NCBI GenBank assembly: GCA_024583055.1
Contig: CP102145.1
Location: 1,302,001-1,366,000 of the forward strand
Reading direction: 5' to 3'
Length of the DNA: 64,000 nt
DNA from: Streptococcus suis
Lineage (GTDB): Bacteria > Bacillota > Bacilli > Lactobacillales > Streptococcaceae
Shown: positions 1-64,000 of the stretch, in pieces
Layout of the letters: the number at the start of each line of letters is the position of its first letter
Position numbering within the stretch: the stretch's first letter is position 1
The notes under the pieces: generated by a model
What the model was told of the DNA's origin: nothing
Database searches by the model: none
Seen by the model: the letters and a program-made list of their open reading frames with translations, nothing else
Made by a program: the position numbers and the translations under genes

Positions 1-270
1 ACTGATAAACTTGGTCGCATAGGTGTGGAAAGATCCAGTCACCGGCATTGCAACCGACAATTCACCTAAAGAGAACATGACCAAGTAAACCATGACAGCT
101 CCAAATAGATAGGCCGCAATAGCTCCAAATGGCCCAGCCTGTGCAATGGTATAGCCTGAACTTAAGAATAAACCAGTTCCGATTACCCCACCGATAGACA
201 ACATCTGCAAATGACGACTGTTCATCTCGCGATTAAAGGTCCCTTGATTTTCAAAATTATGATTTTCCAT
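1..270 (-). CDS. Amino acid permease (APC family), N-terminal part only
   Basis: The gene runs off the left edge of the window, so only about the first 90 residues are visible. They read as a short cytoplasmic tail followed by the start of an APC-type transporter: a glycine-rich stretch ([14 protein letters not shown]) typical of the first membrane helix of LysP/YfnA-like permeases, then a second hydrophobic helix and an [11 protein letters not shown] motif. The start at 270 is preceded by AGGAGAG. By family it would import an amino acid by cation symport; the substrate cannot be read from this fragment. Confidence 0.8.
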
Positions 271-370
271 ACACTCTCCTAAATTCTTGTGATTATTCTA
301 TCATATCATGGATTTTCAGAAAACTCTTATATCGTTTTCAACGCAACGTTTATAACTGATAACTATAACA

Positions 371-400
371 AATCCCCGCTATCACAGGACAGCGGGGATT
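371..400 (-). terminator. Probable terminator after gltX
   Basis: A perfect 10-bp inverted repeat (AATCCCCGCT / AGCGGGGATT) with a 10-base loop lies directly downstream of the gltX stop. The T-run on the minus strand is short, so termination strength is uncertain. Confidence 0.6.
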
Positions 401-406
401 ATTTCA

Positions 407-1861
407 TTACAAACTCCTTAACATATTCTCAATATGCTGGATAGATTTTTCACGACCGAGCAGGTAAATGGTATTTGGCAACTCTGGTCCGTGCATTTCG
501 CCTGAAACGGCGATACGGATTGGCATGAAGAGGTTTTTGCCCTTGATGCCTGTTTCTTTTTGAACAGCCTTGATTTGCGGGAAGATGTTATCTGGTTGGA
601 AATCTTCGTCCGTCATGGCTTCCAATTTTTCCTTAAGAGCATTGAGGACAGTCGGAACAGTCTCACCTGCCATGACTTCTTTTTCTTCATCCGTCAATTC
701 TGGAAAATCAGAGAAGAAAAGGTCTGTCAAACCAACGATTTCATCCGCAGATGACATTTGTGGCTTGTAAAGTTCCACCAATTTTTCTGCCTTGTCTGTC
801 AAGCGACCAGCCTCTTCCAAGAATGGTTTAGCAAGGTTGAAAATGGTCTCCAAATCAGCTTTTTTGATGTATTCATTGCCCATCCAAGCCAACTTTTTCG
901 GATCGAAGGAAGCAGGAGACTTGCTGAGGCGTTTTTCATCAAAGAGTTGGATAATCTCCTCTTTGGAGAAGATTTCTTCCTCACCACCAGGAGTCCAACC
1001 CAAAAGTGTGATAAAGTTGAAAACAGCTTCTGGCAGGTAGCCTTTTTTGCGGTAATCTTCGATAAAGGCAAGGGTATTGGTGTCACGTTTGGACAATTTT
1101 TTACCGGTTGCAGAGTTGATAATCAAGGTCATGTGGGCAAACTCTGGTGCTTCCCAACCAAGTGCTTCATAGACCATGAGTTGCTTAGGTGTGTTGGCGA
1201 TATGGTCATCTCCGCGGATAACGTGCGAGATTTCCATCAGATGATCATCCACCACCACGGCAAAGTTGTAGGTTGGGTAACCGTCACGTTTCTGGATAAC
1301 CCAGTCACCACCGATGTTGCCACCTTCAAACTCAATCTCGCCCTTAACCATGTCATTCCACTTGTAGATGCCTGCTTCGTTGACAGCCAAGCGGACTGTT
1401 GGAACGATGCCAGCTGCTTCACGCTCTGCGATGTAAGCTGCTTTTTCATCCTCAGACATGCCTAGAAACTCATTGATATAACGTGGTGTTTCCCCAGCTG
1501 CTTCTTGGCGCTCACGCTCTGCTGCCAGCTCTTCTTCGGTCACATAAGATTTATAGGCCTTACCTTCAGCCAAGAGTTGATCAATATATTGTTGATAAAG
1601 TTCCAAACGCTCTGACTGACGGTAGTTCTCATGTGTCTCTGGGCTTTCATCCCAATCAATCCCCAACCAACGTAGGTTTTCCAACTGAGAACGCTCACCA
1701 TCCTCCACATGACGTTTGCGGTCAGTATCTTCGATACGGATGATAAAGTCACCACCGTGATGACGGGCAAAAAGATAGTTAAATAAAGCTGTACGGGCAT
1801 TACCGATGTGTAGTAGCCCTGTTGGACTTGGTGCATAACGCACACGAATTGGTTTAGTCAT
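407..1861 (-). CDS. gltX: Glutamyl-tRNA synthetase
   Basis: Class I aminoacyl-tRNA synthetase that charges tRNA with glutamate in the cytoplasm; in bacteria lacking GlnRS it also loads tRNA-Gln. The ATP-binding HIGH motif is visible as [11 protein letters not shown] near residue 12 and the KMSKS-type loop as KLSKRD near residue 255. At 484 residues it has normal family length. An in-frame start 33 bases further upstream is possible, but the ATG at 1861 has a good AGGAGAG ribosome site and gives the canonical N-terminus, so it is preferred. It stands as a single gene with its own hairpin downstream. Confidence 0.97.
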
Positions 1862-1932
1862 GTTTCTCTCCTGTAAAATTTCAATCAAGAACATTATAGC
1901 ATAGTTGCCCCGCAGATAACAGAAAAATCAGC

Positions 1933-3213
1933 CTAAGCAGACTGATTTTGAGGTGTTTTTTGCTTGCGGGCCAGCCAGTAGAGGACGTATAGGACTAAGA
2001 TTCCAGTAGCTGATAGGAAAAGACCGCTAATCTGATCGACGGCCAATACCAAGACCAGACCTGAAACAAGTAGGCGAACAAAAGCCTGACCCAGCATAAA
2101 GTAGGTCGATACTGCACCGCCGATAGTTGCCAGTTGCTCCTCTGGCATGGAGTTGACAAACTTGGCATTAAACTTGGGACCACTAGCCCCAAAGCTAATT
2201 CCCATTGTAGTAAGGAAGAAGAAAATAATTGGCAGTTGATGTAGCAACATTCCGACAAAAACGCCAAGAAGAGAGAAAGTGGCTGCCACTTCCAGCGTCA
2301 CCATGCTGGTCTTTTTGAAGAGGCTAAAGACCAAGGTCGAACCCAAGATATTGCCAACAAAGAAAATCAAAATGGTCAGGGCAAGAGTCGTTTCAACATT
2401 AAGGAAGACGAGGCCTGGGTCTTCGCTAATCAAGAGGACCAGAATAGGATAGAGAATCGCTCCACAGGCATTGATAAGGGGGCTGGTAATCAGGACCAGA
2501 CGGAACTCGGGAATCTTGCGAAGCTCCACGATGGCTTGCTTGAAGGAAGCTAGAATGCCCGGTCCTTTGGTTTTTTGCTCAGTCTGGCTCGGCTGCTCTG
2601 CTATTTTCAAAGGCTGCTCCGTCAGGAGTTTGCGAAAGGCTGGTGTCAGCAGCTGCATAATGAGGAGGGCGGCTAAAAAGGTGCCGGCGTTGAGAAAGGC
2701 CAGGTTTTGGTAGGAGAGGAGGCCGACCAAGAGGGCAGAGAGGGCCTGAAAGGCGATGTTGAGGAGGCTGGTCACGGTCTGGCGAAAGGCCGAGTACTGC
2801 TCCCGCTCTTCCTTGGGCGCTACGCGTAATCCCAGAGGTGTATAGAGGCCGTTTTCATAGAAGCCGGCGAAGTCTGCAAAGACATTGAAAGTTGCAGCCA
2901 CCACGACAATCCAGAGGGCTGGCTCAAAGCCCATGCAGAATCCGAGGATGAGGTAGAGAAGGACACGGAAGAGAAGGGTCAGCTTGATAGTGCCGATTTT
3001 GTTGACTGTCTTATCTGCCAAATAGCCTGTAAAGAGTCCCATAAAGCTAGGGAAGATTTCCGAGAAGGTCACAATCGCCAGAGCCAGACGGCTGTTGGGC
3101 ACCAGCAAAACATAGTTCATCAAGGCCAGATAATAGACCACATCGCCAAAATTGGACAGCATATCCGCAGTCAGTACCCATAGGTAAGTAGTATTTTTCA
3201 AAATCTTTTTCAT
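1933..3213 (-). CDS. MFS transporter, macrolide-efflux-like
   Basis: A 426-residue integral membrane protein with about twelve hydrophobic segments and a cytoplasmic central loop around residues 195-220. The N-terminal pattern (WVLTADMLSNFGDVVYY) resembles MFS_3/MefA-like exporters of Gram-positive bacteria. The likely role is proton-driven export of a small lipophilic compound; the substrate is unknown, and no ribosome-protection or ABC partner lies next to it. It starts 72 bases upstream of gltX on the same strand with no clear terminator between, so some readthrough is possible. Confidence 0.75.
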   Translation of the reverse strand: MKKILKNTTYLWVLTADMLSNFGDVVYYLALMNYVLLVPNSRLALAIVTFSEIFPSFMGLFTGYLADKTVNKIGTIKLTLLFRVLLYLILGFCMGFEPALWIVVVAATFNVFADFAGFYENGLYTPLGLRVAPKEEREQYSAFRQTVTSLLNIAFQALSALLVGLLSYQNLAFLNAGTFLAALLIMQLLTPAFRKLLTEQPLKIAEQPSQTEQKTKGPGILASFKQAIVELRKIPEFRLVLITSPLINACGAILYPILVLLISEDPGLVFLNVETTLALTILIFFVGNILGSTLVFSLFKKTSMVTLEVAATFSLLGVFVGMLLHQLPIIFFFLTTMGISFGASGPKFNAKFVNSMPEEQLATIGGAVSTYFMLGQAFVRLLVSGLVLVLAVDQISGLFLSATGILVLYVLYWLARKQKTPQNQSA

Positions 3214-3299
3214 GATAATCCCTTTCTTTTGAATAATTTCCAGAATATTCAGATTTTTTATCCTACAGAGGAGCCTGGATAGACTGCTCTCTGTTCACT

Positions 3300-3959
3300 C
3301 TAGGTGTAATAGATATTCAAAGTGGAGAAGGCCATATCTCCTGTGATATGTAGCATCTTTTCTCCCATACCAGTTGCATAGTTATTGACAGCAGACATGG
3401 AACTATCTAGCTCCACGACCGCCTGCCAGTTAGCAGACAGATAAAGATTAACTGATGAGAAAGCTGCATCTATATGAAATTCAGCCTTATCTCCCAGAAT
3501 AACCGCCTGATCAAAATAAACCATACTGGAGCCAAAGGCCACTTCCACACTATCGTAGGTAAAATTTTCCTCATGAATGTAGCGAGTAGAGGAGCCAAAA
3601 GCTATTTCCCGTCCCTTATCGCCAATCACTCCTGTACCAACTCCATGAGCCGGTCTGCGCTTCTTGGGTTTAAAAATCAGTTTCAAGCCAAGGCAGAGCA
3701 GGACAAGTGACAGAACCATGTTCCAGGTCCCAAATTCCACCCAATCATAAACTGAGTTCACCGCTATAAAAGCTAGACCAAAACAAAAGATACTGGCAAG
3801 CCAATCCAGCTTCACCAAGCGGTGAAAACCAGTCACAAAGGTTAAAACAAACCAGACCGTTGTCCAAAATGGCAGAGCCAAATGCAAACCCAGTGAATCC
3901 CTAACTAGGACCAAGACTGCTAGGACCAGCAGGGCAATCCCTAAACCATATTTTTTCAT
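3300..3959 (-). CDS. LiaF-like membrane protein with C-terminal beta domain
   Basis: A 219-residue protein with four hydrophobic helices in the first 95 residues, a basic linker (KPKKRRPAHG), and a C-terminal repeat-like beta domain with recurring AFGSS / AAFSSVNLY / MAFSTLNIYY patterns. This is the arrangement of LiaF and the cell-wall-active-antibiotics response proteins, whose C-terminal domain forms a beta helix. It lies 4 bases downstream of a LytTR-type regulator, so the two form an operon. By analogy it probably modulates envelope-stress signalling; this is inference. It is not next to a LiaRS two-component pair, so liaF is not assigned. Confidence 0.7.
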   Translation of the reverse strand: MKKYGLGIALLVLAVLVLVRDSLGLHLALPFWTTVWFVLTFVTGFHRLVKLDWLASIFCFGLAFIAVNSVYDWVEFGTWNMVLSLVLLCLGLKLIFKPKKRRPAHGVGTGVIGDKGREIAFGSSTRYIHEENFTYDSVEVAFGSSMVYFDQAVILGDKAEFHIDAAFSSVNLYLSANWQAVVELDSSMSAVNNYATGMGEKMLHITGDMAFSTLNIYYT

Positions 3960-3963
3960 CTCT

Positions 3964-4410
3964 CTACCTCACTTCTCGTAACTTTTCTTTTAATAAATGA
4001 TAATAATGCCGCGACACGTGTACTTCCTTGTGGGTCTGATAGAAGGAAATCCGACTAGTTCCTGAAAAGGATTTGTCCAGCGAATAAACGGCCTTGCTAT
4101 TTGCAATGGTTGACTTGGAAACCCGACAAAAATAAGCAGGGAGACAATCTTCCAGTTCATAGAGCTTCATCTTGACTTCATAGGCGTCATCTCTAGTATG
4201 CCCCATCAGCTTGGTGCCATCGGTTTCAAAAAAGAGTAGGTCTTCTAGTTTCAAGAAATACTCACTAGTGCCCTTGTAAAAAACCAGGCTAGGACGGCTC
4301 AGGCGACTCAATGCTTGCTGGATTTGTTCCAACTCTGGTCCCAACTGATTGCTTCTGATAATCACTTCGACTTGTTCTAAGCTGTCATCTAATTCAATCC
4401 GAACTTTCAT
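3964..4410 (-). CDS. LytTR-domain transcriptional regulator
   Basis: A 148-residue protein. The first 40 residues have no receiver domain; the rest (about 45-145) is a LytTR DNA-binding domain, recognisable by EYFLKLEDLLFFET, the FCRVSKSTIANSKAVYSLDK segment and the terminal SRHYYHLLKEKL helix. Small stand-alone LytTR regulators with a partner membrane protein are common in streptococci. The start follows GGGAGG. A 7-bp inverted repeat overlaps its own -10 region, which suggests autoregulation. Confidence 0.85.
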   Translation of the reverse strand: MKVRIELDDSLEQVEVIIRSNQLGPELEQIQQALSRLSRPSLVFYKGTSEYFLKLEDLLFFETDGTKLMGHTRDDAYEVKMKLYELEDCLPAYFCRVSKSTIANSKAVYSLDKSFSGTSRISFYQTHKEVHVSRHYYHLLKEKLREVR

Positions 4411-4427
4411 ACGACCTCCCTTTCATT

Positions 4428-4465
4428 TGATATACCTATTATATCAGGCTATGGTGTTAAGGCAA
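4428..4465 (-). promoter_or_regulatory. Promoter and dyad before the LytTR operon
   Basis: On the minus strand a -35 TTGCCT (4460-4465) and a -10 TATAAT (4438-4443) are 16 bp apart. The inverted repeat TGATATA-N5-TATATCA (4428-4446) covers the -10 and the start site, a position suited to an operator. Which protein binds is inference. Confidence 0.55.
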
Positions 4466-4546
4466 GGGCTTTTCAGTAAGTGGTAAAAAATGACTGGTAA
4501 GTGGTGATGAAAGACAAGCAAAAAACCAGCCGCAGCTGGTTGAGTC

Positions 4547-5302
4547 TTAAAAAATCGCATCGAGCAAGGAAGTGCTACCACCACCGCCATCGCCACCTGT
4601 GACAATATGGCTGCCGATGACTTGGGCAAAGGTTTCAATATTCAAGCTTTGTACATAGATTTCACCGTAGCCCGAGAAGGTATTAACAATTCCCTCGCCT
4701 GTCCCGATAGACTGGAGAAAACCATTTTCCATGTGAATATCATAGTTGAGGTCACGACTCCAGGCTACCACGTGAGCATTATCGATGGTGATGCTTCCAC
4801 CTGTTAGCTCAATTTTCTTGATGGAACCAAAGGCATTTGCCAAAAGTGTACCCTCGCCTTCTGTAGTCATGACAAAGAGTCCGCCTTGGCCACCAAAGAA
4901 GGCACGGCCCACACTTTGGCGTTCCATCTTATATTGAGCAGAACCATCCAAAGCCAGAAAGGCTCCATCATTAAGGCGGTACTGCTTGGAACCTAACTCA
5001 AGGGCAATAACTTGACCAGGTGTGGACGGCGCCAGGGCGATTTTCCCGTCATAGCTATTAGATACAGCCTGGGTGATAAACATAGACTCACCCGACACCA
5101 TGGAGCGACCGATAGCTCCCAGCAACTTACCGAATCCTGAACCACCGCGGGCATTGAGCTTAGTATTTAAGGTCACACTGGGTGTATGGTAAACCATGCT
5201 CCCCTGTTGAATATAAGCCGACTCTCCAGCCTCTAAGGCAATTTCCACCAAAGGAAATTGCATATTGCTATCAATTGTGTATTTCATACGATTATCAGAC
5301 AT
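4547..5302 (-). CDS. AIM24 / TIGR00266 family protein
   Basis: A 251-residue soluble protein of the AIM24 family (TIGR00266 type), built from repeated beta segments rich in glycine. Visible family signs are IQQGSMVYHT near residue 36, a glycine-rich MSRG-equivalent block (GGSGFGKLLGAIGRSMV), EGEGTLLANAFG, and a C-terminal GGDGGGGS tail. Its biochemical function in bacteria is not established. The start is placed at 5302 because it has a GGAG site upstream; an in-frame start 42 bases earlier gives an unconserved extension. A terminator hairpin is not obvious immediately after the stop. Confidence 0.85.
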   Translation of the reverse strand: MSDNRMKYTIDSNMQFPLVEIALEAGESAYIQQGSMVYHTPSVTLNTKLNARGGSGFGKLLGAIGRSMVSGESMFITQAVSNSYDGKIALAPSTPGQVIALELGSKQYRLNDGAFLALDGSAQYKMERQSVGRAFFGGQGGLFVMTTEGEGTLLANAFGSIKKIELTGGSITIDNAHVVAWSRDLNYDIHMENGFLQSIGTGEGIVNTFSGYGEIYVQSLNIETFAQVIGSHIVTGGDGGGGSTSLLDAIF

Positions 5303-5382
5303 GAGAGGACTCCTTTGTTTCTTTGTATTATTTTTATAAAACAATTCTACATCAACTCCGAATGACTGTCAAGTATTTTTAC

Positions 5383-5408
5383 AAAAAAAGCCGGAAATAA
5401 TCCGACTT
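5383..5408 (-). terminator. Terminator of the carbonic anhydrase gene
   Basis: Read on the minus strand: AAGTCGGA, loop, TTCCGGCTT, then seven T. It lies beyond the inverted-repeat element at 5424-5583, so the element separates the gene from its own terminator. Confidence 0.75.
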
Positions 5409-5423
5409 CACAACTCTGCTCTT

Positions 5424-5583
5424 AGAACCTATATTCACAAGTAAGGTGCATGTAGATAAGAGATAGTTTTTTGCTAATCAAGGCCGTTTGAGCTGGAATA
5501 CTGACTGTATTTCGAGAAAAACGAACGCTTAGTAGCAGAAAACTAGCTTTAGCTAAAGATGGCGAGCTGTGAATACAGGTTCT
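5424..5583. mobile_element. Inverted-repeat element (MITE-like), copy 1
   Basis: A 160-bp element with ends AGAACCTATATTCACA and TGTGAATACAGGTTCT, which are near-perfect inverted repeats. Imperfect complementarity continues inward for about 60 bp (for example TAGTTTTTTGCTA against TAGTTTTCTGCTA). It has no coding capacity. Related copies are at 20774-20930 and 28936-29097, with a short derivative at 39600-39669. TTA flanks both sides, a possible 3-bp target duplication. The right flank TTA is the stop codon (TAA) of the carbonic anhydrase gene. Confidence 0.85.
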
Positions 5584-6077
5584 TAGCTGACCTCTGTCAT
5601 CCGACCCGTATCCACATCATAGACCGCACCTGAAATGACCACATCCTCAGGAATGAGCGGTGATTTCCGCAGTAGTTCCATATCCTCGCGAACACTCTCT
5701 TCCACATCTGTAAATGGCAAGAAATCCTGCCCAGCAACGTCCACACCCAGCTCCCTGTGGATATGCTCCGCAAAAGCCTCATTGGTAAAGGTCTGCGCAC
5801 CGCAGTCCGTGTGGTGAAGAACCACAATCTCCCGCGTTCCCATTTGTTGCTGGGAAATGACTAAAGACCGAATCATGTCCTCAGTGACACGTCCGCCAGC
5901 ATTCCGCAAGATATGGGCATCCCCTAGAGCCAGCCCCAAGGCCTGGGCAACGTGCAGGCGCGAATCCATACAGGTCACAATGGCCACCTTGGTCTTAGGA
6001 CGCAAGGGCAAATGCTGGGTTCCATGCAAGTCAACATAGGCCTTATTGGCCTTCATAAAATTTTGAAAATAGGACAT
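5583..6077 (-). CDS. Beta-class carbonic anhydrase
   Basis: A 164-residue zinc enzyme that interconverts CO2 and bicarbonate in the cytoplasm and so supplies bicarbonate for carboxylation reactions. Zinc ligands are visible as C36 of CMDSR, and H89 and C92 of HTDC; D38 and R40 form the catalytic dyad of the CMDSR motif. The length suits the short beta-class enzymes of Gram-positive bacteria. The stop codon abuts the terminal repeat of a 160-bp MITE-like element, and the terminator lies beyond that element. Confidence 0.9.
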   Translation of the reverse strand: MSYFQNFMKANKAYVDLHGTQHLPLRPKTKVAIVTCMDSRLHVAQALGLALGDAHILRNAGGRVTEDMIRSLVISQQQMGTREIVVLHHTDCGAQTFTNEAFAEHIHRELGVDVAGQDFLPFTDVEESVREDMELLRKSPLIPEDVVISGAVYDVDTGRMTEVS

Positions 6078-6160
6078 AAAGCAACCTCCTCTAGAATAGT
6101 TTCCGAAATTTTCAGAAAATTATCTGTTTCTAGCTTACCACAATCACTCCTTTATGTCGC

Positions 6161-6189
6161 AAAAAAGAGAGCGACAACTTGTCACTCCC
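6161..6189 (-). terminator. Terminator of rocS
   Basis: On the minus strand GAGTGACA and TGTCGCTC pair around a short loop and are followed by CTCTTTTTT. Confidence 0.7.
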
Positions 6190-6214
6190 GAACATTTCCT
6201 AAAATAGGATCCCT

Positions 6215-6709
6215 CTATTTGCCAAATAATCTAGCAAAAAAACCTTTCGGTTTTACCTCTTCCGCCTGGGCCTTAACCTCGTCTAATTCTAACTTGAGAA
6301 CTTCCTTGTCCGCCATAGCCTTGGCTGTTAACTGCTGCTGTTGGTCCAGCTGCTTATCCTTCTCCGCAATCTGGATATCCTTGACCCGCAACTGCTCATC
6401 TTTCTCAGCCAATTGTTGATCCTTAACCTTGAGTTGGGCATACAAGCGCTCGATTTCTTCATTTTTTCCATCGATGACAATCTCAATCATTTCACGGTGA
6501 AGAACTTCGTCGCTGACTGGCTCATCTTCAAAAATCGTGGTCTTGTAAATCTCTTCCAGCTTGACCAGACCCTGACGATTGACCACCGTCACGCCCTTAT
6601 CATTCTTCTCAACAAACTCATCTGGAAGTGATTTTACCCGGTTATTCATAGCCTGACGGCTGACACCTAAAATCTCAGCCAATTCGCTGACTGTTTTTTC
6701 AATTCCCAT
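6215..6709 (-). CDS. rocS: RocS-like chromosome segregation regulator
   Basis: A 164-residue protein in three parts. Residues 1-60 form a helix-turn-helix (VSELAEILGVSRQAMNNRVK), 80-145 a long charged coiled coil with repeats such as KDQQLAEKDEQL, and the C-terminus ends in the short amphipathic helix KGFFARLFGK. This is the layout of pneumococcal RocS, which binds DNA and the membrane and links chromosome segregation to capsule and division proteins. The family assignment rests on this architecture; a plasmid-type DUF536 protein is the alternative. It has its own terminator and faces away from the next gene. Confidence 0.75.
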   Translation of the reverse strand: MGIEKTVSELAEILGVSRQAMNNRVKSLPDEFVEKNDKGVTVVNRQGLVKLEEIYKTTIFEDEPVSDEVLHREMIEIVIDGKNEEIERLYAQLKVKDQQLAEKDEQLRVKDIQIAEKDKQLDQQQQLTAKAMADKEVLKLELDEVKAQAEEVKPKGFFARLFGK

Positions 6710-6839
6710 ATTATCCTCAAATACTTGATTTTTCTACTGACTGTATCATTAAAATATTACCATAAGCACCCTAAACTGTCAAATTTAGACCAATAAATAA
6801 GTAGAGGGGAGTAACCTGCCAACCAGCTCTGCTATTTTA

Positions 6840-8027
<1,188 letters not shown>

Positions 8028-8036
8028 GAGGGAACC

Positions 8037-8729
8037 ATGCCTATCAATTCATTCGGCCAAGAAATTGGTATGCCCTTGCCACATTACACCAGTGGTGAGC
8101 GACCAAGTCTGGAGACGATACAAGGACACACAGTCCGCTTAGAAAAACTGAGCCTGCACCATGCAGATGATCTCTATCAGTTTTATGGACCAAATGCCAA
8201 GAAAGCTGACTGGACCTACTTGGCCCTTGAACCCTTTGCAGACCGTGACTCTTTTCAAGCCTATTTCCAGACGATATTGGATTCTATTGACCCTTATTAT
8301 CTAGCTATTGTGGACCAGGAAAGCCAACAAGCCATTGGTAGCTTGGCACTAATGAATATTGTTCCAAATCACCGTAGCATCGAGGTTGGCTGGCTTATCT
8401 TTTCTCCACAACTGCAACGGACCCGACAGGCGACAGAAGCCCACTATCTTCTCATGAACTATGTGTTTGAAGAACTGGGCTATCGACGTTATGAATGGAA
8501 ATGCGACTCACTCAACCAAGCCAGTCAAGCTGCTGCCAAACGCCTGGGATTTACCTACGAAGGCACCTTCCGTCAAGCCCTAGTCTATAAGAAACGCAAC
8601 CGAGATACCGCCTGGTTTTCTCTATTAGACAAGGAGTGGCCTGACCGCAAGCGTGCCCTTGAAAACTGGCTAAAGGATAGTAACTTCAATGGCCAGGGGC
8701 AGCAAAAACAACCCCTATCCTCTTTCTAA
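8037..8729 (+). CDS. GNAT family N-acetyltransferase (RimJ/RimL-like)
   Basis: A 230-residue acetyl-CoA-dependent acetyltransferase. The fold is recognisable by the start of the domain at GHTVRLEKLSLHHADDL (about residue 30), the central strand IEVGWLIFSPQLQRT, and the late motif YEWKCDSLNQASQAAAKRLGF, typical of the RimJ/RimL branch that acts on protein N-termini or small amines. The actual substrate is unknown. The start follows AGGAGGG and lies 9 bases after the upstream flavoprotein gene. A strong terminator begins at its stop codon. Confidence 0.85.
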   Translation: MPINSFGQEIGMPLPHYTSGERPSLETIQGHTVRLEKLSLHHADDLYQFYGPNAKKADWTYLALEPFADRDSFQAYFQTILDSIDPYYLAIVDQESQQAIGSLALMNIVPNHRSIEVGWLIFSPQLQRTRQATEAHYLLMNYVFEELGYRRYEWKCDSLNQASQAAAKRLGFTYEGTFRQALVYKKRNRDTAWFSLLDKEWPDRKRALENWLKDSNFNGQGQQKQPLSSF

Positions 8730-8759
8730 ATTCAAGTAAAAATCTGCTTGAATTTTTTT
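8728..8759 (+). terminator. Terminator of the acetyltransferase gene
   Basis: AAATTCAAG and CTTGAATTT form a 9-bp stem with a 10-base loop followed by a T-run. The right arm also contains the -35 of the next promoter. Confidence 0.8.
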
Positions 8760-8776
8760 GTTTTTTATTGTATGAT
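8748..8776 (+). promoter_or_regulatory. Promoter of the ABC exporter pair
   Basis: TTGAAT (8748-8753) and TATGAT (8771-8776) with a 17-bp spacer, 36 bases before the ABC ATPase start. It is embedded in the terminator of the preceding gene. Confidence 0.6.
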
Positions 8777-8811
8777 AAATCCATAACAATATAACAAAAA
8801 GGAGATTGGCT

Positions 8812-9510
8812 ATGCAACTGAAATTATCTTCTATTTCCAAGAAATTCGACCATAAAATCATTTTGGAAGACGCTTCTTTTACCTTTGAAAAAGGGAAGAT
8901 TTATGGCTTGCTGGGGCGGAACGGAGCTGGTAAGACAACCCTGTTTAACTGCATTGCCCGCAATCTGACCTTGGATAGTGGCTCAATTCAGTTTGTGAAG
9001 GACGAGGAACCATTTGACTACGATAATACGGACATCGGATTTACCCAAACCTATCCGCAACTACCTGCCTTTATGACGGCTTACGAGTTTGTCCGTTTCT
9101 ATATGGATATCCACAAGGATAAGCTCAAATCTCCTCGCAGTCCAGAAGAATGGCTGAACTTAGTCGGTATCGGAGAAGAAGACCAACATCGCCTGCTCAA
9201 GGATTTTTCCCACGGTATGCAGAACAAGGTCCAGTTGCTCCTGTCCTTGATTGTTCAGCCACCTGTCCTTCTCTTGGATGAACCGCTGACGTCCTTTGAC
9301 CCTGTTGCTGCCCACGAGTTCAAGCAGCTGATTCGAGAGGCTAAGAAGGATTCCGTGATTATCTTTTCCACCCATATTCTACAACTGGCTCAGGATCTCT
9401 GCGACGAGATTGTTTTGCTACATCACCAAGAACTACAGGCTGTTCCGAGTGACAAGCTCCACGATCCTGATTTTGAACAGGAAGTGGTTGCCCTCTTGAC
9501 AGCAGACTAG
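8812..9510 (+). CDS. ABC transporter ATP-binding protein
   Basis: A 232-residue ABC ATPase. The Walker A motif is GLLGRNGAGKTTL near residue 35, the Q-loop region is GFTQTYPQL, the signature is the variant FSHGMQNK in place of LSGGQ, and Walker B is LLLDEPLTSFDP. The modified signature and the partner permease are typical of the EcsA/YthP type of exporter subunit. It energises the permease encoded 9 bases downstream. The ATG at 8812 has an AAGGAGA site at good distance; an upstream TTG in the same frame overlaps that site and is rejected. Confidence 0.9.
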   Translation: MQLKLSSISKKFDHKIILEDASFTFEKGKIYGLLGRNGAGKTTLFNCIARNLTLDSGSIQFVKDEEPFDYDNTDIGFTQTYPQLPAFMTAYEFVRFYMDIHKDKLKSPRSPEEWLNLVGIGEEDQHRLLKDFSHGMQNKVQLLLSLIVQPPVLLLDEPLTSFDPVAAHEFKQLIREAKKDSVIIFSTHILQLAQDLCDEIVLLHHQELQAVPSDKLHDPDFEQEVVALLTAD

Positions 9511-9519
9511 GAGGAGCTT

Positions 9520-11145
9520 ATGAAAACCATTCTACGTTATTTTTGGTATCAGGAAAAGTACAACCTCTATCGGACCGTCAACGGATTTTTCTACTATTTG
9601 CGAAAACTGCCACTTGTGGGCAAGAGCATTCCAGAGAGTATTTTCAAGTCTTACAGTTTTAAGTCTGGTCTCTTTTTGATCCTGCACATCCTCTCCATCC
9701 CCAGTCGTTTTCTTGTCAAGGGAATTTGGTTAACCATCTATTCTTGCATTGCTGCCTTCTGGATTAAACTCCTATCCAACAATCAGCTGGACTTTTGGCA
9801 AATCCCGTCAGATACTTGGCTCCTTGGCTTTTCTCTATGGCTGGTCTTTGTTGGCTATGCCTATCGGTTTGGCAAGGGATTTGAGCCTTTTATCGCCAAG
9901 TCCGAACGGGAATTCATGCAAAATTTTGGACTTTCCCAGTCTAGTTTTCTCCAGAGCCAACTCTTTGTAGAGCCTATTATCTCCAGTCTGGCCTACCTGC
10001 CTGCCTTGCTAATTTTTTCTAGCCTATCAGAAAATTGGCTCTATCTGCCTCTAGGATTACTGACCATTCCAGCAGGAAGCTTTGCTGGACAGGCTCTCAA
10101 CCGCTGGTTTTTTAATCGACGGATTCTATCCCGCCGTCATTCTTGGCAATCTTGGATTATCTTGGGTACTGGTCTAGCAGCTATTGCCAGTCTTATCCTT
10201 TTCCGCAATCATCTGTCGCCCATCTTTTTACTGCCTGTGCTTGTCTGTCAGGTCTTGCTGATTTGGTTTGGCTATCGTTATTTGAAACAACAGACCAACC
10301 ATCTGGATTATCTCTACTATTGCATGGACCAGTCCTTGCAGATGGATAAGAAACTTTTTGAGCTGACCAAGGGGAACGAATACACCCATCAAGGTCTGCA
10401 GATGCAGGAGAAACTCAAACTCAAAAAAGGCAAGGACCTTAGTCACCTGTCTGGCATGAACTACCTAAACGCTCTGCTATTTGACCGCTACCGAACCATC
10501 CTAGAGAAAAAATCCCTCTTTCGGGTCGGCATTCTGGTCTTGATTTTTGCGACCTTGGAGCTCATTCGGTTCTTGGACCCGACCTTTACGGTTCCTGCCG
10601 AGAAAGGATTTCTACCCCTCCTGCCGGTGACCTTTATAGTCATGTATGCCGGCTCAATGGGGAAAACCATTGCCCAAATGGTCTTTGTCAACTGCGACCT
10701 TTCCATGCTCCATTACCCCTTTTATCGGGAACCGCAGACCATTATTGCTGGTTTCAACTACCGATTCAAGCAGTCTATCTTCTACAACGCTCGCTTTGCT
10801 GTCACCCTCTTTTTAGGGCTTGTCCTCTTTACACGGGCGACATACACTCCTGGCAGCTATCTGCTAACTGCCCTGCTATTGACCAGCCTGACCGCCCTCT
10901 TTTCCTTTCATGACCTCTTTATCTATTATATGTTGCAGCCCTTTACCAAAGACATGGAAGTGACCAACCCTGTCTATAAATTTCTCAGTGGAGCCCTCTA
11001 CTGGGTGGCCTATCTCAATAGCCGTGTAGATATTGGTTCTCACTACTATGTCATCGGCGTGTCATGCCTTCTCCTGCTCTACGTCGGCTTCGGCTATTTC
11101 TTTCTCTTGAAAAAAGCTCCGCATACCTTTAGATTGAAGGCATAA
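9520..11145 (+). CDS. ABC transporter permease, EcsB/YthQ-like
   Basis: A 541-residue membrane protein with about ten hydrophobic segments, in blocks near residues 60-115, 145-255 and 340-540, separated by a hydrophilic stretch (about 265-330). It follows the ABC ATPase by 9 bases with its own GGAGG site, and so is the membrane half of the exporter. EcsB-like permeases affect protein secretion and processing in Bacillus; whether this protein does the same is unknown. A strong terminator follows. Confidence 0.8.
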   Translation: MKTILRYFWYQEKYNLYRTVNGFFYYLRKLPLVGKSIPESIFKSYSFKSGLFLILHILSIPSRFLVKGIWLTIYSCIAAFWIKLLSNNQLDFWQIPSDTWLLGFSLWLVFVGYAYRFGKGFEPFIAKSEREFMQNFGLSQSSFLQSQLFVEPIISSLAYLPALLIFSSLSENWLYLPLGLLTIPAGSFAGQALNRWFFNRRILSRRHSWQSWIILGTGLAAIASLILFRNHLSPIFLLPVLVCQVLLIWFGYRYLKQQTNHLDYLYYCMDQSLQMDKKLFELTKGNEYTHQGLQMQEKLKLKKGKDLSHLSGMNYLNALLFDRYRTILEKKSLFRVGILVLIFATLELIRFLDPTFTVPAEKGFLPLLPVTFIVMYAGSMGKTIAQMVFVNCDLSMLHYPFYREPQTIIAGFNYRFKQSIFYNARFAVTLFLGLVLFTRATYTPGSYLLTALLLTSLTALFSFHDLFIYYMLQPFTKDMEVTNPVYKFLSGALYWVAYLNSRVDIGSHYYVIGVSCLLLLYVGFGYFFLLKKAPHTFRLKA

Positions 11146-11207
11146 TACCTTCTGCAAACAACTCTCGTGACCACTCAGACTTTTTAGACAATTTTATCTG
11201 AATACAC

Positions 11208-11234
11208 AAAAAGGCGAACACAATCGCCTTTTTT
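11208..11234 (+). terminator. Terminator of the ABC exporter operon
   Basis: AAAAAGGCGA and TCGCCTTTTTT pair around a six-base loop. It would work in both directions. Confidence 0.85.
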
Positions 11235-11291
11235 AATATGTCTATTTACAAAATCTTGTTCTCCCCTGTTTCCCGGTGGAGCTGATAAAAA

Positions 11292-12032
11292 CTAATCTTC
11301 TACCTGCAACTGGAATCGGGTGTGACCGACCACATAGTCTTCGATTGGCCCGTCTTGATTGCAGACCAGACCATGGAGGACTCCGCCATAGACAGCACCG
11401 CCATCCATGCCAATTTTTCCATCACCACTGTCCCAAATCTGACTGATCCGCGTCTTAGTTCCAAACAAATTATAGACTGGTGTATGGCCGAAAATAATCC
11501 ACTTGCCAGTTTCATTAGCTGTCTCGTGGAACTTGGATCGCAACCAAACCATGTCATGCTCACTGGTTTCCCGCCAATCATCCAAGGTCAGGTCAACCCC
11601 CGCGTGAACAAAGATATAGAGCTCCGTTTCTAGATAGTAGGGACAAGATTTGAGAAAATCAATCAATTCCCCATATTGCTCTGAAACCTGATGGGCATCC
11701 ACCATACCATCCACCGACGCATCCAAGGAACGCCCCAGCAATGAATTGATGGTCGTATCACCACCATTTCTCTGATAATGGTCATAGCGGTCCTGAGGGT
11801 CCCGCAACCAGGCCAGGAACATCCGCTCATGATTACCTGTCAGGCAAATGGCTCCCTGATTCTGCACCAAATCCATGACCAATTCCAAACAAGCCTTGGA
11901 ATCCTCACCCCTGTCAATCAAATCCCCTAAAAAAATCAATTGCTGACGCTCAGGATTCCACTTCTGCAACAAATCAACCAAGAGTTGATACTTGCCATGA
12001 ACATCCCCGACTACAAAATACTCTGGTTTCAT
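11292..12032 (-). CDS. Metallophosphoesterase (PrpA/ApaH-like)
   Basis: A 246-residue calcineurin-like phosphoesterase. The metal-binding motifs are all present: GDVHG near residue 10, GDLIDRG near 35, GNHE near 68, and the later histidines in IFVHAGVD and FGHTPV. This set matches serine/threonine protein phosphatases and diadenosine polyphosphatases, so the substrate may be phosphoprotein or Ap4A. The start at 12032 follows AAGGAGA; an in-frame GTG 24 bases upstream is less likely. Confidence 0.85.
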   Translation of the reverse strand: MKPEYFVVGDVHGKYQLLVDLLQKWNPERQQLIFLGDLIDRGEDSKACLELVMDLVQNQGAICLTGNHERMFLAWLRDPQDRYDHYQRNGGDTTINSLLGRSLDASVDGMVDAHQVSEQYGELIDFLKSCPYYLETELYIFVHAGVDLTLDDWRETSEHDMVWLRSKFHETANETGKWIIFGHTPVYNLFGTKTRISQIWDSGDGKIGMDGGAVYGGVLHGLVCNQDGPIEDYVVGHTRFQLQVED

Positions 12033-12070
12033 AGACCTGTCTCCTTGTAAAACCATTGTACCATAATTTT

Positions 12071-12100
12071 AGGCATAAGAAAAACCGACCAAGCGGCCGG
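12071..12100 (-). terminator. Terminator of the DUF4352 gene, first copy of a 30-bp direct repeat
   Basis: On the minus strand CCGGCC-GCTT-GGTCGG is followed by TTTTTC. The 30 bases are identical to 12915-12944, which is the terminator of pgi; the two copies bracket the DUF4352 gene. Confidence 0.75.
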
Positions 12101-12136
12101 CAATGAGAAAGAGACTAGAGTTATGCCTCTTGATTG

Positions 12137-12781
12137 TTATTGTAGGTTAATCAAACCAGTCTCTGTACCCCAAAATCCAGTTTGTACTTTGAGTTGGATA
12201 CTTGGATCATTTGCTGTCTCTTCTGTAATATCAAAGATGACATTGCCAGTAATGGTACTCTCTGGATTTACCTCAGAGAGGAAGAAATTTGCATCTTGAT
12301 TAGCAAATAGACCCGCTGACGAATCTGTCTCGTACTCCACTTCACCTTTTAACAAAGTAAAGAAGTCATCTGTTACTGTAATGGCTTTAGTCCCATTATT
12401 TTTTACGGTAACATTGAGCAACAAGAAAACTCCATTTGCATTTTTACCAAATTCACCACCAACATTAGTGACAATTTCTTTTGAATTTACAATATAGGTT
12501 ACATCACCAACTGGTACTTCTTGCCCAATGCCATAGGTCACCTCTGCTGGCTTCTCCTCTGCTTTTTCTGAGCTACTTGCTGGAGTCTCCGTATTTGCCT
12601 GGCTTGTTTCCTGTGTTGAAGGTTGGCTTGAGGTTGTTGTTCCCTCTTTACCGCCGCCAAGTGCATTGCCTAAAGCTCCAAGTACAATTAAACCTGCCAA
12701 CACGATAAACCAAATCCGTTTGTAAAATGGTTTCTTCTGTACATAGACATTGCCATGCTCATCCCTAATTTTCTTTGCCAT
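12137..12781 (-). CDS. DUF4352 membrane-anchored extracellular protein
   Basis: A 214-residue protein with a short basic cytoplasmic N-terminus, one membrane helix at about 25-45 (IWFIVLAGLIVLGALG), a Ser/Thr/Glu-rich linker (about 50-80) and an immunoglobulin-like DUF4352 domain from about residue 85 to the end. That domain is found on secreted and surface proteins of Gram-positive bacteria and phages; no biochemical role is established. The start has a strong AGGAGG site. The promoter has consensus -35 and -10 boxes separated by a TA repeat, so expression may switch on and off. Identical 30-bp repeats flank the gene. Confidence 0.8.
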   Translation of the reverse strand: MAKKIRDEHGNVYVQKKPFYKRIWFIVLAGLIVLGALGNALGGGKEGTTTSSQPSTQETSQANTETPASSSEKAEEKPAEVTYGIGQEVPVGDVTYIVNSKEIVTNVGGEFGKNANGVFLLLNVTVKNNGTKAITVTDDFFTLLKGEVEYETDSSAGLFANQDANFFLSEVNPESTITGNVIFDITEETANDPSIQLKVQTGFWGTETGLINLQ

Positions 12782-12810
12782 AATAGCCTCCTAAAGAATG
12801 TTATATGTCC

Positions 12811-12839
12811 ATTATATATATATATATATCGGTTGTCAA
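12811..12839 (-). promoter_or_regulatory. Consensus promoter with TA-repeat spacer before the DUF4352 gene
   Basis: On the minus strand TTGACA (12834-12839) and TATAAT (12811-12816) are exactly 17 bp apart. An uninterrupted alternating TA tract (12813-12829, 17 bases) forms 13 bases of the spacer and runs into the -10. A gain or loss of one TA unit would change the spacing to 19 or 15 bp. Confidence 0.85.
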
Positions 12840-12914
12840 TAGATAAATGCAAGAAAATTTAGAGAAAAATTACTTTTTTAGACAATAGACACCTAGACAC
12901 ACAGACAGGATTTG

Positions 12915-12944
12915 AGGCATAAGAAAAACCGACCAAGCGGCCGG
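12915..12944 (-). terminator. Terminator of pgi, second copy of the 30-bp direct repeat
   Basis: On the minus strand AACCGGCC-GCTT-GGTCGGTT is followed by T5 after including the next bases. Identical over 30 bp to 12071-12100. Confidence 0.8.
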
Positions 12945-12954
12945 TTCATATTCA

Positions 12955-14304
12955 TTACAAACGTGCATTCAATTCTGCACCGAGTTCTTCAAATCCTGGC
13001 TTGCCAAGAAGAGCGAACATGTTTTTCTTGTAGGCTTCTACACCTGGTTGGTCAAATGGGTTGATGGCATTGAGGTAACCAGAGATAGCAATTGCCAACT
13101 CGAAGAAGTAGAAGGTGTAACCAAGTGTGAACTCATCTTGTTGTGGAAGAGTGACAAACATGTTTGGTACGCCACCGTCTGTGTGGGCAAGAAGTACTCC
13201 GTCCGTTGCTTTTTTGTTTACAAAGTCAACGTCTTTTCCTTGCAAGTAGCCAAGACCGTCAAGATCTTCTGCCATGTCAGGAATCAAGATATTTTTTCTT
13301 GGTTTGTCAACACGAACTACTGTTTCAAAGATATTGCGGTTTCCTTCTTGGATAAATTGTCCGAGCGAGTGCAAGTCTGTTGAGAAGTTAGCAGATGTTG
13401 GGTTGATACCTTTTTGGTCCTTGCCTTCTGACTCACCAGCCAATTGTTTCCACCATTCGCTGAAGTATTGGAGTGATGGCTCGTAATTTGCCAAGATTTC
13501 TGTTACATAGCCTTTTCTATAAAGGATGTTACGGACAGCTGCATATTGGTAAGCTTCATTCTCAGCAATCTTATCTGAAGTATAAGTCTTACGAGCAGCG
13601 TTTGCACCTTCCATAAGGGCATCAATGTCTGCACCAGCTGCCGCGATTGGCAAAAGACCAACTGCAGTCAAGACTGAGAAACGGCCACCGACATCATCTG
13701 GAACAACAAAGGTTTCCCAACCATTTGCGTCCGCTTCAACCTTAACAGCACCTTTTGCCTTGTCAGTTGTCGCATAGATACGCTTGTTAGCTTCTTCTTG
13801 ACCGTATTTCTTGACAAGCAATTCTTTGAAGACGCGGAAAGCAATGGCTGGCTCAGTTGTTGTACCTGATTTTGAAATCACGTTAACTGAGAAATCCTTA
13901 TCAGCAACATAATCCACCAAGTCAGCAAGGTAGCTTGATGAGATAGAGTTTCCAGCGTAAAGGATTTGTGGAGCTTTGCGCTCTTCACGTGTTTGCAAGT
14001 TAACAAAAGAGTTGCTCAAGAAATCAATAGCAGCCTTGGCACCGAGATAAGAACCACCGATACCGATAACCACCAAAACTTCACTTTCATTTTGGATCTT
14101 TGCTGCTGCTTCCTTGATACGTGCAAATTCTTCTTTGTCGTAGTTTTCTGGCAAATCCAACCAGCCGATAAAGTCGTTACCAGGACCTGTTCCTTGACGG
14201 AGCATTTGGTCAGCTAGAGTAACTTGTGGTTGCATATAGTCTACTTCTTGAGCACCAACAAATTGTCCCAAAACTTTTGAGTAATCAAATGTAATATGTG
14301 TCAT
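12955..14304 (-). CDS. pgi: Glucose-6-phosphate isomerase
   Basis: A cytoplasmic glycolytic enzyme interconverting glucose-6-phosphate and fructose-6-phosphate. The 449 residues match the usual length in low-GC Gram-positives. Recognisable blocks are [16 protein letters not shown] near 75, the phosphate-binding [11 protein letters not shown] near 140, [14 protein letters not shown] near 200, and the C-terminal [11 protein letters not shown]. The start at 14304 follows GGAGG at good spacing; the longer in-frame version reaches into the promoter and is rejected. Confidence 0.97.
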
Positions 14305-14331
14305 GTCATTCCTCCATTTATGTACCATAAT

Positions 14332-14360
14332 ATGATAACGCTTTAGCGTCATTTTTTCAA
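14332..14360 (-). promoter_or_regulatory. Promoter of pgi
   Basis: TTGAAA (14355-14360) and TATCAT (14332-14337) on the minus strand with a 17-bp spacer. The spacer holds a 12-bp near-palindrome, ACGCTAAAGCGT. Confidence 0.6.
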
Positions 14361-14385
14361 GCAATTTGTGAATTTTCATTCATTT

Positions 14386-14928
14386 TCATGAAATGGTTTG
14401 CGCTAGGCCTGTTTTTTGATTGGATTTTCGGTGGTTTTTAGCGAATATCTTGTCTGACAATGTCTCACCCTCTCCCAAGACAGTGATACATTTTGGCAGG
14501 CATATGGATAGTAGATAAAAAGGGAGCAACACTAGATACCAAATAAACATAACCTCAAAAATAAAGCGGGAATTGTTTCCTCTTTGAATATAGCGCTTCC
14601 TGTATTCTTCCTTCAAAGAAAAGTGAGGAATGTAAATATGGAAGGGGACAAAGCCTCGAACCAGCATGGCCGCCAGCATCCTGACCAGAAAATTCATAGC
14701 TACGAGAACCGTCTTGCCCTCACACTCCAGGGCATAGGCCCTGTCAATATAAGTCTGACGGTAGCCCTTGTACTTAATAGGCCGCGGCACAGACTTCCTC
14801 TCTTCTTTGGTCAAATGGCTGACGCTCGAATTGTCATACTTGATGTCAGACATCTCTAAGTCCACGATGGCTGACGACTGTTTCGCAAGGGTCGATTTTC
14901 CCGTACCAGGAAAGGCAAAAATAAACAT
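14386..14928 (-). CDS. P-loop protein with C-terminal membrane helix, function unknown
   Basis: A 180-residue protein. A Walker A loop lies at the extreme N-terminus (FPGTGKST, residues 6-13), followed by EMSDIKYDNS, which resembles the nucleotide-kinase fold. A hydrophobic segment lies at about 77-100 and a clear membrane helix at 122-144 (FIFEVMFIWYLVLLPFYLL). Kinase-like P-loop proteins of this kind occur in streptococci and phages, but the C-terminal membrane helix is unusual. The start has AAGGAGGAG upstream. It lies between pgi and the formate/nitrite channel; no partner is evident and no function is proposed. Confidence 0.6.
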   Translation of the reverse strand: MFIFAFPGTGKSTLAKQSSAIVDLEMSDIKYDNSSVSHLTKEERKSVPRPIKYKGYRQTYIDRAYALECEGKTVLVAMNFLVRMLAAMLVRGFVPFHIYIPHFSLKEEYRKRYIQRGNNSRFIFEVMFIWYLVLLPFYLLSICLPKCITVLGEGETLSDKIFAKNHRKSNQKTGLAQTIS

Positions 14929-15062
14929 AGAATCTCCTCCTTTTCCCAGTAGAATAGCAGAGTAGACTAAAAAATACCTTAATGTAAATACATTATAGGC
15001 ATTTTAGAGTATTTTTCAAGACCTATTTGAAAAAATCGATCTGGGGTCTGAGAGCTTGTTTT

Positions 15063-15854
15063 CTAACCTTCCTTATGCACTGTTTTGGTCTCATTGAGCC
15101 AAGCATAGGCAATCCCGATAAAGAGACCTCCACCTATCCAGTTGCCAAAGAAAACTACGGTCCACTGGCGAAGAATATTGACCAAATCAAAACCTTTGAT
15201 GTTGTCAACAGGGCTAAATCCAGCCAGCGAAAAAGAAGCAAAGTTGGCAATCAAGTGCTCATTGATGAGGAAAACAAACATGAAAATGGCAGATAGGGCC
15301 ACAAAGAACTTGGCAGATTCCTCCTTCAGGAGCATATATCCCATAATAGCCATATTGACAAACATATTGGCAGTAATGCCCTCGATGAAGTTCATCCAAT
15401 CTGTCTTGGCCAACTTGAGCTGGACCGCATTGATTACAAAACTCTTATCTGTCAGTTGCTGGAAGGAAAAAGATTGATTGAATAGATAGGCCAAGACAAT
15501 AGCACCAATCAAGTTAAAGAAGGTACAATAAAGCAATATCGTGCAGACCTTCTTCCAGGAAATCTGCTTGTAGTAGCCTCCTACTGTTAGATACATCATA
15601 TTGGATGTCGCTAATTCGCCATTGAAAATCAAGACAAAAATCAAGCCGATAGCAAAGATAAAGGTAAAGACAAAGCGAGCCAGGGCCGGAAATTGGCTAG
15701 AAATGACATCCGCACCGATAATTCCCACAGCCGTTGACATGGTCAGATAGGCCCCAGCAAACATAGAACGCAGGGCATACCGACCCAAACTCTCATCAAA
15801 GAGAGCCTCTTTTTTGGCACAAGCCGCACCGATTTTCTCCTTAAAAACTGTCAT
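15063..15854 (-). CDS. Formate/nitrite transporter family channel
   Basis: A 263-residue integral membrane protein of the FNT family, which forms pentameric channels for formate, nitrite or hydrosulfide. It has six hydrophobic segments, the early motif MFAGAYLTMSTAVG, and the fifth-helix region with the asparagine-rich segment FLINEHLIANFASFSL and GNWIGGGLFIGIAYAW near the end. In a fermenting streptococcus, formate from pyruvate formate-lyase is the likely substrate; that is inference. It is separated from the upstream oxidoreductase gene by a terminator and may have its own promoter. Confidence 0.85.
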   Translation of the reverse strand: MTVFKEKIGAACAKKEALFDESLGRYALRSMFAGAYLTMSTAVGIIGADVISSQFPALARFVFTFIFAIGLIFVLIFNGELATSNMMYLTVGGYYKQISWKKVCTILLYCTFFNLIGAIVLAYLFNQSFSFQQLTDKSFVINAVQLKLAKTDWMNFIEGITANMFVNMAIMGYMLLKEESAKFFVALSAIFMFVFLINEHLIANFASFSLAGFSPVDNIKGFDLVNILRQWTVVFFGNWIGGGLFIGIAYAWLNETKTVHKEG

Positions 15855-15884
15855 AATCTCCTCTTTCTAATAAAATAATAAAGG

Positions 15885-15907
15885 AAAAGTGCCCTGATGG
15901 CACCTTT
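15885..15907 (-). terminator. Terminator after the FMN reductase gene
   Basis: On the minus strand AAAGGTGCC and GGCACTTTT pair around a five-base loop, just downstream of the 15918 gene. Confidence 0.7.
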
Positions 15908-15917
15908 CATTACAAAT

Positions 15918-17174
15918 CTAATAGGCTTCTGATGCACCAGAGCTTGCATCCACACCGGAAGCAGCTGGAGCTGGAGCAGCACCTGCATCCGATGCACCGG
16001 ATGTCGCATCGACATGGGCAGCTGCATGACCGTGACCAGCAGCTGACATAGCCTTACCGCCAACCAACTGTTGACCAGTTTCATTGAGGTACCAATCCAA
16101 CCATGGCTTGAAGTTGAAGATAATCTCGTTGATACCTGCAAAGGAGCCATCCGGATAGTACATAGCCTGATAGTTGTGGGTATTGATAACTTCTGGCGGT
16201 GTACCTGGAACAATGGTCCGAACATATTCTTGGTTACCGTTACGGAGCGTTCCAACAACCCACTCCACGTTCTTCATGCGAGCTGGTGGCAGGGTGCCGT
16301 GTAGGGTTGCCAAACGACCGCCGACATGCTCTGGCAGACGTTTTCCAAGTATGGTTTCAGGATCTTGGTGAGCGGCATTATAGTAGAGGAACTGGTTGTT
16401 ATCGTCTGTGAAAGTCAATTCAAAAGGCATGGCCTTGAGGAATTGATTGAGCTGATTAACCGTCAGTAGACCGTTGTCCAATTTGACATAGGTGTCTCCT
16501 TCAACAGCTCCAACCTGGGCAGCAGCCTTCTCCAACCAGTTTGGATCATCTGGGTCAATGCCCTGAACAGTCGTTGCAATTGGCTTACCGCAGTAAAGAT
16601 CTTCTGGTTCAATTGGTTTTGGTTTTTTCAACTGAGACACTACTCCTACATATTTGATAAAGTTATCGAGACAGCTTTCTAGGAATTTCACTGTCCCCTC
16701 ATTGATGATATTTCCTTTCTCATCAAATGCCTCTTTTGCCTTGCCAAGTAGGAATTCATTTCCTGGAAGGGTATAGGCATTGACACCTGGAGCATCTAAA
16801 ATCTTACGGAGATGGACCTGGGCACGGGATGTTCCTTGGTCATAGTAAGAAGCACCGACAATCATGATAGGCTTATCTGTCAGTGGGTGGAGCTTGAAGG
16901 ACAACCATTCCAAGGTGCTCTTGAGGGCTGGTGTAATCGTATGGTTGTGCTCTGGTGTTGCAATGATGACACCGTCTGCACGAGTAATCTTATTGTACAA
17001 ATACTGGATAGCAAAGCAGTCCGATTGGTCTTCATCTTGATTGAACATCGGAACATCCTTGATTTCCATGACTTCTAGTTCAAACTTCAACTTAAATTGA
17101 CGGCGGATATATTCCAAGAGCATACGGTTGTATGATTGGTCCGCATTTGATCCTACAATACCAACAAATTTCAT
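15918..17174 (-). CDS. NADPH-dependent FMN reductase fused to a PAS-like domain
   Basis: A 418-residue protein. Residues 1-190 form a flavodoxin-like NADPH-dependent FMN reductase (FVGIVGSNADQSYNRMLL at the start, ATPEHNHTITPALKSTLEWL near 95, GASYYDQGTSRAQ near 130). Residues about 235-350 form a PAS/DUF438-like domain (FELTFTDDNNQFLYYN, RLPEHVGGR, VWVVGTLRNG-type pattern). The last 45 residues are a low-complexity Ala/Gly/Ser/Asp tail with ASGASDAG / SSGASEAY repeats. The role is probably flavin or quinone reduction with a sensory PAS module. A related, truncated single-domain reductase lies 15 bases upstream, so the pair look like a tandem duplication. Confidence 0.75.
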   Translation of the reverse strand: MKFVGIVGSNADQSYNRMLLEYIRRQFKLKFELEVMEIKDVPMFNQDEDQSDCFAIQYLYNKITRADGVIIATPEHNHTITPALKSTLEWLSFKLHPLTDKPIMIVGASYYDQGTSRAQVHLRKILDAPGVNAYTLPGNEFLLGKAKEAFDEKGNIINEGTVKFLESCLDNFIKYVGVVSQLKKPKPIEPEDLYCGKPIATTVQGIDPDDPNWLEKAAAQVGAVEGDTYVKLDNGLLTVNQLNQFLKAMPFELTFTDDNNQFLYYNAAHQDPETILGKRLPEHVGGRLATLHGTLPPARMKNVEWVVGTLRNGNQEYVRTIVPGTPPEVINTHNYQAMYYPDGSFAGINEIIFNFKPWLDWYLNETGQQLVGGKAMSAAGHGHAAAHVDATSGASDAGAAPAPAASGVDASSGASEAY

Positions 17175-17189
17175 CTTTTCGTCCTCTTC

Positions 17190-17756
17190 CTATAAACTTT
17201 CCCAGTCGAAATTCTCTGCCTCTTTGTGCAAAAGTTCCTTGGCATGAGACAATTTTCCAGTCATTTTCACAAATAAGCGGTAGTCGTCAAACATAGCCTC
17301 CAATTTTTGGATTGTTTCAATATCCACTAAATGACCTTTCTTATCAAAGGCAGTCAGGGAATTTGACAAGAGAAACTCATCAGGCAAAACGCTGGCTTTG
17401 AGCTCAGGAGCATTCAAAATCTGACGTAACTGCAACTGGGCACGGGAAGAACCCAAGGTACCATAAGATGCACCTGTAATCATAATCGGCTTGTTCAACA
17501 AGGGATAGATGCCATAAGACAACCAAGCCAAGGTATTCATCAAAACTGCTGGAATAGAGTGGTCATATTCGGGTGTTCCAATGATAACCCCTTCTGCCCC
17601 TTCAATTTTCTTAGCCAATTCCAAGACAGCTTCTGGTAATTGACGGGTGGCAGGCTTGTTAAACATTGGCAAATCCTTAATTTCTACCAATTCTATTTCA
17701 GCCTTCTCGCTAAAATGTGTAGCCATGAGCTGCAATAATTTCCTGTTGGTGGATGC
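17190..17756 (-). pseudogene. NADPH-dependent FMN reductase, 5' end deleted
   Basis: About 180 residues of a single-domain FMN reductase closely related to its downstream neighbour (IIGTPEYDHSIPAVLMNTLAWL, GASYGTLGSSRAQLQLRQIL). Homology begins upstream of the only usable ATG (17735): the frame continues as AASTNRKLLQL, which is the normal flavin-binding loop region, and then stops matching near 17756. The first ten or so residues with the beta-strand and part of the FMN phosphate loop are missing, with no start codon or ribosome site in their place. At the same point a DUF454 gene on the other strand also loses its 5' end. A product starting at 17735 would lack FMN contacts. Confidence 0.65.
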
Positions 17757-18062
17757 GGCATTTTCCTGCCCATCCTCCCTACCACTCCCCTGCTACTCTT
17801 GGCTGGCTTTTGCTTTGCCAATAGTTCAAAGAAGTTTGAAACCTGGCTCAGGACAACCAGGCTTTATCAATTTTATGTCGCTGACTATGCGGAAACCAAG
17901 TCTATCAGCAAGAGTCGGAAAAAACGAATTATCCTGCAAATTTACATCCTCATGGGGATTTCTATCTATTTGGCCCCACTCCTATCAGTCAAAATCCTCT
18001 TAGTTGCTTTGACTATTTTCATTACCTACTATCTCTTCTTTATTATTCCAAATAAACAATAA
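17757..18062 (+). pseudogene. DUF454 (YbaN-like) membrane protein, 5' end deleted
   Basis: The frame reads GIFLPILPTTPLLLLAGFCF, the conserved core of DUF454 small membrane proteins, and continues uninterrupted to a stop at 18062 with two more hydrophobic helices. The first helix (about 15-20 residues) is missing, and no start codon with a ribosome site precedes the homology. A TTG at 17799 is the only nearby start and would remove the conserved PTTP motif. It meets a truncated FMN reductase head to head, as expected of a deletion across a divergent promoter region. Confidence 0.65.
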
Positions 18063-18090
18063 AAGCAAGTTCCAAAACGGAGCTTGCTTT
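18062..18090. terminator. Bidirectional terminator
   Basis: AAGCAAG and CTTGCTT arms with flanking A and T, between the DUF454 remnant and DUF2871 gene, which converge here. Confidence 0.65.
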
Positions 18091-18102
18091 ACTGTTTATA
18101 TG

Positions 18103-18516
18103 TTAATTTTCAGCTGCTTTTTTCAAGGCAAGGAGTAGACTGATAATACCAACTGAAACCAGGATATGGCTGATACCTGCCAAGCCTGCAATACTAGCAT
18201 TGACGGCTTTTGACAAATCCATTTCTAGAACCTGAGTCATCCCGCGGACAGCCAGCATGATAGCAGAAAGAGGCAAGCCGATGTAGTAGGTCACTAGGAA
18301 GACACGAAAAGACTTGATTTTTTCCAGTTCATGGCGCTGGGCAAAGAGCGCCACAATCATAAAGAGGAACATGCCCAATGTAAACAGGTGGGTGTGAACC
18401 AAATTAAGAGATGTCTGACCAGTAAAACCGGTTAATTTGATGATCTCACGGTAAGCAAGGCCGCTAAGAAGGCCTGCAATAGCATAGATTAAGGCGATGT
18501 TGATGTATTTTTTCAT
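18103..18516 (-). CDS. DUF2871 family membrane protein
   Basis: A 137-residue protein with four hydrophobic helices and the family pattern AGLAYREIIKLTGFTGQTSL followed by LVHTHLFTLGMFLFM, where the HTH histidines are conserved. The family is uncharacterised. It begins 12 bases after the hisS stop and is probably cotranscribed with it. Confidence 0.75.
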   Translation of the reverse strand: MKKYINIALIYAIAGLLSGLAYREIIKLTGFTGQTSLNLVHTHLFTLGMFLFMIVALFAQRHELEKIKSFRVFLVTYYIGLPLSAIMLAVRGMTQVLEMDLSKAVNASIAGLAGISHILVSVGIISLLLALKKAAEN

Positions 18517-18528
18517 CCTCTACCTCCC

Positions 18529-19812
18529 CTACTCTGCTCCAAGTTCTGGCAAGAGGCTGGCAAAATCATTTTTGATGGTGTCCAGGCTAGTCTTGACTTC
18601 CTGGCGGGTCTGATTATTCTTGACAGTAATCTGGCTGCTTTCCAGCTCGCTTCCACCAAGGGTGATGATGTATTTGGCACCAAAGACATCCGCAGACTTA
18701 AATTGAGCCTTGAGCTTGCGGTCTAGGTAATCACGCTCGGCAGACAGGCCTTGCTTGCGGAGGGCTTGAACCAGCTCCAAAGCTCCGCCATTGGCCTCCT
18801 GACCCAAAACAGCGATATAAACATCCAGAGACTGGTCAATCGGCAGCTCAATTTCCTGCTTGTCAAGGACCAAAATCAGACGCTCAATCCCCATACCAAA
18901 GCCAATACCTGGTGTCTCAGGTCCATCGAAATAACTGACCAAGCCGTCATAGCGACCACCAGCACAGATAGTCAAATCATTGCCCCCCACCTCGGTGATG
19001 AACTCGAAAATGGTATGGTTGTAATAGTCCAAACCGCGAACCATATTCGTGTCAATGACATAGGTGATACCCAGGCTGTCCAACATAGACTGGACCCCTT
19101 CAAAGTAGGCCGCGCTCTCTTCATCCAAGTAATCCAAGATGGACGGAGCATTTTCAACTGCCGCCTTGTCCTCTTTTTCCTTGGAATCCAGCACGCGCAA
19201 AGGATTTTCCTCCAAACGGCGCTGGCTATCCTTGGACAACTGGTCCTTGAGCGGTGTCAGATAATCAATCAAGGCCTGGCGATAGGCCGCACGACTCTCT
19301 GGATTTCCCAGGCTGTTAAGGTGAAGGGTGATGTTTTGAATCCCTAGTTCCTCAAAGAAATGATAGGCCATGGCCATGATTTCCACATCCGTCGCAGGAT
19401 TGTTGGAACCAAAACACTCCACACCAATCTGGTGGAACTGGCGCAGACGACCAGCCTGAGGACGCTCATAACGGAACATTGGGCCCATGTAGTAAAACTT
19501 GCTTGGCTTTTGCACTTCTGGAGCAAACAACTTGTTTTCCACATACGAACGAACCACCGGGGCGGTCCCTTCCGGACGAAGGGTAATATGGCGGTCGCCC
19601 TTATCATAGAAGTCATACATTTCCTTGGTCACGATGTCCGTCGTGTCGCCAACAGAACGGCTGATAACCTCGTAATGCTCAAAAATCGGCGTGCGAATCT
19701 CTGCGTAATTGTATCGCTTAAAAATACTGCGGGCAAAGCCTTCCACATACTGCCACTTGACCGTATCCTGTGGCAATAGATCCTGGGTTCCCTTAGGTTT
19801 TTGAAGTTTCAT
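18529..19812 (-). CDS. hisS: Histidyl-tRNA synthetase
   Basis: A class II aminoacyl-tRNA synthetase of 427 residues. Motif 1 lies in the [17 protein letters not shown] region, motif 2 in [16 protein letters not shown] near 110, the histidine-specific loop is [12 protein letters not shown] near 262, and motif 3 is [11 protein letters not shown] near 310. The C-terminal anticodon-binding domain spans about 330-427. The N-terminus [14 protein letters not shown] is canonical, supporting the start at 19812. DUF2871 follows closely on the same strand. Confidence 0.97.
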
Positions 19813-19884
19813 CTCGTCTCTCGTTTCTACAGTTTGTTTCCTATTTTACCATATTCCCAGGCTTTTTGGAAATGGCAGAGCGAG

Positions 19885-19914
19885 CAAAAAACCATGTCTG
19901 CTTGACACGGTTTC
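19885..19914 (-). terminator. Terminator of the DUF4230 gene
   Basis: On the minus strand GGAAACCGTGTC and GACATGGTTTTTT pair, a strong hairpin with a T-run directly after the stop codon. Confidence 0.8.
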
Positions 19915-19919
19915 CACTG

Positions 19920-20621
19920 CTATTTCTTATCAACGATGACAAAGTTGAGGTCATCCAGAGATAAATCAACTTCTAACTTTTCATCGGAATTTAAATTGAG
20001 TAGACTTTCAAGAGAATTTTCCGCAAAGCCGACCACCTTTTCCTGACGTTCAGCGTCATTCAGGACATACTCACTGGTCTTGTAAATTGCCTCCTGGGAC
20101 TTGTCCGACAGAAATTCTTGCGCCTTTTGTCCGGCAGTAAAGACATCGACAGCCTTGTCAATCAAACCATTGCTATTATTGGAAATCTTGATTTCCCCAT
20201 GTTGCTGGGAGTCCACCTCAACAGTCAGAGAATTTTGGAAGGTCAAGGTATTGTCCTCAATGCGAATATCATCCTTGGTCAAGCCTTCCAAATCTAGCTT
20301 AAACTCGGTCTGAACAGGAATCTCGACCGACATTTCTCGTCCAACAAAGAGCTTGGTGATAGGCTCTGTCCAGTCTGGCCACTCCTTCATTTTTTTGTTT
20401 TCAAAGGTATGATTGGCAGTCGTTTCCACATCTGCACCTGCCACGATCAGCTTGGTCTCCTGCTCAAACCGCTTGATGACAAATTCATACTGGACCGTAT
20501 GAGTGCCTCGGAACCAGGCAAAGATGCTATTTCTAAACCAGATGACACCAATTACTAAGACCAATAAAACAACCAAGAGGCTCGCCAACTTTTTAGCAAA
20601 AAATTTTCCAACTGTCTTCAT
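19920..20621 (-). CDS. DUF4230 domain protein, membrane anchored
   Basis: A 233-residue protein with one N-terminal membrane helix at about 13-32 (LASLLVVLLVLVIGVIWF), then an extracellular domain (about 45-230) of the DUF4230 type. Two stretches of alternating hydrophobic strands with VIKRFEQETKLIVAGADVET and AEVDLSLDDLNFVIVD-like patterns are visible. The function is unknown. It stands between hisS and a MITE-like element, with its own terminator. The -10/-35 upstream is not clear. Confidence 0.75.
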   Translation of the reverse strand: MKTVGKFFAKKLASLLVVLLVLVIGVIWFRNSIFAWFRGTHTVQYEFVIKRFEQETKLIVAGADVETTANHTFENKKMKEWPDWTEPITKLFVGREMSVEIPVQTEFKLDLEGLTKDDIRIEDNTLTFQNSLTVEVDSQQHGEIKISNNSNGLIDKAVDVFTAGQKAQEFLSDKSQEAIYKTSEYVLNDAERQEKVVGFAENSLESLLNLNSDEKLEVDLSLDDLNFVIVDKK

Positions 20622-20750
20622 ACAGTTCTCCTTAAAAGTAGTTAATATGGATTTCTCCTCGCAACAATTATATATATGTCACATCAAGTATTTTCTGATG
20701 TTATTGTAAAAAATTTTGCCAACCTGTGCAAGTCCTTTTCCCCGTAAAGA

Positions 20751-20772
20751 AAAAGCGGTTTGCACCACTTTT
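20751..20772 (-). terminator. Terminator of the PTS gene
   Basis: On the minus strand AAAAGTGGT and ACCGCTTTTT pair. It lies immediately beyond MITE-like copy 2, which separates it from the PTS stop codon. Within 20622-20930 the remainder is the leader of the DUF4230 gene. Confidence 0.7.
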
Positions 20773-20773
20773 A

Positions 20774-20930
20774 GGATCTGTGCTTACTAGTGAGGTACAT
20801 TTAGATATGAGATAGTTTTTTGCAAGTCAAGGCCGTTTGAGCTGGAATACTGACTGTATTTCGAGAAAAACAACGCTGAGTGGCAGAAAACTAGCCTTAG
20901 CTAAAAGTGCCGAACAGTGAATACTGGTTC
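20774..20930. mobile_element. Inverted-repeat element (MITE-like), copy 2
   Basis: A 157-bp relative of the element at 5424-5583, sharing the internal block around GGCCGTTTGAGCTGGAATAC and the right end TGAATACTGGTTC. The left end has drifted (GGATCTGTGCTTAC). TTA flanks both sides (20771-20773 and 20931-20933), consistent with a 3-bp duplication. The right-hand TTA is the stop codon (TAA) of the PTS gene. Confidence 0.8.
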
Positions 20931-22232
20931 TTAATCTTCCTTATAGAGAACAAAGGTCACCACAAAGGAAATCAGAACGGAAATGACCAGGCCGGCTACC
21001 GCTGTATAAAAATACTTGAGCGTGTCCTCACCGATATAGGCAGCAATGGTCAGAAGCCCTGGAGAACCACCAGAAAAGTTGCGAGCCCCCATAATCCCCA
21101 TAAAGAAACCACCAATACCACCGGCAACCATGGTCCCAATCAAGGCAGGACAGTGACGCAGGGTCACACCATACAGGGCAGGCTCTGTGATACCAAAAAT
21201 CGCGGTAATACCAGCCGATGAAGCCAAGGCACGCTTATTGACATCCTTCGTTTTCAGTGCAATAGCTAAAGCTGCCCCACCCTGGGCCACATTGGACGGA
21301 AACATGCCAGGCTGAGCGATGGTATAATAGCCAATGGTCATGCGGTTGTTGATGCCAATCGATACTAGACCGTAGTGGGTACCAGTCATCACCAAGAAAG
21401 GCGACACTGTTCCTACAATAGTTGGCACAACCCAAGGACCAAATTCTTCCAACCAGAGGAAGAAGGTACCCAGCCAATTGCCCACAATAGCACCAAGCGG
21501 CCCCAGCACAATCAGAGTAACCAGGGCAGTCACCAGAGTTGTCAAGAGTGGAACAGAGAAGAATTTGATAGCCTTGGGCGAAATCTTATCCGCAACTCTT
21601 TCCACATAGCTCATGAACCATACTGCTAAAATTACCGGAATAACGGTCGAAGAGTAGCTTGATAGGGTAATCGGAATGGAGAAGAAATTCAGACCCGTCC
21701 CAGCCTCCTTGCCCGCTGTCACCAAGGCCACAAAGTTAGGGTGGAGCAAAATCGCCCCGATTAACATCCCCAGCTGCTGATTGGTCTTAAACTGTCGGGC
21801 AGCCGAGCCGCCAAGAAAGATAGGCAGGAAGAAGAAACCAGCATCCCCAATAAAGTTGAGAATTTGATAGTTGGTATCATCAGCAGCCACCACACCAAAC
21901 ACCGTCAGCAAGGATAGCACAGCCTTGATCATCCCGGCTGCCGTAATGACCGGCAAAATCGGGGTAAAGATACCTGAGATAGTAGCCAGAACAGTCGCAA
22001 AAATTCCATGCTTGCTCGAAGCTTCTTGGTCTGCGACTACTTGTTCTTCCAAATCCTCTGCCAAAGGACGATAGACCTGGGCCACGTCATTTCCGATAAC
22101 AACTTGGAATTGACCACCCTTGTCAATCACACCCAAAACACCCTCTAACTGTTCCAGGCCAGCTTGGTCTGCCTTAGACTTATCCACCAAGGTAAAACGC
22201 AGGCGTGTCGCACAATGGGTCAGACTGGACAC
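20931..22232 (-). CDS. PTS EIIBC, glucose/beta-glucoside type, start codon apparently lost
   Basis: A phosphotransferase permease with an N-terminal IIB domain (LTHCATRLRF, the cysteine being the phosphorylation site) and a IIC membrane domain from about residue 80, with the conserved GGSAARQFKTNQQLG and FGITEPALYG motifs. There is no IIA domain; many such systems use IIA-Glc in trans. Homology to the normal N-terminus extends upstream to about 22286 (HRDLGRAILEGVGGKANV), but no ATG, GTG or TTG is found there; only a GTG at 22232 remains, which would delete about 17 residues of IIB. The sugar cannot be read with certainty. The gene may be impaired. Confidence 0.7.
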   Translation of the reverse strand: MSSLTHCATRLRFTLVDKSKADQAGLEQLEGVLGVIDKGGQFQVVIGNDVAQVYRPLAEDLEEQVVADQEASSKHGIFATVLATISGIFTPILPVITAAGMIKAVLSLLTVFGVVAADDTNYQILNFIGDAGFFFLPIFLGGSAARQFKTNQQLGMLIGAILLHPNFVALVTAGKEAGTGLNFFSIPITLSSYSSTVIPVILAVWFMSYVERVADKISPKAIKFFSVPLLTTLVTALVTLIVLGPLGAIVGNWLGTFFLWLEEFGPWVVPTIVGTVSPFLVMTGTHYGLVSIGINNRMTIGYYTIAQPGMFPSNVAQGGAALAIALKTKDVNKRALASSAGITAIFGITEPALYGVTLRHCPALIGTMVAGGIGGFFMGIMGARNFSGGSPGLLTIAAYIGEDTLKYFYTAVAGLVISVLISFVVTFVLYKED

Positions 22233-22308
22233 ATTGGCCTTGCCTCCTACACCTTCTAAAATCGCTCTTCCTAAATCCCTATGACTCCTCCTATCTCCTT
22301 TTTCTCTC

Positions 22309-23424
22309 CTAATTTCCCCAGACCTTGTCCGTAATCGTCTTAATCAATTGTAATTTTTTCCACTCGTCTTCCTCAGTCAGAATATTTCCTTCTTCCGTAG
22401 AAGCAAAGCCGCACTGGGTTGAGATGCCAATGTTCTTGAGTGGAATCAATTTCGCTGCTTCTTCAATACGGGCAACCACCGCGTCAATATCCTCTAACTG
22501 AGGATTTTTAGATGTAATCACACCCAGCACCAATTCGACATTCTCACGGCCATTCCAGATGTCCACAATCGGTGAAAAACCTCCTGAACGCTCATCGTCA
22601 TATTCTAAGAAGAAGATATCATAGTTGAGTTGGCCCAGATACTTGGCAACCGTCTGGTAGCTTCCTTCAAAAAGGTAGGTTGACTTGAAGTTGCCTCGAC
22701 AGATATGGGTCGCCACCGTCAAATCCTCTGGCAGGCCCTCCAAGGCCTTATTGATCACGTAGACATCATCTTCAGCAATCTGCTCAAATTCCGCCCGTTT
22801 TTCCTGTTGGTCATGATAGGTCTCCAATTGCTGAATCAAATAAGCCCAGGTTGTGTCGTCCAATTGAACATAGCGGGCACCCAGATCATAAAAATGCTGA
22901 ATGGTATCATGATAGGCTTTTGCCAAACCGTCTAGGAAATCACTCCAATTTTCGTAGTAATCCGCATAGAGATCGCTGCGATGGTCACGCTTGATAACCA
23001 GTGACGGGCTTGGAATAGTCACCTTTGGCGTAACTCCCTCAGGCACGATAGACTGAAGGTATTGGAAATCACGGTAAAACGGGTGGTCTGGATTTTCAAC
23101 TACCTTGCCATTGAGGCGGACATTGGTCGTGCGAGTCTTAGCCCCGTGAAACTTGTAAGAATCCTCCTGCAAGTAAGCTTCGAACCCTGTCAATTCCCAG
23201 AGGAAGTCCAGGTGCCACCAAGAACGGCCGAACTCACCGTCAGAAACTACCTTGAGCCCATTGTCAACCTGGTGATGGACCAATTCAGCGACCAATTTGT
23301 CCTGAATAGCGAGCAGGTCTTCGTGGCTGATTTTGCCTTGGGCAAATTGCTCACGGGCATCCTTCAAAGCTTGTGGACGAAGATAAGAACCGACATGATC
23401 GAAATGGTAATGTGTTTTTGACAT
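22309..23424 (-). CDS. MetE-like cobalamin-independent methyltransferase (YxjG/YxjH type)
   Basis: A 371-residue protein corresponding to the C-terminal catalytic half of MetE. It has HFDHVGSYLRP at the start, VVSDGEFGRSWWHLDFLW near 60, QLDDTTWAYLI near 190, HICRGN near 240, and CGFASTEEGN near 345, where the His and Cys are zinc ligands of the family. It probably transfers a methyl group to homocysteine or a related thiol from an unknown donor. No metF neighbour is present. Upstream, two GATAGTTT stretches (near 23449 and 23509) resemble half-sites of methionine regulators, which is weak evidence. Confidence 0.8.
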   Translation of the reverse strand: MSKTHYHFDHVGSYLRPQALKDAREQFAQGKISHEDLLAIQDKLVAELVHHQVDNGLKVVSDGEFGRSWWHLDFLWELTGFEAYLQEDSYKFHGAKTRTTNVRLNGKVVENPDHPFYRDFQYLQSIVPEGVTPKVTIPSPSLVIKRDHRSDLYADYYENWSDFLDGLAKAYHDTIQHFYDLGARYVQLDDTTWAYLIQQLETYHDQQEKRAEFEQIAEDDVYVINKALEGLPEDLTVATHICRGNFKSTYLFEGSYQTVAKYLGQLNYDIFFLEYDDERSGGFSPIVDIWNGRENVELVLGVITSKNPQLEDIDAVVARIEEAAKLIPLKNIGISTQCGFASTEEGNILTEEDEWKKLQLIKTITDKVWGN

Positions 23425-23580
23425 AATGAAAACTCCTTGAAAAATTTTGATAGTTTCATTTTATTCCCAAAAGCTATAATTGTAAAATATATATTTTCTA
23501 TACATTTCGATAGTTTTTTGATATATCTGACCATTCACCTTGCTTGATGGCAAAAAATAGAAAAAAATCTGTCAAGTAAC

Positions 23581-23609
23581 TTTACTTTACAAAAAAGTTT
23601 TGATATACT
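23581..23609 (+). promoter_or_regulatory. Promoter of rpmF-rpmG
   Basis: TTTACT (23581-23586) and TATACT (23604-23609) with a 17-bp spacer, about 80 bases before rpmF. The leader is long for such a small gene. Confidence 0.7.
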
Positions 23610-23688
23610 GTTAAAGTTGGCGAAAGTCATACGCACTATTTTAGATTATAAGGGGCTAAGCCCTGATATTTAATGGAGGAAGAAAGAA

Positions 23689-23871
23689 ATGGCAGTACCT
23701 GCACGTCGCACTTCAAAAGCGAAGAAAAACAAACGTCGTACTCACTATAAAGTAGCAGCTCCAACTGTGAAATTTGATGAAACCACTGGAGATTACTCAC
23801 GTTCTCACCGTGTATCTTTGAAAGGATACTACAAAGGACGTAAAATCGCTAAAGCTGCTTCAGCTGAATAA
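23689..23871 (+). CDS. rpmF: 50S ribosomal protein L32
   Basis: A 60-residue basic protein of the large ribosomal subunit, with the typical start [19 protein letters not shown]. The CXXC zinc motifs of some L32 proteins are absent, so this is the zinc-independent form, as is usual in streptococci. The start has a strong GGAGGAAG site. rpmG follows after 15 bases. Confidence 0.97.
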
Positions 23872-23886
23872 TAGAAGGGAGATACC

Positions 23887-24036
23887 ATGCGCGTAAATAT
23901 TACACTTGAACACAAAGAATCTGGTGAGCGTTTGTACCTTACTTCAAAAAACAAACGTAACACTCCAGACCGTCTTCAATTGAAAAAATACTCACCAAAA
24001 TTGCGTAAGCACGTGATTTTTACTGAAGTTAAGTAA
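23887..24036 (+). CDS. rpmG: 50S ribosomal protein L33
   Basis: A 49-residue large-subunit protein ([17 protein letters not shown]... ending HVIFTEVK). It has no CXXC pairs, so it is the zinc-independent paralogue. The ribosome site GAAGGGAG precedes the ATG, and rpmF lies directly upstream in the same operon. The last six codons and following 54 bases reappear in degenerate form at 25463-25534, beyond the cadmium genes, indicating that its 3' end served as an integration site. Confidence 0.95.
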
Positions 24037-24090
24037 GAGGTTCACTACACGTCATTAGACGTCAAAACATTGATTTAAAGCGATTTTTGA
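24019..24090 (+). repeat. Left att-like repeat at the 3' end of rpmG
   Basis: 72 bp starting within the rpmG coding end (TTTACTGA...) and including TTCACTACACGTCA and GCGATTTTTGA. An imperfect copy of equal length lies at 25463-25534. Together they bracket cadDX. Confidence 0.7.
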
Positions 24091-24172
24091 ATTTTTGAAG
24101 TTCACTACATTGCAGTATAAATCAATAAGAACTCTACCTTCTTAGATGAATATATCATTTGATATTGAAGTT

Positions 24173-24206
24173 AAGCCCTGCTATCATTTCGATGGCAGGG
24201 CTTTTT
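24173..24206 (+). terminator. Strong terminator, probably the native rpmG terminator
   Basis: AAGCCCTGCTATC and GATGGCAGGGCTT form a long stem followed by TTT. It is preceded by a second copy of TGAAGTTAAG (24166-24175), the same ten bases that end rpmG. Confidence 0.9.
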
Positions 24207-24253
24207 AATATTTGGTACACTAACTTCTTATCTATATTTTGGTGGATTTTAAG

Positions 24254-24306
24254 TTGACATCTACAAAGTTTAATGTTAAAATTCATTCAAAAATATATTT
24301 GAATGA
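24254..24306 (+). promoter_or_regulatory. cadDX promoter with CadC/ArsR-type operator
   Basis: TTGACA (24254-24259) and TAAAAT (24277-24282) are 17 bp apart. Directly downstream lies the perfect dyad TCATTCAAA-N6-TTTGAATGA (24283-24306). This matches the known operator style of CadC/CzrA repressors (ATTCAAA and TTTGAAT arms), so metal-free CadX should block transcription. Confidence 0.85.
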
Positions 24307-24314
24307 GGTGTTTA

Positions 24315-24929
24315 ATGATTCAAAATGTTGTTACTTCAATAATCCTGTATTCTGGGACAGCCGTAGACTTACTTATTATCCTAATGTTATTTTTTGCCAA
24401 AAGAAAAAGCAGAAAAGACATCATTAACATCTATTTAGGACAATTTCTAGGCTCTGTTAGTCTAATATTGCTAAGTTTGCTTTTTGCATTTGTCTTAGAT
24501 TATATTCCTAGTAAAGAGATTTTAGGTTTGCTCGGTTTGATTCCAATTTTCCTAGGCCTCAAAGTTTTGCTTTTAGGAGATTCTGATGGAGAAGCTATTG
24601 CCAAAGAAGGTTTGAGCAAAGATAATAAAAACCTGATTTTTCTAGTCGCTATGATTACTTTTGCAAGTTGTGGTGCTGACAATATTGGTGTCTTTGTCCC
24701 ATATTTTACTACCTTAAATTTAGCGAATTTGATAGTGACTTTACTTACTTTTCTAGTCATGATTTATCTCTTGGTTTTTTCTGCCCAAAAATTGGCACAA
24801 GTCCCTTCTGTTGGAGAAACTTTGGAAAAATATAGCAGATGGTTTATTGCCGTTGTTTATTTAGGATTGGGGATATATATCCTGATTGAAAACAACAGTT
24901 TTGACATGCTATGGACTGTGTTAGGCTAG
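24315..24929 (+). CDS. cadD: Cadmium resistance transporter CadD
   Basis: A 204-residue membrane protein with five to six hydrophobic helices, of the CadD family first known from staphylococcal plasmids. Recognisable parts are IILYSGTAVDLLIILMLFF at the start, GLLGLIPIFLGLKVLL near 75, and the central TFASCGADNIGVFVPYF, where the cysteine and aspartate are family-conserved. It exports cadmium (and possibly zinc) from the cell. The start at 24315 has GAGGTG upstream; a longer in-frame start overlaps the operator. cadX follows after 11 bases. Confidence 0.9.
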   Translation: MIQNVVTSIILYSGTAVDLLIILMLFFAKRKSRKDIINIYLGQFLGSVSLILLSLLFAFVLDYIPSKEILGLLGLIPIFLGLKVLLLGDSDGEAIAKEGLSKDNKNLIFLVAMITFASCGADNIGVFVPYFTTLNLANLIVTLLTFLVMIYLLVFSAQKLAQVPSVGETLEKYSRWFIAVVYLGLGIYILIENNSFDMLWTVLG

Positions 24930-24940
24930 GAGAAAATATT

Positions 24941-25279
24941 TTGAAAAAAGATAGTATCTGCCAAGTGAATGTTATAAATCAACAAAATGTTACAACCGCA
25001 ACGAACTACCTTGAAAAGGAAAAAGTCCAAAAATCACTTCGCATTTTATCAAAGTTTACCGATAATAAACAGATAAATATCATCTTTTATCTCCTTGCTG
25101 TTGAAGAACTCTGTGTCTGCGATATAGCCTGTTTACTAAATCTCAGTATGGCATCTGCCTCCCACCATCTTCGTAAACTAGCCAATCAAAACATCTTGGA
25201 CACTAGAAGAGAGGGGAAAATTATATATTATTTTATAAAAGATGAGGAAATTAGAGATTTTTTTAATCAACTAGGATAA
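24941..25279 (+). CDS. cadX: Cadmium-responsive ArsR-family repressor CadX/CadC
   Basis: A 112-residue winged-helix repressor. The metal-sensing cysteines C58 and C60 lie in ELCVCDIA, and C7 in the N-terminus, as in CadC; the recognition helix is SMASASHHLRKL. It is expected to bind the dyad upstream of cadD and release it on binding Cd or Zn. The best start is a TTG at 24941 with AGGAG eight bases before; an ATG-started longer version reaches back into cadD and has no good site. Directly after its stop the sequence changes to an apparent integrase remnant. Confidence 0.85.
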   Translation: MKKDSICQVNVINQQNVTTATNYLEKEKVQKSLRILSKFTDNKQINIIFYLLAVEELCVCDIACLLNLSMASASHHLRKLANQNILDTRREGKIIYYFIKDEEIRDFFNQLG

Positions 25280-25368
25280 CAATGGATACTTACGCTGAAT
25301 TAGCACCTCAACGAATGTTAGAAGCTGTGGGTATTTATCTTGATCAGATTGCTGAACTAACGCAATAA
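25279..25368 (+). pseudogene. Possible C-terminal remnant of a tyrosine integrase
   Basis: The frame TMDTYAELAPQRMLEAVGIY, about 30 residues to a stop at 25368, resembles the end of phage/ICE tyrosine recombinases, where the catalytic tyrosine sits in a TT.DTY.E context. The upstream part of the gene is missing: cadX ends at this point. It is followed by two ACTCTACC repeats and then the right rpmG-end copy, the usual arrangement of int next to attR. The rest of 25280-25605 holds these repeats and a terminator, with no intact gene. The identification is tentative. Confidence 0.45.
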
Positions 25369-25462
25369 CTACTCTACCATTCACTCTACCTTTTGCTAAG
25401 GAATATTACAAAAACGTTGATATATAAACGTTTCTAACAGCTAAAATAGACAATACTTAATC

Positions 25463-25534
25463 TTTACTGATGTGAAATAGGGATTCACTACACGTCAATA
25501 GACGGTAGAAACCTTGATTTTAAGCGATTTTTGA
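25463..25534 (+). repeat. Right att-like repeat carrying a second rpmG 3' end
   Basis: The sequence can be read as I-F-T-D-V-K-stop (25460-25480), a synonymous-level variant of the L33 ending I-F-T-E-V-K-stop, and the following TTCACTACACGTCA...GCGATTTTTGA also matches the left copy. One-base indels separate the two copies. Confidence 0.7.
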
Positions 25535-25547
25535 TCGGATAAGTAAT

Positions 25548-25582
25548 AAAACCCACTGGCTAATTAAAAGTCAGTGGGTTTT
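25548..25582. terminator. Bidirectional terminator
   Basis: AAAACCCACTG and CAGTGGGTTTTT arms around a 13-base loop. It closes the cad region on one side and the phosphoesterase gene on the other. Confidence 0.85.
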
Positions 25583-25605
25583 TGAGTGATTAGAAAGAAG
25601 TGAAG

Positions 25606-26445
25606 TTACGGATTAACAAGATCTACAATGATAATTTCTGGGCGATTAAAGAATCTTGGTACTCGTGTAGATTCTTTAGCCAGACCCCTGCTTACAATAA
25701 AATACGAATTTTCAACTTCATATAAACCACCTGCATATTTCGGAAGAAAACCTTGATTAGGCGCAAATACACCATTAACCAAATAAGGCACCCTCCATTG
25801 TCCTCCATGCGCATGACCAGATAACACTAAATCAAATCCATACTTTTGATAAGTATCAATTAGTTCTGGTCGGTGTGCTAGTAAAACTTGGAAGTCAGTG
25901 CTTATTTGCCTCCTTTTTATGTCTTCAAGTTGGTCTAGCAAATTCTCACTAGTATCATACTTTTGAAAATATTCAGGATCATCAATGCCTGAAATAGTGA
26001 TGGACTGCCCCCTTACATCAACTCTACTACTATTTCCAGATAATACAACCACATTCTGTTGTCTCAGATGTTCCAGCATCTGATCATATCGATTACTCCA
26101 TATTTCATGATTACCTGACACATAGTAAGTATGATTAAATTTTACTAGCCCGCTTAACAATTCTAGAGTTTTTCTGTCAGAAAGTTCATCATCAAAAATA
26201 TCTCCACCTAATAAAATGATATCTGGCTTTTCTTTCTCTAATGTTTCCAAGATTTGTATCTGATTTTTACCGTAATTTGATGAGTGTAAATCAGTAACTA
26301 GAGCAAGTCTGATTGGCTGAGATATTTTGGGACTAACAAGCCTGTAATGAGTTACTTGAAGCCGACTGTCAAAACCTAAAGCAAGAAAAATTAGGATACA
26401 AATAAAAACAAAGCATCGTGGCTTAATATTTTTTAGTTTTTTCAT
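25606..26445 (-). CDS. Metallophosphoesterase, membrane anchored (YkuE/YaeI-like)
   Basis: A 279-residue calcineurin-like phosphoesterase with an N-terminal membrane anchor (about 10-25). Metal-binding motifs in order are DLHSSNYG near 51, GGDIFDDE near 79, SGNHEIW near 108, and SGHAHGGQ near 212. The family acts on phosphodiesters including cell-envelope lipids in some members; the substrate here is unknown. It lies 51 bases downstream of lacX on the same strand with no terminator seen between, so it may be read from the lac operon. Confidence 0.85.
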   Translation of the reverse strand: MKKLKNIKPRCFVFICILIFLALGFDSRLQVTHYRLVSPKISQPIRLALVTDLHSSNYGKNQIQILETLEKEKPDIILLGGDIFDDELSDRKTLELLSGLVKFNHTYYVSGNHEIWSNRYDQMLEHLRQQNVVVLSGNSSRVDVRGQSITISGIDDPEYFQKYDTSENLLDQLEDIKRRQISTDFQVLLAHRPELIDTYQKYGFDLVLSGHAHGGQWRVPYLVNGVFAPNQGFLPKYAGGLYEVENSYFIVSRGLAKESTRVPRFFNRPEIIIVDLVNP

Positions 26446-26496
26446 TATTCGAACTATTTTAGCAAATTTCTGTAACGAACAAACATTTTCAAAAGG

Positions 26497-27390
26497 TTAC
26501 TCAATAATAATATCAAAATATTTTGTATCAACCTCTTTTGGAGCGACATAACTAATATTTCGTTTGGCATTGAATATGTCAGATTCTTCCAATGAAGTAG
26601 AGAGTCCGCTCCATGGTTCTAATGCGATAAAGGGACTCTGATTTGTAGTTGACCAAATCACTAAATATGGAAAATCATCAAATGCAATCGAAAGTTTCTT
26701 CTGATGATTTTTTGATTTCAAGGTTACCTTTCGTGATGCTAATTGATCCAATGTTATAGCGTCATGCTCAAACAGTTTATAGGACAAGTCCAAGGTCTTT
26801 TGATTTTCCAAGAATGGCCGGCGGTCTCGCAGATCAAGTAAGCCAGTTTCTGGAAAACTTCTAGGTACTGTACAAGATTCTACTTTTTCAAATTCTAAAT
26901 AATAATCTTCATAACTCTCACCATCCAACAAAGGACAATTAAAACCTGGATGACCCCCAATAAAGTATGGTAGCTTTCTATGTCCTTCAAGATTTTTAAC
27001 CCGATATTCAGTTCGGATTGTATTGCCAAGTAGTGAGTAGTTAATGGAAAGTTCAAATTCAAAAGGGTAATTTTTTACGGTTTCTTCGTTTGATGAAATA
27101 GAAAATTCTAAAGAGTTTTCAGTACTATTTACATTTTTGAACATCATTTTTCGTACAAGTCCATGCCTTGGAATTGTGCCTGTAAATGTCGGTCTTTCTG
27201 CAGGTTCATAGATAGCCCAATCATTTCGTAAACTTCCACAAATTGGAAATAGAACTGGTGCTTGACCGCTCCAATAGGTCGGATCCCCTTGCCAAAGATA
27301 CTCGATACCATCCTTGTCTTTAATGGAAATAATTTGCCCACCTAATTCAGAAAATTGTACTGTTAAGTTCTCATTTTTTAATTCGAGCAT
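26497..27390 (-). CDS. lacX: Aldose 1-epimerase family protein LacX
   Basis: A 297-residue galactose-mutarotase-like protein, the usual last gene of streptococcal and lactococcal lac operons. Family signs are GGQIISIKDKDGIEYLWQGD near 18, the central HGLVRKMMF, and GGHPGFNCPL near 148, where the histidine is catalytic in true epimerases. Its exact substrate has not been settled in other species. It lies 65 bases after lacG. Confidence 0.85.
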   Translation of the reverse strand: MLELKNENLTVQFSELGGQIISIKDKDGIEYLWQGDPTYWSGQAPVLFPICGSLRNDWAIYEPAERPTFTGTIPRHGLVRKMMFKNVNSTENSLEFSISSNEETVKNYPFEFELSINYSLLGNTIRTEYRVKNLEGHRKLPYFIGGHPGFNCPLLDGESYEDYYLEFEKVESCTVPRSFPETGLLDLRDRRPFLENQKTLDLSYKLFEHDAITLDQLASRKVTLKSKNHQKKLSIAFDDFPYLVIWSTTNQSPFIALEPWSGLSTSLEESDIFNAKRNISYVAPKEVDTKYFDIIIE

Positions 27391-27454
27391 AAAAACTGCC
27401 TCCCTTATATGAAAACAAGGATGCTAACTTGAGCTAGGCATCCTTGTATTATTT

Positions 27455-28933
<1,479 letters not shown>

Positions 28934-28935
28934 TC

Positions 28936-29097
28936 AGAACCTGCATTCACAAGTGAAGCGCTTGTATATAAGAGATAGTTTTTCGCTAATCAAGGCAGTT
29001 TTTTGAGGGAATACTGACTGTATTTTGAAAAAAACTAACGATGAGTAGCTGAAAAACTAGCCTTAGATGGGAGTGCTGAACTGTGAATACAGGTTCT
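28936..29097. mobile_element. Inverted-repeat element (MITE-like), copy 3
   Basis: A 162-bp element with ends AGAACCTGCATTCACAAG and CTGTGAATACAGGTTCT, related to copies 1 and 2. It lies inside the lac operon between lacE and lacG. The right end supplies part of the lacE stop codon (TAG). No clear target duplication is seen here (TCA left, TAG right). Confidence 0.85.
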
Positions 29098-30775
29098 AGA
29101 ACTGTTGTTTGACAAAGTCAAGAGCACCTTGACCATCACGAGTGAGTTTAATGTATTGAGCCCCTTCAGTTTTGGCAAGTTTAATGCCCAATGCATCAGT
29201 TTCTTGTTTTATATCATCGTAGTTCGATGCTACTTGAGGTGCAAGGATGACTAATTGATATTCTGGTAAAATCTCACGGTGAGCACCATAGCTTCCTGCT
29301 GTTGCTGTGACTGGAACACCATATTCTTTTGCAGCTTTAGTTAACGCGTTGGCAAGCAATCCACTTGTACCACCTCCTGCACAAAGTACCAGAACGTTGG
29401 TTTGTTCAGAAATTTCGGTATCGACTGCTGCTTTTTCAAGAATAGCATCTGCTTTGGCAGTATTGAAGTTAGCTGCCACTTTCTCTTTCAAGCTATTTTC
29501 AACTTTCCCTGATTGTTCTTCAGCAAGAATTTGCTCATCGTAAACTTTCAAGAATGGATAATAGATAAGTACATCGACAAATACCAACAAGATAGCTAGT
29601 GCAAAGGCAAGTGGAGCAAAGTTTGTTCCCATGACAATCCCCAACGGACCTGGAGTTGTCCATGGTAAGTTGACGCTGAAACTGTTCATTTTTAGCGTAT
29701 CAACAAAGAATTTGAAAATCCATACGTTAGCAATTGGAGCTAAAATAAATGGAACAAAGAATACAGGGTTGAGTACGAGTGGTGCACCAAACAAGATTGG
29801 TTCGTTTACACCAAAGAAGGTTGGAACAACTGAAGCACGTCCAATTGCTTTGTTTCGTTTAGACTTAGTCAACCACATAAACATGAATGGCACAACCAAG
29901 GTAGCACCTGTACCACCCATTGTCACGATAAACATTTGAGTACCTGAAGTCAGGATTTTATCCGCGTGTTGACCCGCCTGTAAAAGTTGGAAGTTGGTTT
30001 CAATATTGGCATAGGTAATGGCTGCAATTGCTGGTTCAACAATTGATGGACCATGAATCCCGACAAACCAGAACAAGGCATAGGCACCAAAGATAATGGT
30101 AATACCAACATAACCATCTGCTGCTGTAAATAGAGGCTCAAATAATTTCAGAATTGCCTCAGCGACGTTTGTTCCAAGGATTTGACGTGTCACAAGATCA
30201 ATTCCATACAAAACAAAGATAGACAATGCATATGGAATCACATCTTTAAATGCCTGGGATACGTTCGGTGGAACTTCGTCTGGCATACGAATGGTGACAT
30301 TGTTTTTCACACAGACCTTATAGATATTAACCGTAATGAAGGCTGCCAGAAAGGCTGTCAAAAGTCCCTTAGTTCCCATGTAGCCATTGGCAAATCCACC
30401 TTCAATACCATCAGAAGCCAGTAATAAGAAACCTGAAATTGAAGCAATCATGGTTGAAATGAAGTTGATTTGATTGGTTTTTGGCAATTGACGGTTAAAT
30501 GCATCTGTCAAAGATTTTGCGGTCGTTCCTGCAACTAAGACAGCTACAATACCCATTGTATAACCGTAAGGTTTCATGATAGCTGCAACTGCTTCATCTG
30601 ACCAAGTAAAACCAAAGATATTAGGCACGAAAGCTACCAATAGAAAGATACTTGAGAACAAGATAACTGGCATGGCAGCGATAAAACCATCACGGATAGC
30701 CCTTAAATAAGGGTTTCTCGAAATCTTTTCAAAGAAAGGCTTCCCTTTCTCAATGAATTCAATCAATTTATTCAT
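29096..30775 (-). CDS. lacE: Lactose PTS permease EIICB
   Basis: A 559-residue membrane permease that imports and phosphorylates lactose. The IIC domain (about 1-420) has around ten helices and the conserved region [15 protein letters not shown]. The IIB domain at the C-terminus has the phosphorylated cysteine in [12 protein letters not shown] near residue 465. It overlaps the lacF stop by one base. The stop codon is a TAG shared with the terminal repeat of a MITE-like element. Confidence 0.96.
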
Positions 30776-31092
30776 TATTTATCACCTCGTTTGTAAAGTT
30801 CAATCATATGACTCATCATATCTTTCAATAATAATGTTGTCATGAGATGGTCTTGACCATGCATGAGCGTCACACTAAAGGCTAAATCCTCACCAGCCGC
30901 TTCTTTTTGCAACAAGCTAGTCTGAGCATGGTGGGCTTCAACAATACAAGCATTGGCAGCTTCAACTAGTTCTTCTGCTTTTGCATAGTCGCCTTTTTGA
31001 GCAGCAGACAGTGCCTCCATCAAACGAGAACGAGCATCACCAGCGAATGCAACAATCTCAAAACCTAATAAAGTAATTTCTTCTCTGTTCAT
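30775..31092 (-). CDS. lacF: Lactose PTS EIIA component
   Basis: A 105-residue soluble phosphocarrier that passes phosphate from HPr to the IIB domain of LacE. The active histidine is H78 in LMHGQDHLM. Three-helix-bundle character and length are typical. The gene lies between lacT and lacE, with translational coupling to lacE. Confidence 0.95.
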
Positions 31093-31123
31093 AATATGAA
31101 CCTCCTTTTAAAATTGAATTGAT

Positions 31124-31957
31124 TTACAATAACCGTTGAATATGTAATACAATATAGAACCTTTCACTATCATTTACTGGCTCATCAACCAATGATGTAA
31201 TCATCTCAAAAATCTGACTTCCAACCTGATGGGCTCTTGGATTCTGGAGCTTGATGTACTGTTCCAAACTAGCAATTGATTCATTTGACTGATGGGATCT
31301 ATCTAAGTAATTCAGAAAATAGGACAAATGAATCATAAAGCGATCATAAAAATTACTATTTTCTTTTGTGCGTTTAATCCCATTCTCTATCAAAATTTGT
31401 TCAACCTCAGCAATAATTTTCTTACTGATGTCATGTTCTTCACTAGTGGGATGAATTGTTTCACCCTTTGCATTGATTAAGTGAAGTGCAATTTTACCAA
31501 TCTCATCATTTGGAAAATCATTTAGCAATTTTTCTCGAAACATAGCTAAGGCTTCACGCGCCATTTTATATTCCAATGGATATTCGGCTGAAATATTGGG
31601 TAGCCTACTTTCTTGATAACTATTCTTTAAAACCGCCTGATATGCACAATAGATATGATCTGTCAATGTCACATATAGATATTCTTGTACAGGGTAATGA
31701 TAAGTTTCTACCAGATGATTAATAACCGTGTAGGTTGCCGAAATAAAATCTAAGGGAATATCTTTTAATAAGGTTAGAAAATTTTCTTTGGCCTCATCAT
31801 TTTTTAGCGAAAAGATATTTTCTATCTTGTCCTTAACAATTAAATCCCCTTTTTTCTTTTGAAAGGTTATACCTAATCCCATCACGACTGCCTGTTCCCC
31901 ATGTTCATTTTTCACCAGGGCAGCGTTATTATTTAGTGACTGTATAATCCTAAACAT
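31124..31957 (-). CDS. lacT: BglG-family transcriptional antiterminator LacT
   Basis: A 277-residue antiterminator with an N-terminal RNA-binding domain (1-55: IIQSLNNNAALVKNEHGEQ) and two PRD domains (about 65-170 and 175-275) with the regulatory histidines in NHLVETYHYP, HLINAKGETIHP and HLSYFL. Phosphorylation by the PTS tunes it: without lactose it is inactive and the leader terminator stops transcription of lacTFEGX. The leader hairpin lies just upstream of its start. The ribosome site is AGGAGGG. Confidence 0.93.
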   Translation of the reverse strand: MFRIIQSLNNNAALVKNEHGEQAVVMGLGITFQKKKGDLIVKDKIENIFSLKNDEAKENFLTLLKDIPLDFISATYTVINHLVETYHYPVQEYLYVTLTDHIYCAYQAVLKNSYQESRLPNISAEYPLEYKMAREALAMFREKLLNDFPNDEIGKIALHLINAKGETIHPTSEEHDISKKIIAEVEQILIENGIKRTKENSNFYDRFMIHLSYFLNYLDRSHQSNESIASLEQYIKLQNPRAHQVGSQIFEMITSLVDEPVNDSERFYIVLHIQRLL

Positions 31958-31980
31958 ATATCCCTCCTATATTTTTAAGC

Positions 31981-32037
31981 AAAAAAAGACTACAAACAAA
32001 CCGAGAATATCCTACTCTCAAATCCATTTGTAGTCTT
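31981..32037 (-). promoter_or_regulatory. LacT-controlled leader terminator with RAT-like sequence
   Basis: On the minus strand AAGACTACAAA (32027-32037) and TTTGTAGTCTT (31986-31996) form an 11-bp stem followed by a T-run. Inside it the stretch 31997-32026 begins GGATTTGAGAG and ends TCTCGGTTTG, the size and style of a BglG-family antiterminator target. Confidence 0.8.
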
Positions 32038-32084
32038 GCCTAATCGAATTAGTTACAATCCACTCTATTCTTACTGATGAGATT

Positions 32085-32120
32085 ATTATAGCATATTCTC
32101 AGAAAATGTAAACCCTTTCT
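32085..32120 (-). promoter_or_regulatory. lacTFEGX promoter with cre-like site
   Basis: TTTACA (32107-32112) and TATAAT (32085-32090) on the minus strand with a 16-bp spacer. ATGTAAACCCTTTCT (32106-32120) overlaps the -35 and resembles a CcpA site with two mismatches. The promoter is inside the lac region, so lacT to lacX can be transcribed separately from lacABCD. Confidence 0.6.
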
Positions 32121-32146
32121 TTTAAGAAAATGGTTATTTTTTTCAA

Positions 32147-33124
32147 TTATTTTTCTAGCCAAGAAGTTGCTGTTTGAGACAAGACTGCATCAAGTCCCTC
32201 GATATTTTCACGACCAACAGTTCGTAACCATTCACGCGCAGCTTCTTCACCATGTTCAATATAGACTGGCACAACACCCGCCCACGTCGCACGACCGCAG
32301 AGAACACCGTTAAATTTAGCACCTGCTTCATGTGCAAACACTAGTGTATCTTGGAAAAGCTTAGCAGAAACACCTGCACTTAGATAAATGTATGGCAAAT
32401 GAGTTGATGCTTCTTGTTGACGGAAATATTCAGCTGCTTCTTCTTTTGTATAGACGACTTCCCCTGTTCCAAAGCCTTCTACAAAATTCATGTTCACAGG
32501 TACTTCTACCTTGAGAACATCCACTCCAAAGCGTTCATTCGAAAATACTTTCATAGCCTCATTTACTTTTCGAGGTTTGACTTTTGCAAATTCCACACTG
32601 GCATTGTCTTCAATCGTTTCATCGTAGCTCAAAATTTCCAAGAAGAATGGTAAACCTTCAGCCTGACATTCTGAACCTAAGCGTTCAATATAGGCATGTT
32701 TTTGAAGGTTGACATATTGGTCTCCATCAACATCATAATAGAGTAAGAACTTGATAGCATCTGCCCCTTCTTCTTTTAGTCGTTTTACAGACCACTCTAC
32801 TAGGCAATCTGGTAAGCGACTAGTAGAGCTGGTATCATAGCCAGTTTTTTCATAAGCTAGGAGCAAACCACACTGTTCGTCACGGGCGCGTGATGCTGGC
32901 AAACCAAATTCAGGATCTAACAGAATTGAGGAAGAAAATTGTGTTAATTCCTCTGAAACTAGTTTCTTTAGTTCTTCCATCTGCTCCACAGTAGGTTCTT
33001 CTGTCTGATGTTTTGCCATCATTTTTTTCAGGGCTCCACGTTGGTCAAAAGCTAAGGCTGAAATAATACCTGCTTCATTGCTTACTTTTTCCATGTATTT
33101 TCTTTTATCTGCTGTTACTACCAT
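32147..33124 (-). CDS. lacD: Tagatose-1,6-bisphosphate aldolase
   Basis: A 325-residue class I aldolase that cleaves tagatose bisphosphate to dihydroxyacetone phosphate and glyceraldehyde-3-phosphate, the last step of the tagatose pathway. Visible blocks are [15 protein letters not shown] near 20, [14 protein letters not shown] near 105, the Schiff-base region [14 protein letters not shown] near 205, and [13 protein letters not shown] near 278. The start at 33124 is immediately upstream of the lacC stop (1 base gap) with GAGG in the lacC tail, so the two are translationally coupled. Confidence 0.95.
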
Positions 33125-33125
33125 A

Positions 33126-34058
33126 TTATACCTCTTCGACTTCGATTTGAGAATACAACGATTCTGCATTTTCTAAATTGACGTAACCCGTCTGTTCTTC
33201 CTGGGCATTTAGCATGCCTAAAACATTAGCCTTTTTTAGTAATTCTGTATCAGGTAAGGCATGTACCAAACTAGCTGCAATACCTGCAACTGTTGAATCT
33301 CCTGATCCTACTGGATTGACGACTTTGATTTTTGGAATTCTGACACGATAGAACTTGTCATTGTGCTTGGCAAAAGCCCCCTGTGCCCCTAATGAGACGA
33401 CTATCCACTCAATTCCTTGAAAAAGTTGACCAGACAAAACTGATTTCAACTCTTGAATATCATCAGTAACTTCTTTACCAATCAGTTGTGATAACTCTTC
33501 TGTATTCGGCTTAATAACTGTCGGCTTCTGCTGGCTTTCTAAAACGTTTTTCAGCGCCTCACCAGAACAATCCAAAACAACAGCTATGCCAAATTTTTTA
33601 CAAAGTTCTACAATCTCAACATAATAATTGCTAGCAAGTCCTTTAGGCAAACTTCCTGAAATGACAACTACATCTACATTATTCAGAATGATTTCAAGAT
33701 GTTCTATAAAATTCAAGGCTTCATGTTCTTGAATAGTTGGTCCTTGTTCTAAAATCTCCGTCTGTTTGCCATCATGAAGAACCGCAATACAGTTACGTGT
33801 TTCGCTCCCAATTTCCACAAAGGAATTTTTAATATCCTTTCGAGTGAGTTGTTTCTTTACATAACTTCCAATCTCACCGCCAATAAAGCCTGTTGCTACA
33901 ACATCTTCACCGATTTGTTTCAAAACTCGTGTGACATTGAGCCCCTTGCCTCCAGCTGTTTTTTGAACTTTTTCTACTCGATTGACCGTATCCAAATGAA
34001 AAGTATCCAATTGATAGGCAATATCAACTGACGGATTTAAAGTGATTGTCAAAATCAT
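33126..34058 (-). CDS. lacC: Tagatose-6-phosphate kinase
   Basis: A 310-residue PfkB-family sugar kinase. It shows the N-terminal [11 protein letters not shown], the substrate loop [14 protein letters not shown] near 33, and the C-terminal PfkB signature [13 protein letters not shown] near 248, where the aspartate is the catalytic base. It phosphorylates tagatose-6-phosphate to the bisphosphate. It sits between lacB (9-base gap) and lacD. Confidence 0.95.
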
Positions 34059-34067
34059 GTGAGCCTC

Positions 34068-34586
<519 letters not shown>

Positions 34587-34609
34587 TTATTCTCCTTTGT
34601 TTACAACAA

Positions 34610-35032
34610 TTAGCACATTTTATTTAGCATATCGACACGGATTTGGTGACGACCGCCATCATACTCACCTTCAACAAATCCTTTAACGATATTTTTGGCA
34701 ATTCCTTCTCCTACAATCTCACTACCGATTGTAATAATACGCGAATTGTTGTGTCCTCTTGTCATATAGGCAGAACGTTCGTCTGAAACTTCTGCAGCGA
34801 TCATGCCTTTGACTTTAGTTGCGGTCATAAATGGACCAACACCATAAGCATCAATCACAATACCAAGATTTCCTTCCTCTTGATTGACTGCTGCGACTAC
34901 TGCCAAAGTTGTATCAACAAAATCACTTCCATCACTGACATCTTTAAAGTCATATGATTTTTCTTGTAAATAATCTTTAATAACGTCTTTTAGTTTTGAG
35001 CCCGCTGGATCAGCACCGATAATGATTGTCAT
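34610..35032 (-). CDS. lacA: Galactose-6-phosphate isomerase, LacA subunit
   Basis: A 140-residue partner of LacB. It has the fold of RpiB with [20 protein letters not shown] at the start and [17 protein letters not shown] near 56, where the cysteine of LacB is replaced by aspartate/alanine as is usual for Lac[18 protein letters not shown] near 93 is also family typical. It is the first gene after the LacR-controlled promoter. Confidence 0.95.
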
Positions 35033-35102
35033 AACCTATCTCCTAACAAAAATAGAAAGTTGTAGCCATATGTGGCAGAAAATCTTTGTTTTGCAAAACT
35101 TA

Positions 35103-35160
35103 GAAAAAGCGTTTTCGCTTTTTATGTTTAAATTATACAACCAAACAAACATAAAGTCAA
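35103..35160 (-). promoter_or_regulatory. lacABCD promoter with downstream cre-like site
   Basis: TTGACT (35155-35160) and TATAAT (35132-35137) on the minus strand with a 17-bp spacer. GAAAAAGCGTTTTCG (35103-35117) just downstream of the start is close to a CcpA site and has the AAGCGTTTTC core. The T-rich repeats TGTTTGTTTG and TTTTGTTTTATTTTTGTTTA around the -35 are likely LacR contact sites by position only. Confidence 0.7.
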
Positions 35161-35202
35161 CATATTTTGTTTTATTTTTGTTTATCTTTTTCGTATGCAA
35201 AC

Positions 35203-35231
35203 AAAAAAACCAACATTTCACTGTTGGTTTT
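35203..35231 (-). terminator. Terminator of lacR
   Basis: AAAACCAACA and TGTTGGTTTT form a perfect 10-bp stem with a six-base loop, and the minus-strand transcript ends in T7. Confidence 0.85.
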
Positions 35232-35238
35232 GATAACT

Positions 35239-36006
35239 TTATGATTTTGTAGTGATAATTTCGATGCGCTTACTTAATAATTGGTAATTTTCATCCTTTG
35301 CAGTCATATCAGTCACTAGAGCAGTTATATCATTCAAATCACAAAAGGAAGTAAAATCATCTTTTCCAATTTTCGAGGCATCCAGCAGTAGATATTTTTC
35401 TAAAGAATGTTTAATGGCAATATTTTGCGTATAGGCTTCCGCTAGGGTGGAGGTCATGACATCAGTTCCCTTAAGTCCGTTACCTGAAAAGAAAATTTTG
35501 CTGAATCGCATTTTTTCTAAACTTGTATTGGTAATTTCTCCTACAAAAGATTCTGTCACTTGACGATATTCTCCCCCCAAGAGAAAGACTTGAAACTCCT
35601 CGGTCTTCTTTTGAGATAGGATGGTAAAAACAGGCATACAGTTTGTGATGACCGTTAGGCGAGGATTTTTAATGGCTTCAGCCAGAAAGGCCACTGTTGT
35701 TCCTGGGCCTAAGAACACCGTGTCTCCATCTTCTATCAGTTGTGCAGCCCTTTCCGCTATCTCTTGCTTGGCTTCCTTATTCTGAATGTGTTTCTCAGAA
35801 TGGGAATATTCCCGATATTGAAAAGCCTTATTACTTCTAGCACCGCCGTGAATTTTTGTTAAGACACCTTGCTCTTCCAATTCAATAAAATCACGTCGAA
35901 CAGTCATATCAGTAACATTTAGCAATTCAACAATCTCAGAAATTCGAACTGTGCCTTTTTTGTTTACCAATCGTGTAATTTCTTCTAGTCGTTCTCGTTT
36001 ATTCAT
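35239..36006 (-). CDS. lacR: Lactose phosphotransferase repressor (DeoR family)
   Basis: A 255-residue repressor with an N-terminal DeoR helix-turn-helix ([21 protein letters not shown], in part) and a C-terminal sugar-phosphate-sensing domain ([16 protein letters not shown] near 95, [12 protein letters not shown] near 208). In other streptococci and staphylococci LacR is released by tagatose-6-phosphate. It is transcribed in the same direction as lacABCD but has its own terminator, and a -10 (TATAAT, 36032-36037) precedes it. Confidence 0.92.
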
Positions 36007-36189
36007 GTTTAATCCTTTGTTGTTTTTTTACATTATATCAAAAATAAGAAAGAATATGTTGGAATTTTGAACATTTGTTCTAGGTGAATTGAAGCTTCTT
36101 ATCAAAATCTCCGTTCAGAATTTTTTTACATCATTAAGATAGAGCCCAGCCATTCTTTGATAAAGGTTACTATTGATTAACAATTGATA

Positions 36190-36260
36190 CATAGGGATTA
36201 CCCGTTTTAGAAGCACCAACTATCTTTACTTTTAAAGCTTCGTATAAAGTAATCCTATGT
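36190..36260. repeat. Long imperfect hairpin between lacR and pezT
   Basis: ACATAGGGATTAC (36190-36202) and GTAATCCTATGT (36249-36260) are complementary apart from one bulged G, with a 46-base loop that holds a second GAAGC/GCTTC pair. It could be an RNA structure downstream of pezT. The rest of 36038-36286 shows nothing recognisable. Confidence 0.35.
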
Positions 36261-36286
36261 TCTAGAATATAAGATACTGCATATAA

Positions 36287-37063
36287 CTATACATCGTTTC
36301 CATTACTTTTACTCATCTCCCTCAACCGTTCCTGTCCAAACTTCATCATCTCCTCCTCTACCTTGCTCCATTTCCCAAAGAGACACTCTTGTAACACTTC
36401 TGCTGCAGAATCTTTATCAGTTTTAGAATCATAAATACAAGTCCTATCTCTCTGATAAATTTGAATCTGATCAAAGAATTTCTCACTTTCTAACTCCCTC
36501 AAGTTATCAACCAAGTTCTCTACAATCCCATCATGGTGTTCTTTTGGTGTTGCTCTAGCCTGATTGGGATCTATGGCATAAAGCTCTTCGTAACGAATCA
36601 AGGTACTGAGATAAGAAAGCTCAGGTTTGGTGCCAATCACTGCTAAGGAAACTTGGTAACCTTTAGAAGATAATAATTGAGCAGTCTGACGAGGAACTTG
36701 AGTAGTTCGCAAGGTTCCCTCAATCAGCAAATGATAACCCTGCGTGCTGAGTTCGTCAACCAGATGCTCTACCATTTTTCCTGCAAATTCCTTGGTATAG
36801 TCCACGCTGTCCTTGCCATACTTATCTTGCAGGGCTAAGTAATCAGGATGTTGGGAACGATAGCTATCCCCATCGATGATAATGATATTACCTTGAAATT
36901 CTTTTTGTTTAATTCGATGAATAGTCGTCTTACCTGCTCCGCTCTGACCTCCAAGAAAAATGGCTCTCGGTTGATTTGGAATCGTCTTTCCACGAGTTAG
37001 GGCCCTAATAGTTCGCTGTAAAGCCTTCTGAAACTCAGCTTCACTAAATTCTTCCAACCTCAT
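36287..37063 (-). CDS. pezT: Zeta-type toxin PezT
   Basis: A 258-residue zeta toxin. Family members phosphorylate UDP-N-acetylglucosamine and so block cell-wall synthesis. The Walker A motif GGQSGAGKTT is at 38-47, the catalytic aspartates in IIDGDSYR near 64-66, and the substrate-binding EGTLRTT near 115. Length and motifs indicate an intact toxin. Its start overlaps the pezA stop by one base (TAATG), giving translational coupling so that antitoxin is made first. Confidence 0.92.
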   Translation of the reverse strand: MRLEEFSEAEFQKALQRTIRALTRGKTIPNQPRAIFLGGQSGAGKTTIHRIKQKEFQGNIIIIDGDSYRSQHPDYLALQDKYGKDSVDYTKEFAGKMVEHLVDELSTQGYHLLIEGTLRTTQVPRQTAQLLSSKGYQVSLAVIGTKPELSYLSTLIRYEELYAIDPNQARATPKEHHDGIVENLVDNLRELESEKFFDQIQIYQRDRTCIYDSKTDKDSAAEVLQECLFGKWSKVEEEMMKFGQERLREMSKSNGNDV

Positions 37064-37539
37064 TAAGCCACCACCCGATGATGCACCATGTCTAACATCC
37101 GCTCGATACCGTCTAAATAGCCATTGTAACGCTCAATCTCATCGAAAGTATCGACAAGGTAAATCTTTGTATTGATCAATTCAGCCAAATCATCACTCAT
37201 CAAAATCCAAGGGTTGGATTCATCATCAAAGGCGATGTCTTGACTATCCTGGTATCTATAAAGCTGTGATAAAATGGCAGCTCCACGTTCTTTTATCACT
37301 TCTACTTTTAAAGTCAGTTGGTAATCTTCAACAGGTGTTAGCATCTTATCCTCTCCTACAATATCGACATAAGAGACGTTAAATTTTTGACAAATACGAT
37401 CGATGAGTTCTGTTGAAACTTTACTAGTTCCATTCTCATAACGACTTAAGCTATTGCGTGAAATACCAACCATTTTCGCAAATTCTGGTTGTGTTAAATC
37501 ATGTGTCTGGCGTAGTGATTTTATATTTTCTCCGATCAT
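37063..37539 (-). CDS. pezA: Antitoxin PezA
   Basis: A 158-residue antitoxin. Residues 1-65 form a Cro/CI-type helix-turn-helix (DLTQPEFAKMVGISRNSLSR), and the C-terminal part (about 70-158) is the helical PezT-inhibiting domain. It represses its own operon in the pneumococcal system. A 26-bp perfect palindrome lies just upstream of its -10 element and is the likely operator. Confidence 0.9.
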   Translation of the reverse strand: MIGENIKSLRQTHDLTQPEFAKMVGISRNSLSRYENGTSKVSTELIDRICQKFNVSYVDIVGEDKMLTPVEDYQLTLKVEVIKERGAAILSQLYRYQDSQDIAFDDESNPWILMSDDLAELINTKIYLVDTFDEIERYNGYLDGIERMLDMVHHRVVA

Positions 37540-37564
37540 AGCCTTTCCCCCTATTCTTAGTTTT

Positions 37565-37600
37565 ATTGTAACACAAAACGCACCAAATTTGGTGCGTTTT
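37565..37600 (-). promoter_or_regulatory. pezAT extended -10 promoter and 26-bp palindromic operator
   Basis: TGT-TACAAT (minus strand, 37565-37573) is an extended -10. Directly upstream, 37575-37600 is a perfect palindrome with arms AAAACGCACCAAA / TTTGGTGCGTTTT and no spacer, which occupies the -35 to -10 region. Confidence 0.7.
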
Positions 37601-37654
37601 TAATCGATTTTTTTCACAAAATAGCTCTCGTGCTCTTTTTAAACCTACTTAGGC

Positions 37655-38851
37655 CTAAAACTCCTCCATCTCCACAAAGGAGGCAAGAATAATCTCTTCC
37701 ACATGGTCCACTGAAAGAGTCACAAAAACATTTCCATCCAAGCGACCATGCAACACAGCCTGCTCGCTCATTTCTCTCACCAAATCTTGGACTGGGATAC
37801 CTACTTCAGGCAAGGTCATCGGAATTTCCATCTCATTTTTGAAGAAATGGTAGGTTTTCTCAATAGCCTGTCTAGCCAATTCTTCATCTGAACCTTCTGT
37901 CAGTCCCCAAACATTGCGGGCATAAGTTGCAAATTTCGCATGTGTCGTCGGATCAGTATCAACACAGAATTTCATCCAGCGCGGTGTCAAGACAGCCAAA
38001 CCAATACCGTGCGTAATATCATAATAGGCCGACAATTCATGCTCGATAGCATGGCAAGTCCAGCCGCCCGCACGTCCACTAGCAACCAAGCCATTCAAAG
38101 CCAGGGTCGAGGTCCAAAGCAAGTTGGCACGCGCCTCATAATTTTCTGGTTCTGCAAGAGCCACCGGACCATGTTTGATGGCCGTCTTCAACAAGCCCTC
38201 TGCAATGCTATCCTGAACATCCACTCCAACTGTGCGATTAAAATATTGCTCAAAAAGATGGCTCATCATATCCGCCGTACCAGCTGCCGTCTGCCATTTT
38301 GAAACCGTGTAAGTCAAGGTCGGATCTAAGAAAGAGGCCCGCGGAATGAGCTCCCAGCCACCTGTACCCAATTTTTCATTGGTCTCCATATTGGAAATCA
38401 CAGCCCCACGGTTCATTTCTGTACCAGTTGCCGCCAGCGTCAGAATATCTACAATCGGAACTGCCTGGCCAATCAGGCGAGGATTTTTGACCAAATCCCA
38501 GGCATCACCATCGTAATAAGCTGCCGCAGCCATAACCTTACTGGCATCAACGACTGAACCGCCACCGACAGCCAAAAGCATGTCTAGGCTATTTTCGCGA
38601 ATCAACCTTCCACCTTCACGGACTGAATCTATCCGCGGATTGGGCTCGATACCTGCCAGCTCCACCCACTCAAAATCATTGTCTTTCAGCAAGGCCGTAA
38701 CCTTATCATAGAGACCAGAGCGTTTGATGGAGCCACCACCGTAGACCAAAAGTACCTTCTTGCCGAATTGTTCCAAGACCTCTGGCAATTCAGCTAAGCG
38801 GTCACGTCCGAAACGGATGTCTGTCGGAATCTGTAAACGAAAATTATTCAT
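37655..38851 (-). CDS. Iron-containing alcohol dehydrogenase (YqhD/BdhA-like)
   Basis: A 398-residue group III alcohol dehydrogenase. NAD(P)-binding is seen in LLVYGGGSIKRSG near 36 and AVGGGSVVDASKV near 94; metal-binding residues lie in the region MSHLFEQYF near 200 and in the histidine-rich CHAIEHELSAYYDITHG near 268-284. The GGGSIK motif is typical of the NADPH-dependent butanol/aldehyde reductase branch. It probably reduces aldehydes during fermentation or detoxification. Two adjacent ATG codons are present; the second (38851) has better spacing to GGAG. Confidence 0.88.
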   Translation of the reverse strand: MNNFRLQIPTDIRFGRDRLAELPEVLEQFGKKVLLVYGGGSIKRSGLYDKVTALLKDNDFEWVELAGIEPNPRIDSVREGGRLIRENSLDMLLAVGGGSVVDASKVMAAAAYYDGDAWDLVKNPRLIGQAVPIVDILTLAATGTEMNRGAVISNMETNEKLGTGGWELIPRASFLDPTLTYTVSKWQTAAGTADMMSHLFEQYFNRTVGVDVQDSIAEGLLKTAIKHGPVALAEPENYEARANLLWTSTLALNGLVASGRAGGWTCHAIEHELSAYYDITHGIGLAVLTPRWMKFCVDTDPTTHAKFATYARNVWGLTEGSDEELARQAIEKTYHFFKNEMEIPMTLPEVGIPVQDLVREMSEQAVLHGRLDGNVFVTLSVDHVEEIILASFVEMEEF

Positions 38852-38944
38852 CATGTCTCCTTTCAACGACGAGAAATGTATAAATTAGTGAAAACGCTAC
38901 ACTCTTAGTATATCATTCTTGGCTCCAAAAATCAGCTGCTGTAG

Positions 38945-38985
38945 ATAGGAAAGCAAAAAGAGGCCAAGACCTCTTTCCTATCCCT
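38945..38985. terminator. Terminator between the CHAP and dehydrogenase genes
   Basis: GATAGGAAAG...AAAGAGG, loop CCAAGA, CCTCTTTCCTATC: a long hairpin just after the CHAP stop codon. Confidence 0.8.
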
Positions 38986-38988
38986 TAT

Positions 38989-39579
38989 CTAAGCATCCGC
39001 TGGTGGGTAGATATAGCTAACCGTACCTGCCCCGGTAGTCGTCGGGTTAAACCATCCACGGTAGTTTCCAATGGACATATTGCCATTAAAATTCGATTCC
39101 ATCACCTGAATGGTCCCGTCTGCTGCTACGTCTGTCACATAAGCCACATGTCCATAGCCACCATCTGTCCATACGATAACGGCACCTACCTGAGGAGTTG
39201 TCCCAACCGTATAGCCCTGAGCCGCAGCACTTGCTGCCCAATCACCTCCATTGCCCCAATAGTTACCTACCCATGGCGCTAGCTCCTTTACACCCCAGGT
39301 ACATTGGCCGACTGGATAGGTGTTGGCAGTATAAGTGGTCGTTACAGCGGAACTATAGGTCGTAGAGGCTGTAGAGACCGTCTCCGAAATGACAGCGCTA
39401 CTGCTATCAGCCACTCCAAATGATTGGTAGATTGGAGCTGGATGTTCTCCCAGATAGCGCGGACCATAGGAATCAAAGGTATCTGCACTAGCCGAGGATT
39501 GTCCCAGCATGGCCATACCTGCAACTAAGCTTGCAGCGATTCCCAATTTCAACTTCTTGTTTGCAAAAAATGTATTCAT
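38989..39579 (-). CDS. Secreted CHAP-domain protein
   Basis: A 196-residue exported protein with a signal peptide ([19 protein letters not shown], likely cleaved near SASA|D at 32), a Ser/Thr-rich linker (55-85), and a C-terminal CHAP amidase/peptidase domain. The catalytic cysteine is C93 in VGQCTWG and the histidine H144 in GYGHVAYV. Such proteins cleave peptidoglycan stem peptides or cross-bridges and serve in cell separation. Unlike PcsB it has no N-terminal coiled coil. A truncated MITE-like element lies 20 bases before its start, in its leader. Confidence 0.88.
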
Positions 39580-39599
39580 TTCAATACTTCCTTTCTTCT

Positions 39600-39669
39600 A
39601 GAACCTATATACCCAAGCGAAGCACATTTATATAAAAAATAAAGCTGCCGAGCTATAAAGGTGGGTTCA
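39600..39669. mobile_element. Short MITE-like derivative, copy 4
   Basis: The left end AGAACCTATATACCCAAGCGAAGCACATT is related to the left end of the long copies (AGAACCTATATTCACAAG..). The right end is GGTGGGTTCA. The internal 90 bp are missing. It sits in the leader of the CHAP gene rather than at a stop codon. Confidence 0.55.
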
Positions 39670-39797
39670 GATATTACCCTATCTATCCTAAGGCAGAAAG
39701 CTTGAAGAAGCCTTAAATAAATATGACAACTGTTACAGCTGACTCACAAGCAGATGACAAACATGTTATAATGGAAAAAATGATTGGAGGAAAGTCT

Positions 39798-40562
39798 ATG
39801 AAACATATAATCTTGATTCACGGAACCTGGTGCGATGGGGCTGTCTGGGGAGAATTTGCCACAAAATTAGAAAAAATGGGAATCATTGTTCACACGCCTA
39901 GCCTGCGCTACCACGACTTACCCTATGAGCAGGTGATGGAAAAGGTTGGTGCCGTCAGCCTGACCGACTACGCTGATGATTTGGTTGCCCTGGTCGAAAG
40001 TCTGGAAGAGCCTCCTCTACTACTAGGGCATTCTCTGGGCTGTCTCTTGGCACAAATGGTCGCCGAGCGCACAGAAATCGCCGGCATGATTCTCATGGGA
40101 CCTGCCCCTACCGCCGACATCTTTGCCCTCTATCCAACCATGATTCGTTGTTTCATCCGCCACTTCCTGCGCTGGGGCTTCTGGAAAAAGCCCATGCCAC
40201 CATACAAGGATGAGTTTTTCACCTATTGCCTCAACGTCCAGGACCCTAGCCTCAAGGAGGATATCTTCAAGACCCTGGTTCCTGAATCCGGCAAGATTTA
40301 CACTCAGATGGCCTTTCCTTTCTTTGACAAAAGCAGAGCAGGCTATGTGGATTTCAGCAAGATTTCGGGTCCAGTCCTGGTCATCACGGGCAGCGAAGAC
40401 AAGATGACCGTATCCGCCATCGCCAGAAAAACAGCTCAGAACTACGCCGAATCAGTGCTCGTGTCCCTAACAGGAGCCGACCACATGTACGAATCCGGCA
40501 AATTCCAAGACAAAACCCTCTCTGTTATCCGCGCCTGGTTGACCGAGAAGAATTTCATCTGA
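39798..40562 (+). CDS. Alpha/beta hydrolase
   Basis: A 254-residue hydrolase with the fold start IILIHGTWCDGAVWG (oxyanion HG), the nucleophile elbow GHSLGCLLAQ near 78 (serine at about 80), an acidic residue in VITGSEDKMT near 200, and the histidine in GADHMYESGKF near 235. It is probably an esterase or lipase-like enzyme; the substrate is unknown. The start at 39798 has GGAGG at good distance, and an extended -10 (TGT-TATAAT, 39764-39772) precedes it; earlier in-frame ATGs lie upstream of the -10 and are rejected. Confidence 0.85.
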   Translation: MKHIILIHGTWCDGAVWGEFATKLEKMGIIVHTPSLRYHDLPYEQVMEKVGAVSLTDYADDLVALVESLEEPPLLLGHSLGCLLAQMVAERTEIAGMILMGPAPTADIFALYPTMIRCFIRHFLRWGFWKKPMPPYKDEFFTYCLNVQDPSLKEDIFKTLVPESGKIYTQMAFPFFDKSRAGYVDFSKISGPVLVITGSEDKMTVSAIARKTAQNYAESVLVSLTGADHMYESGKFQDKTLSVIRAWLTEKNFI

Positions 40563-40665
40563 TTCCCCACACCAATTGCGCTTAGGTTTCTCAAAAATAT
40601 AGTAGATTATTTGACGGTTTTAAAGTATAATAAGCTAGTACGTAAAATCAGAAAGTTCCGCAAGC

Positions 40666-41817
40666 ATGAAGCAATCTATCAAATCAAACATCCGAAAACG
40701 AAAAATACAAAGACCCCTATGGAAAAAATTAGCCATTGGACTCCTGGTCCCCCTATTGGCCCTGGGACTTTGGTACTCTGTCAGTCTGGCCAATTACTAT
40801 CTCCAAGCACATCTGACAGAAAGATTTCCCCAGCATGTGCAAGAAATTTACTTCATTCTCTTCGCCCTGCTCTATAGTGGCCTTGTTCTGGTCCTGTCTT
40901 TCTCGCTCTGGCTCTGGTGGAAAGTCATTTTTGACGAAAAATTCACCTGGTGGAAACCAGCTTCCTTACTGGTCGTCTGGCTACCCGTCTTTCCAGTCTT
41001 CTACCTTGTTAAACAAGAGGCCAGACAGATTATCCCAAAGTCTCCACAGGTCATTTCCCACCGGGCCCTCAACGGTCCTAGCGCAGTTGAAAATAGTCTC
41101 GAGGCCTTCCAAATTTCCAGCAAAAGCAAGTTTGACTACATTGAAATTGACATCTGGGAAACAGCAGATTTGGAATATGTGGTCTTTCACGACCCTAATC
41201 TATCCGGCTGGACAGGGCTCCACTATCGGCCACACGACCTGCCCTTAAGCACTCTAACCAACATTAGCTTGACCGATCAAGAGGGGCACACAGCCCATAT
41301 CGCCAGCTTTGATCAGATTCTGACAGAGGCCGAAAAGTCTGGTCAAAAGCTCCTGATTGATTTCAAAACTTCTGAGCTAGACAGTCCACAGATTGTAGAA
41401 AACTTTCTAGGAAAATACCAACAGCGGTTAGAGCAAGGCCAGCATCAACTACAAACAGCTGACCAAGAATTTATGAAGAGAGTCCTCAGCCACTCACCTA
41501 AATTTGAAACAGTCTTGATTATGAATTCCATCCTTGAGGAGCAATTTCCAGGTCTGACTGGATTCAGCGTCCCTTTGAGCGACCTGTCTCCCGAATTACA
41601 TGATTACATCAAAGCCTCCAAGAAATTTCTCTATGTATGGACAGTCAATGATGAAGCTGGCGTGACCCAGGCAGATGATTTAGCGGTTGATGGCATCATT
41701 TCAGACTTTCCTGGCAAGACCCAAGACCAACTAAACCACACCTTGGTGTATTCTAAGTACAAGGATTATTATCACAAGCAATTGGAGAACCTTCTCATCT
41801 TTCCAAGCTTAAAATAA
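40666..41817 (+). CDS. Membrane glycerophosphodiester phosphodiesterase family protein
   Basis: A 383-residue protein. The first 120 residues contain two or three membrane helices (LAIGLLVPLLALGLWYSVSL, FILFALLYSGLVLVL, WKPASLLVVWLPVFPVF). The rest is a GDPD domain: SHRALNGPSAVENSLEAF near 127 with the catalytic HR and EN, EIDIWETADLEYVVFHDP near 160, and a VWTVNDE motif near 325. It probably hydrolyses glycerophosphodiesters or acts on lipid-linked polymers at the membrane. No ribosome site of full strength is seen; GAAAG and AAGC precede the ATG at 40666. Confidence 0.8.
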   Translation: MKQSIKSNIRKRKIQRPLWKKLAIGLLVPLLALGLWYSVSLANYYLQAHLTERFPQHVQEIYFILFALLYSGLVLVLSFSLWLWWKVIFDEKFTWWKPASLLVVWLPVFPVFYLVKQEARQIIPKSPQVISHRALNGPSAVENSLEAFQISSKSKFDYIEIDIWETADLEYVVFHDPNLSGWTGLHYRPHDLPLSTLTNISLTDQEGHTAHIASFDQILTEAEKSGQKLLIDFKTSELDSPQIVENFLGKYQQRLEQGQHQLQTADQEFMKRVLSHSPKFETVLIMNSILEEQFPGLTGFSVPLSDLSPELHDYIKASKKFLYVWTVNDEAGVTQADDLAVDGIISDFPGKTQDQLNHTLVYSKYKDYYHKQLENLLIFPSLK

Positions 41818-41831
41818 AGACAGCATAGTAG

Positions 41832-41864
41832 CAATCAGGTGGACACCATCTGGTTGTTTTTTTT
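41832..41864 (+). terminator. Terminator of the GDPD gene
   Basis: CAATCAGGTGG and CCATCTGGTTG pair with G-U wobbles around a three-base loop, followed by eight T. Confidence 0.8.
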
Positions 41865-41875
41865 GAACAGGTTAC

Positions 41876-41906
41876 ACAAAAAGAGAAGACCAAACGGTCT
41901 TCCCTT
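41876..41906 (-). terminator. Terminator of rpoC
   Basis: On the minus strand AAGGGAAGACC-GTTT-GGTCTTCTCTT is followed by TTTTG. It faces the GDPD terminator. Confidence 0.85.
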
Positions 41907-41914
41907 AAAGCTTA

Positions 41915-44900
41915 TTATTCAGTTACAGCTTCAAGCTCTGCTTCTGCTGCAAGTTCTTCGGCTACTGTATCTTCAATGATTTCAACTTCATTGACTGCTT
42001 GTGGTTCAAGATTACGGTAGCGGGCCATACCTGTACCTGCTGGGATAATCTTACCGATAATAACGTTCTCTTTAAGACCGAGAAGGTTATCACGTTTACC
42101 ACGGATGGCAGCATCTGTCAGGACACGAGTTGTTTCCTGGAAGGATGCGGCAGACAAGAATGAGTTGGTTTCAAGAGAGGCTTTGGTAATACCCATAAGA
42201 ACTGGACGAGCTGTTGCCGGAATGCCACCTGCAATAACCACGTCAGCATTGGCATCTGTAAAGTCTGTGATGTCCATAAGGGTACCCATGAGAAGATCTG
42301 TATCACCTGGATCCATGACACGAACTTTACGAAGCATTTGACGAACCATTACCTCAATGTGCTTGTCGCCGATTTCTACACCCTGGCTACGGTAAACTTT
42401 TTGAACCTCAGAAAGAAGATAAGTTTCAACCGCCAAGACATCACGGACTTCAAGCAAGCGTTTCGGTTGGATAGAACCTTCGGTAAGGGCTGCTCCACGC
42501 GCAACTTGGTCACCAACTTCAACTTTCATACGGGCTGTAAATGGAACCACATATTCGCCTTCGCCAGTTTTACCCTTAACAAAGACTTTCTTGGTACGCG
42601 TTGCCGCATCTTCTTCAATCGCTGTAACTTCACCTTTGACCTCAGTGATAACCGCTTCCCCTTTCGGATTGCGGGCTTCAAAGATCTCTTGAACACGAGG
42701 AAGACCTTGCGTGATATCGCTGTTTGAGGCTACACCACCCGTGTGGAAGGTACGCATTGTAAGCTGTGTACCAGGCTCACCGATAGATTGGGCTGCAATC
42801 GTACCAACTGCTTCACCCACTTCAACCGCATCACCTGTCGCCAAGTTGATACCGTAACAATGACGGCAGACTCCATGACGAGTATTACATGTAAATACGC
42901 TACGGATGGTTACTTGTTCAACACCAGCATTGACAATATCACGAGCAATATCTTCGGTAATCAATTGGTTTGGACCGATGATGACTGCACCAGTTTCAGG
43001 ATGTTTAACCGTTTTCTTAGTGTAACGACCTTGCAAACGCTCTTCAAGTGGCTCGATCATTTCCTTGCCATCTGTGATCGAACGGATGTCAAGACCACGG
43101 TCTGTTCCACAGTCGTCTTCACGGATAATAACATCTTGGGCAACGTCAACCAAACGACGAGTCAAGTAACCTGAGTCGGCTGTCTTCAAGGCCGTATCCG
43201 TCATACCCTTACGGGCACCGTGAGTAGAGAAGAACATTTCCAATACAGAAAGACCTTCACGGAAGTTAGACAAGATTGGCAATTCCATGATACGTCCGTT
43301 CGGAGCTGACATCAGACCACGCATACCGGCCAACTGGGAGAAGTTGGAAATGTTACCACGGGCACCAGAGTCCATCATCATAACGATTGGGTTCTTAGGA
43401 TCTTGTTTTTCAACCAGACGTTTTTCCAATTTTTCCTTAGCTGAACGCCATTCATCTGTAACTGCTGCATAACGCTCATCGTCAGTAATCATACCACGAC
43501 GGAATTGTTTCTTGATTTGTTCGACACGTTCGTGAGATTCTTCAATGATTTCAGCCTTGTTGTCGATAACTGGGATATCGGCAATACCCACTGTCAAACC
43601 AGCGAGTGTTGAGTGATAGTAACCTAAGTCTTTCAAACGGTCAAGTAGGGCTGATGTTTCAGTTGTACGGAAACGCTTGAAGATTTCAGCGATGATGTTC
43701 CCAAGATTTTTCTTCTTGAATGGTGGATTGATTGGCAATTCTGCAATAGCAGCCTTGATATCTGATCCTGGTTCCAAGAAGTATTTATCAGGAGTTCCTT
43801 CTGTCAAGTTAGCGTTGTTTGGCTCTTGCAAGTATGGAAGACCTTCTGGCATAATCGCGTTAAACAAGATTTTTCCGACAGTTGTCATCATAATCTTGTG
43901 CTTTTGGTTGTCTTTCCATGGCTTGTCCAAGCTATCTGTTGCAATACCAACACGGGTATGCAAGTGAACATAGCCATTGCGGTAAGCCATAACCGCTTCA
44001 TCCGCATCCTTGAAGACCATACCCTCGCCTTCGCGACCAGCATCTTCCATGGTCAAGTAGTAGTTACCCAAGACCATATCCTGAGACGGTGTTACGACTG
44101 GTTTACCATCTTTAGGGTTAAGGATGTGCTCAGCAGCCAGCATAAGGATACGCGCTTCTGCCTGCGCTTCTTCTGACAATGGAACGTGAATGGCCATCTG
44201 GTCACCGTCAAAGTCGGCGTTGTAGGCTTCACAGACAAGCGGGTGCAAGCGAAGAGCCTTACCGTCAATGAGGACTGGCTCAAAAGCCTGAATCCCCAAA
44301 CGGTGAAGGGTAGGTGCGCGGTTCAAAAGAACTGGGTGTTCTTTGATCACTTCTTCCAAGATATCCCAAATACGGTCATCACCACGCTCAATCAAACGTT
44401 TTGCAGCTTTTACGTTACCAGCAATATCACGGGCAACGATTTCACGCATGACAAACGGTTTGAAGAGCTCGATCGCCATTTCGCGTGGCACACCACATTG
44501 GTACATTTTAAGCGTTGGACCAACGGCGATAACGGAACGTCCTGAGAAGTCAACACGCTTACCAAGCAAGTTTTGACGGAAACGTCCTTGCTTACCTTTA
44601 AGCATGTGGCTGAGTGATTTAAGTGGACGGCTACCTGGTCCAGTGATTGGACGACCACGGCGACCGTTGTCAATCAAAGCATCCACAGCTTCTTGGAGCA
44701 TACGTTTTTCGTTTTGTACGATGATTCCTGGGGCATTAAGTTCCAAGAGACGAGCCAAACGGTTGTTACGGTTGATTACACGGCGATAGAGTTCGTTCAA
44801 GTCAGATGCGGCAAAACGGCCACCATCCAACTGAACCATTGGACGCAAATCTGGCGGAATAACTGGAAGGATATTGAGAATCATCCATTCTGGCTTGTTA

Positions 44901-45562
44901 CCAGATTTGTAGAAGGCATCCAATACATCCAAGCGACGAACTGCTTTAATGCGTTTTTGACCAGAAGCTGTTTTCAATTCTTCTTTCAAAGCTGCGATTT
45001 CTTTTGGAAGATCGACTTGCTTCAAGAGGTCTTGAATCGCTTCTGCCCCCATTTTGGCAACGAATGAACCATAGCCGAATTCACGCAAACGCTCGCGGTA
45101 TTCGCGCTCTGTCATGATAGACTTGTGCTCAAGCGGTGTATCTTTCGGATCAATCACCACATAAGCTGCGAAGTAAATAACTTCTTCAAGCGCACGTGGG
45201 CTCATATCCAAGGTCAAGCCCATACGGCTTGGAATACCTTTGAAATACCAGATGTGTGAGATTGGAGCTTTCAACTCAATATGGCCCATACGCTCACGGC
45301 GGACTTTTGCACGAGTTACTTCCACACCACAGCGGTCACAAGTGATCCCTTTATAACGGATACGCTTGTATTTACCACATGAACACTCCCAGTCTTTTGT
45401 TGGACCAAAGATCACTTCATCAAAAAGTCCATCACGTTCTGGTTTTAGTGTACGATAGTTGATTGTTTCAGGTTTTTTAACCTCACCGTAAGACCATGAA
45501 CGAACCTTACTTGGTGAAGCTAACGTGATTTGCATACTTTTAAATCGATTTACGTCAACCAC
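41915..45562 (-). CDS. rpoC: RNA polymerase beta' subunit
   Basis: A 1215-residue catalytic subunit of RNA polymerase. The N-terminal zinc site is [20 protein letters not shown] near 60, the active-site magnesium motif [15 protein letters not shown] near 450, the second zinc site lies around [13 protein letters not shown] near 880, and trigger-loop/bridge-helix regions ([20 protein letters not shown]) are intact. It follows rpoB with a 155-base gap. No frameshift or truncation is seen. Confidence 0.98.
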
Positions 45563-45717
45563 TAATAATCCCTTTCTTTTCTTGTGAGAGGTGGATGAGT
45601 CACACCTCGGATTCTTGAATAACCGACAAAGTTGCTAGACTGACTAGCACCAGACAGACTAGGCGATCCCAGTTGATACAAAATCAAGCAAGGACCTCCC
45701 CCTAGCATCCTATCTGA

Positions 45718-48700
45718 TTATTCTTTGTCTTCTGCTTCTTCTGCTGCAAAGGCTGCCGCTGCGTCAGCTGCTGCTTTTGCACGTGCTTTTTCAAGATCAT
45801 CTACGTGGATGATATCATCATCTTCACCTTCATCAAGGTCACGCAATTCTACTTCGTTATCATCTTCATCAAGGACACGCATATCCAAACCAAGTGATTG
45901 CAATTCTTTGACAAGAACGCGGAATGATTCTGGAACGCCTGGTTTTGGAATTGGTTTGCCTTTTGTGATGGCTTCATAGGCTTTCAGACGGCCTGTCACA
46001 TCATCTGACTTGTAGGTCAAGATTTCTTGTAGGACGTTTGAAGCACCGTAGGCTTCAAGGGCCCAAACCTCCATCTCACCGAAACGCTGACCACCAAACT
46101 GAGCCTTACCTCCGAGTGGCTGTTGGGTAACGAGTGAGTATGGTCCGACTGAGCGGGCATGAAGTTTATCATCAACCATGTGGTGAAGCTTGATCATGTA
46201 CATGACACCGACAGACACACGGTTATCAAATGGCTCACCGGTACGTCCATCGTAAAGAATGGTCTTGGCATCTGAATCCATACCCGCTTCTTTAACGGTT
46301 GACCAAAGATCTTCTGAGCTTGCACCATCGAAAACTGGTGTTGCAATATGGATACCCAAGTTACGAGCCGCCATACCCAAGTGGAGTTCCATAACCTGAC
46401 CGATGTTCATACGAGATGGCACCCCGAGTGGGTTCAACATGATATCAACTGGCGTTCCGTCTGGAAGATACGGCATATCCTCAACAGGAACAATACGTGA
46501 AACGACACCCTTGTTACCGTGACGACCGGCCATCTTATCTCCGACCTTGATCTTACGTTTTTGAGCGATGTAGACACGAACCAGCATGTTAACACCTGAT
46601 TGCAATTCATCACCGTTGGCACGAGTAAAGATTTTCACATCACGAACGACACCATCGGCACCGTGAGGTACACGAAGAGAGGTATCACGTACTTCACGTG
46701 ACTTGTCACCGAAGATAGCGTGCAAAAGACGCTCTTCAGCAGAAAGATCTTTTTCACCTTTTGGTGTAACTTTACCAACAAGGATATCGCCTTCTTTAAC
46801 TTCCGCACCGATATGGATAATACCCATTTCGTCCAAGTTGCGAAGAGCATCTTCACCAACGTTTGGAATTTCGCGTGTGATTTCTTCAGGGCCTAACTTG
46901 GTATCGCGGGTTTCTGATTCGTATTCTTCCAAGTGAACAGATGTATAGACATCTTCTTTCACCAGACGCTCAGACATGATAACCGCATCCTCGAAGTTAT
47001 AACCTTCCCAGGTCATGTAGGCAACGATTGGGTTTTGACCGAGGGCCATTTCCCCACGTTCCATAGAAGGACCATCTGCGATAAAGTCGCCTTTTTCAAC
47101 GACATCGCCTACTTTTACAAGGGTACGTTGGTTATAGGCTGTACCAGAGTTTGAACGGCGGAATTTTTGAATGCTATAAACATCCAAGGAACCATCTTCA
47201 CGGCGTACTTCTACCTTGTCCGCATCTGCATAAGTTACCTTACCATCATGTTGAGCAATAACTGCCGCACCTGAGTCATGAGCAGCCTGATACTCCATAC
47301 CAGTACCAACGTAAGGTGCTTTTGGATCAATCAATGGAACAGCCTGACGTTGCATGTTGGCACCCATGAGGGCACGGTTGGAGTCATCGTTTTCCAAGAA
47401 AGGAATACATGCTGTCGCAACAGCAACTACCTGTTTCGGTGAAACGTCCATGAAGTCCGCTGAATCTGCTGGGAACTCTTGGTTATTACCTTGGTGACGT
47501 CCCATAACGATTTTATCAACGAAACGGTTGTTTTCATCAAGTGGTGATGTTGATTGGGCTACGATGTAGGCATCTTCTTCATCTGCTGTCAACCAAACGA
47601 TTTCGTTCGTTACTGTACCAGTTGCACGGTCGATCTTGCGGTATGGTGTTTGGATGAAACCATACTTGTTGAGGTGACCATAAGAAGACAAGTTGTTGAT
47701 CAAACCGATGTTTGGTCCCTCAGGCGTTTCAATCGGACACATACGACCATAGTGAGTGTAGTGAACATCTCGAACCTCATAACCAGCGCGGTCACGGGTC
47801 AAACCACCAGGTCCCAAGGCTGACAAACGGCGTTTGTGAGACAACTCGGAAAGTGGGTTGTGTTGGTCCATGAACTGTGACAACTGAGATGAACCAAAGA
47901 ATTCTTTGATTGCAGCTGTAACAGGGCGGATATTGATGATTTGTTGTGGCGTCAATACTTCATTGTCTTGAACAGACATACGCTCACGCAAGTTACGTTC
48001 CATACGGGTCAAACCGATACGGACCTGGTTGGCAAGCAATTCACCAACGGCACGAATACGACGGTTACCCAAATGGTCAATATCATCTACACGACCAAGA
48101 CCTTCAGCCAAGTTGAGGAAGTAGCTCATCTCTGCCAAGATATCCGCAGGTGTTACTGTACGTACGTTTTCTGCTGGATTGGCATTACCAATCACTGTTA
48201 CAACACGGTCTGGATCTTTTGGTGCCACAATCTTGAATTTCTGCAAAAGAACTGGCTCAAGAAGAACAGCGTTGTCATTTGGAATGTATTCAACAAGGTT
48301 GAGTTCGTCGAATTGAGCTTCTACTTTTTCAAGCACATCACGGCTCAAGACTGTACCTGCTTCCAAGACGATTTCGCCTGTCTCACCGTTAATCACATGC
48401 TCAGCAAGTGTTTGGTTGAGCAAACGAGTACGGAGGTTGAGTTTTTTATTAATCTTGTAACGACCAACAGGTGCCAAGTCGTAACGACGTGGGTCAAAGA
48501 AACGAGCTGTCAAAAGGCTACGAGAACTTTCAGCTGTCTTTGGTTCACCTGGACGAAGACGCTCATAGATTTCCTTGAGGGCTTCATCTGTACGAGAATC
48601 CGCTGGATTTTTATGAATATCTTTCTCAATAGTGTTGCGAACCAATTCGCTATCACCAAAGATGTCAAAGATTTCATCATCACCTGAGAAACCAAGTGCA

Positions 48701-49290
48701 CGTACAAGCGTTGTAAATGGAATTTTACGCGTACGGTCGATACGAGTATAAGCAATGTCTTTTGAATCTGTTTCCAATTCCAACCATGCTCCACGGTTAG
48801 GAATAACCGTTGAACCATAACCAACCTTACCGTTCTTATCAACTTTATCGTTGAAATAAACACCTGGTGAACGAACCAACTGAGAAACGATGATACGCTC
48901 TGCACCGTTGATGATGAAGGTACCCATTTCAGTCATGATTGGAAACTCACCGAAGAAAACTTCCTGAGTCTTAATCTCGCCAGTTTCCTTATTCACAAGA
49001 CGGAAGGTTACATAAATTGGAGCTGAGTAGTTGGCATCGTGTGCACGCGCCTCTTCCAAAGTATATTTTGGTTGCTTCAACTCATAACCCACAAATTCCA
49101 ATTCCATGGTATCTGTGAAGTTTGAAACTGGAAGTACATCTTCAAAGACCTCTTTCAAACCATAATCTAAAAAGTCTTGGAAAGAGTCCGTTTGGATTTC
49201 AATCAAATTTGGTAAATCAAGAACTTCCTTGATTCTTGAAAAACTACGACGGGTACGGTGCTTACCGTACTGAACTTCATGTCCTGCCAA
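45718..49290 (-). CDS. rpoB: RNA polymerase beta subunit
   Basis: A 1190-residue subunit. The rifampicin-binding cluster [20 protein letters not shown] and [12 protein letters not shown] (near 465-495) carries the wild-type residues, so the sequence predicts sensitivity. Other conserved parts are the [13 protein letters not shown] block, the [22 protein letters not shown] clamp-interacting region near 1080, and an acidic C-terminal tail with a poly-Ala stretch. A promoter lies 110 bases upstream. rpoC follows in the same operon. Confidence 0.98.
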
Positions 49291-49397
49291 AAGTTTTCTC
49301 CTTTGTAATAAGATACGAGACCGTCAAGCTACTCGCTATCCGGTCGAGTTTTATCTATCGCCAGCCCTAGCGAGCTAGCTTTTGTCCTTTTTCTGAA

Positions 49398-49426
49398 TAT
49401 TTAGAATCTTTAAGAATACATTACAA
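49398..49426 (-). promoter_or_regulatory. rpoBC promoter
   Basis: TTGTAA (49421-49426) and TAAATA (49398-49403) on the minus strand, 17-bp spacer, about 100 bases before rpoB. Confidence 0.55.
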
Positions 49427-49452
49427 TTCCTAAAAATCCATCAAATAGACAC

Positions 49453-49498
49453 AAAAAGAGCAGCTAAATCTTCCTTTGAAAAGTGTGATTTAACTGCT
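49453..49498 (-). terminator. Terminator of pbp1b
   Basis: On the minus strand AGCAGTTAAATC and GATTTAGCTGCT pair, followed by CTTTTTG. A second hairpin (GTCTTGTTTG / CAAACAAGAC, 49504-49533) precedes it. Confidence 0.8.
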
Positions 49499-49578
49499 GC
49501 AAGTCTTGTTTGGACAAGATTTCAAACAAGACAGACGACAAATTATTTATAAAATTATAACACAAGACCGCTTGAAAA

Positions 49579-51999
49579 TCAAGGATTATCTTCTTCACCA
49601 GAGTCCGAACTTGGTTCGGAATCTCCGTCATTATTATTTGCTGAGGATGCTGAGCTCGAACTACTAGAAGAACCTGTCCTGCTGTTACTGCTTGAGGAGG
49701 TCGTCCTACGCTGCTGGTTGCCAAACAAACTATTCCAAGCTGTCTGATAGTCAGCCTCTGTTCCACCTAACATAAATCGATAGTTGGTCACCGGCGCCCC
49801 ATTTTTGGCCCAATAACTAGTCGTAGTAGCACCTGATACGTTAATCGTACGGCCATTGACCTGCACACTACCTGGCCGTTGCCCAGTAGAGGTGACTACA
49901 TTAGATGCAATCACACTATCATCCAGTGTAAATCGTCCAGAGAATAATTCCGGTGCCACTTGATAGATGGCATTGGACAAATAAGCAACATAGTGAGAAT
50001 TGCTATTATAGCTTGCAAAAACATCCAAACTTGTATTATCATCATAGCCTGCCCAGGAGCCCAAGGTAACCTGAGGGGTCGAAAGCATGAGCCAAGCATC
50101 TCCAGCGTAATTACTCGTACCAGTCTTGCCAGCTATATCTGTATTGGCCAATACTTGAGGGTTGATAGCCCTGATACGGTTTGCATAGGTTGTGGTCAAG
50201 CCAGAGGAAATAACCCCCTTGAGCAGGTTCATCATGATACTCGAAGTTGCCTTAGAGTAAACCTGAACAGGTGCCGCCTGGTGCTGGTAAACAACTGTCC
50301 CATCAGCCTTCTTGATATTCTCAACCAGATAATGCTTGTTGTAGACGCCGCCGTTTGCCAAGGTTTGATAGGCGTTGGTATTGGTAGCTACAGAAACATC
50401 AATCCCTCCTCCGAGAGGCAGACTTTCAATGTCATACATCGGAATGTGGTAATCCATCTTCTCCATATAGGACTTGACATCCACACCAGACTGTTGCAGC
50501 AGCTTATAGGTCCAGAAGACAGGTATATTGACCGAGCGATTGAGAGCAGTCTGCAAATCAATCATACCTGAACCTCGGTTATTGACGTTCATGATTTGCT
50601 CGCCACTGGAGAAACGAGCTGGGTAATCTGAGAAGATACTAGCCGATCCGATTAGGCCCTGGTCCATAGCAATTCCATATGCCAAAATAGGCTTAATGGT
50701 TGATGCAGGAGAACGAACAGTATCGAAAGCATGATTGTTCTTGTTCTTTGAAAAATCACGGCCACCAACAAAGCCAAGCACTGCACCTGTCTTGTTATCT
50801 AGCAAGACCGAACCGGTCTCTACAACTCCGTTTCCTTCATCCAGCAAGTAGCCATTGTCACGCGCTACAGCATTCATGGCATTGTGAATGGCAGGATTGA
50901 CCGTAGAAGTGACGGTATAGCCCCCTTGGCTAATTTCTTGGGCGGCAAGCTCTCTGTATTCCTGAACGGTCTCATCATTTTTCAGCTTGGCATCTGAAAC
51001 ATTATCCTGCTCCACCAGATAATCATACATGACGTCAATGGCTTCATCCAGAACAGCATAGTATAGAAAATCCTTGGTATCCTCTGTTACCGGACTAGGA
51101 GGAAGGAAGTCCTGGCGAATATCATAATCCTTATAGGTCTCGTACTCTTCCTTGGTCAGAAATTCTGCTCGGTACATATTATAGAGTACATCTTGGTGTC
51201 GAGCCAGGCCGTAAGACATATACTCATCCGACTTGAGACTACCGTCTGCCGCATAGGGCGAGTAGACAATGGGACTCTGTGGCAAACCAGCAATAAAGGC
51301 CGCCTGAGGAACCGTTAATTCCTTGGTTGATTTTCCGAAAATTCCCCGCGCCGCTTCCTCTACACCGGCAATATTCTTGCCCTGATTATTTCGACCAAAA
51401 GGCGAGACATTGAGATAAGTAGTCAAAATATCTTCCTTGGACATGTCCCGCTCCAGAGCCAAGGCGGTGATAATTTCATTGGCCTTACGTGTAAAAGTCG
51501 GAGCGTCGCCAACAATCTGCTGCTTAATCAACTGCTGAGTAATAGTCGAACCACCGCTGGAAGAACCAAAACCAACCGAGCCCAGAGCCGCACGCAATAC
51601 CGCCTTAGGCACAACACCATTGTGGCTCTCAAAGGTGACATCCTCCGTAGCAATCACGGCCTGCTTTATATAGTCAGAAATATCTGCATTTTCAATAGGG
51701 CTCCGCAACAAGTCTGAATTGATATCTGCTACAGGAGAACCATCCGAAAAGACAATATGAGAATTTCTACTGATATTGGCGATATTGGACAGCAGCTCTT
51801 CCTTACTAGGCGCCTCTACTTGGTCAAATAGGCTAAATACATAGCCAACTCCAACCCCGGCACCCAGACTGCCCAAGACTAGGAAAATGACCGCCAAATA
51901 ATCCACCAATAATTTGATGCTTCTTAACAAGATGCCCAATCCATTGGTCAGGCTAAAAGAAGCCATCATTGTTTTGAATTTAGAATGTTTCGTCGTCAT
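49579..51999 (-). CDS. pbp1b: Penicillin-binding protein 1B, bifunctional class A
   Basis: An 806-residue peptidoglycan synthase. A short cytoplasmic tail is followed by one membrane helix (about 30-55), a glycosyltransferase domain (EDVTFESHNGVVPKAVLRA near 118, GGSTITQQLIKQ near 145, GRNNQGKNIAGVEEAARG near 205), and a transpeptidase domain with the three active-site motifs SPASTIKP (SxxK), SVN (SxN) in LNRSVNIPVF and KTGTSN. The C-terminus is a Ser/Asn/Asp/Glu-rich tail (about 760-806). It is divergent from tyrS and shares its promoter region. Confidence 0.95.
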   Translation of the reverse strand: MTTKHSKFKTMMASFSLTNGLGILLRSIKLLVDYLAVIFLVLGSLGAGVGVGYVFSLFDQVEAPSKEELLSNIANISRNSHIVFSDGSPVADINSDLLRSPIENADISDYIKQAVIATEDVTFESHNGVVPKAVLRAALGSVGFGSSSGGSTITQQLIKQQIVGDAPTFTRKANEIITALALERDMSKEDILTTYLNVSPFGRNNQGKNIAGVEEAARGIFGKSTKELTVPQAAFIAGLPQSPIVYSPYAADGSLKSDEYMSYGLARHQDVLYNMYRAEFLTKEEYETYKDYDIRQDFLPPSPVTEDTKDFLYYAVLDEAIDVMYDYLVEQDNVSDAKLKNDETVQEYRELAAQEISQGGYTVTSTVNPAIHNAMNAVARDNGYLLDEGNGVVETGSVLLDNKTGAVLGFVGGRDFSKNKNNHAFDTVRSPASTIKPILAYGIAMDQGLIGSASIFSDYPARFSSGEQIMNVNNRGSGMIDLQTALNRSVNIPVFWTYKLLQQSGVDVKSYMEKMDYHIPMYDIESLPLGGGIDVSVATNTNAYQTLANGGVYNKHYLVENIKKADGTVVYQHQAAPVQVYSKATSSIMMNLLKGVISSGLTTTYANRIRAINPQVLANTDIAGKTGTSNYAGDAWLMLSTPQVTLGSWAGYDDNTSLDVFASYNSNSHYVAYLSNAIYQVAPELFSGRFTLDDSVIASNVVTSTGQRPGSVQVNGRTINVSGATTTSYWAKNGAPVTNYRFMLGGTEADYQTAWNSLFGNQQRRTTSSSSNSRTGSSSSSSSASSANNNDGDSEPSSDSGEEDNP

Positions 52000-52019
52000 A
52001 GTAACTCCTTATTCCTTTT

Positions 52020-52063
52020 ATTATACCAAACTTTGCCCACTTTCTACAATTTCATGGTATAAT
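52020..52063. promoter_or_regulatory. Divergent promoters of pbp1b (-) and tyrS (+)
   Basis: Extended -10 elements on both strands: TGG-TATAAT for tyrS (52055-52063) and TTTGG-TATAAT for pbp1b (TATAAT at 52020-52025, minus). They are separated by about 30 bases, so the two promoters may compete. Confidence 0.6.
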
Positions 52064-52094
52064 AGGGGGAAATTTTAAAAGGAGAAAGCCTCAT

Positions 52095-53351
52095 ATGAAT
52101 ATTTTTGAAGAACTAAAAGCTCGTGGCTTGGTCTTTCAAACGACAGACGAAGAAGCCTTGGTAAAAGCATTAACAGAAGGACAGGTTTCTTATTACACAG
52201 GCTACGACCCAACAGCAGATAGTTTACACTTGGGGCACTTGGTTGCGATTTTAACAAGCCGTCGTTTGCAGTTGGCAGGTCACAAGCCTTACGCCCTCGT
52301 TGGCGGTGCAACTGGTCTGATTGGCGACCCTTCCTTCAAGGATGCGGAGCGGAGCTTGCAAACAAAGGACACCGTGGACGGTTGGGTGACAAAAATCCAA
52401 GGTCAACTCTCTCGCTTCTTGGATTTTGAAAATGGGGATAACAAGGCCGAAATGGTCAACAACTACGACTGGTTCTCAGACATTAGCTTTATCGACTTCC
52501 TTCGTGATGTTGGTAAATACTACACGGTCAACTACATGATGAGCAAAGACTCCGTGAAAAAACGGATTGAAACAGGGATTTCCTACACCGAGTTTGCCTA
52601 CCAAATCATGCAGGGCTATGACTTCTACGAGCTCAATGACAAGCACAATGTGACCCTACAAATCGGTGGTTCTGACCAGTGGGGCAATATGACAGCGGGT
52701 ACCGAGTTGCTTCGCCGCAAGGCTGACAAGTCTGGTCACGTTATGACTGTACCACTTATCACCGACTCAACAGGTAAGAAATTTGGTAAGTCTGAAGGCA
52801 ACGCTGTTTGGTTGGATGCCGACAAGACTTCTCCGTATGAAATGTACCAATTCTGGCTCAATGTCATGGACGACGATGCTGTCCGTTTCTTGAAAATCTT
52901 TACTTTCTTGTCATTAGATGAGATCGCTGAAATCGAGAAACAATTTGACGCTGCCCGTCATGAACGCCTAGCTCAGAAGATTTTGGCTAAGGAAGTCGTG
53001 ACATTGGTCCACGGTGAAGAGGCTTATAACCAAGCCCTTAACATTACTGAACAATTGTTCGCTGGCAATATCAAAAACCTGTCCGCAAAAGAACTCAAGC
53101 AGGGCCTCAGCAACGTTCCAAACTACGCTGTACAGGCTGAAGACAACCTTAACATCGTTGAACTTCTAGTTACCTCTGGTATTGTCACTTCAAAACGCCA
53201 AGCTCGTGAGGATGTCCAAAATGGTGCCATTTATGTCAACGGCGAGCGTGTGCAGAACTTGGAGTATAGCCTTTCTGACAGCGATAAAATTGACGGCGAG
53301 TTGACCGTTATCCGCCGCGGGAAGAAAAAATATTCTGTGTTGACGTATTAA
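52095..53351 (+). CDS. tyrS: Tyrosyl-tRNA synthetase
   Basis: A 418-residue class I synthetase. The HIGH-type motif is LHLGHLVAI near 45, the tyrosine-binding region [10 protein letters not shown], the KMSKS-type loop [12 protein letters not shown] near 229, and the C-terminal S4 RNA-binding domain (about 350-418) includes [19 protein letters not shown]. No T-box leader is visible; the leader is about 25 bases. The start has AAAAGGAG upstream. Confidence 0.97.
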
Positions 53352-53407
53352 CATCTCCCAAGGAAATCCTATGTGATTTCCTTTTCTGCTAACCTAGGAG
53401 AAAAGAC

Positions 53408-53785
53408 ATGACCTGCATTTTTTGCCACCAGCTCAAAGAAGAAGATATTCTCTACCAGACGGAATATTTCAAGGTCGTCTGGGATATTGACCCAATTCAA
53501 ACTGGCCATCTGCTGATTATCAGCAAAGATCACTATGACACGCTCCGTCAAGTCCCTCCTACTGTTCGCTATGAACTGTCGGACTTGGAAGTCTTTTTGA
53601 CTGAAAAACTCTGTCAAACATTGGCGATTGACGGCGTGACCATAGCTTGCAACGACCACTTGTTTGACGCTGGTACCCATTTCCATGTCCACCTCATTCC
53701 ACGCTTTCAAGAAGATGGCTTCTGGGATCAGATTTCCCTTGCACAAGTGCAACTGGACCTGCATAGATTTCTCAAAGCATTATAA
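53408..53785 (+). CDS. HIT-family protein (histidine triad hydrolase)
   Basis: A 125-residue protein with a CIFC.Q start and the histidine triad as HFHVHLIP near residue 100. Members hydrolyse nucleotide phosphoramidates or dinucleotide polyphosphates. This one is shorter than Hint (about 140) and has FCHQ in place of the usual zinc site. It follows tyrS after 56 bases with its own GGAG site. Confidence 0.8.
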   Translation: MTCIFCHQLKEEDILYQTEYFKVVWDIDPIQTGHLLIISKDHYDTLRQVPPTVRYELSDLEVFLTEKLCQTLAIDGVTIACNDHLFDAGTHFHVHLIPRFQEDGFWDQISLAQVQLDLHRFLKAL

Positions 53786-53809
53786 AAAGCAGCCCGACGG
53801 CTGCTTTTT
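53784..53809. terminator. Bidirectional terminator between HIT and copZ
   Basis: AAAAAGCAGCC-CGAC-GGCTGCTTTTT, a perfect 11-bp stem that serves both converging genes. Confidence 0.9.
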
Positions 53810-53812
53810 CGC

Positions 53813-54022
53813 TTATATCAACTCTTCCACTTCATAGATGGTATCATCCAACACCTCTTGGTAGGCCTCCAAATCGTAGGCCACTGAAGTTTCCACTTCC
53901 GCCAACTGCTGATCCAGCTGGATTTTCACTTCTACCACTCCGCCCAAATCTAAGAGATGATTGGTCACGTGTTTGACACAATTTTGACAAGATAAATTTT
54001 TCAATTTCAAAGTTTGCTTCAT
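53813..54022 (-). CDS. copZ: Copper chaperone CopZ-like, heavy-metal-associated domain
   Basis: A 69-residue HMA domain with a Cu(I)-binding motif C12-Q-N-C15 in NLSCQNC. It would deliver copper to a repressor or an ATPase. The start is placed at 54022, since an in-frame start 57 bases upstream lies inside copY. It lies 2 bases after the copY stop; the copper ATPase gene copA that normally belongs to this operon is not present between or after them within the window. Confidence 0.85.
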   Translation of the reverse strand: MKQTLKLKNLSCQNCVKHVTNHLLDLGGVVEVKIQLDQQLAEVETSVAYDLEAYQEVLDDTIYEVEELI

Positions 54023-54024
54023 AT

Positions 54025-54465
54025 TCAATCTCCTTTTGCATGATGACCACAGGTACATTGTCCCGCCAAGCACTGACAAGCGATTTGCTCAGGTGCAGTC
54101 TTTTGTAGCTGAGAAATTTTGCTAGCTAGATTTTCTAGGCTTTTTTGGGAAAATATCCCTGTGTCTAGCAGTTTTTCAACCAGTCTCCCCTGTTTTGTGG
54201 AACAGATGGTAGCTAGTAAGAGCTCCACCTGCCCCTGCAAATGTTCTTCTTCACTGATTCGCGGATAATAGTGGTACTTGCTGGTTTCCTTATCCATTCT
54301 CAGATAGTTTTTCTTCCGCAGCCGCCCCAAGAGTGTCTTAATGGTCGTCGCCTGCCAATCAAAGCCTTCCTGCAAGGCCTGAATAATTTCCTGGGAAGTC
54401 GCACCAGGATAGGCCCACAGAACCCGCATGACCTGCCACTCCGCAGCAGAAATTGTCTGCTCCAC
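54025..54465 (-). CDS. copY: Copper-responsive repressor CopY
   Basis: A 146-residue BlaI/CopY-type repressor. The N-terminal winged helix (about 1-75) has SAAEWQVMRVLWAYPGATSQ, and the C-terminus carries the Cu/Zn-binding motif CQCLAGQCTC (CxCx4CxC). It releases DNA when Cu(I) displaces Zn(II) in other species. The start is a GTG at 54465 with GGAGG at good distance; an earlier GTG overlaps that site. A consensus cop box lies in its promoter. Confidence 0.88.
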   Translation of the reverse strand: MEQTISAAEWQVMRVLWAYPGATSQEIIQALQEGFDWQATTIKTLLGRLRKKNYLRMDKETSKYHYYPRISEEEHLQGQVELLLATICSTKQGRLVEKLLDTGIFSQKSLENLASKISQLQKTAPEQIACQCLAGQCTCGHHAKGD

Positions 54466-54495
54466 ACATTCACCTCCAATCACATTTCTACAATC

Positions 54496-54524
54496 AGTTT
54501 ACATTTGTAGTCAAAAAATGTCAA
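54496..54524 (-). promoter_or_regulatory. copYZ promoter with cop box
   Basis: TTGACA (54519-54524) and TAAACT (54496-54501) on the minus strand, 17-bp spacer. TACATTTGTA (54500-54509) exactly matches the CopY operator consensus TACANNTGTA and overlaps the -10. Confidence 0.85.
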
Positions 54525-54564
54525 GAAGAAAGACCGAGCAAGATACTCAGTCGATGTTCCTATG

Positions 54565-56073
54565 TTAGTGAGCCAGCATTTCCTGACCGATTTCCAAACC
54601 AGTCAAACCAACTGGATAGTAGGTCGGCCAGTTTTCCAATTCTTCCAAGAGTTTTTCTTGGCTCTCTCCACCAAAATAGATATGGAAGTGTCCTGTCTTA
54701 ACAGGTGCGATATTGTGGTCACTGAATTGCACATACTTGTAATCACCAGCATTTGGAGCCGTTGCTTCAAATAAGAAACGAACACCACGGTTACCTTTTT
54801 TGTAAGTCAAAATTTCATAACCCACGTACTTATAGGTATACTTGTAAGACTTGTCTCCCACTACAAACTCCATGGTATTATCTGTAATGTTGATTTGATC
54901 AACGTCTGTCTTGTAACCTGTGTCGTAGTATGCCTTATACTCTTCAGCTGTCATATCACCTTTAATTTTCGCCTTGTAATCCCAAACTTGATCAAGCGTC
55001 CCATCGAGCAAATATGGGTAAACAGACTGCCACTCCCCGGCATAATCTGACAAAGTGCGATCTTTAACAGCAGCATCTTCAAAGTAGCCATTGTAAACCG
55101 TCTGAGCCGTCTCAGCACCCTCTTCTGGCAAGATTTCCACTCCTGCTTGACTGGTTGTTTTTTCCAAAGCTGCTAGGTTGGCTTCCATGATGGAAATGTA
55201 ATCCTCACCACTATCCATAGCTTCTGTCGTTACACTCTCAAGCGTATCCAAAACGTCCAGTTCCACGCCAGTTTCTTTTGCCAAGGTCTCAGCTACTGCT
55301 GAAGAAGCATTTTCTTCAAAATAGATATACTTGATACCGTAGGTCTTGATGTATTCAGCCAATTCTGCCAAGCGAGTTGCCGTAGGCTCTTGGTCTGCAG
55401 AGACACCGGTGATGGATACTTGGTGCAAACCATAATCCAAAGCCAAATAAGCAAAGGCAGTATGCTGGGTGACAAAATATTTTTGCTTAGCAGCTGACAA
55501 GGTTTCTGTGTATTGAGAATGCAGAGCTTCTAGCTTTTCAATATAGGCTGCTGCATTTTCTTCAAAAACAGCTTTTTTCTCAGGATACTGGGCAATCAAA
55601 CCATCCCGAATGGTTTCTACCAAGGTAATGGAACGTTCCGGCGACAACCAAACGTGTGGGTCATATGCATGGTTATGTTCTTCCCCTTCAGCATGGTCAT
55701 GTTCTTCTTCCTCGCTACCAGGCAAGAGCAACATTCCCTCCGTCGCCTTTATGAAACTAACCTCATCTGTATCAATAGTATTCAGTACATCTGGAACCCA
55801 GGTTTCCATGTTTTCATTTTCATAGACAAAGGTATCCGCTTCTTGAATAACGGCAATGTCCTTGGCAGACGGCTCAAAGTCATGAACTTCTGTACCCGCT
55901 TCAATCAAAAGGTCAACGGTTCCTTCCTCACCCACAACCTGTTTGGTAAACTCATAGACAGGATAAAAGGTGGTCACGATGTTCAACTCATCATTTTGAG
56001 AAGCTGTGCTATTACCACAGGCAGACAAGGCGAAGAACGATAATCCCAAACCTAAAAGAGCTAATTTTTTCAT
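54565..56073 (-). CDS. adcA: Zinc-binding lipoprotein AdcA with ZinT domain
   Basis: A 502-residue solute-binding lipoprotein. The lipobox is LSAC at residues 16-19. The cluster-9 zinc-binding domain (about 25-310) contains H64 in EVHDFEPS, a His/Asp/Glu-rich loop (121-140: EHDHAEGEEHNH), and a HTAFAYL motif. The C-terminal ZinT/YodA domain (about 325-502) has GHFHIYFGG. This two-domain form is the streptococcal AdcA. It lies 8 bases after adcB and is the last gene of the operon. Confidence 0.96.
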   Translation of the reverse strand: MKKLALLGLGLSFFALSACGNSTASQNDELNIVTTFYPVYEFTKQVVGEEGTVDLLIEAGTEVHDFEPSAKDIAVIQEADTFVYENENMETWVPDVLNTIDTDEVSFIKATEGMLLLPGSEEEEHDHAEGEEHNHAYDPHVWLSPERSITLVETIRDGLIAQYPEKKAVFEENAAAYIEKLEALHSQYTETLSAAKQKYFVTQHTAFAYLALDYGLHQVSITGVSADQEPTATRLAELAEYIKTYGIKYIYFEENASSAVAETLAKETGVELDVLDTLESVTTEAMDSGEDYISIMEANLAALEKTTSQAGVEILPEEGAETAQTVYNGYFEDAAVKDRTLSDYAGEWQSVYPYLLDGTLDQVWDYKAKIKGDMTAEEYKAYYDTGYKTDVDQINITDNTMEFVVGDKSYKYTYKYVGYEILTYKKGNRGVRFLFEATAPNAGDYKYVQFSDHNIAPVKTGHFHIYFGGESQEKLLEELENWPTYYPVGLTGLEIGQEMLAH

Positions 56074-56081
56074 AATTCCTC

Positions 56082-56894
56082 CTATTTTTTAAACTTGGCT
56101 ACTAGATTCACCAATAAGAAAATACTAATAAAAATCAAGGTAATGCTGGCACTTGCAGGTGTTTCAGCATAGTAAGATGTCAACAAACCAGTGACCATTC
56201 CAAAGAAACCAATCGACATTCCGATTACAATCACCGACTTAAAATTTTTCCCTAGACGAAGCGCAATGGCTGCAGGCAAGACCATGATGGTCGATACCAA
56301 GAGGGCACCAGCCGCAGGAATCATCAGGGCAATGGCGACACCTGTCACCACATTAAAGGCAATAGACATGGCACGTATTGGTAAACCGTCCACAAAAGCT
56401 GTATCCTCATCAAAGGTCAAGATATACATAGGACGTAGGAAGAGAAGGGTCAACAAGATAACCGCAACTGCAATGCCAAACAAAGCCCAGACCTGTTCCT
56501 GGCTAATAGTGACAATCGATCCAAATAGATATTGATCTAAACTCAAACTCGACTTGCCGCCAGACTTATTCATGACAATAAGGGAAATAGCCAGACCTGT
56601 TGACATCAAGATTGCCGTACCGATTTCCATAAAGTTCTTGTAAATCGTCCGCAAGTACTCAAGAAAGACTGCTGCCACAACCACAACAAGTAATGTTGAC
56701 ACAGTCGGAGAAATCCCCAAAACCAAACCAAACGCCACACCTGCTAAGGAAACGTGACTAAGGGTATCTGACATCAAACTCTGTCTTCTGAGAATGAGAA
56801 AAACACCCAGGATTGGTGAAAACAAACTCATGGCAATAATTGCCAAAAAAGCCCGCTGCATGAAATCATACTGGAAAATAGACAGATCAAACAT
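56082..56894 (-). CDS. adcB: Zinc ABC transporter permease AdcB
   Basis: A 270-residue ABC-3 family permease with about eight hydrophobic helices. Family signs are [32 protein letters not shown] near 20-50, and [16 protein letters not shown] near 165. It overlaps the adcC end by 8 bases, showing translational coupling. It carries zinc delivered by AdcA across the membrane, powered by AdcC. Confidence 0.95.
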
Positions 56895-57597
56895 GGCCTA
56901 CCTCCGATTCTAATTCCGCATCATGAACATTGAAACAGCGCCAAGGAGAAGCCTGATCACGAACCAAATGAATATTGCGATCTGCATACCGACTCAACTC
57001 ATCAGGATCATGAGTAATCATCAAAACAGCCTTTCCATGCTTCTTAGCAGAATGGTGCATTAACTTATAAAAAGCATCCTTGGTACCACTGTCCATGCCA
57101 GTCGTCGGCTCATCCAGAATGAAAATATCCGGATCAGATGCAAACATACGTGCAATGACAGCCCGTTGCTTCTGTCCACCACTTAGTGACCCCAATTTCT
57201 TATCTCGATGCTCCCACATACCAACCGAATCCAAACTCTTCTTCACATGTTCCTCATCGTGAGCCGTCAACCGTCTAAACCACCCCTGTCTTGGATATCG
57301 ACCAGAACGAACAAATTCTAAAACAGTACTTGGAAAACCAGCATTAAAGCTAGCAATCTGCTGCGGCAGATAAGCCATACGTAACTTTTTCCCCTTGGTG
57401 CTTTTTTCAGAAATAGTCACCTGACCAATTTTTGGTTTCAAAATCCCCAGGGTCGCCTTGATCAAGGTAGACTTGGCAGCCCCATTTTCACCCGTCAAGG
57501 TCACAAACTCTCCACTATCCAAGTGATAATGGATGTGCTCTAGGACCGGCTCCTTGTCATAATAGAAGGACAAATCCTCCACTGTGATGTATCTCAT
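56887..57597 (-). CDS. adcC: Zinc ABC transporter ATPase AdcC
   Basis: A 236-residue ABC ATPase. Walker A is [11 protein letters not shown] near 36 (with alanines replacing the more usual glycines), the signature is LSGGQKQR near 137, Walker B is [13 protein letters not shown] near 160, and the switch histidine is in [10 protein letters not shown]. It shares the TAATG junction with adcR. Confidence 0.95.
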
Positions 57598-58040
57598 TAT
57601 TTTTTAATCTTCTCCACTAAATCCTGCATAAATTGACCAATCAATTCTTGCTCATCAGCCGTGTAACCCTTTAGTAAGTCCTCGTAAGCCTCTAATGTGT
57701 GGGCATGATGGTGGGCATGCTCCGCCGCAATGGGACGAGCCAGGTCCGTTAAACTAAAGCGAACAACACGGCCATCCTTACTATCCCGCACTGCCTCCAA
57801 GAGACCTTGCGCAACCAAAGACTTGGTGGCCTTGGTCACTGCAGCCTGACTGATATTGAGCTGCTTAGCAATCTCAGTATTGGTATAAGCATTCTTTTCA
57901 ATCAACATGAGGATATGCTCCTGGGTATTGGTCAACTTGACCGAGCTCTGGCAATTACCAACTAGAATCTCCAGTTGATTTTCCGAACTCAGGACAATCT
58001 CATGCAAACATTTTTCAATTTCTAACGCAATCGGATTCAT
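57597..58040 (-). CDS. adcR: Zinc-responsive MarR-family repressor AdcR
   Basis: A 147-residue MarR-type repressor with a winged helix ([21 protein letters not shown] in essence) and a His-rich stretch [18 protein letters not shown] near 108, which holds metal ligands. With zinc it binds TTAACNNGTTAA; such a box lies 22 bases before its start. It is the first gene of the operon. Confidence 0.96.
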
Positions 58041-58061
58041 TTTATTTCCTTAACCTTTTAA

Positions 58062-58101
58062 TTAACTTGTTAAGTATATCATATAAAAAAAGAAAAAACA
58101 A
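58062..58101 (-). promoter_or_regulatory. adcRCBA promoter with AdcR box
   Basis: TTGTTT (58096-58101) and TATACT (58073-58078) on the minus strand, 17-bp spacer. TTAACTTGTTAA (58062-58073), a perfect AdcR consensus, lies immediately downstream of the -10. Confidence 0.88.
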
Positions 58102-58269
58102 GAAAATGAGTCATATTTTCAGAAAAAGGCAAACCTCTGACTAAGAGCAGCTTGGACATAGGGCGACCAAGGTCCGTACCAACCTATGCCGTAAGGTATT
58201 TTTCTATTCAAATAGCAAAACAGGCACAACTGGCAACCTCGCACAGACATACCGAGATATTTACAAGAT

Positions 58270-58533
58270 TCACTTTCTCAGCTTTAAGAGAAATACCAGA
58301 GGGGCAAAGAGAAAGAGGGACAGGAAGGCGATTTTTCCTGCCAAGGCATTTTTAGGTATCTTTTCATACAAATCATCCATGATAAACGAAAAGGCCAGCC
58401 AACAGAGAAATAAGTAGATGGCACCTAGAAAATTAGGCCAAGCAGGCAGACCATCCCAAAGCAAACTTAGGCCAACCCCAAACAACATCCCCCCGACGAC
58501 AAAGGCCCAAAAATCAAATTTCAAAGATTTCAT
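58270..58533 (-). CDS. Small membrane protein, unknown function
   Basis: An 87-residue protein with three hydrophobic helices (about 10-28, 35-52, 66-84), basic at both ends. It is not recognised as a member of a named family. The start has a good AGGAG upstream. It sits alone between adcR and tkt; 58102-58269 shows nothing recognisable. Confidence 0.6.
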   Translation of the reverse strand: MKSLKFDFWAFVVGGMLFGVGLSLLWDGLPAWPNFLGAIYLFLCWLAFSFIMDDLYEKIPKNALAGKIAFLSLFLFAPLVFLLKLRK

Positions 58534-58561
58534 AACAGCTCCTTTTGTTTATAGTATAACA

Positions 58562-58590
58562 CAAAACAGCCCCTCGGCGAAGGGCTGTTC
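58562..58590 (-). terminator. Terminator of tkt
   Basis: On the minus strand AACAGCCC and GGGCTGTTTT pair around a nine-base loop. Confidence 0.8.
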
Positions 58591-58604
58591 CTAGTTAATC
58601 TATC

Positions 58605-60575
58605 TTACAACTCATTAACCAATTTCACGACGTTTTCAACGGTGAAGCCGTAGTTGTCGATAACGGTTTGAGCTGGAGCGGATGCACCAAACGTATCGAT
58701 ACCAAGCACCTTACCGTCAAGGCCGACATACTTGTACCAGCCCTGAGTAGCACCCATTTCGATAGCCAAACGACGGCGAATAGCGTTTGGAAGGATTTCT
58801 TCCTTGTAAGCTGCGTCTTGAGCATCGAAGAGCTCTGTCGAAGGTACTGACACGACACGGACTTTTGTACCAGCTGCCGCCAATTCCTTGGCTGCCTTGA
58901 CTGCCAAGTTAACTTCAGAACCTGATGCAATCAAAATAGTGTCAAAGCCTTCTGTATCGTAGACAACATAGGCACCTTTGGCAACCTTATCAAAGTCTGT
59001 TCCTTCTTCCACTGTCAAGTTTTGACGAGTGAGGACAAGGGCTGATGGTGTAGACTTGCTTGTCAATGACAAGTACCAAGCAGCTTGTGTTTCACGCGCA
59101 TCTGCTGGACGGAAAACGTTGAGGTTTGGCATTGCACGAAGACCAGCCAAATGCTCGATTGGTTCGTGGGTTGGTCCATCTTCACCAACTGCGACTGAGT
59201 CGTGGGTAAAGACGTAGGTCACTGGCAATCCTTGCAGAGCTGACAAGCGTACCGCCGCCTTGACGTAGTCTGAGAATACAAAGAATGTACCACCAAAGAC
59301 ACGAAGTCCACCATGAGCTGCCATACCGTTCAAGATCGTACCCATCGCAAATTCACGCACACCAAATTGGATGTTGCGATTGAGCGGATTTGCAGCATCT
59401 TGCAAGCCTTCGCCCTTGATAACGGTCATGTTTGAGTGAGCCAAGTCGGCTGAACCACCAAAGAAGTTTGGCAAAACAGCTGCTGCTGCGTTGATAGCGT
59501 CTTGTGATGAGTTACGAGTGGCTTGTGAAAATCCATTTTCATAAACTGGGAAGTCTTCTGGCTTGAGCTCTGCCAATTCACGGCCTTCCAAGATAGCTGT
59601 CACTTCATCTGCCAATTCTGGATAAGCAGCCTTGTAGTCTTCAACCAATTTAACCCAAGCGTCGTAAGCTGCTGCACCACGATCAGCCACATTTTCTTTG
59701 AAGTCAGCGTAGACTTCTTCTGGAATCTCAAATGGAGCATAGTTCCAATCCAAGGCCTTGCGAGTTGCTTCTGCTTCATCTGGTCCAAGTGGAGCACCAT
59801 GAGCCGCATTGCTACCAGCCTTGTTTGGTGAACCATAACCAATCACTGTCTTGATTTCAATCAAAGATGGCTTGCCTGCTGTTTTTGCTTTTTCAATGGC
59901 CGCAAAGATCGCATCTACATCGGTACCATCGGTCACAAGGTCTGTATGCCAACCGTAGGCATCGTAGCGAGCACGGACATTTTCCGTAAAGGCATCCTTG
60001 GTCTCTCCGTCCAAGTTAATATCGTTTGAATCGTAAAGAACGATGAGTTTTTCAAGCTTCTGAAGACCTGCGTATGACGCTGCCTCAGCTGAAACACCTT
60101 CCATGAGGTCGCCGTCTCCACAGATAACATAGGTATAGTGGTCAAAAATTGGGAAACCGTCGCGGTTGTACTTAGCCGCCAAGTAACGCTCTGCCTGCGC
60201 AAAACCTGTTGCAGTTGAAATACCTTGTCCAAGCGGACCAGTTGTCGCATCGACACCTGTTGTATGACCAAATTCTGGGTGACCAGGTGTTTTTGACCCC
60301 CATTGACGGAAACTCTTGATTTCATCTATTGTGACATCTTCAAATCCTGACAAATGAAGGAGGCCATAAAGAAGCATGGAGCCATGGCCAGCTGATAAGA
60401 TGAAACGGTCACGGTTAATCCAGTTTGGTTGCGCTGGATTGACACGAAGTTCCTTAGTAAAGAGGCTGTAAGCCATTGGGGCTGCACCCATAACGATGCC
60501 AGGGTGACCTGATTTCGATTTCTCAATGGCATCAATACCAAGGAAACGAATCGCATTGACTGAAAGATTTGACAT
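58605..60575 (-). CDS. tkt: Transketolase
   Basis: A 656-residue thiamine-diphosphate enzyme of the pentose-phosphate pathway. ThDP-binding signs are [13 protein letters not shown] near 22, [20 protein letters not shown] near 150, and the pyrimidine-domain region [18 protein letters not shown] near 453. The C-terminal domain starts near 530. At 656 residues it is of family length. No transaldolase partner is nearby. Confidence 0.96.
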
Positions 60576-60605
60576 GTTTTTCTCCTTTTATAAAGTCATG
60601 TTTTC

Positions 60606-60628
60606 ATTATACCATAAAGCGTTTTCTA
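60606..60628 (-). promoter_or_regulatory. tkt promoter with cre-like site
   Basis: Extended -10 TGG-TATAAT (TATAAT at 60606-60611, minus strand). TAGAAAACGCTTTAT (60614-60628) is close to a CcpA site and overlaps the -10/-35 spacer. The rest of the 310-base gap 60576-60885 holds only this and the pullulanase terminator. Confidence 0.5.
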
Positions 60629-60752
60629 TGTCTGTCACAATATTCTTGTTTCTATATAACATAACGAAATTTTTTGAGAGGAGGGGAATCAATAAATGTA
60701 TGAAAGAAATTACAATTTTTGAGATCTAAAATCCAAGTAAATTCTTCATTAA

Positions 60753-60802
60753 AAAACGCATAAAATCAGTATGTCACTTGAACCGTTGATTCTATGCGTT
60801 TT
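60753..60802 (-). terminator. Terminator of the pullulanase gene
   Basis: On the minus strand AAAACGCATAGAATCA and TGATTTTATGCGTTTTTT form a 15-bp stem with a bulge and a T-run. Confidence 0.85.
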
Positions 60803-60885
60803 ATAATGTGGTCTATCTCAATAATTTTGCTACATTTTTAGTTTTTACCAAAAACTGTAAAAACTATTGTTACGACCGAAGAATA

Positions 60886-63800
60886 CTATTCTTCTAATTT
60901 TTTGTTTCTTCCTTGTGCAGCAACTGTCAAACCAAGTCCAGCAAGTCCGAGGCCTAGAAGTGCCAAATCACTTTGTCGGTCACCTGTAGCTGGTAGGCTT
61001 TCTTTGTTTGATGCACTTGTGGTTTGTTCAGACGCTTGAGCTGTTGGAGTAGAAAGACTTGGTTTTTCTACCACATCCTTAGCCTCCATACTACCCTCAA
61101 CAACAATCCGCTCCTCACCATCTACTACTGTTTCAGATAACAAGTTAGTAGCAATCACCTTGCCGTCAACCAAGACATCTTGATAAACCAAGACTCTCTT
61201 ACCTGCCTTACCTTCTTGAAGCACATAAGATTGACCTTTTGCGAGAGTTGCATCATAGCGAACTTCCTCTGCAATCGGAAGGACAGATTCTTCTGTACGT
61301 TCTTTCGTAGTAAAGTCTAGGGTTGGTTTTTCTTCAGCAGTAGGTGCTGTATCTGGAACTTCTGTAATGATATAAGGCAAACGAATCACTGTTGCTGTCA
61401 AAGGTGCAAGAACAACTGCGCTATCAGTCAATTCAACACCCACTAAATCAGACAATGCTTCTACACCTGCACGTTCACCGTCAACCAGTACTTGACCCTG
61501 CAGTAAGTCTTTGTAACTATCTGAAAGAACAAAACTACGCTCCTTGCTGTCTGCGTTAACAAAGACAGCATAGCGGTCCCCATTGCTTGCAATGGTTTGA
61601 TAGGCAATAACCACATCATTTTTGGCAATGCCATTTTGACCTGGAATTGAAATCAAGCTAACCTTCTGTTCAACTTCTTCTTTTGTTCCCAAACGGAAGG
61701 CATCTGTAGATTTGCGCAAGGCAATCAATCCTTTTGTAAAGGCCTGAGTACGGGTATTCTCTGGATAGAGCGCCTCATCTGTCGCTTTGGTCCAGTCAAA
61801 CTTGTTGACTGCATCAGATGAATCGTAAGAGTCATGAATGTAGTATGGATAGTCAAATGGCGTTCCATCTGCATTGGTCAACAAATGCGCCTTGTTTGGT
61901 ACCTTGTCCTCTGTAACTGGGTTCTTGTAATCAGGATGGCGGAACTGTTTGGTCCGTCCATACTCCTGACCAGAATGGATAAACGGTGTCCCTTGAGCAG
62001 TCAAGACTAGCAAGTTACCCAAACGTTGACGTTGGTGAATTTCAGTATAGTTTTCAGCAACTGACGGATCCTTCTTGATGGACTGAGCAATGATATCAAA
62101 TAGGGTCAAGTTATCATGCGCAGCAATATATTGGATCACATCACCTGGATCGTCTGCCAAGAAGTTGCCTGGTTGTGCCTTGATGTTATTGAAGACAGAT
62201 TCTACACTCTTAGCACCGCCTGTGATAAAGGCTGGCTGACCTTCGTTTGGATAACCAGATTTAAGTGTATTGCGAATTTCATCTGAGAATACCGCAACCG
62301 TATCTGTTGAACTCATCCAGTCTTGGTCCGCTGGCTGAACAGGCTGATTGGCGTCGCCTGTAAAGGTTCTCCAACCTTCACCAAGCATAATGATGTTTGG
62401 ATTGAGTTTTTGTGCCTCGGTAAAGGCCAGCTCAATCGCTTCGGCATCATGGTCACCCATCATATCAAAGCGGAAACCATCTACCTTAAACTCGTCCACA
62501 AGATACTTGATAGAATCAACGAGGACACGGCGACTCATGTAGTGAGTAGTTCCGAGACGACCACCACCAAAGCTTGATTTAGCCGTACCATCTGCCTCCA
62601 TGAAGTGGTAATAGTTTGGCTCTAAATCTTCAAACAAGAAAGTCTTAGAAGTATGGTTATACACCACATCCAAAATCACACCCATGCCTTGTTTGTGAAT
62701 TTCATTGACCAGGTTTTTGAACTCTTCGATGCGTTTCATTGGATCCGTCGGATCTGTAGAATACATACCTGTAAAGGCAAAGTAGCTCTGTGGATCATAA
62801 CCCCAGTTGTAGTTACTGTTGCTTGACGCGTACTCACTCATCCGCTCTGCATTTTTCAATTCATTGACAAAATAGTAACTCATAACTGGGAGCAGTTGAA
62901 TATGGGTCACACCCAGTTCTTTTAGGTAGCTGAGAAGTTCTGCAAAGGCCGCAAAAGTACCAAACTGAGCAGTCAATTCATCAGAAATAGCAGGATCGGA
63001 TGTAAAGTCACGGACATGAGCCTCATAGATAATGGCATCTTCACGCTGATTGAAGTTAGGAATTGTGGCATAGTTCAAATCACTTGGACCAACTTCTGCT
63101 GGATCCACAATCGCAGCTTTTGCAATCCGATAAGATGGATCTGTATCTGCTAAATCACTATTCCACTCCGCTAAAGACTTAGCATATGGATCTAAAACAA
63201 GAACAGATTGATCCCCACGAGTGATTTCATAATGGTAATAGTAACCACGATAATCTGTGATACCAAGACCTGATTGACCATTCAATTCAAGATCCCATTG
63301 TCCTTTATCGCCCTTGGTCATAGCTAATGTACCGACCACCTTAGACTGGTCATCCTTATCATAAAGAACAACTGCTACACTGTCTGCACTTGGAGACCAG
63401 AGAGTCATATCAACGACACTACCAGCCTGACTCACACGCGCACCAAGTTCTCCATCATAAGCATAGAGCTCATCCTTCAATTGCCAGCTCATAGTTGTTG
63501 TGAAGCTATCATTGCCATATTTGAGGGTATAGCCCGCATTTTCTTGGTTGAAATCCCCAAGGACTCGTACCTTGTTGCTAGTAGCATCCAAGACAAGATC
63601 CGTCACATTCACTGTCTGGCCATTTTTATCTGTTACAGACAATTTTTCTAAAATACTTTCCTTATCAGCACCTTCAAGCGTTGTAAATGCTGCTTCTAGA
63701 GCTGTTAGGCTAACATGGGAAACGCCTGTTACACGGACATTATTGACAAAATAAGGGTTGGTGTAAATAGTCGCATCATCATCTTTGAGGAAGATTTGTG

Positions 63801-64000
63801 TCTGATTTTTCAAATCTTTAAAGCTATAATCTTTCTGTTGAATCTTCACATCATCTCCTGACTTGCTTTCATCCAATAGTAAGAAGCCAATGGAACTTGG
63901 TAAATCTGTCAATTTGACATCGATATAGGCACCATACTTGCCTTGGTTTTCAAAATCAATACCATTTGGCCAGTCACCCAAGGTAACGTCAGTCACATCA
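60886..64000 (-). CDS. apuA: Cell-wall-anchored pullulanase, C-terminal part (5' end outside the window)
   Basis: The visible 1036 residues run off the right edge. They begin with the end of a starch-binding (CBM41-type) module, followed by an N-terminal pullulanase domain, a CBM48 module (about 185-290) and a GH13 catalytic domain. The type I pullulanase signature YNWGYDPQSYF lies near 400, the nucleophile in DGFRFDMMGDHD near 515, the acid in MLGEGW, and the AAHDNLTLFD motif. After the beta domain comes a G5 domain (about 895-960) and a sorting signal with LPATG near 1010, a hydrophobic stretch and KKLEE. It debranches alpha-1,6-glucans at the cell surface. S. suis ApuA is a bifunctional amylopullulanase; the amylase half would lie outside the window, so the symbol is provisional. 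Confidence 0.88.
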   Translation of the reverse strand, partial: DVTDVTLGDWPNGIDFENQGKYGAYIDVKLTDLPSSIGFLLLDESKSGDDVKIQQKDYSFKDLKNQTQIFLKDDDATIYTNPYFVNNVRVTGVSHVSLTALEAAFTTLEGADKESILEKLSVTDKNGQTVNVTDLVLDATSNKVRVLGDFNQENAGYTLKYGNDSFTTTMSWQLKDELYAYDGELGARVSQAGSVVDMTLWSPSADSVAVVLYDKDDQSKVVGTLAMTKGDKGQWDLELNGQSGLGITDYRGYYYHYEITRGDQSVLVLDPYAKSLAEWNSDLADTDPSYRIAKAAIVDPAEVGPSDLNYATIPNFNQREDAIIYEAHVRDFTSDPAISDELTAQFGTFAAFAELLSYLKELGVTHIQLLPVMSYYFVNELKNAERMSEYASSNSNYNWGYDPQSYFAFTGMYSTDPTDPMKRIEEFKNLVNEIHKQGMGVILDVVYNHTSKTFLFEDLEPNYYHFMEADGTAKSSFGGGRLGTTHYMSRRVLVDSIKYLVDEFKVDGFRFDMMGDHDAEAIELAFTEAQKLNPNIIMLGEGWRTFTGDANQPVQPADQDWMSSTDTVAVFSDEIRNTLKSGYPNEGQPAFITGGAKSVESVFNNIKAQPGNFLADDPGDVIQYIAAHDNLTLFDIIAQSIKKDPSVAENYTEIHQRQRLGNLLVLTAQGTPFIHSGQEYGRTKQFRHPDYKNPVTEDKVPNKAHLLTNADGTPFDYPYYIHDSYDSSDAVNKFDWTKATDEALYPENTRTQAFTKGLIALRKSTDAFRLGTKEEVEQKVSLISIPGQNGIAKNDVVIAYQTIASNGDRYAVFVNADSKERSFVLSDSYKDLLQGQVLVDGERAGVEALSDLVGVELTDSAVVLAPLTATVIRLPYIITEVPDTAPTAEEKPTLDFTTKERTEESVLPIAEEVRYDATLAKGQSYVLQEGKAGKRVLVYQDVLVDGKVIATNLLSETVVDGEERIVVEGSMEAKDVVEKPSLSTPTAQASEQTTSASNKESLPATGDRQSDLALLGLGLAGLGLTVAAQGRNKKLEE

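Follow-up and report, generated by a model that had tools for sequence, protein, structure and literature searches.

Introduction

In Neisseria meningitidis, promoters of the porA/opc type carry a poly-G or poly-C spacer. A sigma-70 promoter is on when its spacer measures 17 bp, and its activity is strongly reduced at 15 or 19 bp. The hifA/hifB fimbrial promoter of Haemophilus influenzae contains (TA)9-11, and the accessible part of the report proposes that the repeat number changes the spacing between the -35 and -10 boxes (PMC2651432). The same part records that some hifA loci carry mononucleotide tracts upstream where others have TA (PMC2651432). The nearest described streptococcal case that we found, within the excerpt available, is the poly-T tract of Streptococcus pyogenes Spy1336/R28-Spy1337, in which nine T residues give little or no transcript and ten give abundant transcript (PMC7098570). 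In Streptococcus suis, GAGCA repeats switch the reading frame of the type III methyltransferase modS, and repeat-driven switching appears to be much more prevalent in Gram-negative bacteria, both according to an excerpt of one article (PMC6265453). The spacer-switch mechanism is already known from hif and from Neisseria; for TA- or G-spacer promoters in streptococci, no report was found in the open-licence literature (titles and the starts of abstracts, among the matches listed), which does not prove that none exists.

The promoter described here lies in a 64,000-nucleotide stretch of S. suis DNA, hereafter the window, and precedes a DUF4352 gene. As far as the available parts of these sources go, it resembles hif in its TA repeat unit and in the predicted surface structure that it would control, and the mononucleotide alternative at hifA corresponds to the streptococcal poly-G tracts described below. 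Unlike hif, which is one divergent promoter pair in a Gram-negative organism, the streptococcal TA promoters are single promoters of many unrelated genes, and their spacings are odd (15/17/19). The porA/opc-type promoters have the same design as the streptococcal poly-G class but belong to a different phylum and to different genes, and streptococci have both TA and G tracts within single protein families. The R28 tract is likewise a streptococcal intergenic repeat tract controlling a surface protein (PMC7098570), but it is a homopolymeric T tract at a single locus in a divergent intergenic region, and the excerpt of that study does not describe a TA/G spacer design. The modS gene shares repeat-driven phase variation in a streptococcus with the putative TA switch but, in the excerpt available, is switched through its reading frame and not through promoter spacing.

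A TA tract fills most of the spacer of a consensus promoter

The promoter occupies positions 12811..12839 of the minus strand and agrees with the consensus at 12 of 12 box positions. Its -35 box TTGACA (12839-12834) and its -10 box TATAAT (12816-12811) are exact matches and enclose a 17-bp spacer (12833-12817), which consists of ACCG followed by 13 alternating AT bases. The TATA of the -10 box extends this alternation to an uninterrupted run of 17 bp (12813..12829), the proposed switch, whose length varies in relatives. The 29 bp between the -10 box and the ATG (12782..12810, minus strand) contain an AGGAGG ribosome-binding site. The first-pass annotation had described perfect boxes 17 bp apart, with 13 of the 17 spacer bases in a TA tract that runs into the -10 box, and both descriptions are correct. 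A tandem repeat between the -35 and -10 boxes is also a feature of hif/porA-type promoters.

The architecture is rare in its surroundings. TTGACA-N17-TATAAT occurs only here in the window, and 100 shuffles gave a mean of 0.01 exact matches. Between positions 11250 and 14450, seven promoter-like sites were found, a number in line with chance (5.8 expected), and this one alone scores 12/12. The 2.19 Mb genome holds just three tracts with TATATATATATATA, and the locus is its sole site with TTGACA-N(1-25)-ATATATAAT. A pattern search rejected the other two long TA tracts of the genome as TTGACA-spacer promoters. One of them (L038 1501-1516; G000:C1:192734-192749) separates GGAG from the ATG of a 176-aa ORF, whose product we take to be TetR-like, so that its length would alter the spacing of the ribosome site. 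The other, of 20 bp (L040 1501-1520; G000:C1:710948-710967), lies just past the 3' end of an ORF of 309 aa that contains a THMHNDHAGG motif, presumably of the metallo-beta-lactamase type.

We consider the promoter at 12811-12839 very probably phase-variable, that is, a contingency locus. Slipped-strand mispairing during replication would add or remove whole TA units. At the 17-bp spacer present in this genome, the main sigma factor is expected to contact both boxes, giving a predicted ON state; at 15 bp or less, or at 19 bp or more, expression would be weakened or silenced. Showing or hiding a predicted single-pass membrane protein in this manner would diversify a population in a surface feature that antibodies, phages or ligands recognise.

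The product is a predicted single-pass membrane protein

The DUF4352 gene (12137..12781, minus strand) encodes 214 residues. Its ORF matches PF11611 (DUF4352) with an E-value of 6.5e-20 and 72.1 bits, above the gathering score of 25.9. The predicted layout comprises an N-terminal segment, a helix (22-40), a Ser/Thr-rich linker (41-78) and a DUF4352 beta ectodomain. In the AlphaFold model (mean pLDDT 72.7, pTM 0.57), residues 22-40 form a helix, the linker 41-78 is disordered and the beta domain is mostly confident from about residue 83. The model agrees with the earlier description of a membrane helix, a Ser/Thr linker and an extracellular domain, in which exposure outside the cell is a prediction; a flexible linker would carry the beta domain outside the membrane. 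The nearest solved folds include YxkC (in an integrative model), YjhA, YcdA and MPT63, as well as Listeria and Clostridium proteins of unknown function.

The protein has 347 homologs, and those named by organism among the best 120 of the 347 all belong to Streptococcus, with S. suis, S. parasuis and S. ruminantium among them. NCBIfam profiles give the window protein no name, and no relatives of it were found in viral contigs. A defence role for the DUF4352 gene itself is unsupported, since its protein has no PADLOC match.

Repeat number varies between species while the boxes are kept

To separate the boxes from the spacing between them, the 30 best loci of the protein search were read upstream of the gene with no requirement for boxes. 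An alternating TA tract of at least 8 bp precedes the gene in 16 of them, namely the window and 15 others. In each of the 16, the tract is flanked by a -35 box on its left edge and by TATAAT on its right; in the 15 others, the -35 box is TTGACA in 14 and TTGACG in one (L027). The spacers of these 15 measure 15, 19, 9, 5, 13, 7, 15, 13, 17, 19, 19, 5, 9, 11 and 11 bp, and 17 bp occurs just once. Conserved boxes combined with unconserved spacing are what a spacing switch would be expected to leave.

The other 14 of the 30 homologs lack a TA tract, so not every member of the family has the putative switch; this count includes L014, in which a TA promoter precedes another ORF. Homologs that bear the anchor without a TA tract exist, for instance L006-L011. 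Where tract-less homologs have an ordinary TTGAC-type promoter, the spacer is exactly 17 bp (L016, L019 with the -35 box TTGACT, and L008 with a spacer read by eye).

Closely related loci were also compared across their flanks in ten groups, which were a selection from the families seen in the TA census rather than every family. Downstream identity was measured over up to 600 bp, and every comparison is between species representatives, with one genome per species. All 16 matched pairs that are 92% or more identical downstream differ in repeat number; these pairs share members and do not represent 16 independent events, and one compared pair (L076/L057) lacks an ORF. The spacers differ by whole TA units, with pairs of 17/19 bp at 99% identity; 19/15, 19/13 and 15/13 at 98-99%; 11/15 and 14/18 at 97%; 11/21, 19/9 and 19/11 at 96%; 17/25, 11/21 and 15/21 at 94%; 21/13 at 93%; and 11/13, 15/13 and 17/15 at 92%. 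Three pairs at 87-89% identity have equal spacers (11/11, 11/11 and 21/21). Assembly errors of one unit in either direction may contribute, but such errors alone would not produce a range of 5-25 bp. The repeat number, which the first-pass annotation had predicted to vary, is not constant between species, given the 5-19 bp spacers of the homologs and the differences in all close pairs.

The same variation could be the drift of a neutral microsatellite, in which the spacer of an ordinary promoter is TA-rich by chance and its changing length does not usefully affect expression. TA tracts are slippery by nature and nearly half of the homologs lack one, as such drift would allow, but the boxes persist while the spacing departs from the usual range. 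We regard this explanation as improbable, also in view of the genus-wide evidence below, and favour a promoter that is switched by its spacer length.

TA-spacer promoters recur across the genus

Of 284 Streptococcus genomes, 52 contain the pattern TTGACA-(TA)n-TATAAT, at 67 sites in total, and the reversed-pattern control gave 2. Sixty-six of the 67 places were read, two copies in one genome (G266) being identical around the promoter. Long TA tracts ending in TATAAT occur at 122 places, compared with approximately 78 for the reversed pattern (counted by eye), and taken alone are only moderately enriched. A TTGACA box lies within 26 bp upstream of 57 of the 106 distinct long tracts that run into TATAAT, against an expectation of approximately 1.8 derived from the TTGACA density in this window. 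The remaining 49 of the 106 have no TTGACA nearby, in keeping with neutral tract drift. In an order-wide sample, the design is present in 8 of 59 Streptococcus genomes and in 5 of 286 others, and in two of these five, the spacer exceeds 30 bp and is only partly taken up by the tract.

Spacing separates these promoters from ordinary ones. A spacer of 16-18 bp is found in 8 of 66 TA-spacer sites versus 91 of 129 non-TA TTGACA...TATAAT sites (Fisher p 2.6e-15), where the control comes from three genomes (G059, G181 and G250) of the eight searched, with TA sites removed, and a repeated element in G059 adds several spacings of 26-27 bp to it. The clustering of non-TA promoters at 17 bp argues against length drift around an ordinary promoter. 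The TA-spacer lengths step by two, 62 of 66 being odd.

That 58 of the 66 TA-site spacers fall outside 16-18 bp would also suit a degenerating gene family, much of which would consist of silent relics whose spacers have decayed. At L005 (spacer 5), the reading frame is disrupted at the N-terminus, and L090 is truncated relative to L095; these aberrant genes indicate that some copies decay. Most sites stand at predicted OFF spacings, and some copies may accordingly be decaying. Relics would be expected to lose their boxes too, but 15 of 15 other tract-bearing homologs keep both, and 59 of the 66 TA sites have a downstream ORF. General decay is thus a very slim chance, and spacer switching explains the retained boxes better. 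As a separate observation, L090 (spacer 17) and L095 (spacer 19) are 99% alike downstream and encode proteins of 178 and 329 aa, respectively.

Membrane proteins and a poly-G class of promoter

By the criteria used, 7 of the 66 TA sites have no downstream ORF. A strong hydrophobic segment lies within the first 70 residues in 44 of the 59 downstream ORFs versus 12 of 47 window frames; this background comprises all ATG-started frames of at least 150 aa and may contain spurious ones, and several of the 59 ORFs are related to one another. Fifteen of the 59 lack such a segment, and 14 of the 59 have a lipobox-like motif. In a Pfam scan of 20 other switch proteins, 6 reach the curated cut-off and 14 do not; the domains above the cut-off include DUF4352, PASTA, TM2, DUF4230, DUF4839, DUF697 and an LPXTG anchor. 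This recurrence before membrane and surface genes speaks against a neutral tract. The phase variation through spacer length that the first-pass annotation had proposed gains strong support from the between-species comparison, from the kept boxes and from the genus-wide recurrence, mostly before membrane and surface genes.

A second class of promoter was first noticed as a G14-spacer promoter in the spacing-control search. TTGACA and TATAAT separated by a spacer with a run of nine or more G residues occur at 22 sites in 20 of 284 Streptococcus genomes, with 0 in the reversed-pattern control. The 20 of the 22 places for which loci were available were read (L151-L170), and they have 9-14 G and spacers of 15-24 bp. 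Poly-G promoters precede, among others, L157 (YSIRK-type signal) and L160 (SEC10/PgrA surface domain). Several proteins behind these poly-G spacers are of the secreted or surface type, alongside others, and we regard promoters of this kind as another slippery class, next to the TA class. In three families, TA-spacer and poly-G-spacer genes encode homologous proteins with 54-74% identity: L169 with L046/L070, L170 with L067/L071, and L167/L168 with L089, where L167-L170 are the poly-G members. Judged from these sequences, the insert is conserved in its position and slipperiness but not in its sequence.

The poly-G tracts at the equivalent position in three homologous families bear on two of the alternatives. 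They speak against a neutral TA microsatellite. They also bear on the possibility that the tract is an AT-rich target of a regulator, or an element whose melting is sensitive to supercoiling or temperature, with its length only tuning the response. Alternating TA melts easily, and long tracts add TATATA sites resembling a -10 box, which would permit graded expression. With G substituting for TA in homologous families, AT-richness is not the shared feature, whereas position and slipperiness are, and we consider a binding or structural element highly improbable. Under spacer switching, an alternative TATATA at 17 bp may give low-level expression from long tracts, so long alleles may leak, and short ones may be tight.

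L046 and L070 behind TA spacers and L169 behind a poly-G spacer match PADLOC PDC-S30 (E ~1e-90). PDC denotes a PADLOC defence candidate, which is unvalidated, and PDC-S30 is recorded in S. suis in the accessible part of the source (PMC12813430). The presence of this family behind both repeat types suggests phase-variable phage defence, which is thereby directly testable.

Another arrangement was seen in several DUF4352-type loci that have no TTGACA-TA promoter (L006, L007, L009, L010 and L018), in which a run of 8-12 T ends 6-12 bp before TATAAT. The T run is possibly another slippery promoter.

Different ectodomains behind a shared anchor

In the window, the DUF4352 gene lies between pgi and a phosphatase gene. 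Terminator-like hairpins are located after the upstream gene pgi (12926..12947, minus strand), before the promoter, and after the DUF4352 gene (12084..12101, minus strand), which makes transcription of the gene on its own probable.

Residues 1-45 of the window protein have 71-82% identity over the aligned part to L088, L090, L091, L092 and L095 and 63% identity to L107. The ectodomains behind this shared anchor are of four kinds without clear pairwise similarity, and L095 has two kinds in tandem. The same kinds also occur behind TA promoters on lipoprotein anchors (L051 and L061) and on multi-helix anchors (L104 and, more weakly at 28%, L086). In 6 of 8 close relatives with the anchor, the gene adjoins the phosphatase gene and follows it in reading direction; pgi is seen as well in G249, G180, G247 and G253, and the phosphatase gene only in G252 and G244. 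In G250, neither pgi nor the phosphatase gene is near the anchor gene, and in G261 a contig end interrupts the neighbourhood. From this mosaic, we infer a possible cassette exchange.

We lean, with moderate confidence, towards a genus-wide system of promoter-spacer switches with interchangeable TA and G inserts before surface proteins, lipoproteins and the candidate phage-defence gene PDC-S30. In one branch, a unit of switch, leader and anchor would be combined with various ectodomains, located at the pgi-phosphatase site in the six of eight close relatives, such that a lineage would change the displayed domain by recombination and a cell would change its display by slippage. If this is true, streptococci carry dozens of spacer switches that are recognisable from a pattern of approximately 30 bp, their ON and OFF states could be read in existing sequencing data, and surface antigens among the switch genes could be flagged as not stably expressed.

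The stretch that contains the promoter and the gene (12066..12944) is bounded by two 35-nt direct repeats, at 12066-12100 and 12910-12944, which are 97% alike. The downstream copy overlaps the hairpin after the DUF4352 gene, and the upstream copy overlaps the hairpin after pgi. A dispersed element was rejected as the origin of the repeat, since its 29-nt core has only these two copies and no further ones were found in the genome at up to 3 mismatches. The pair may record the insertion of a cassette.
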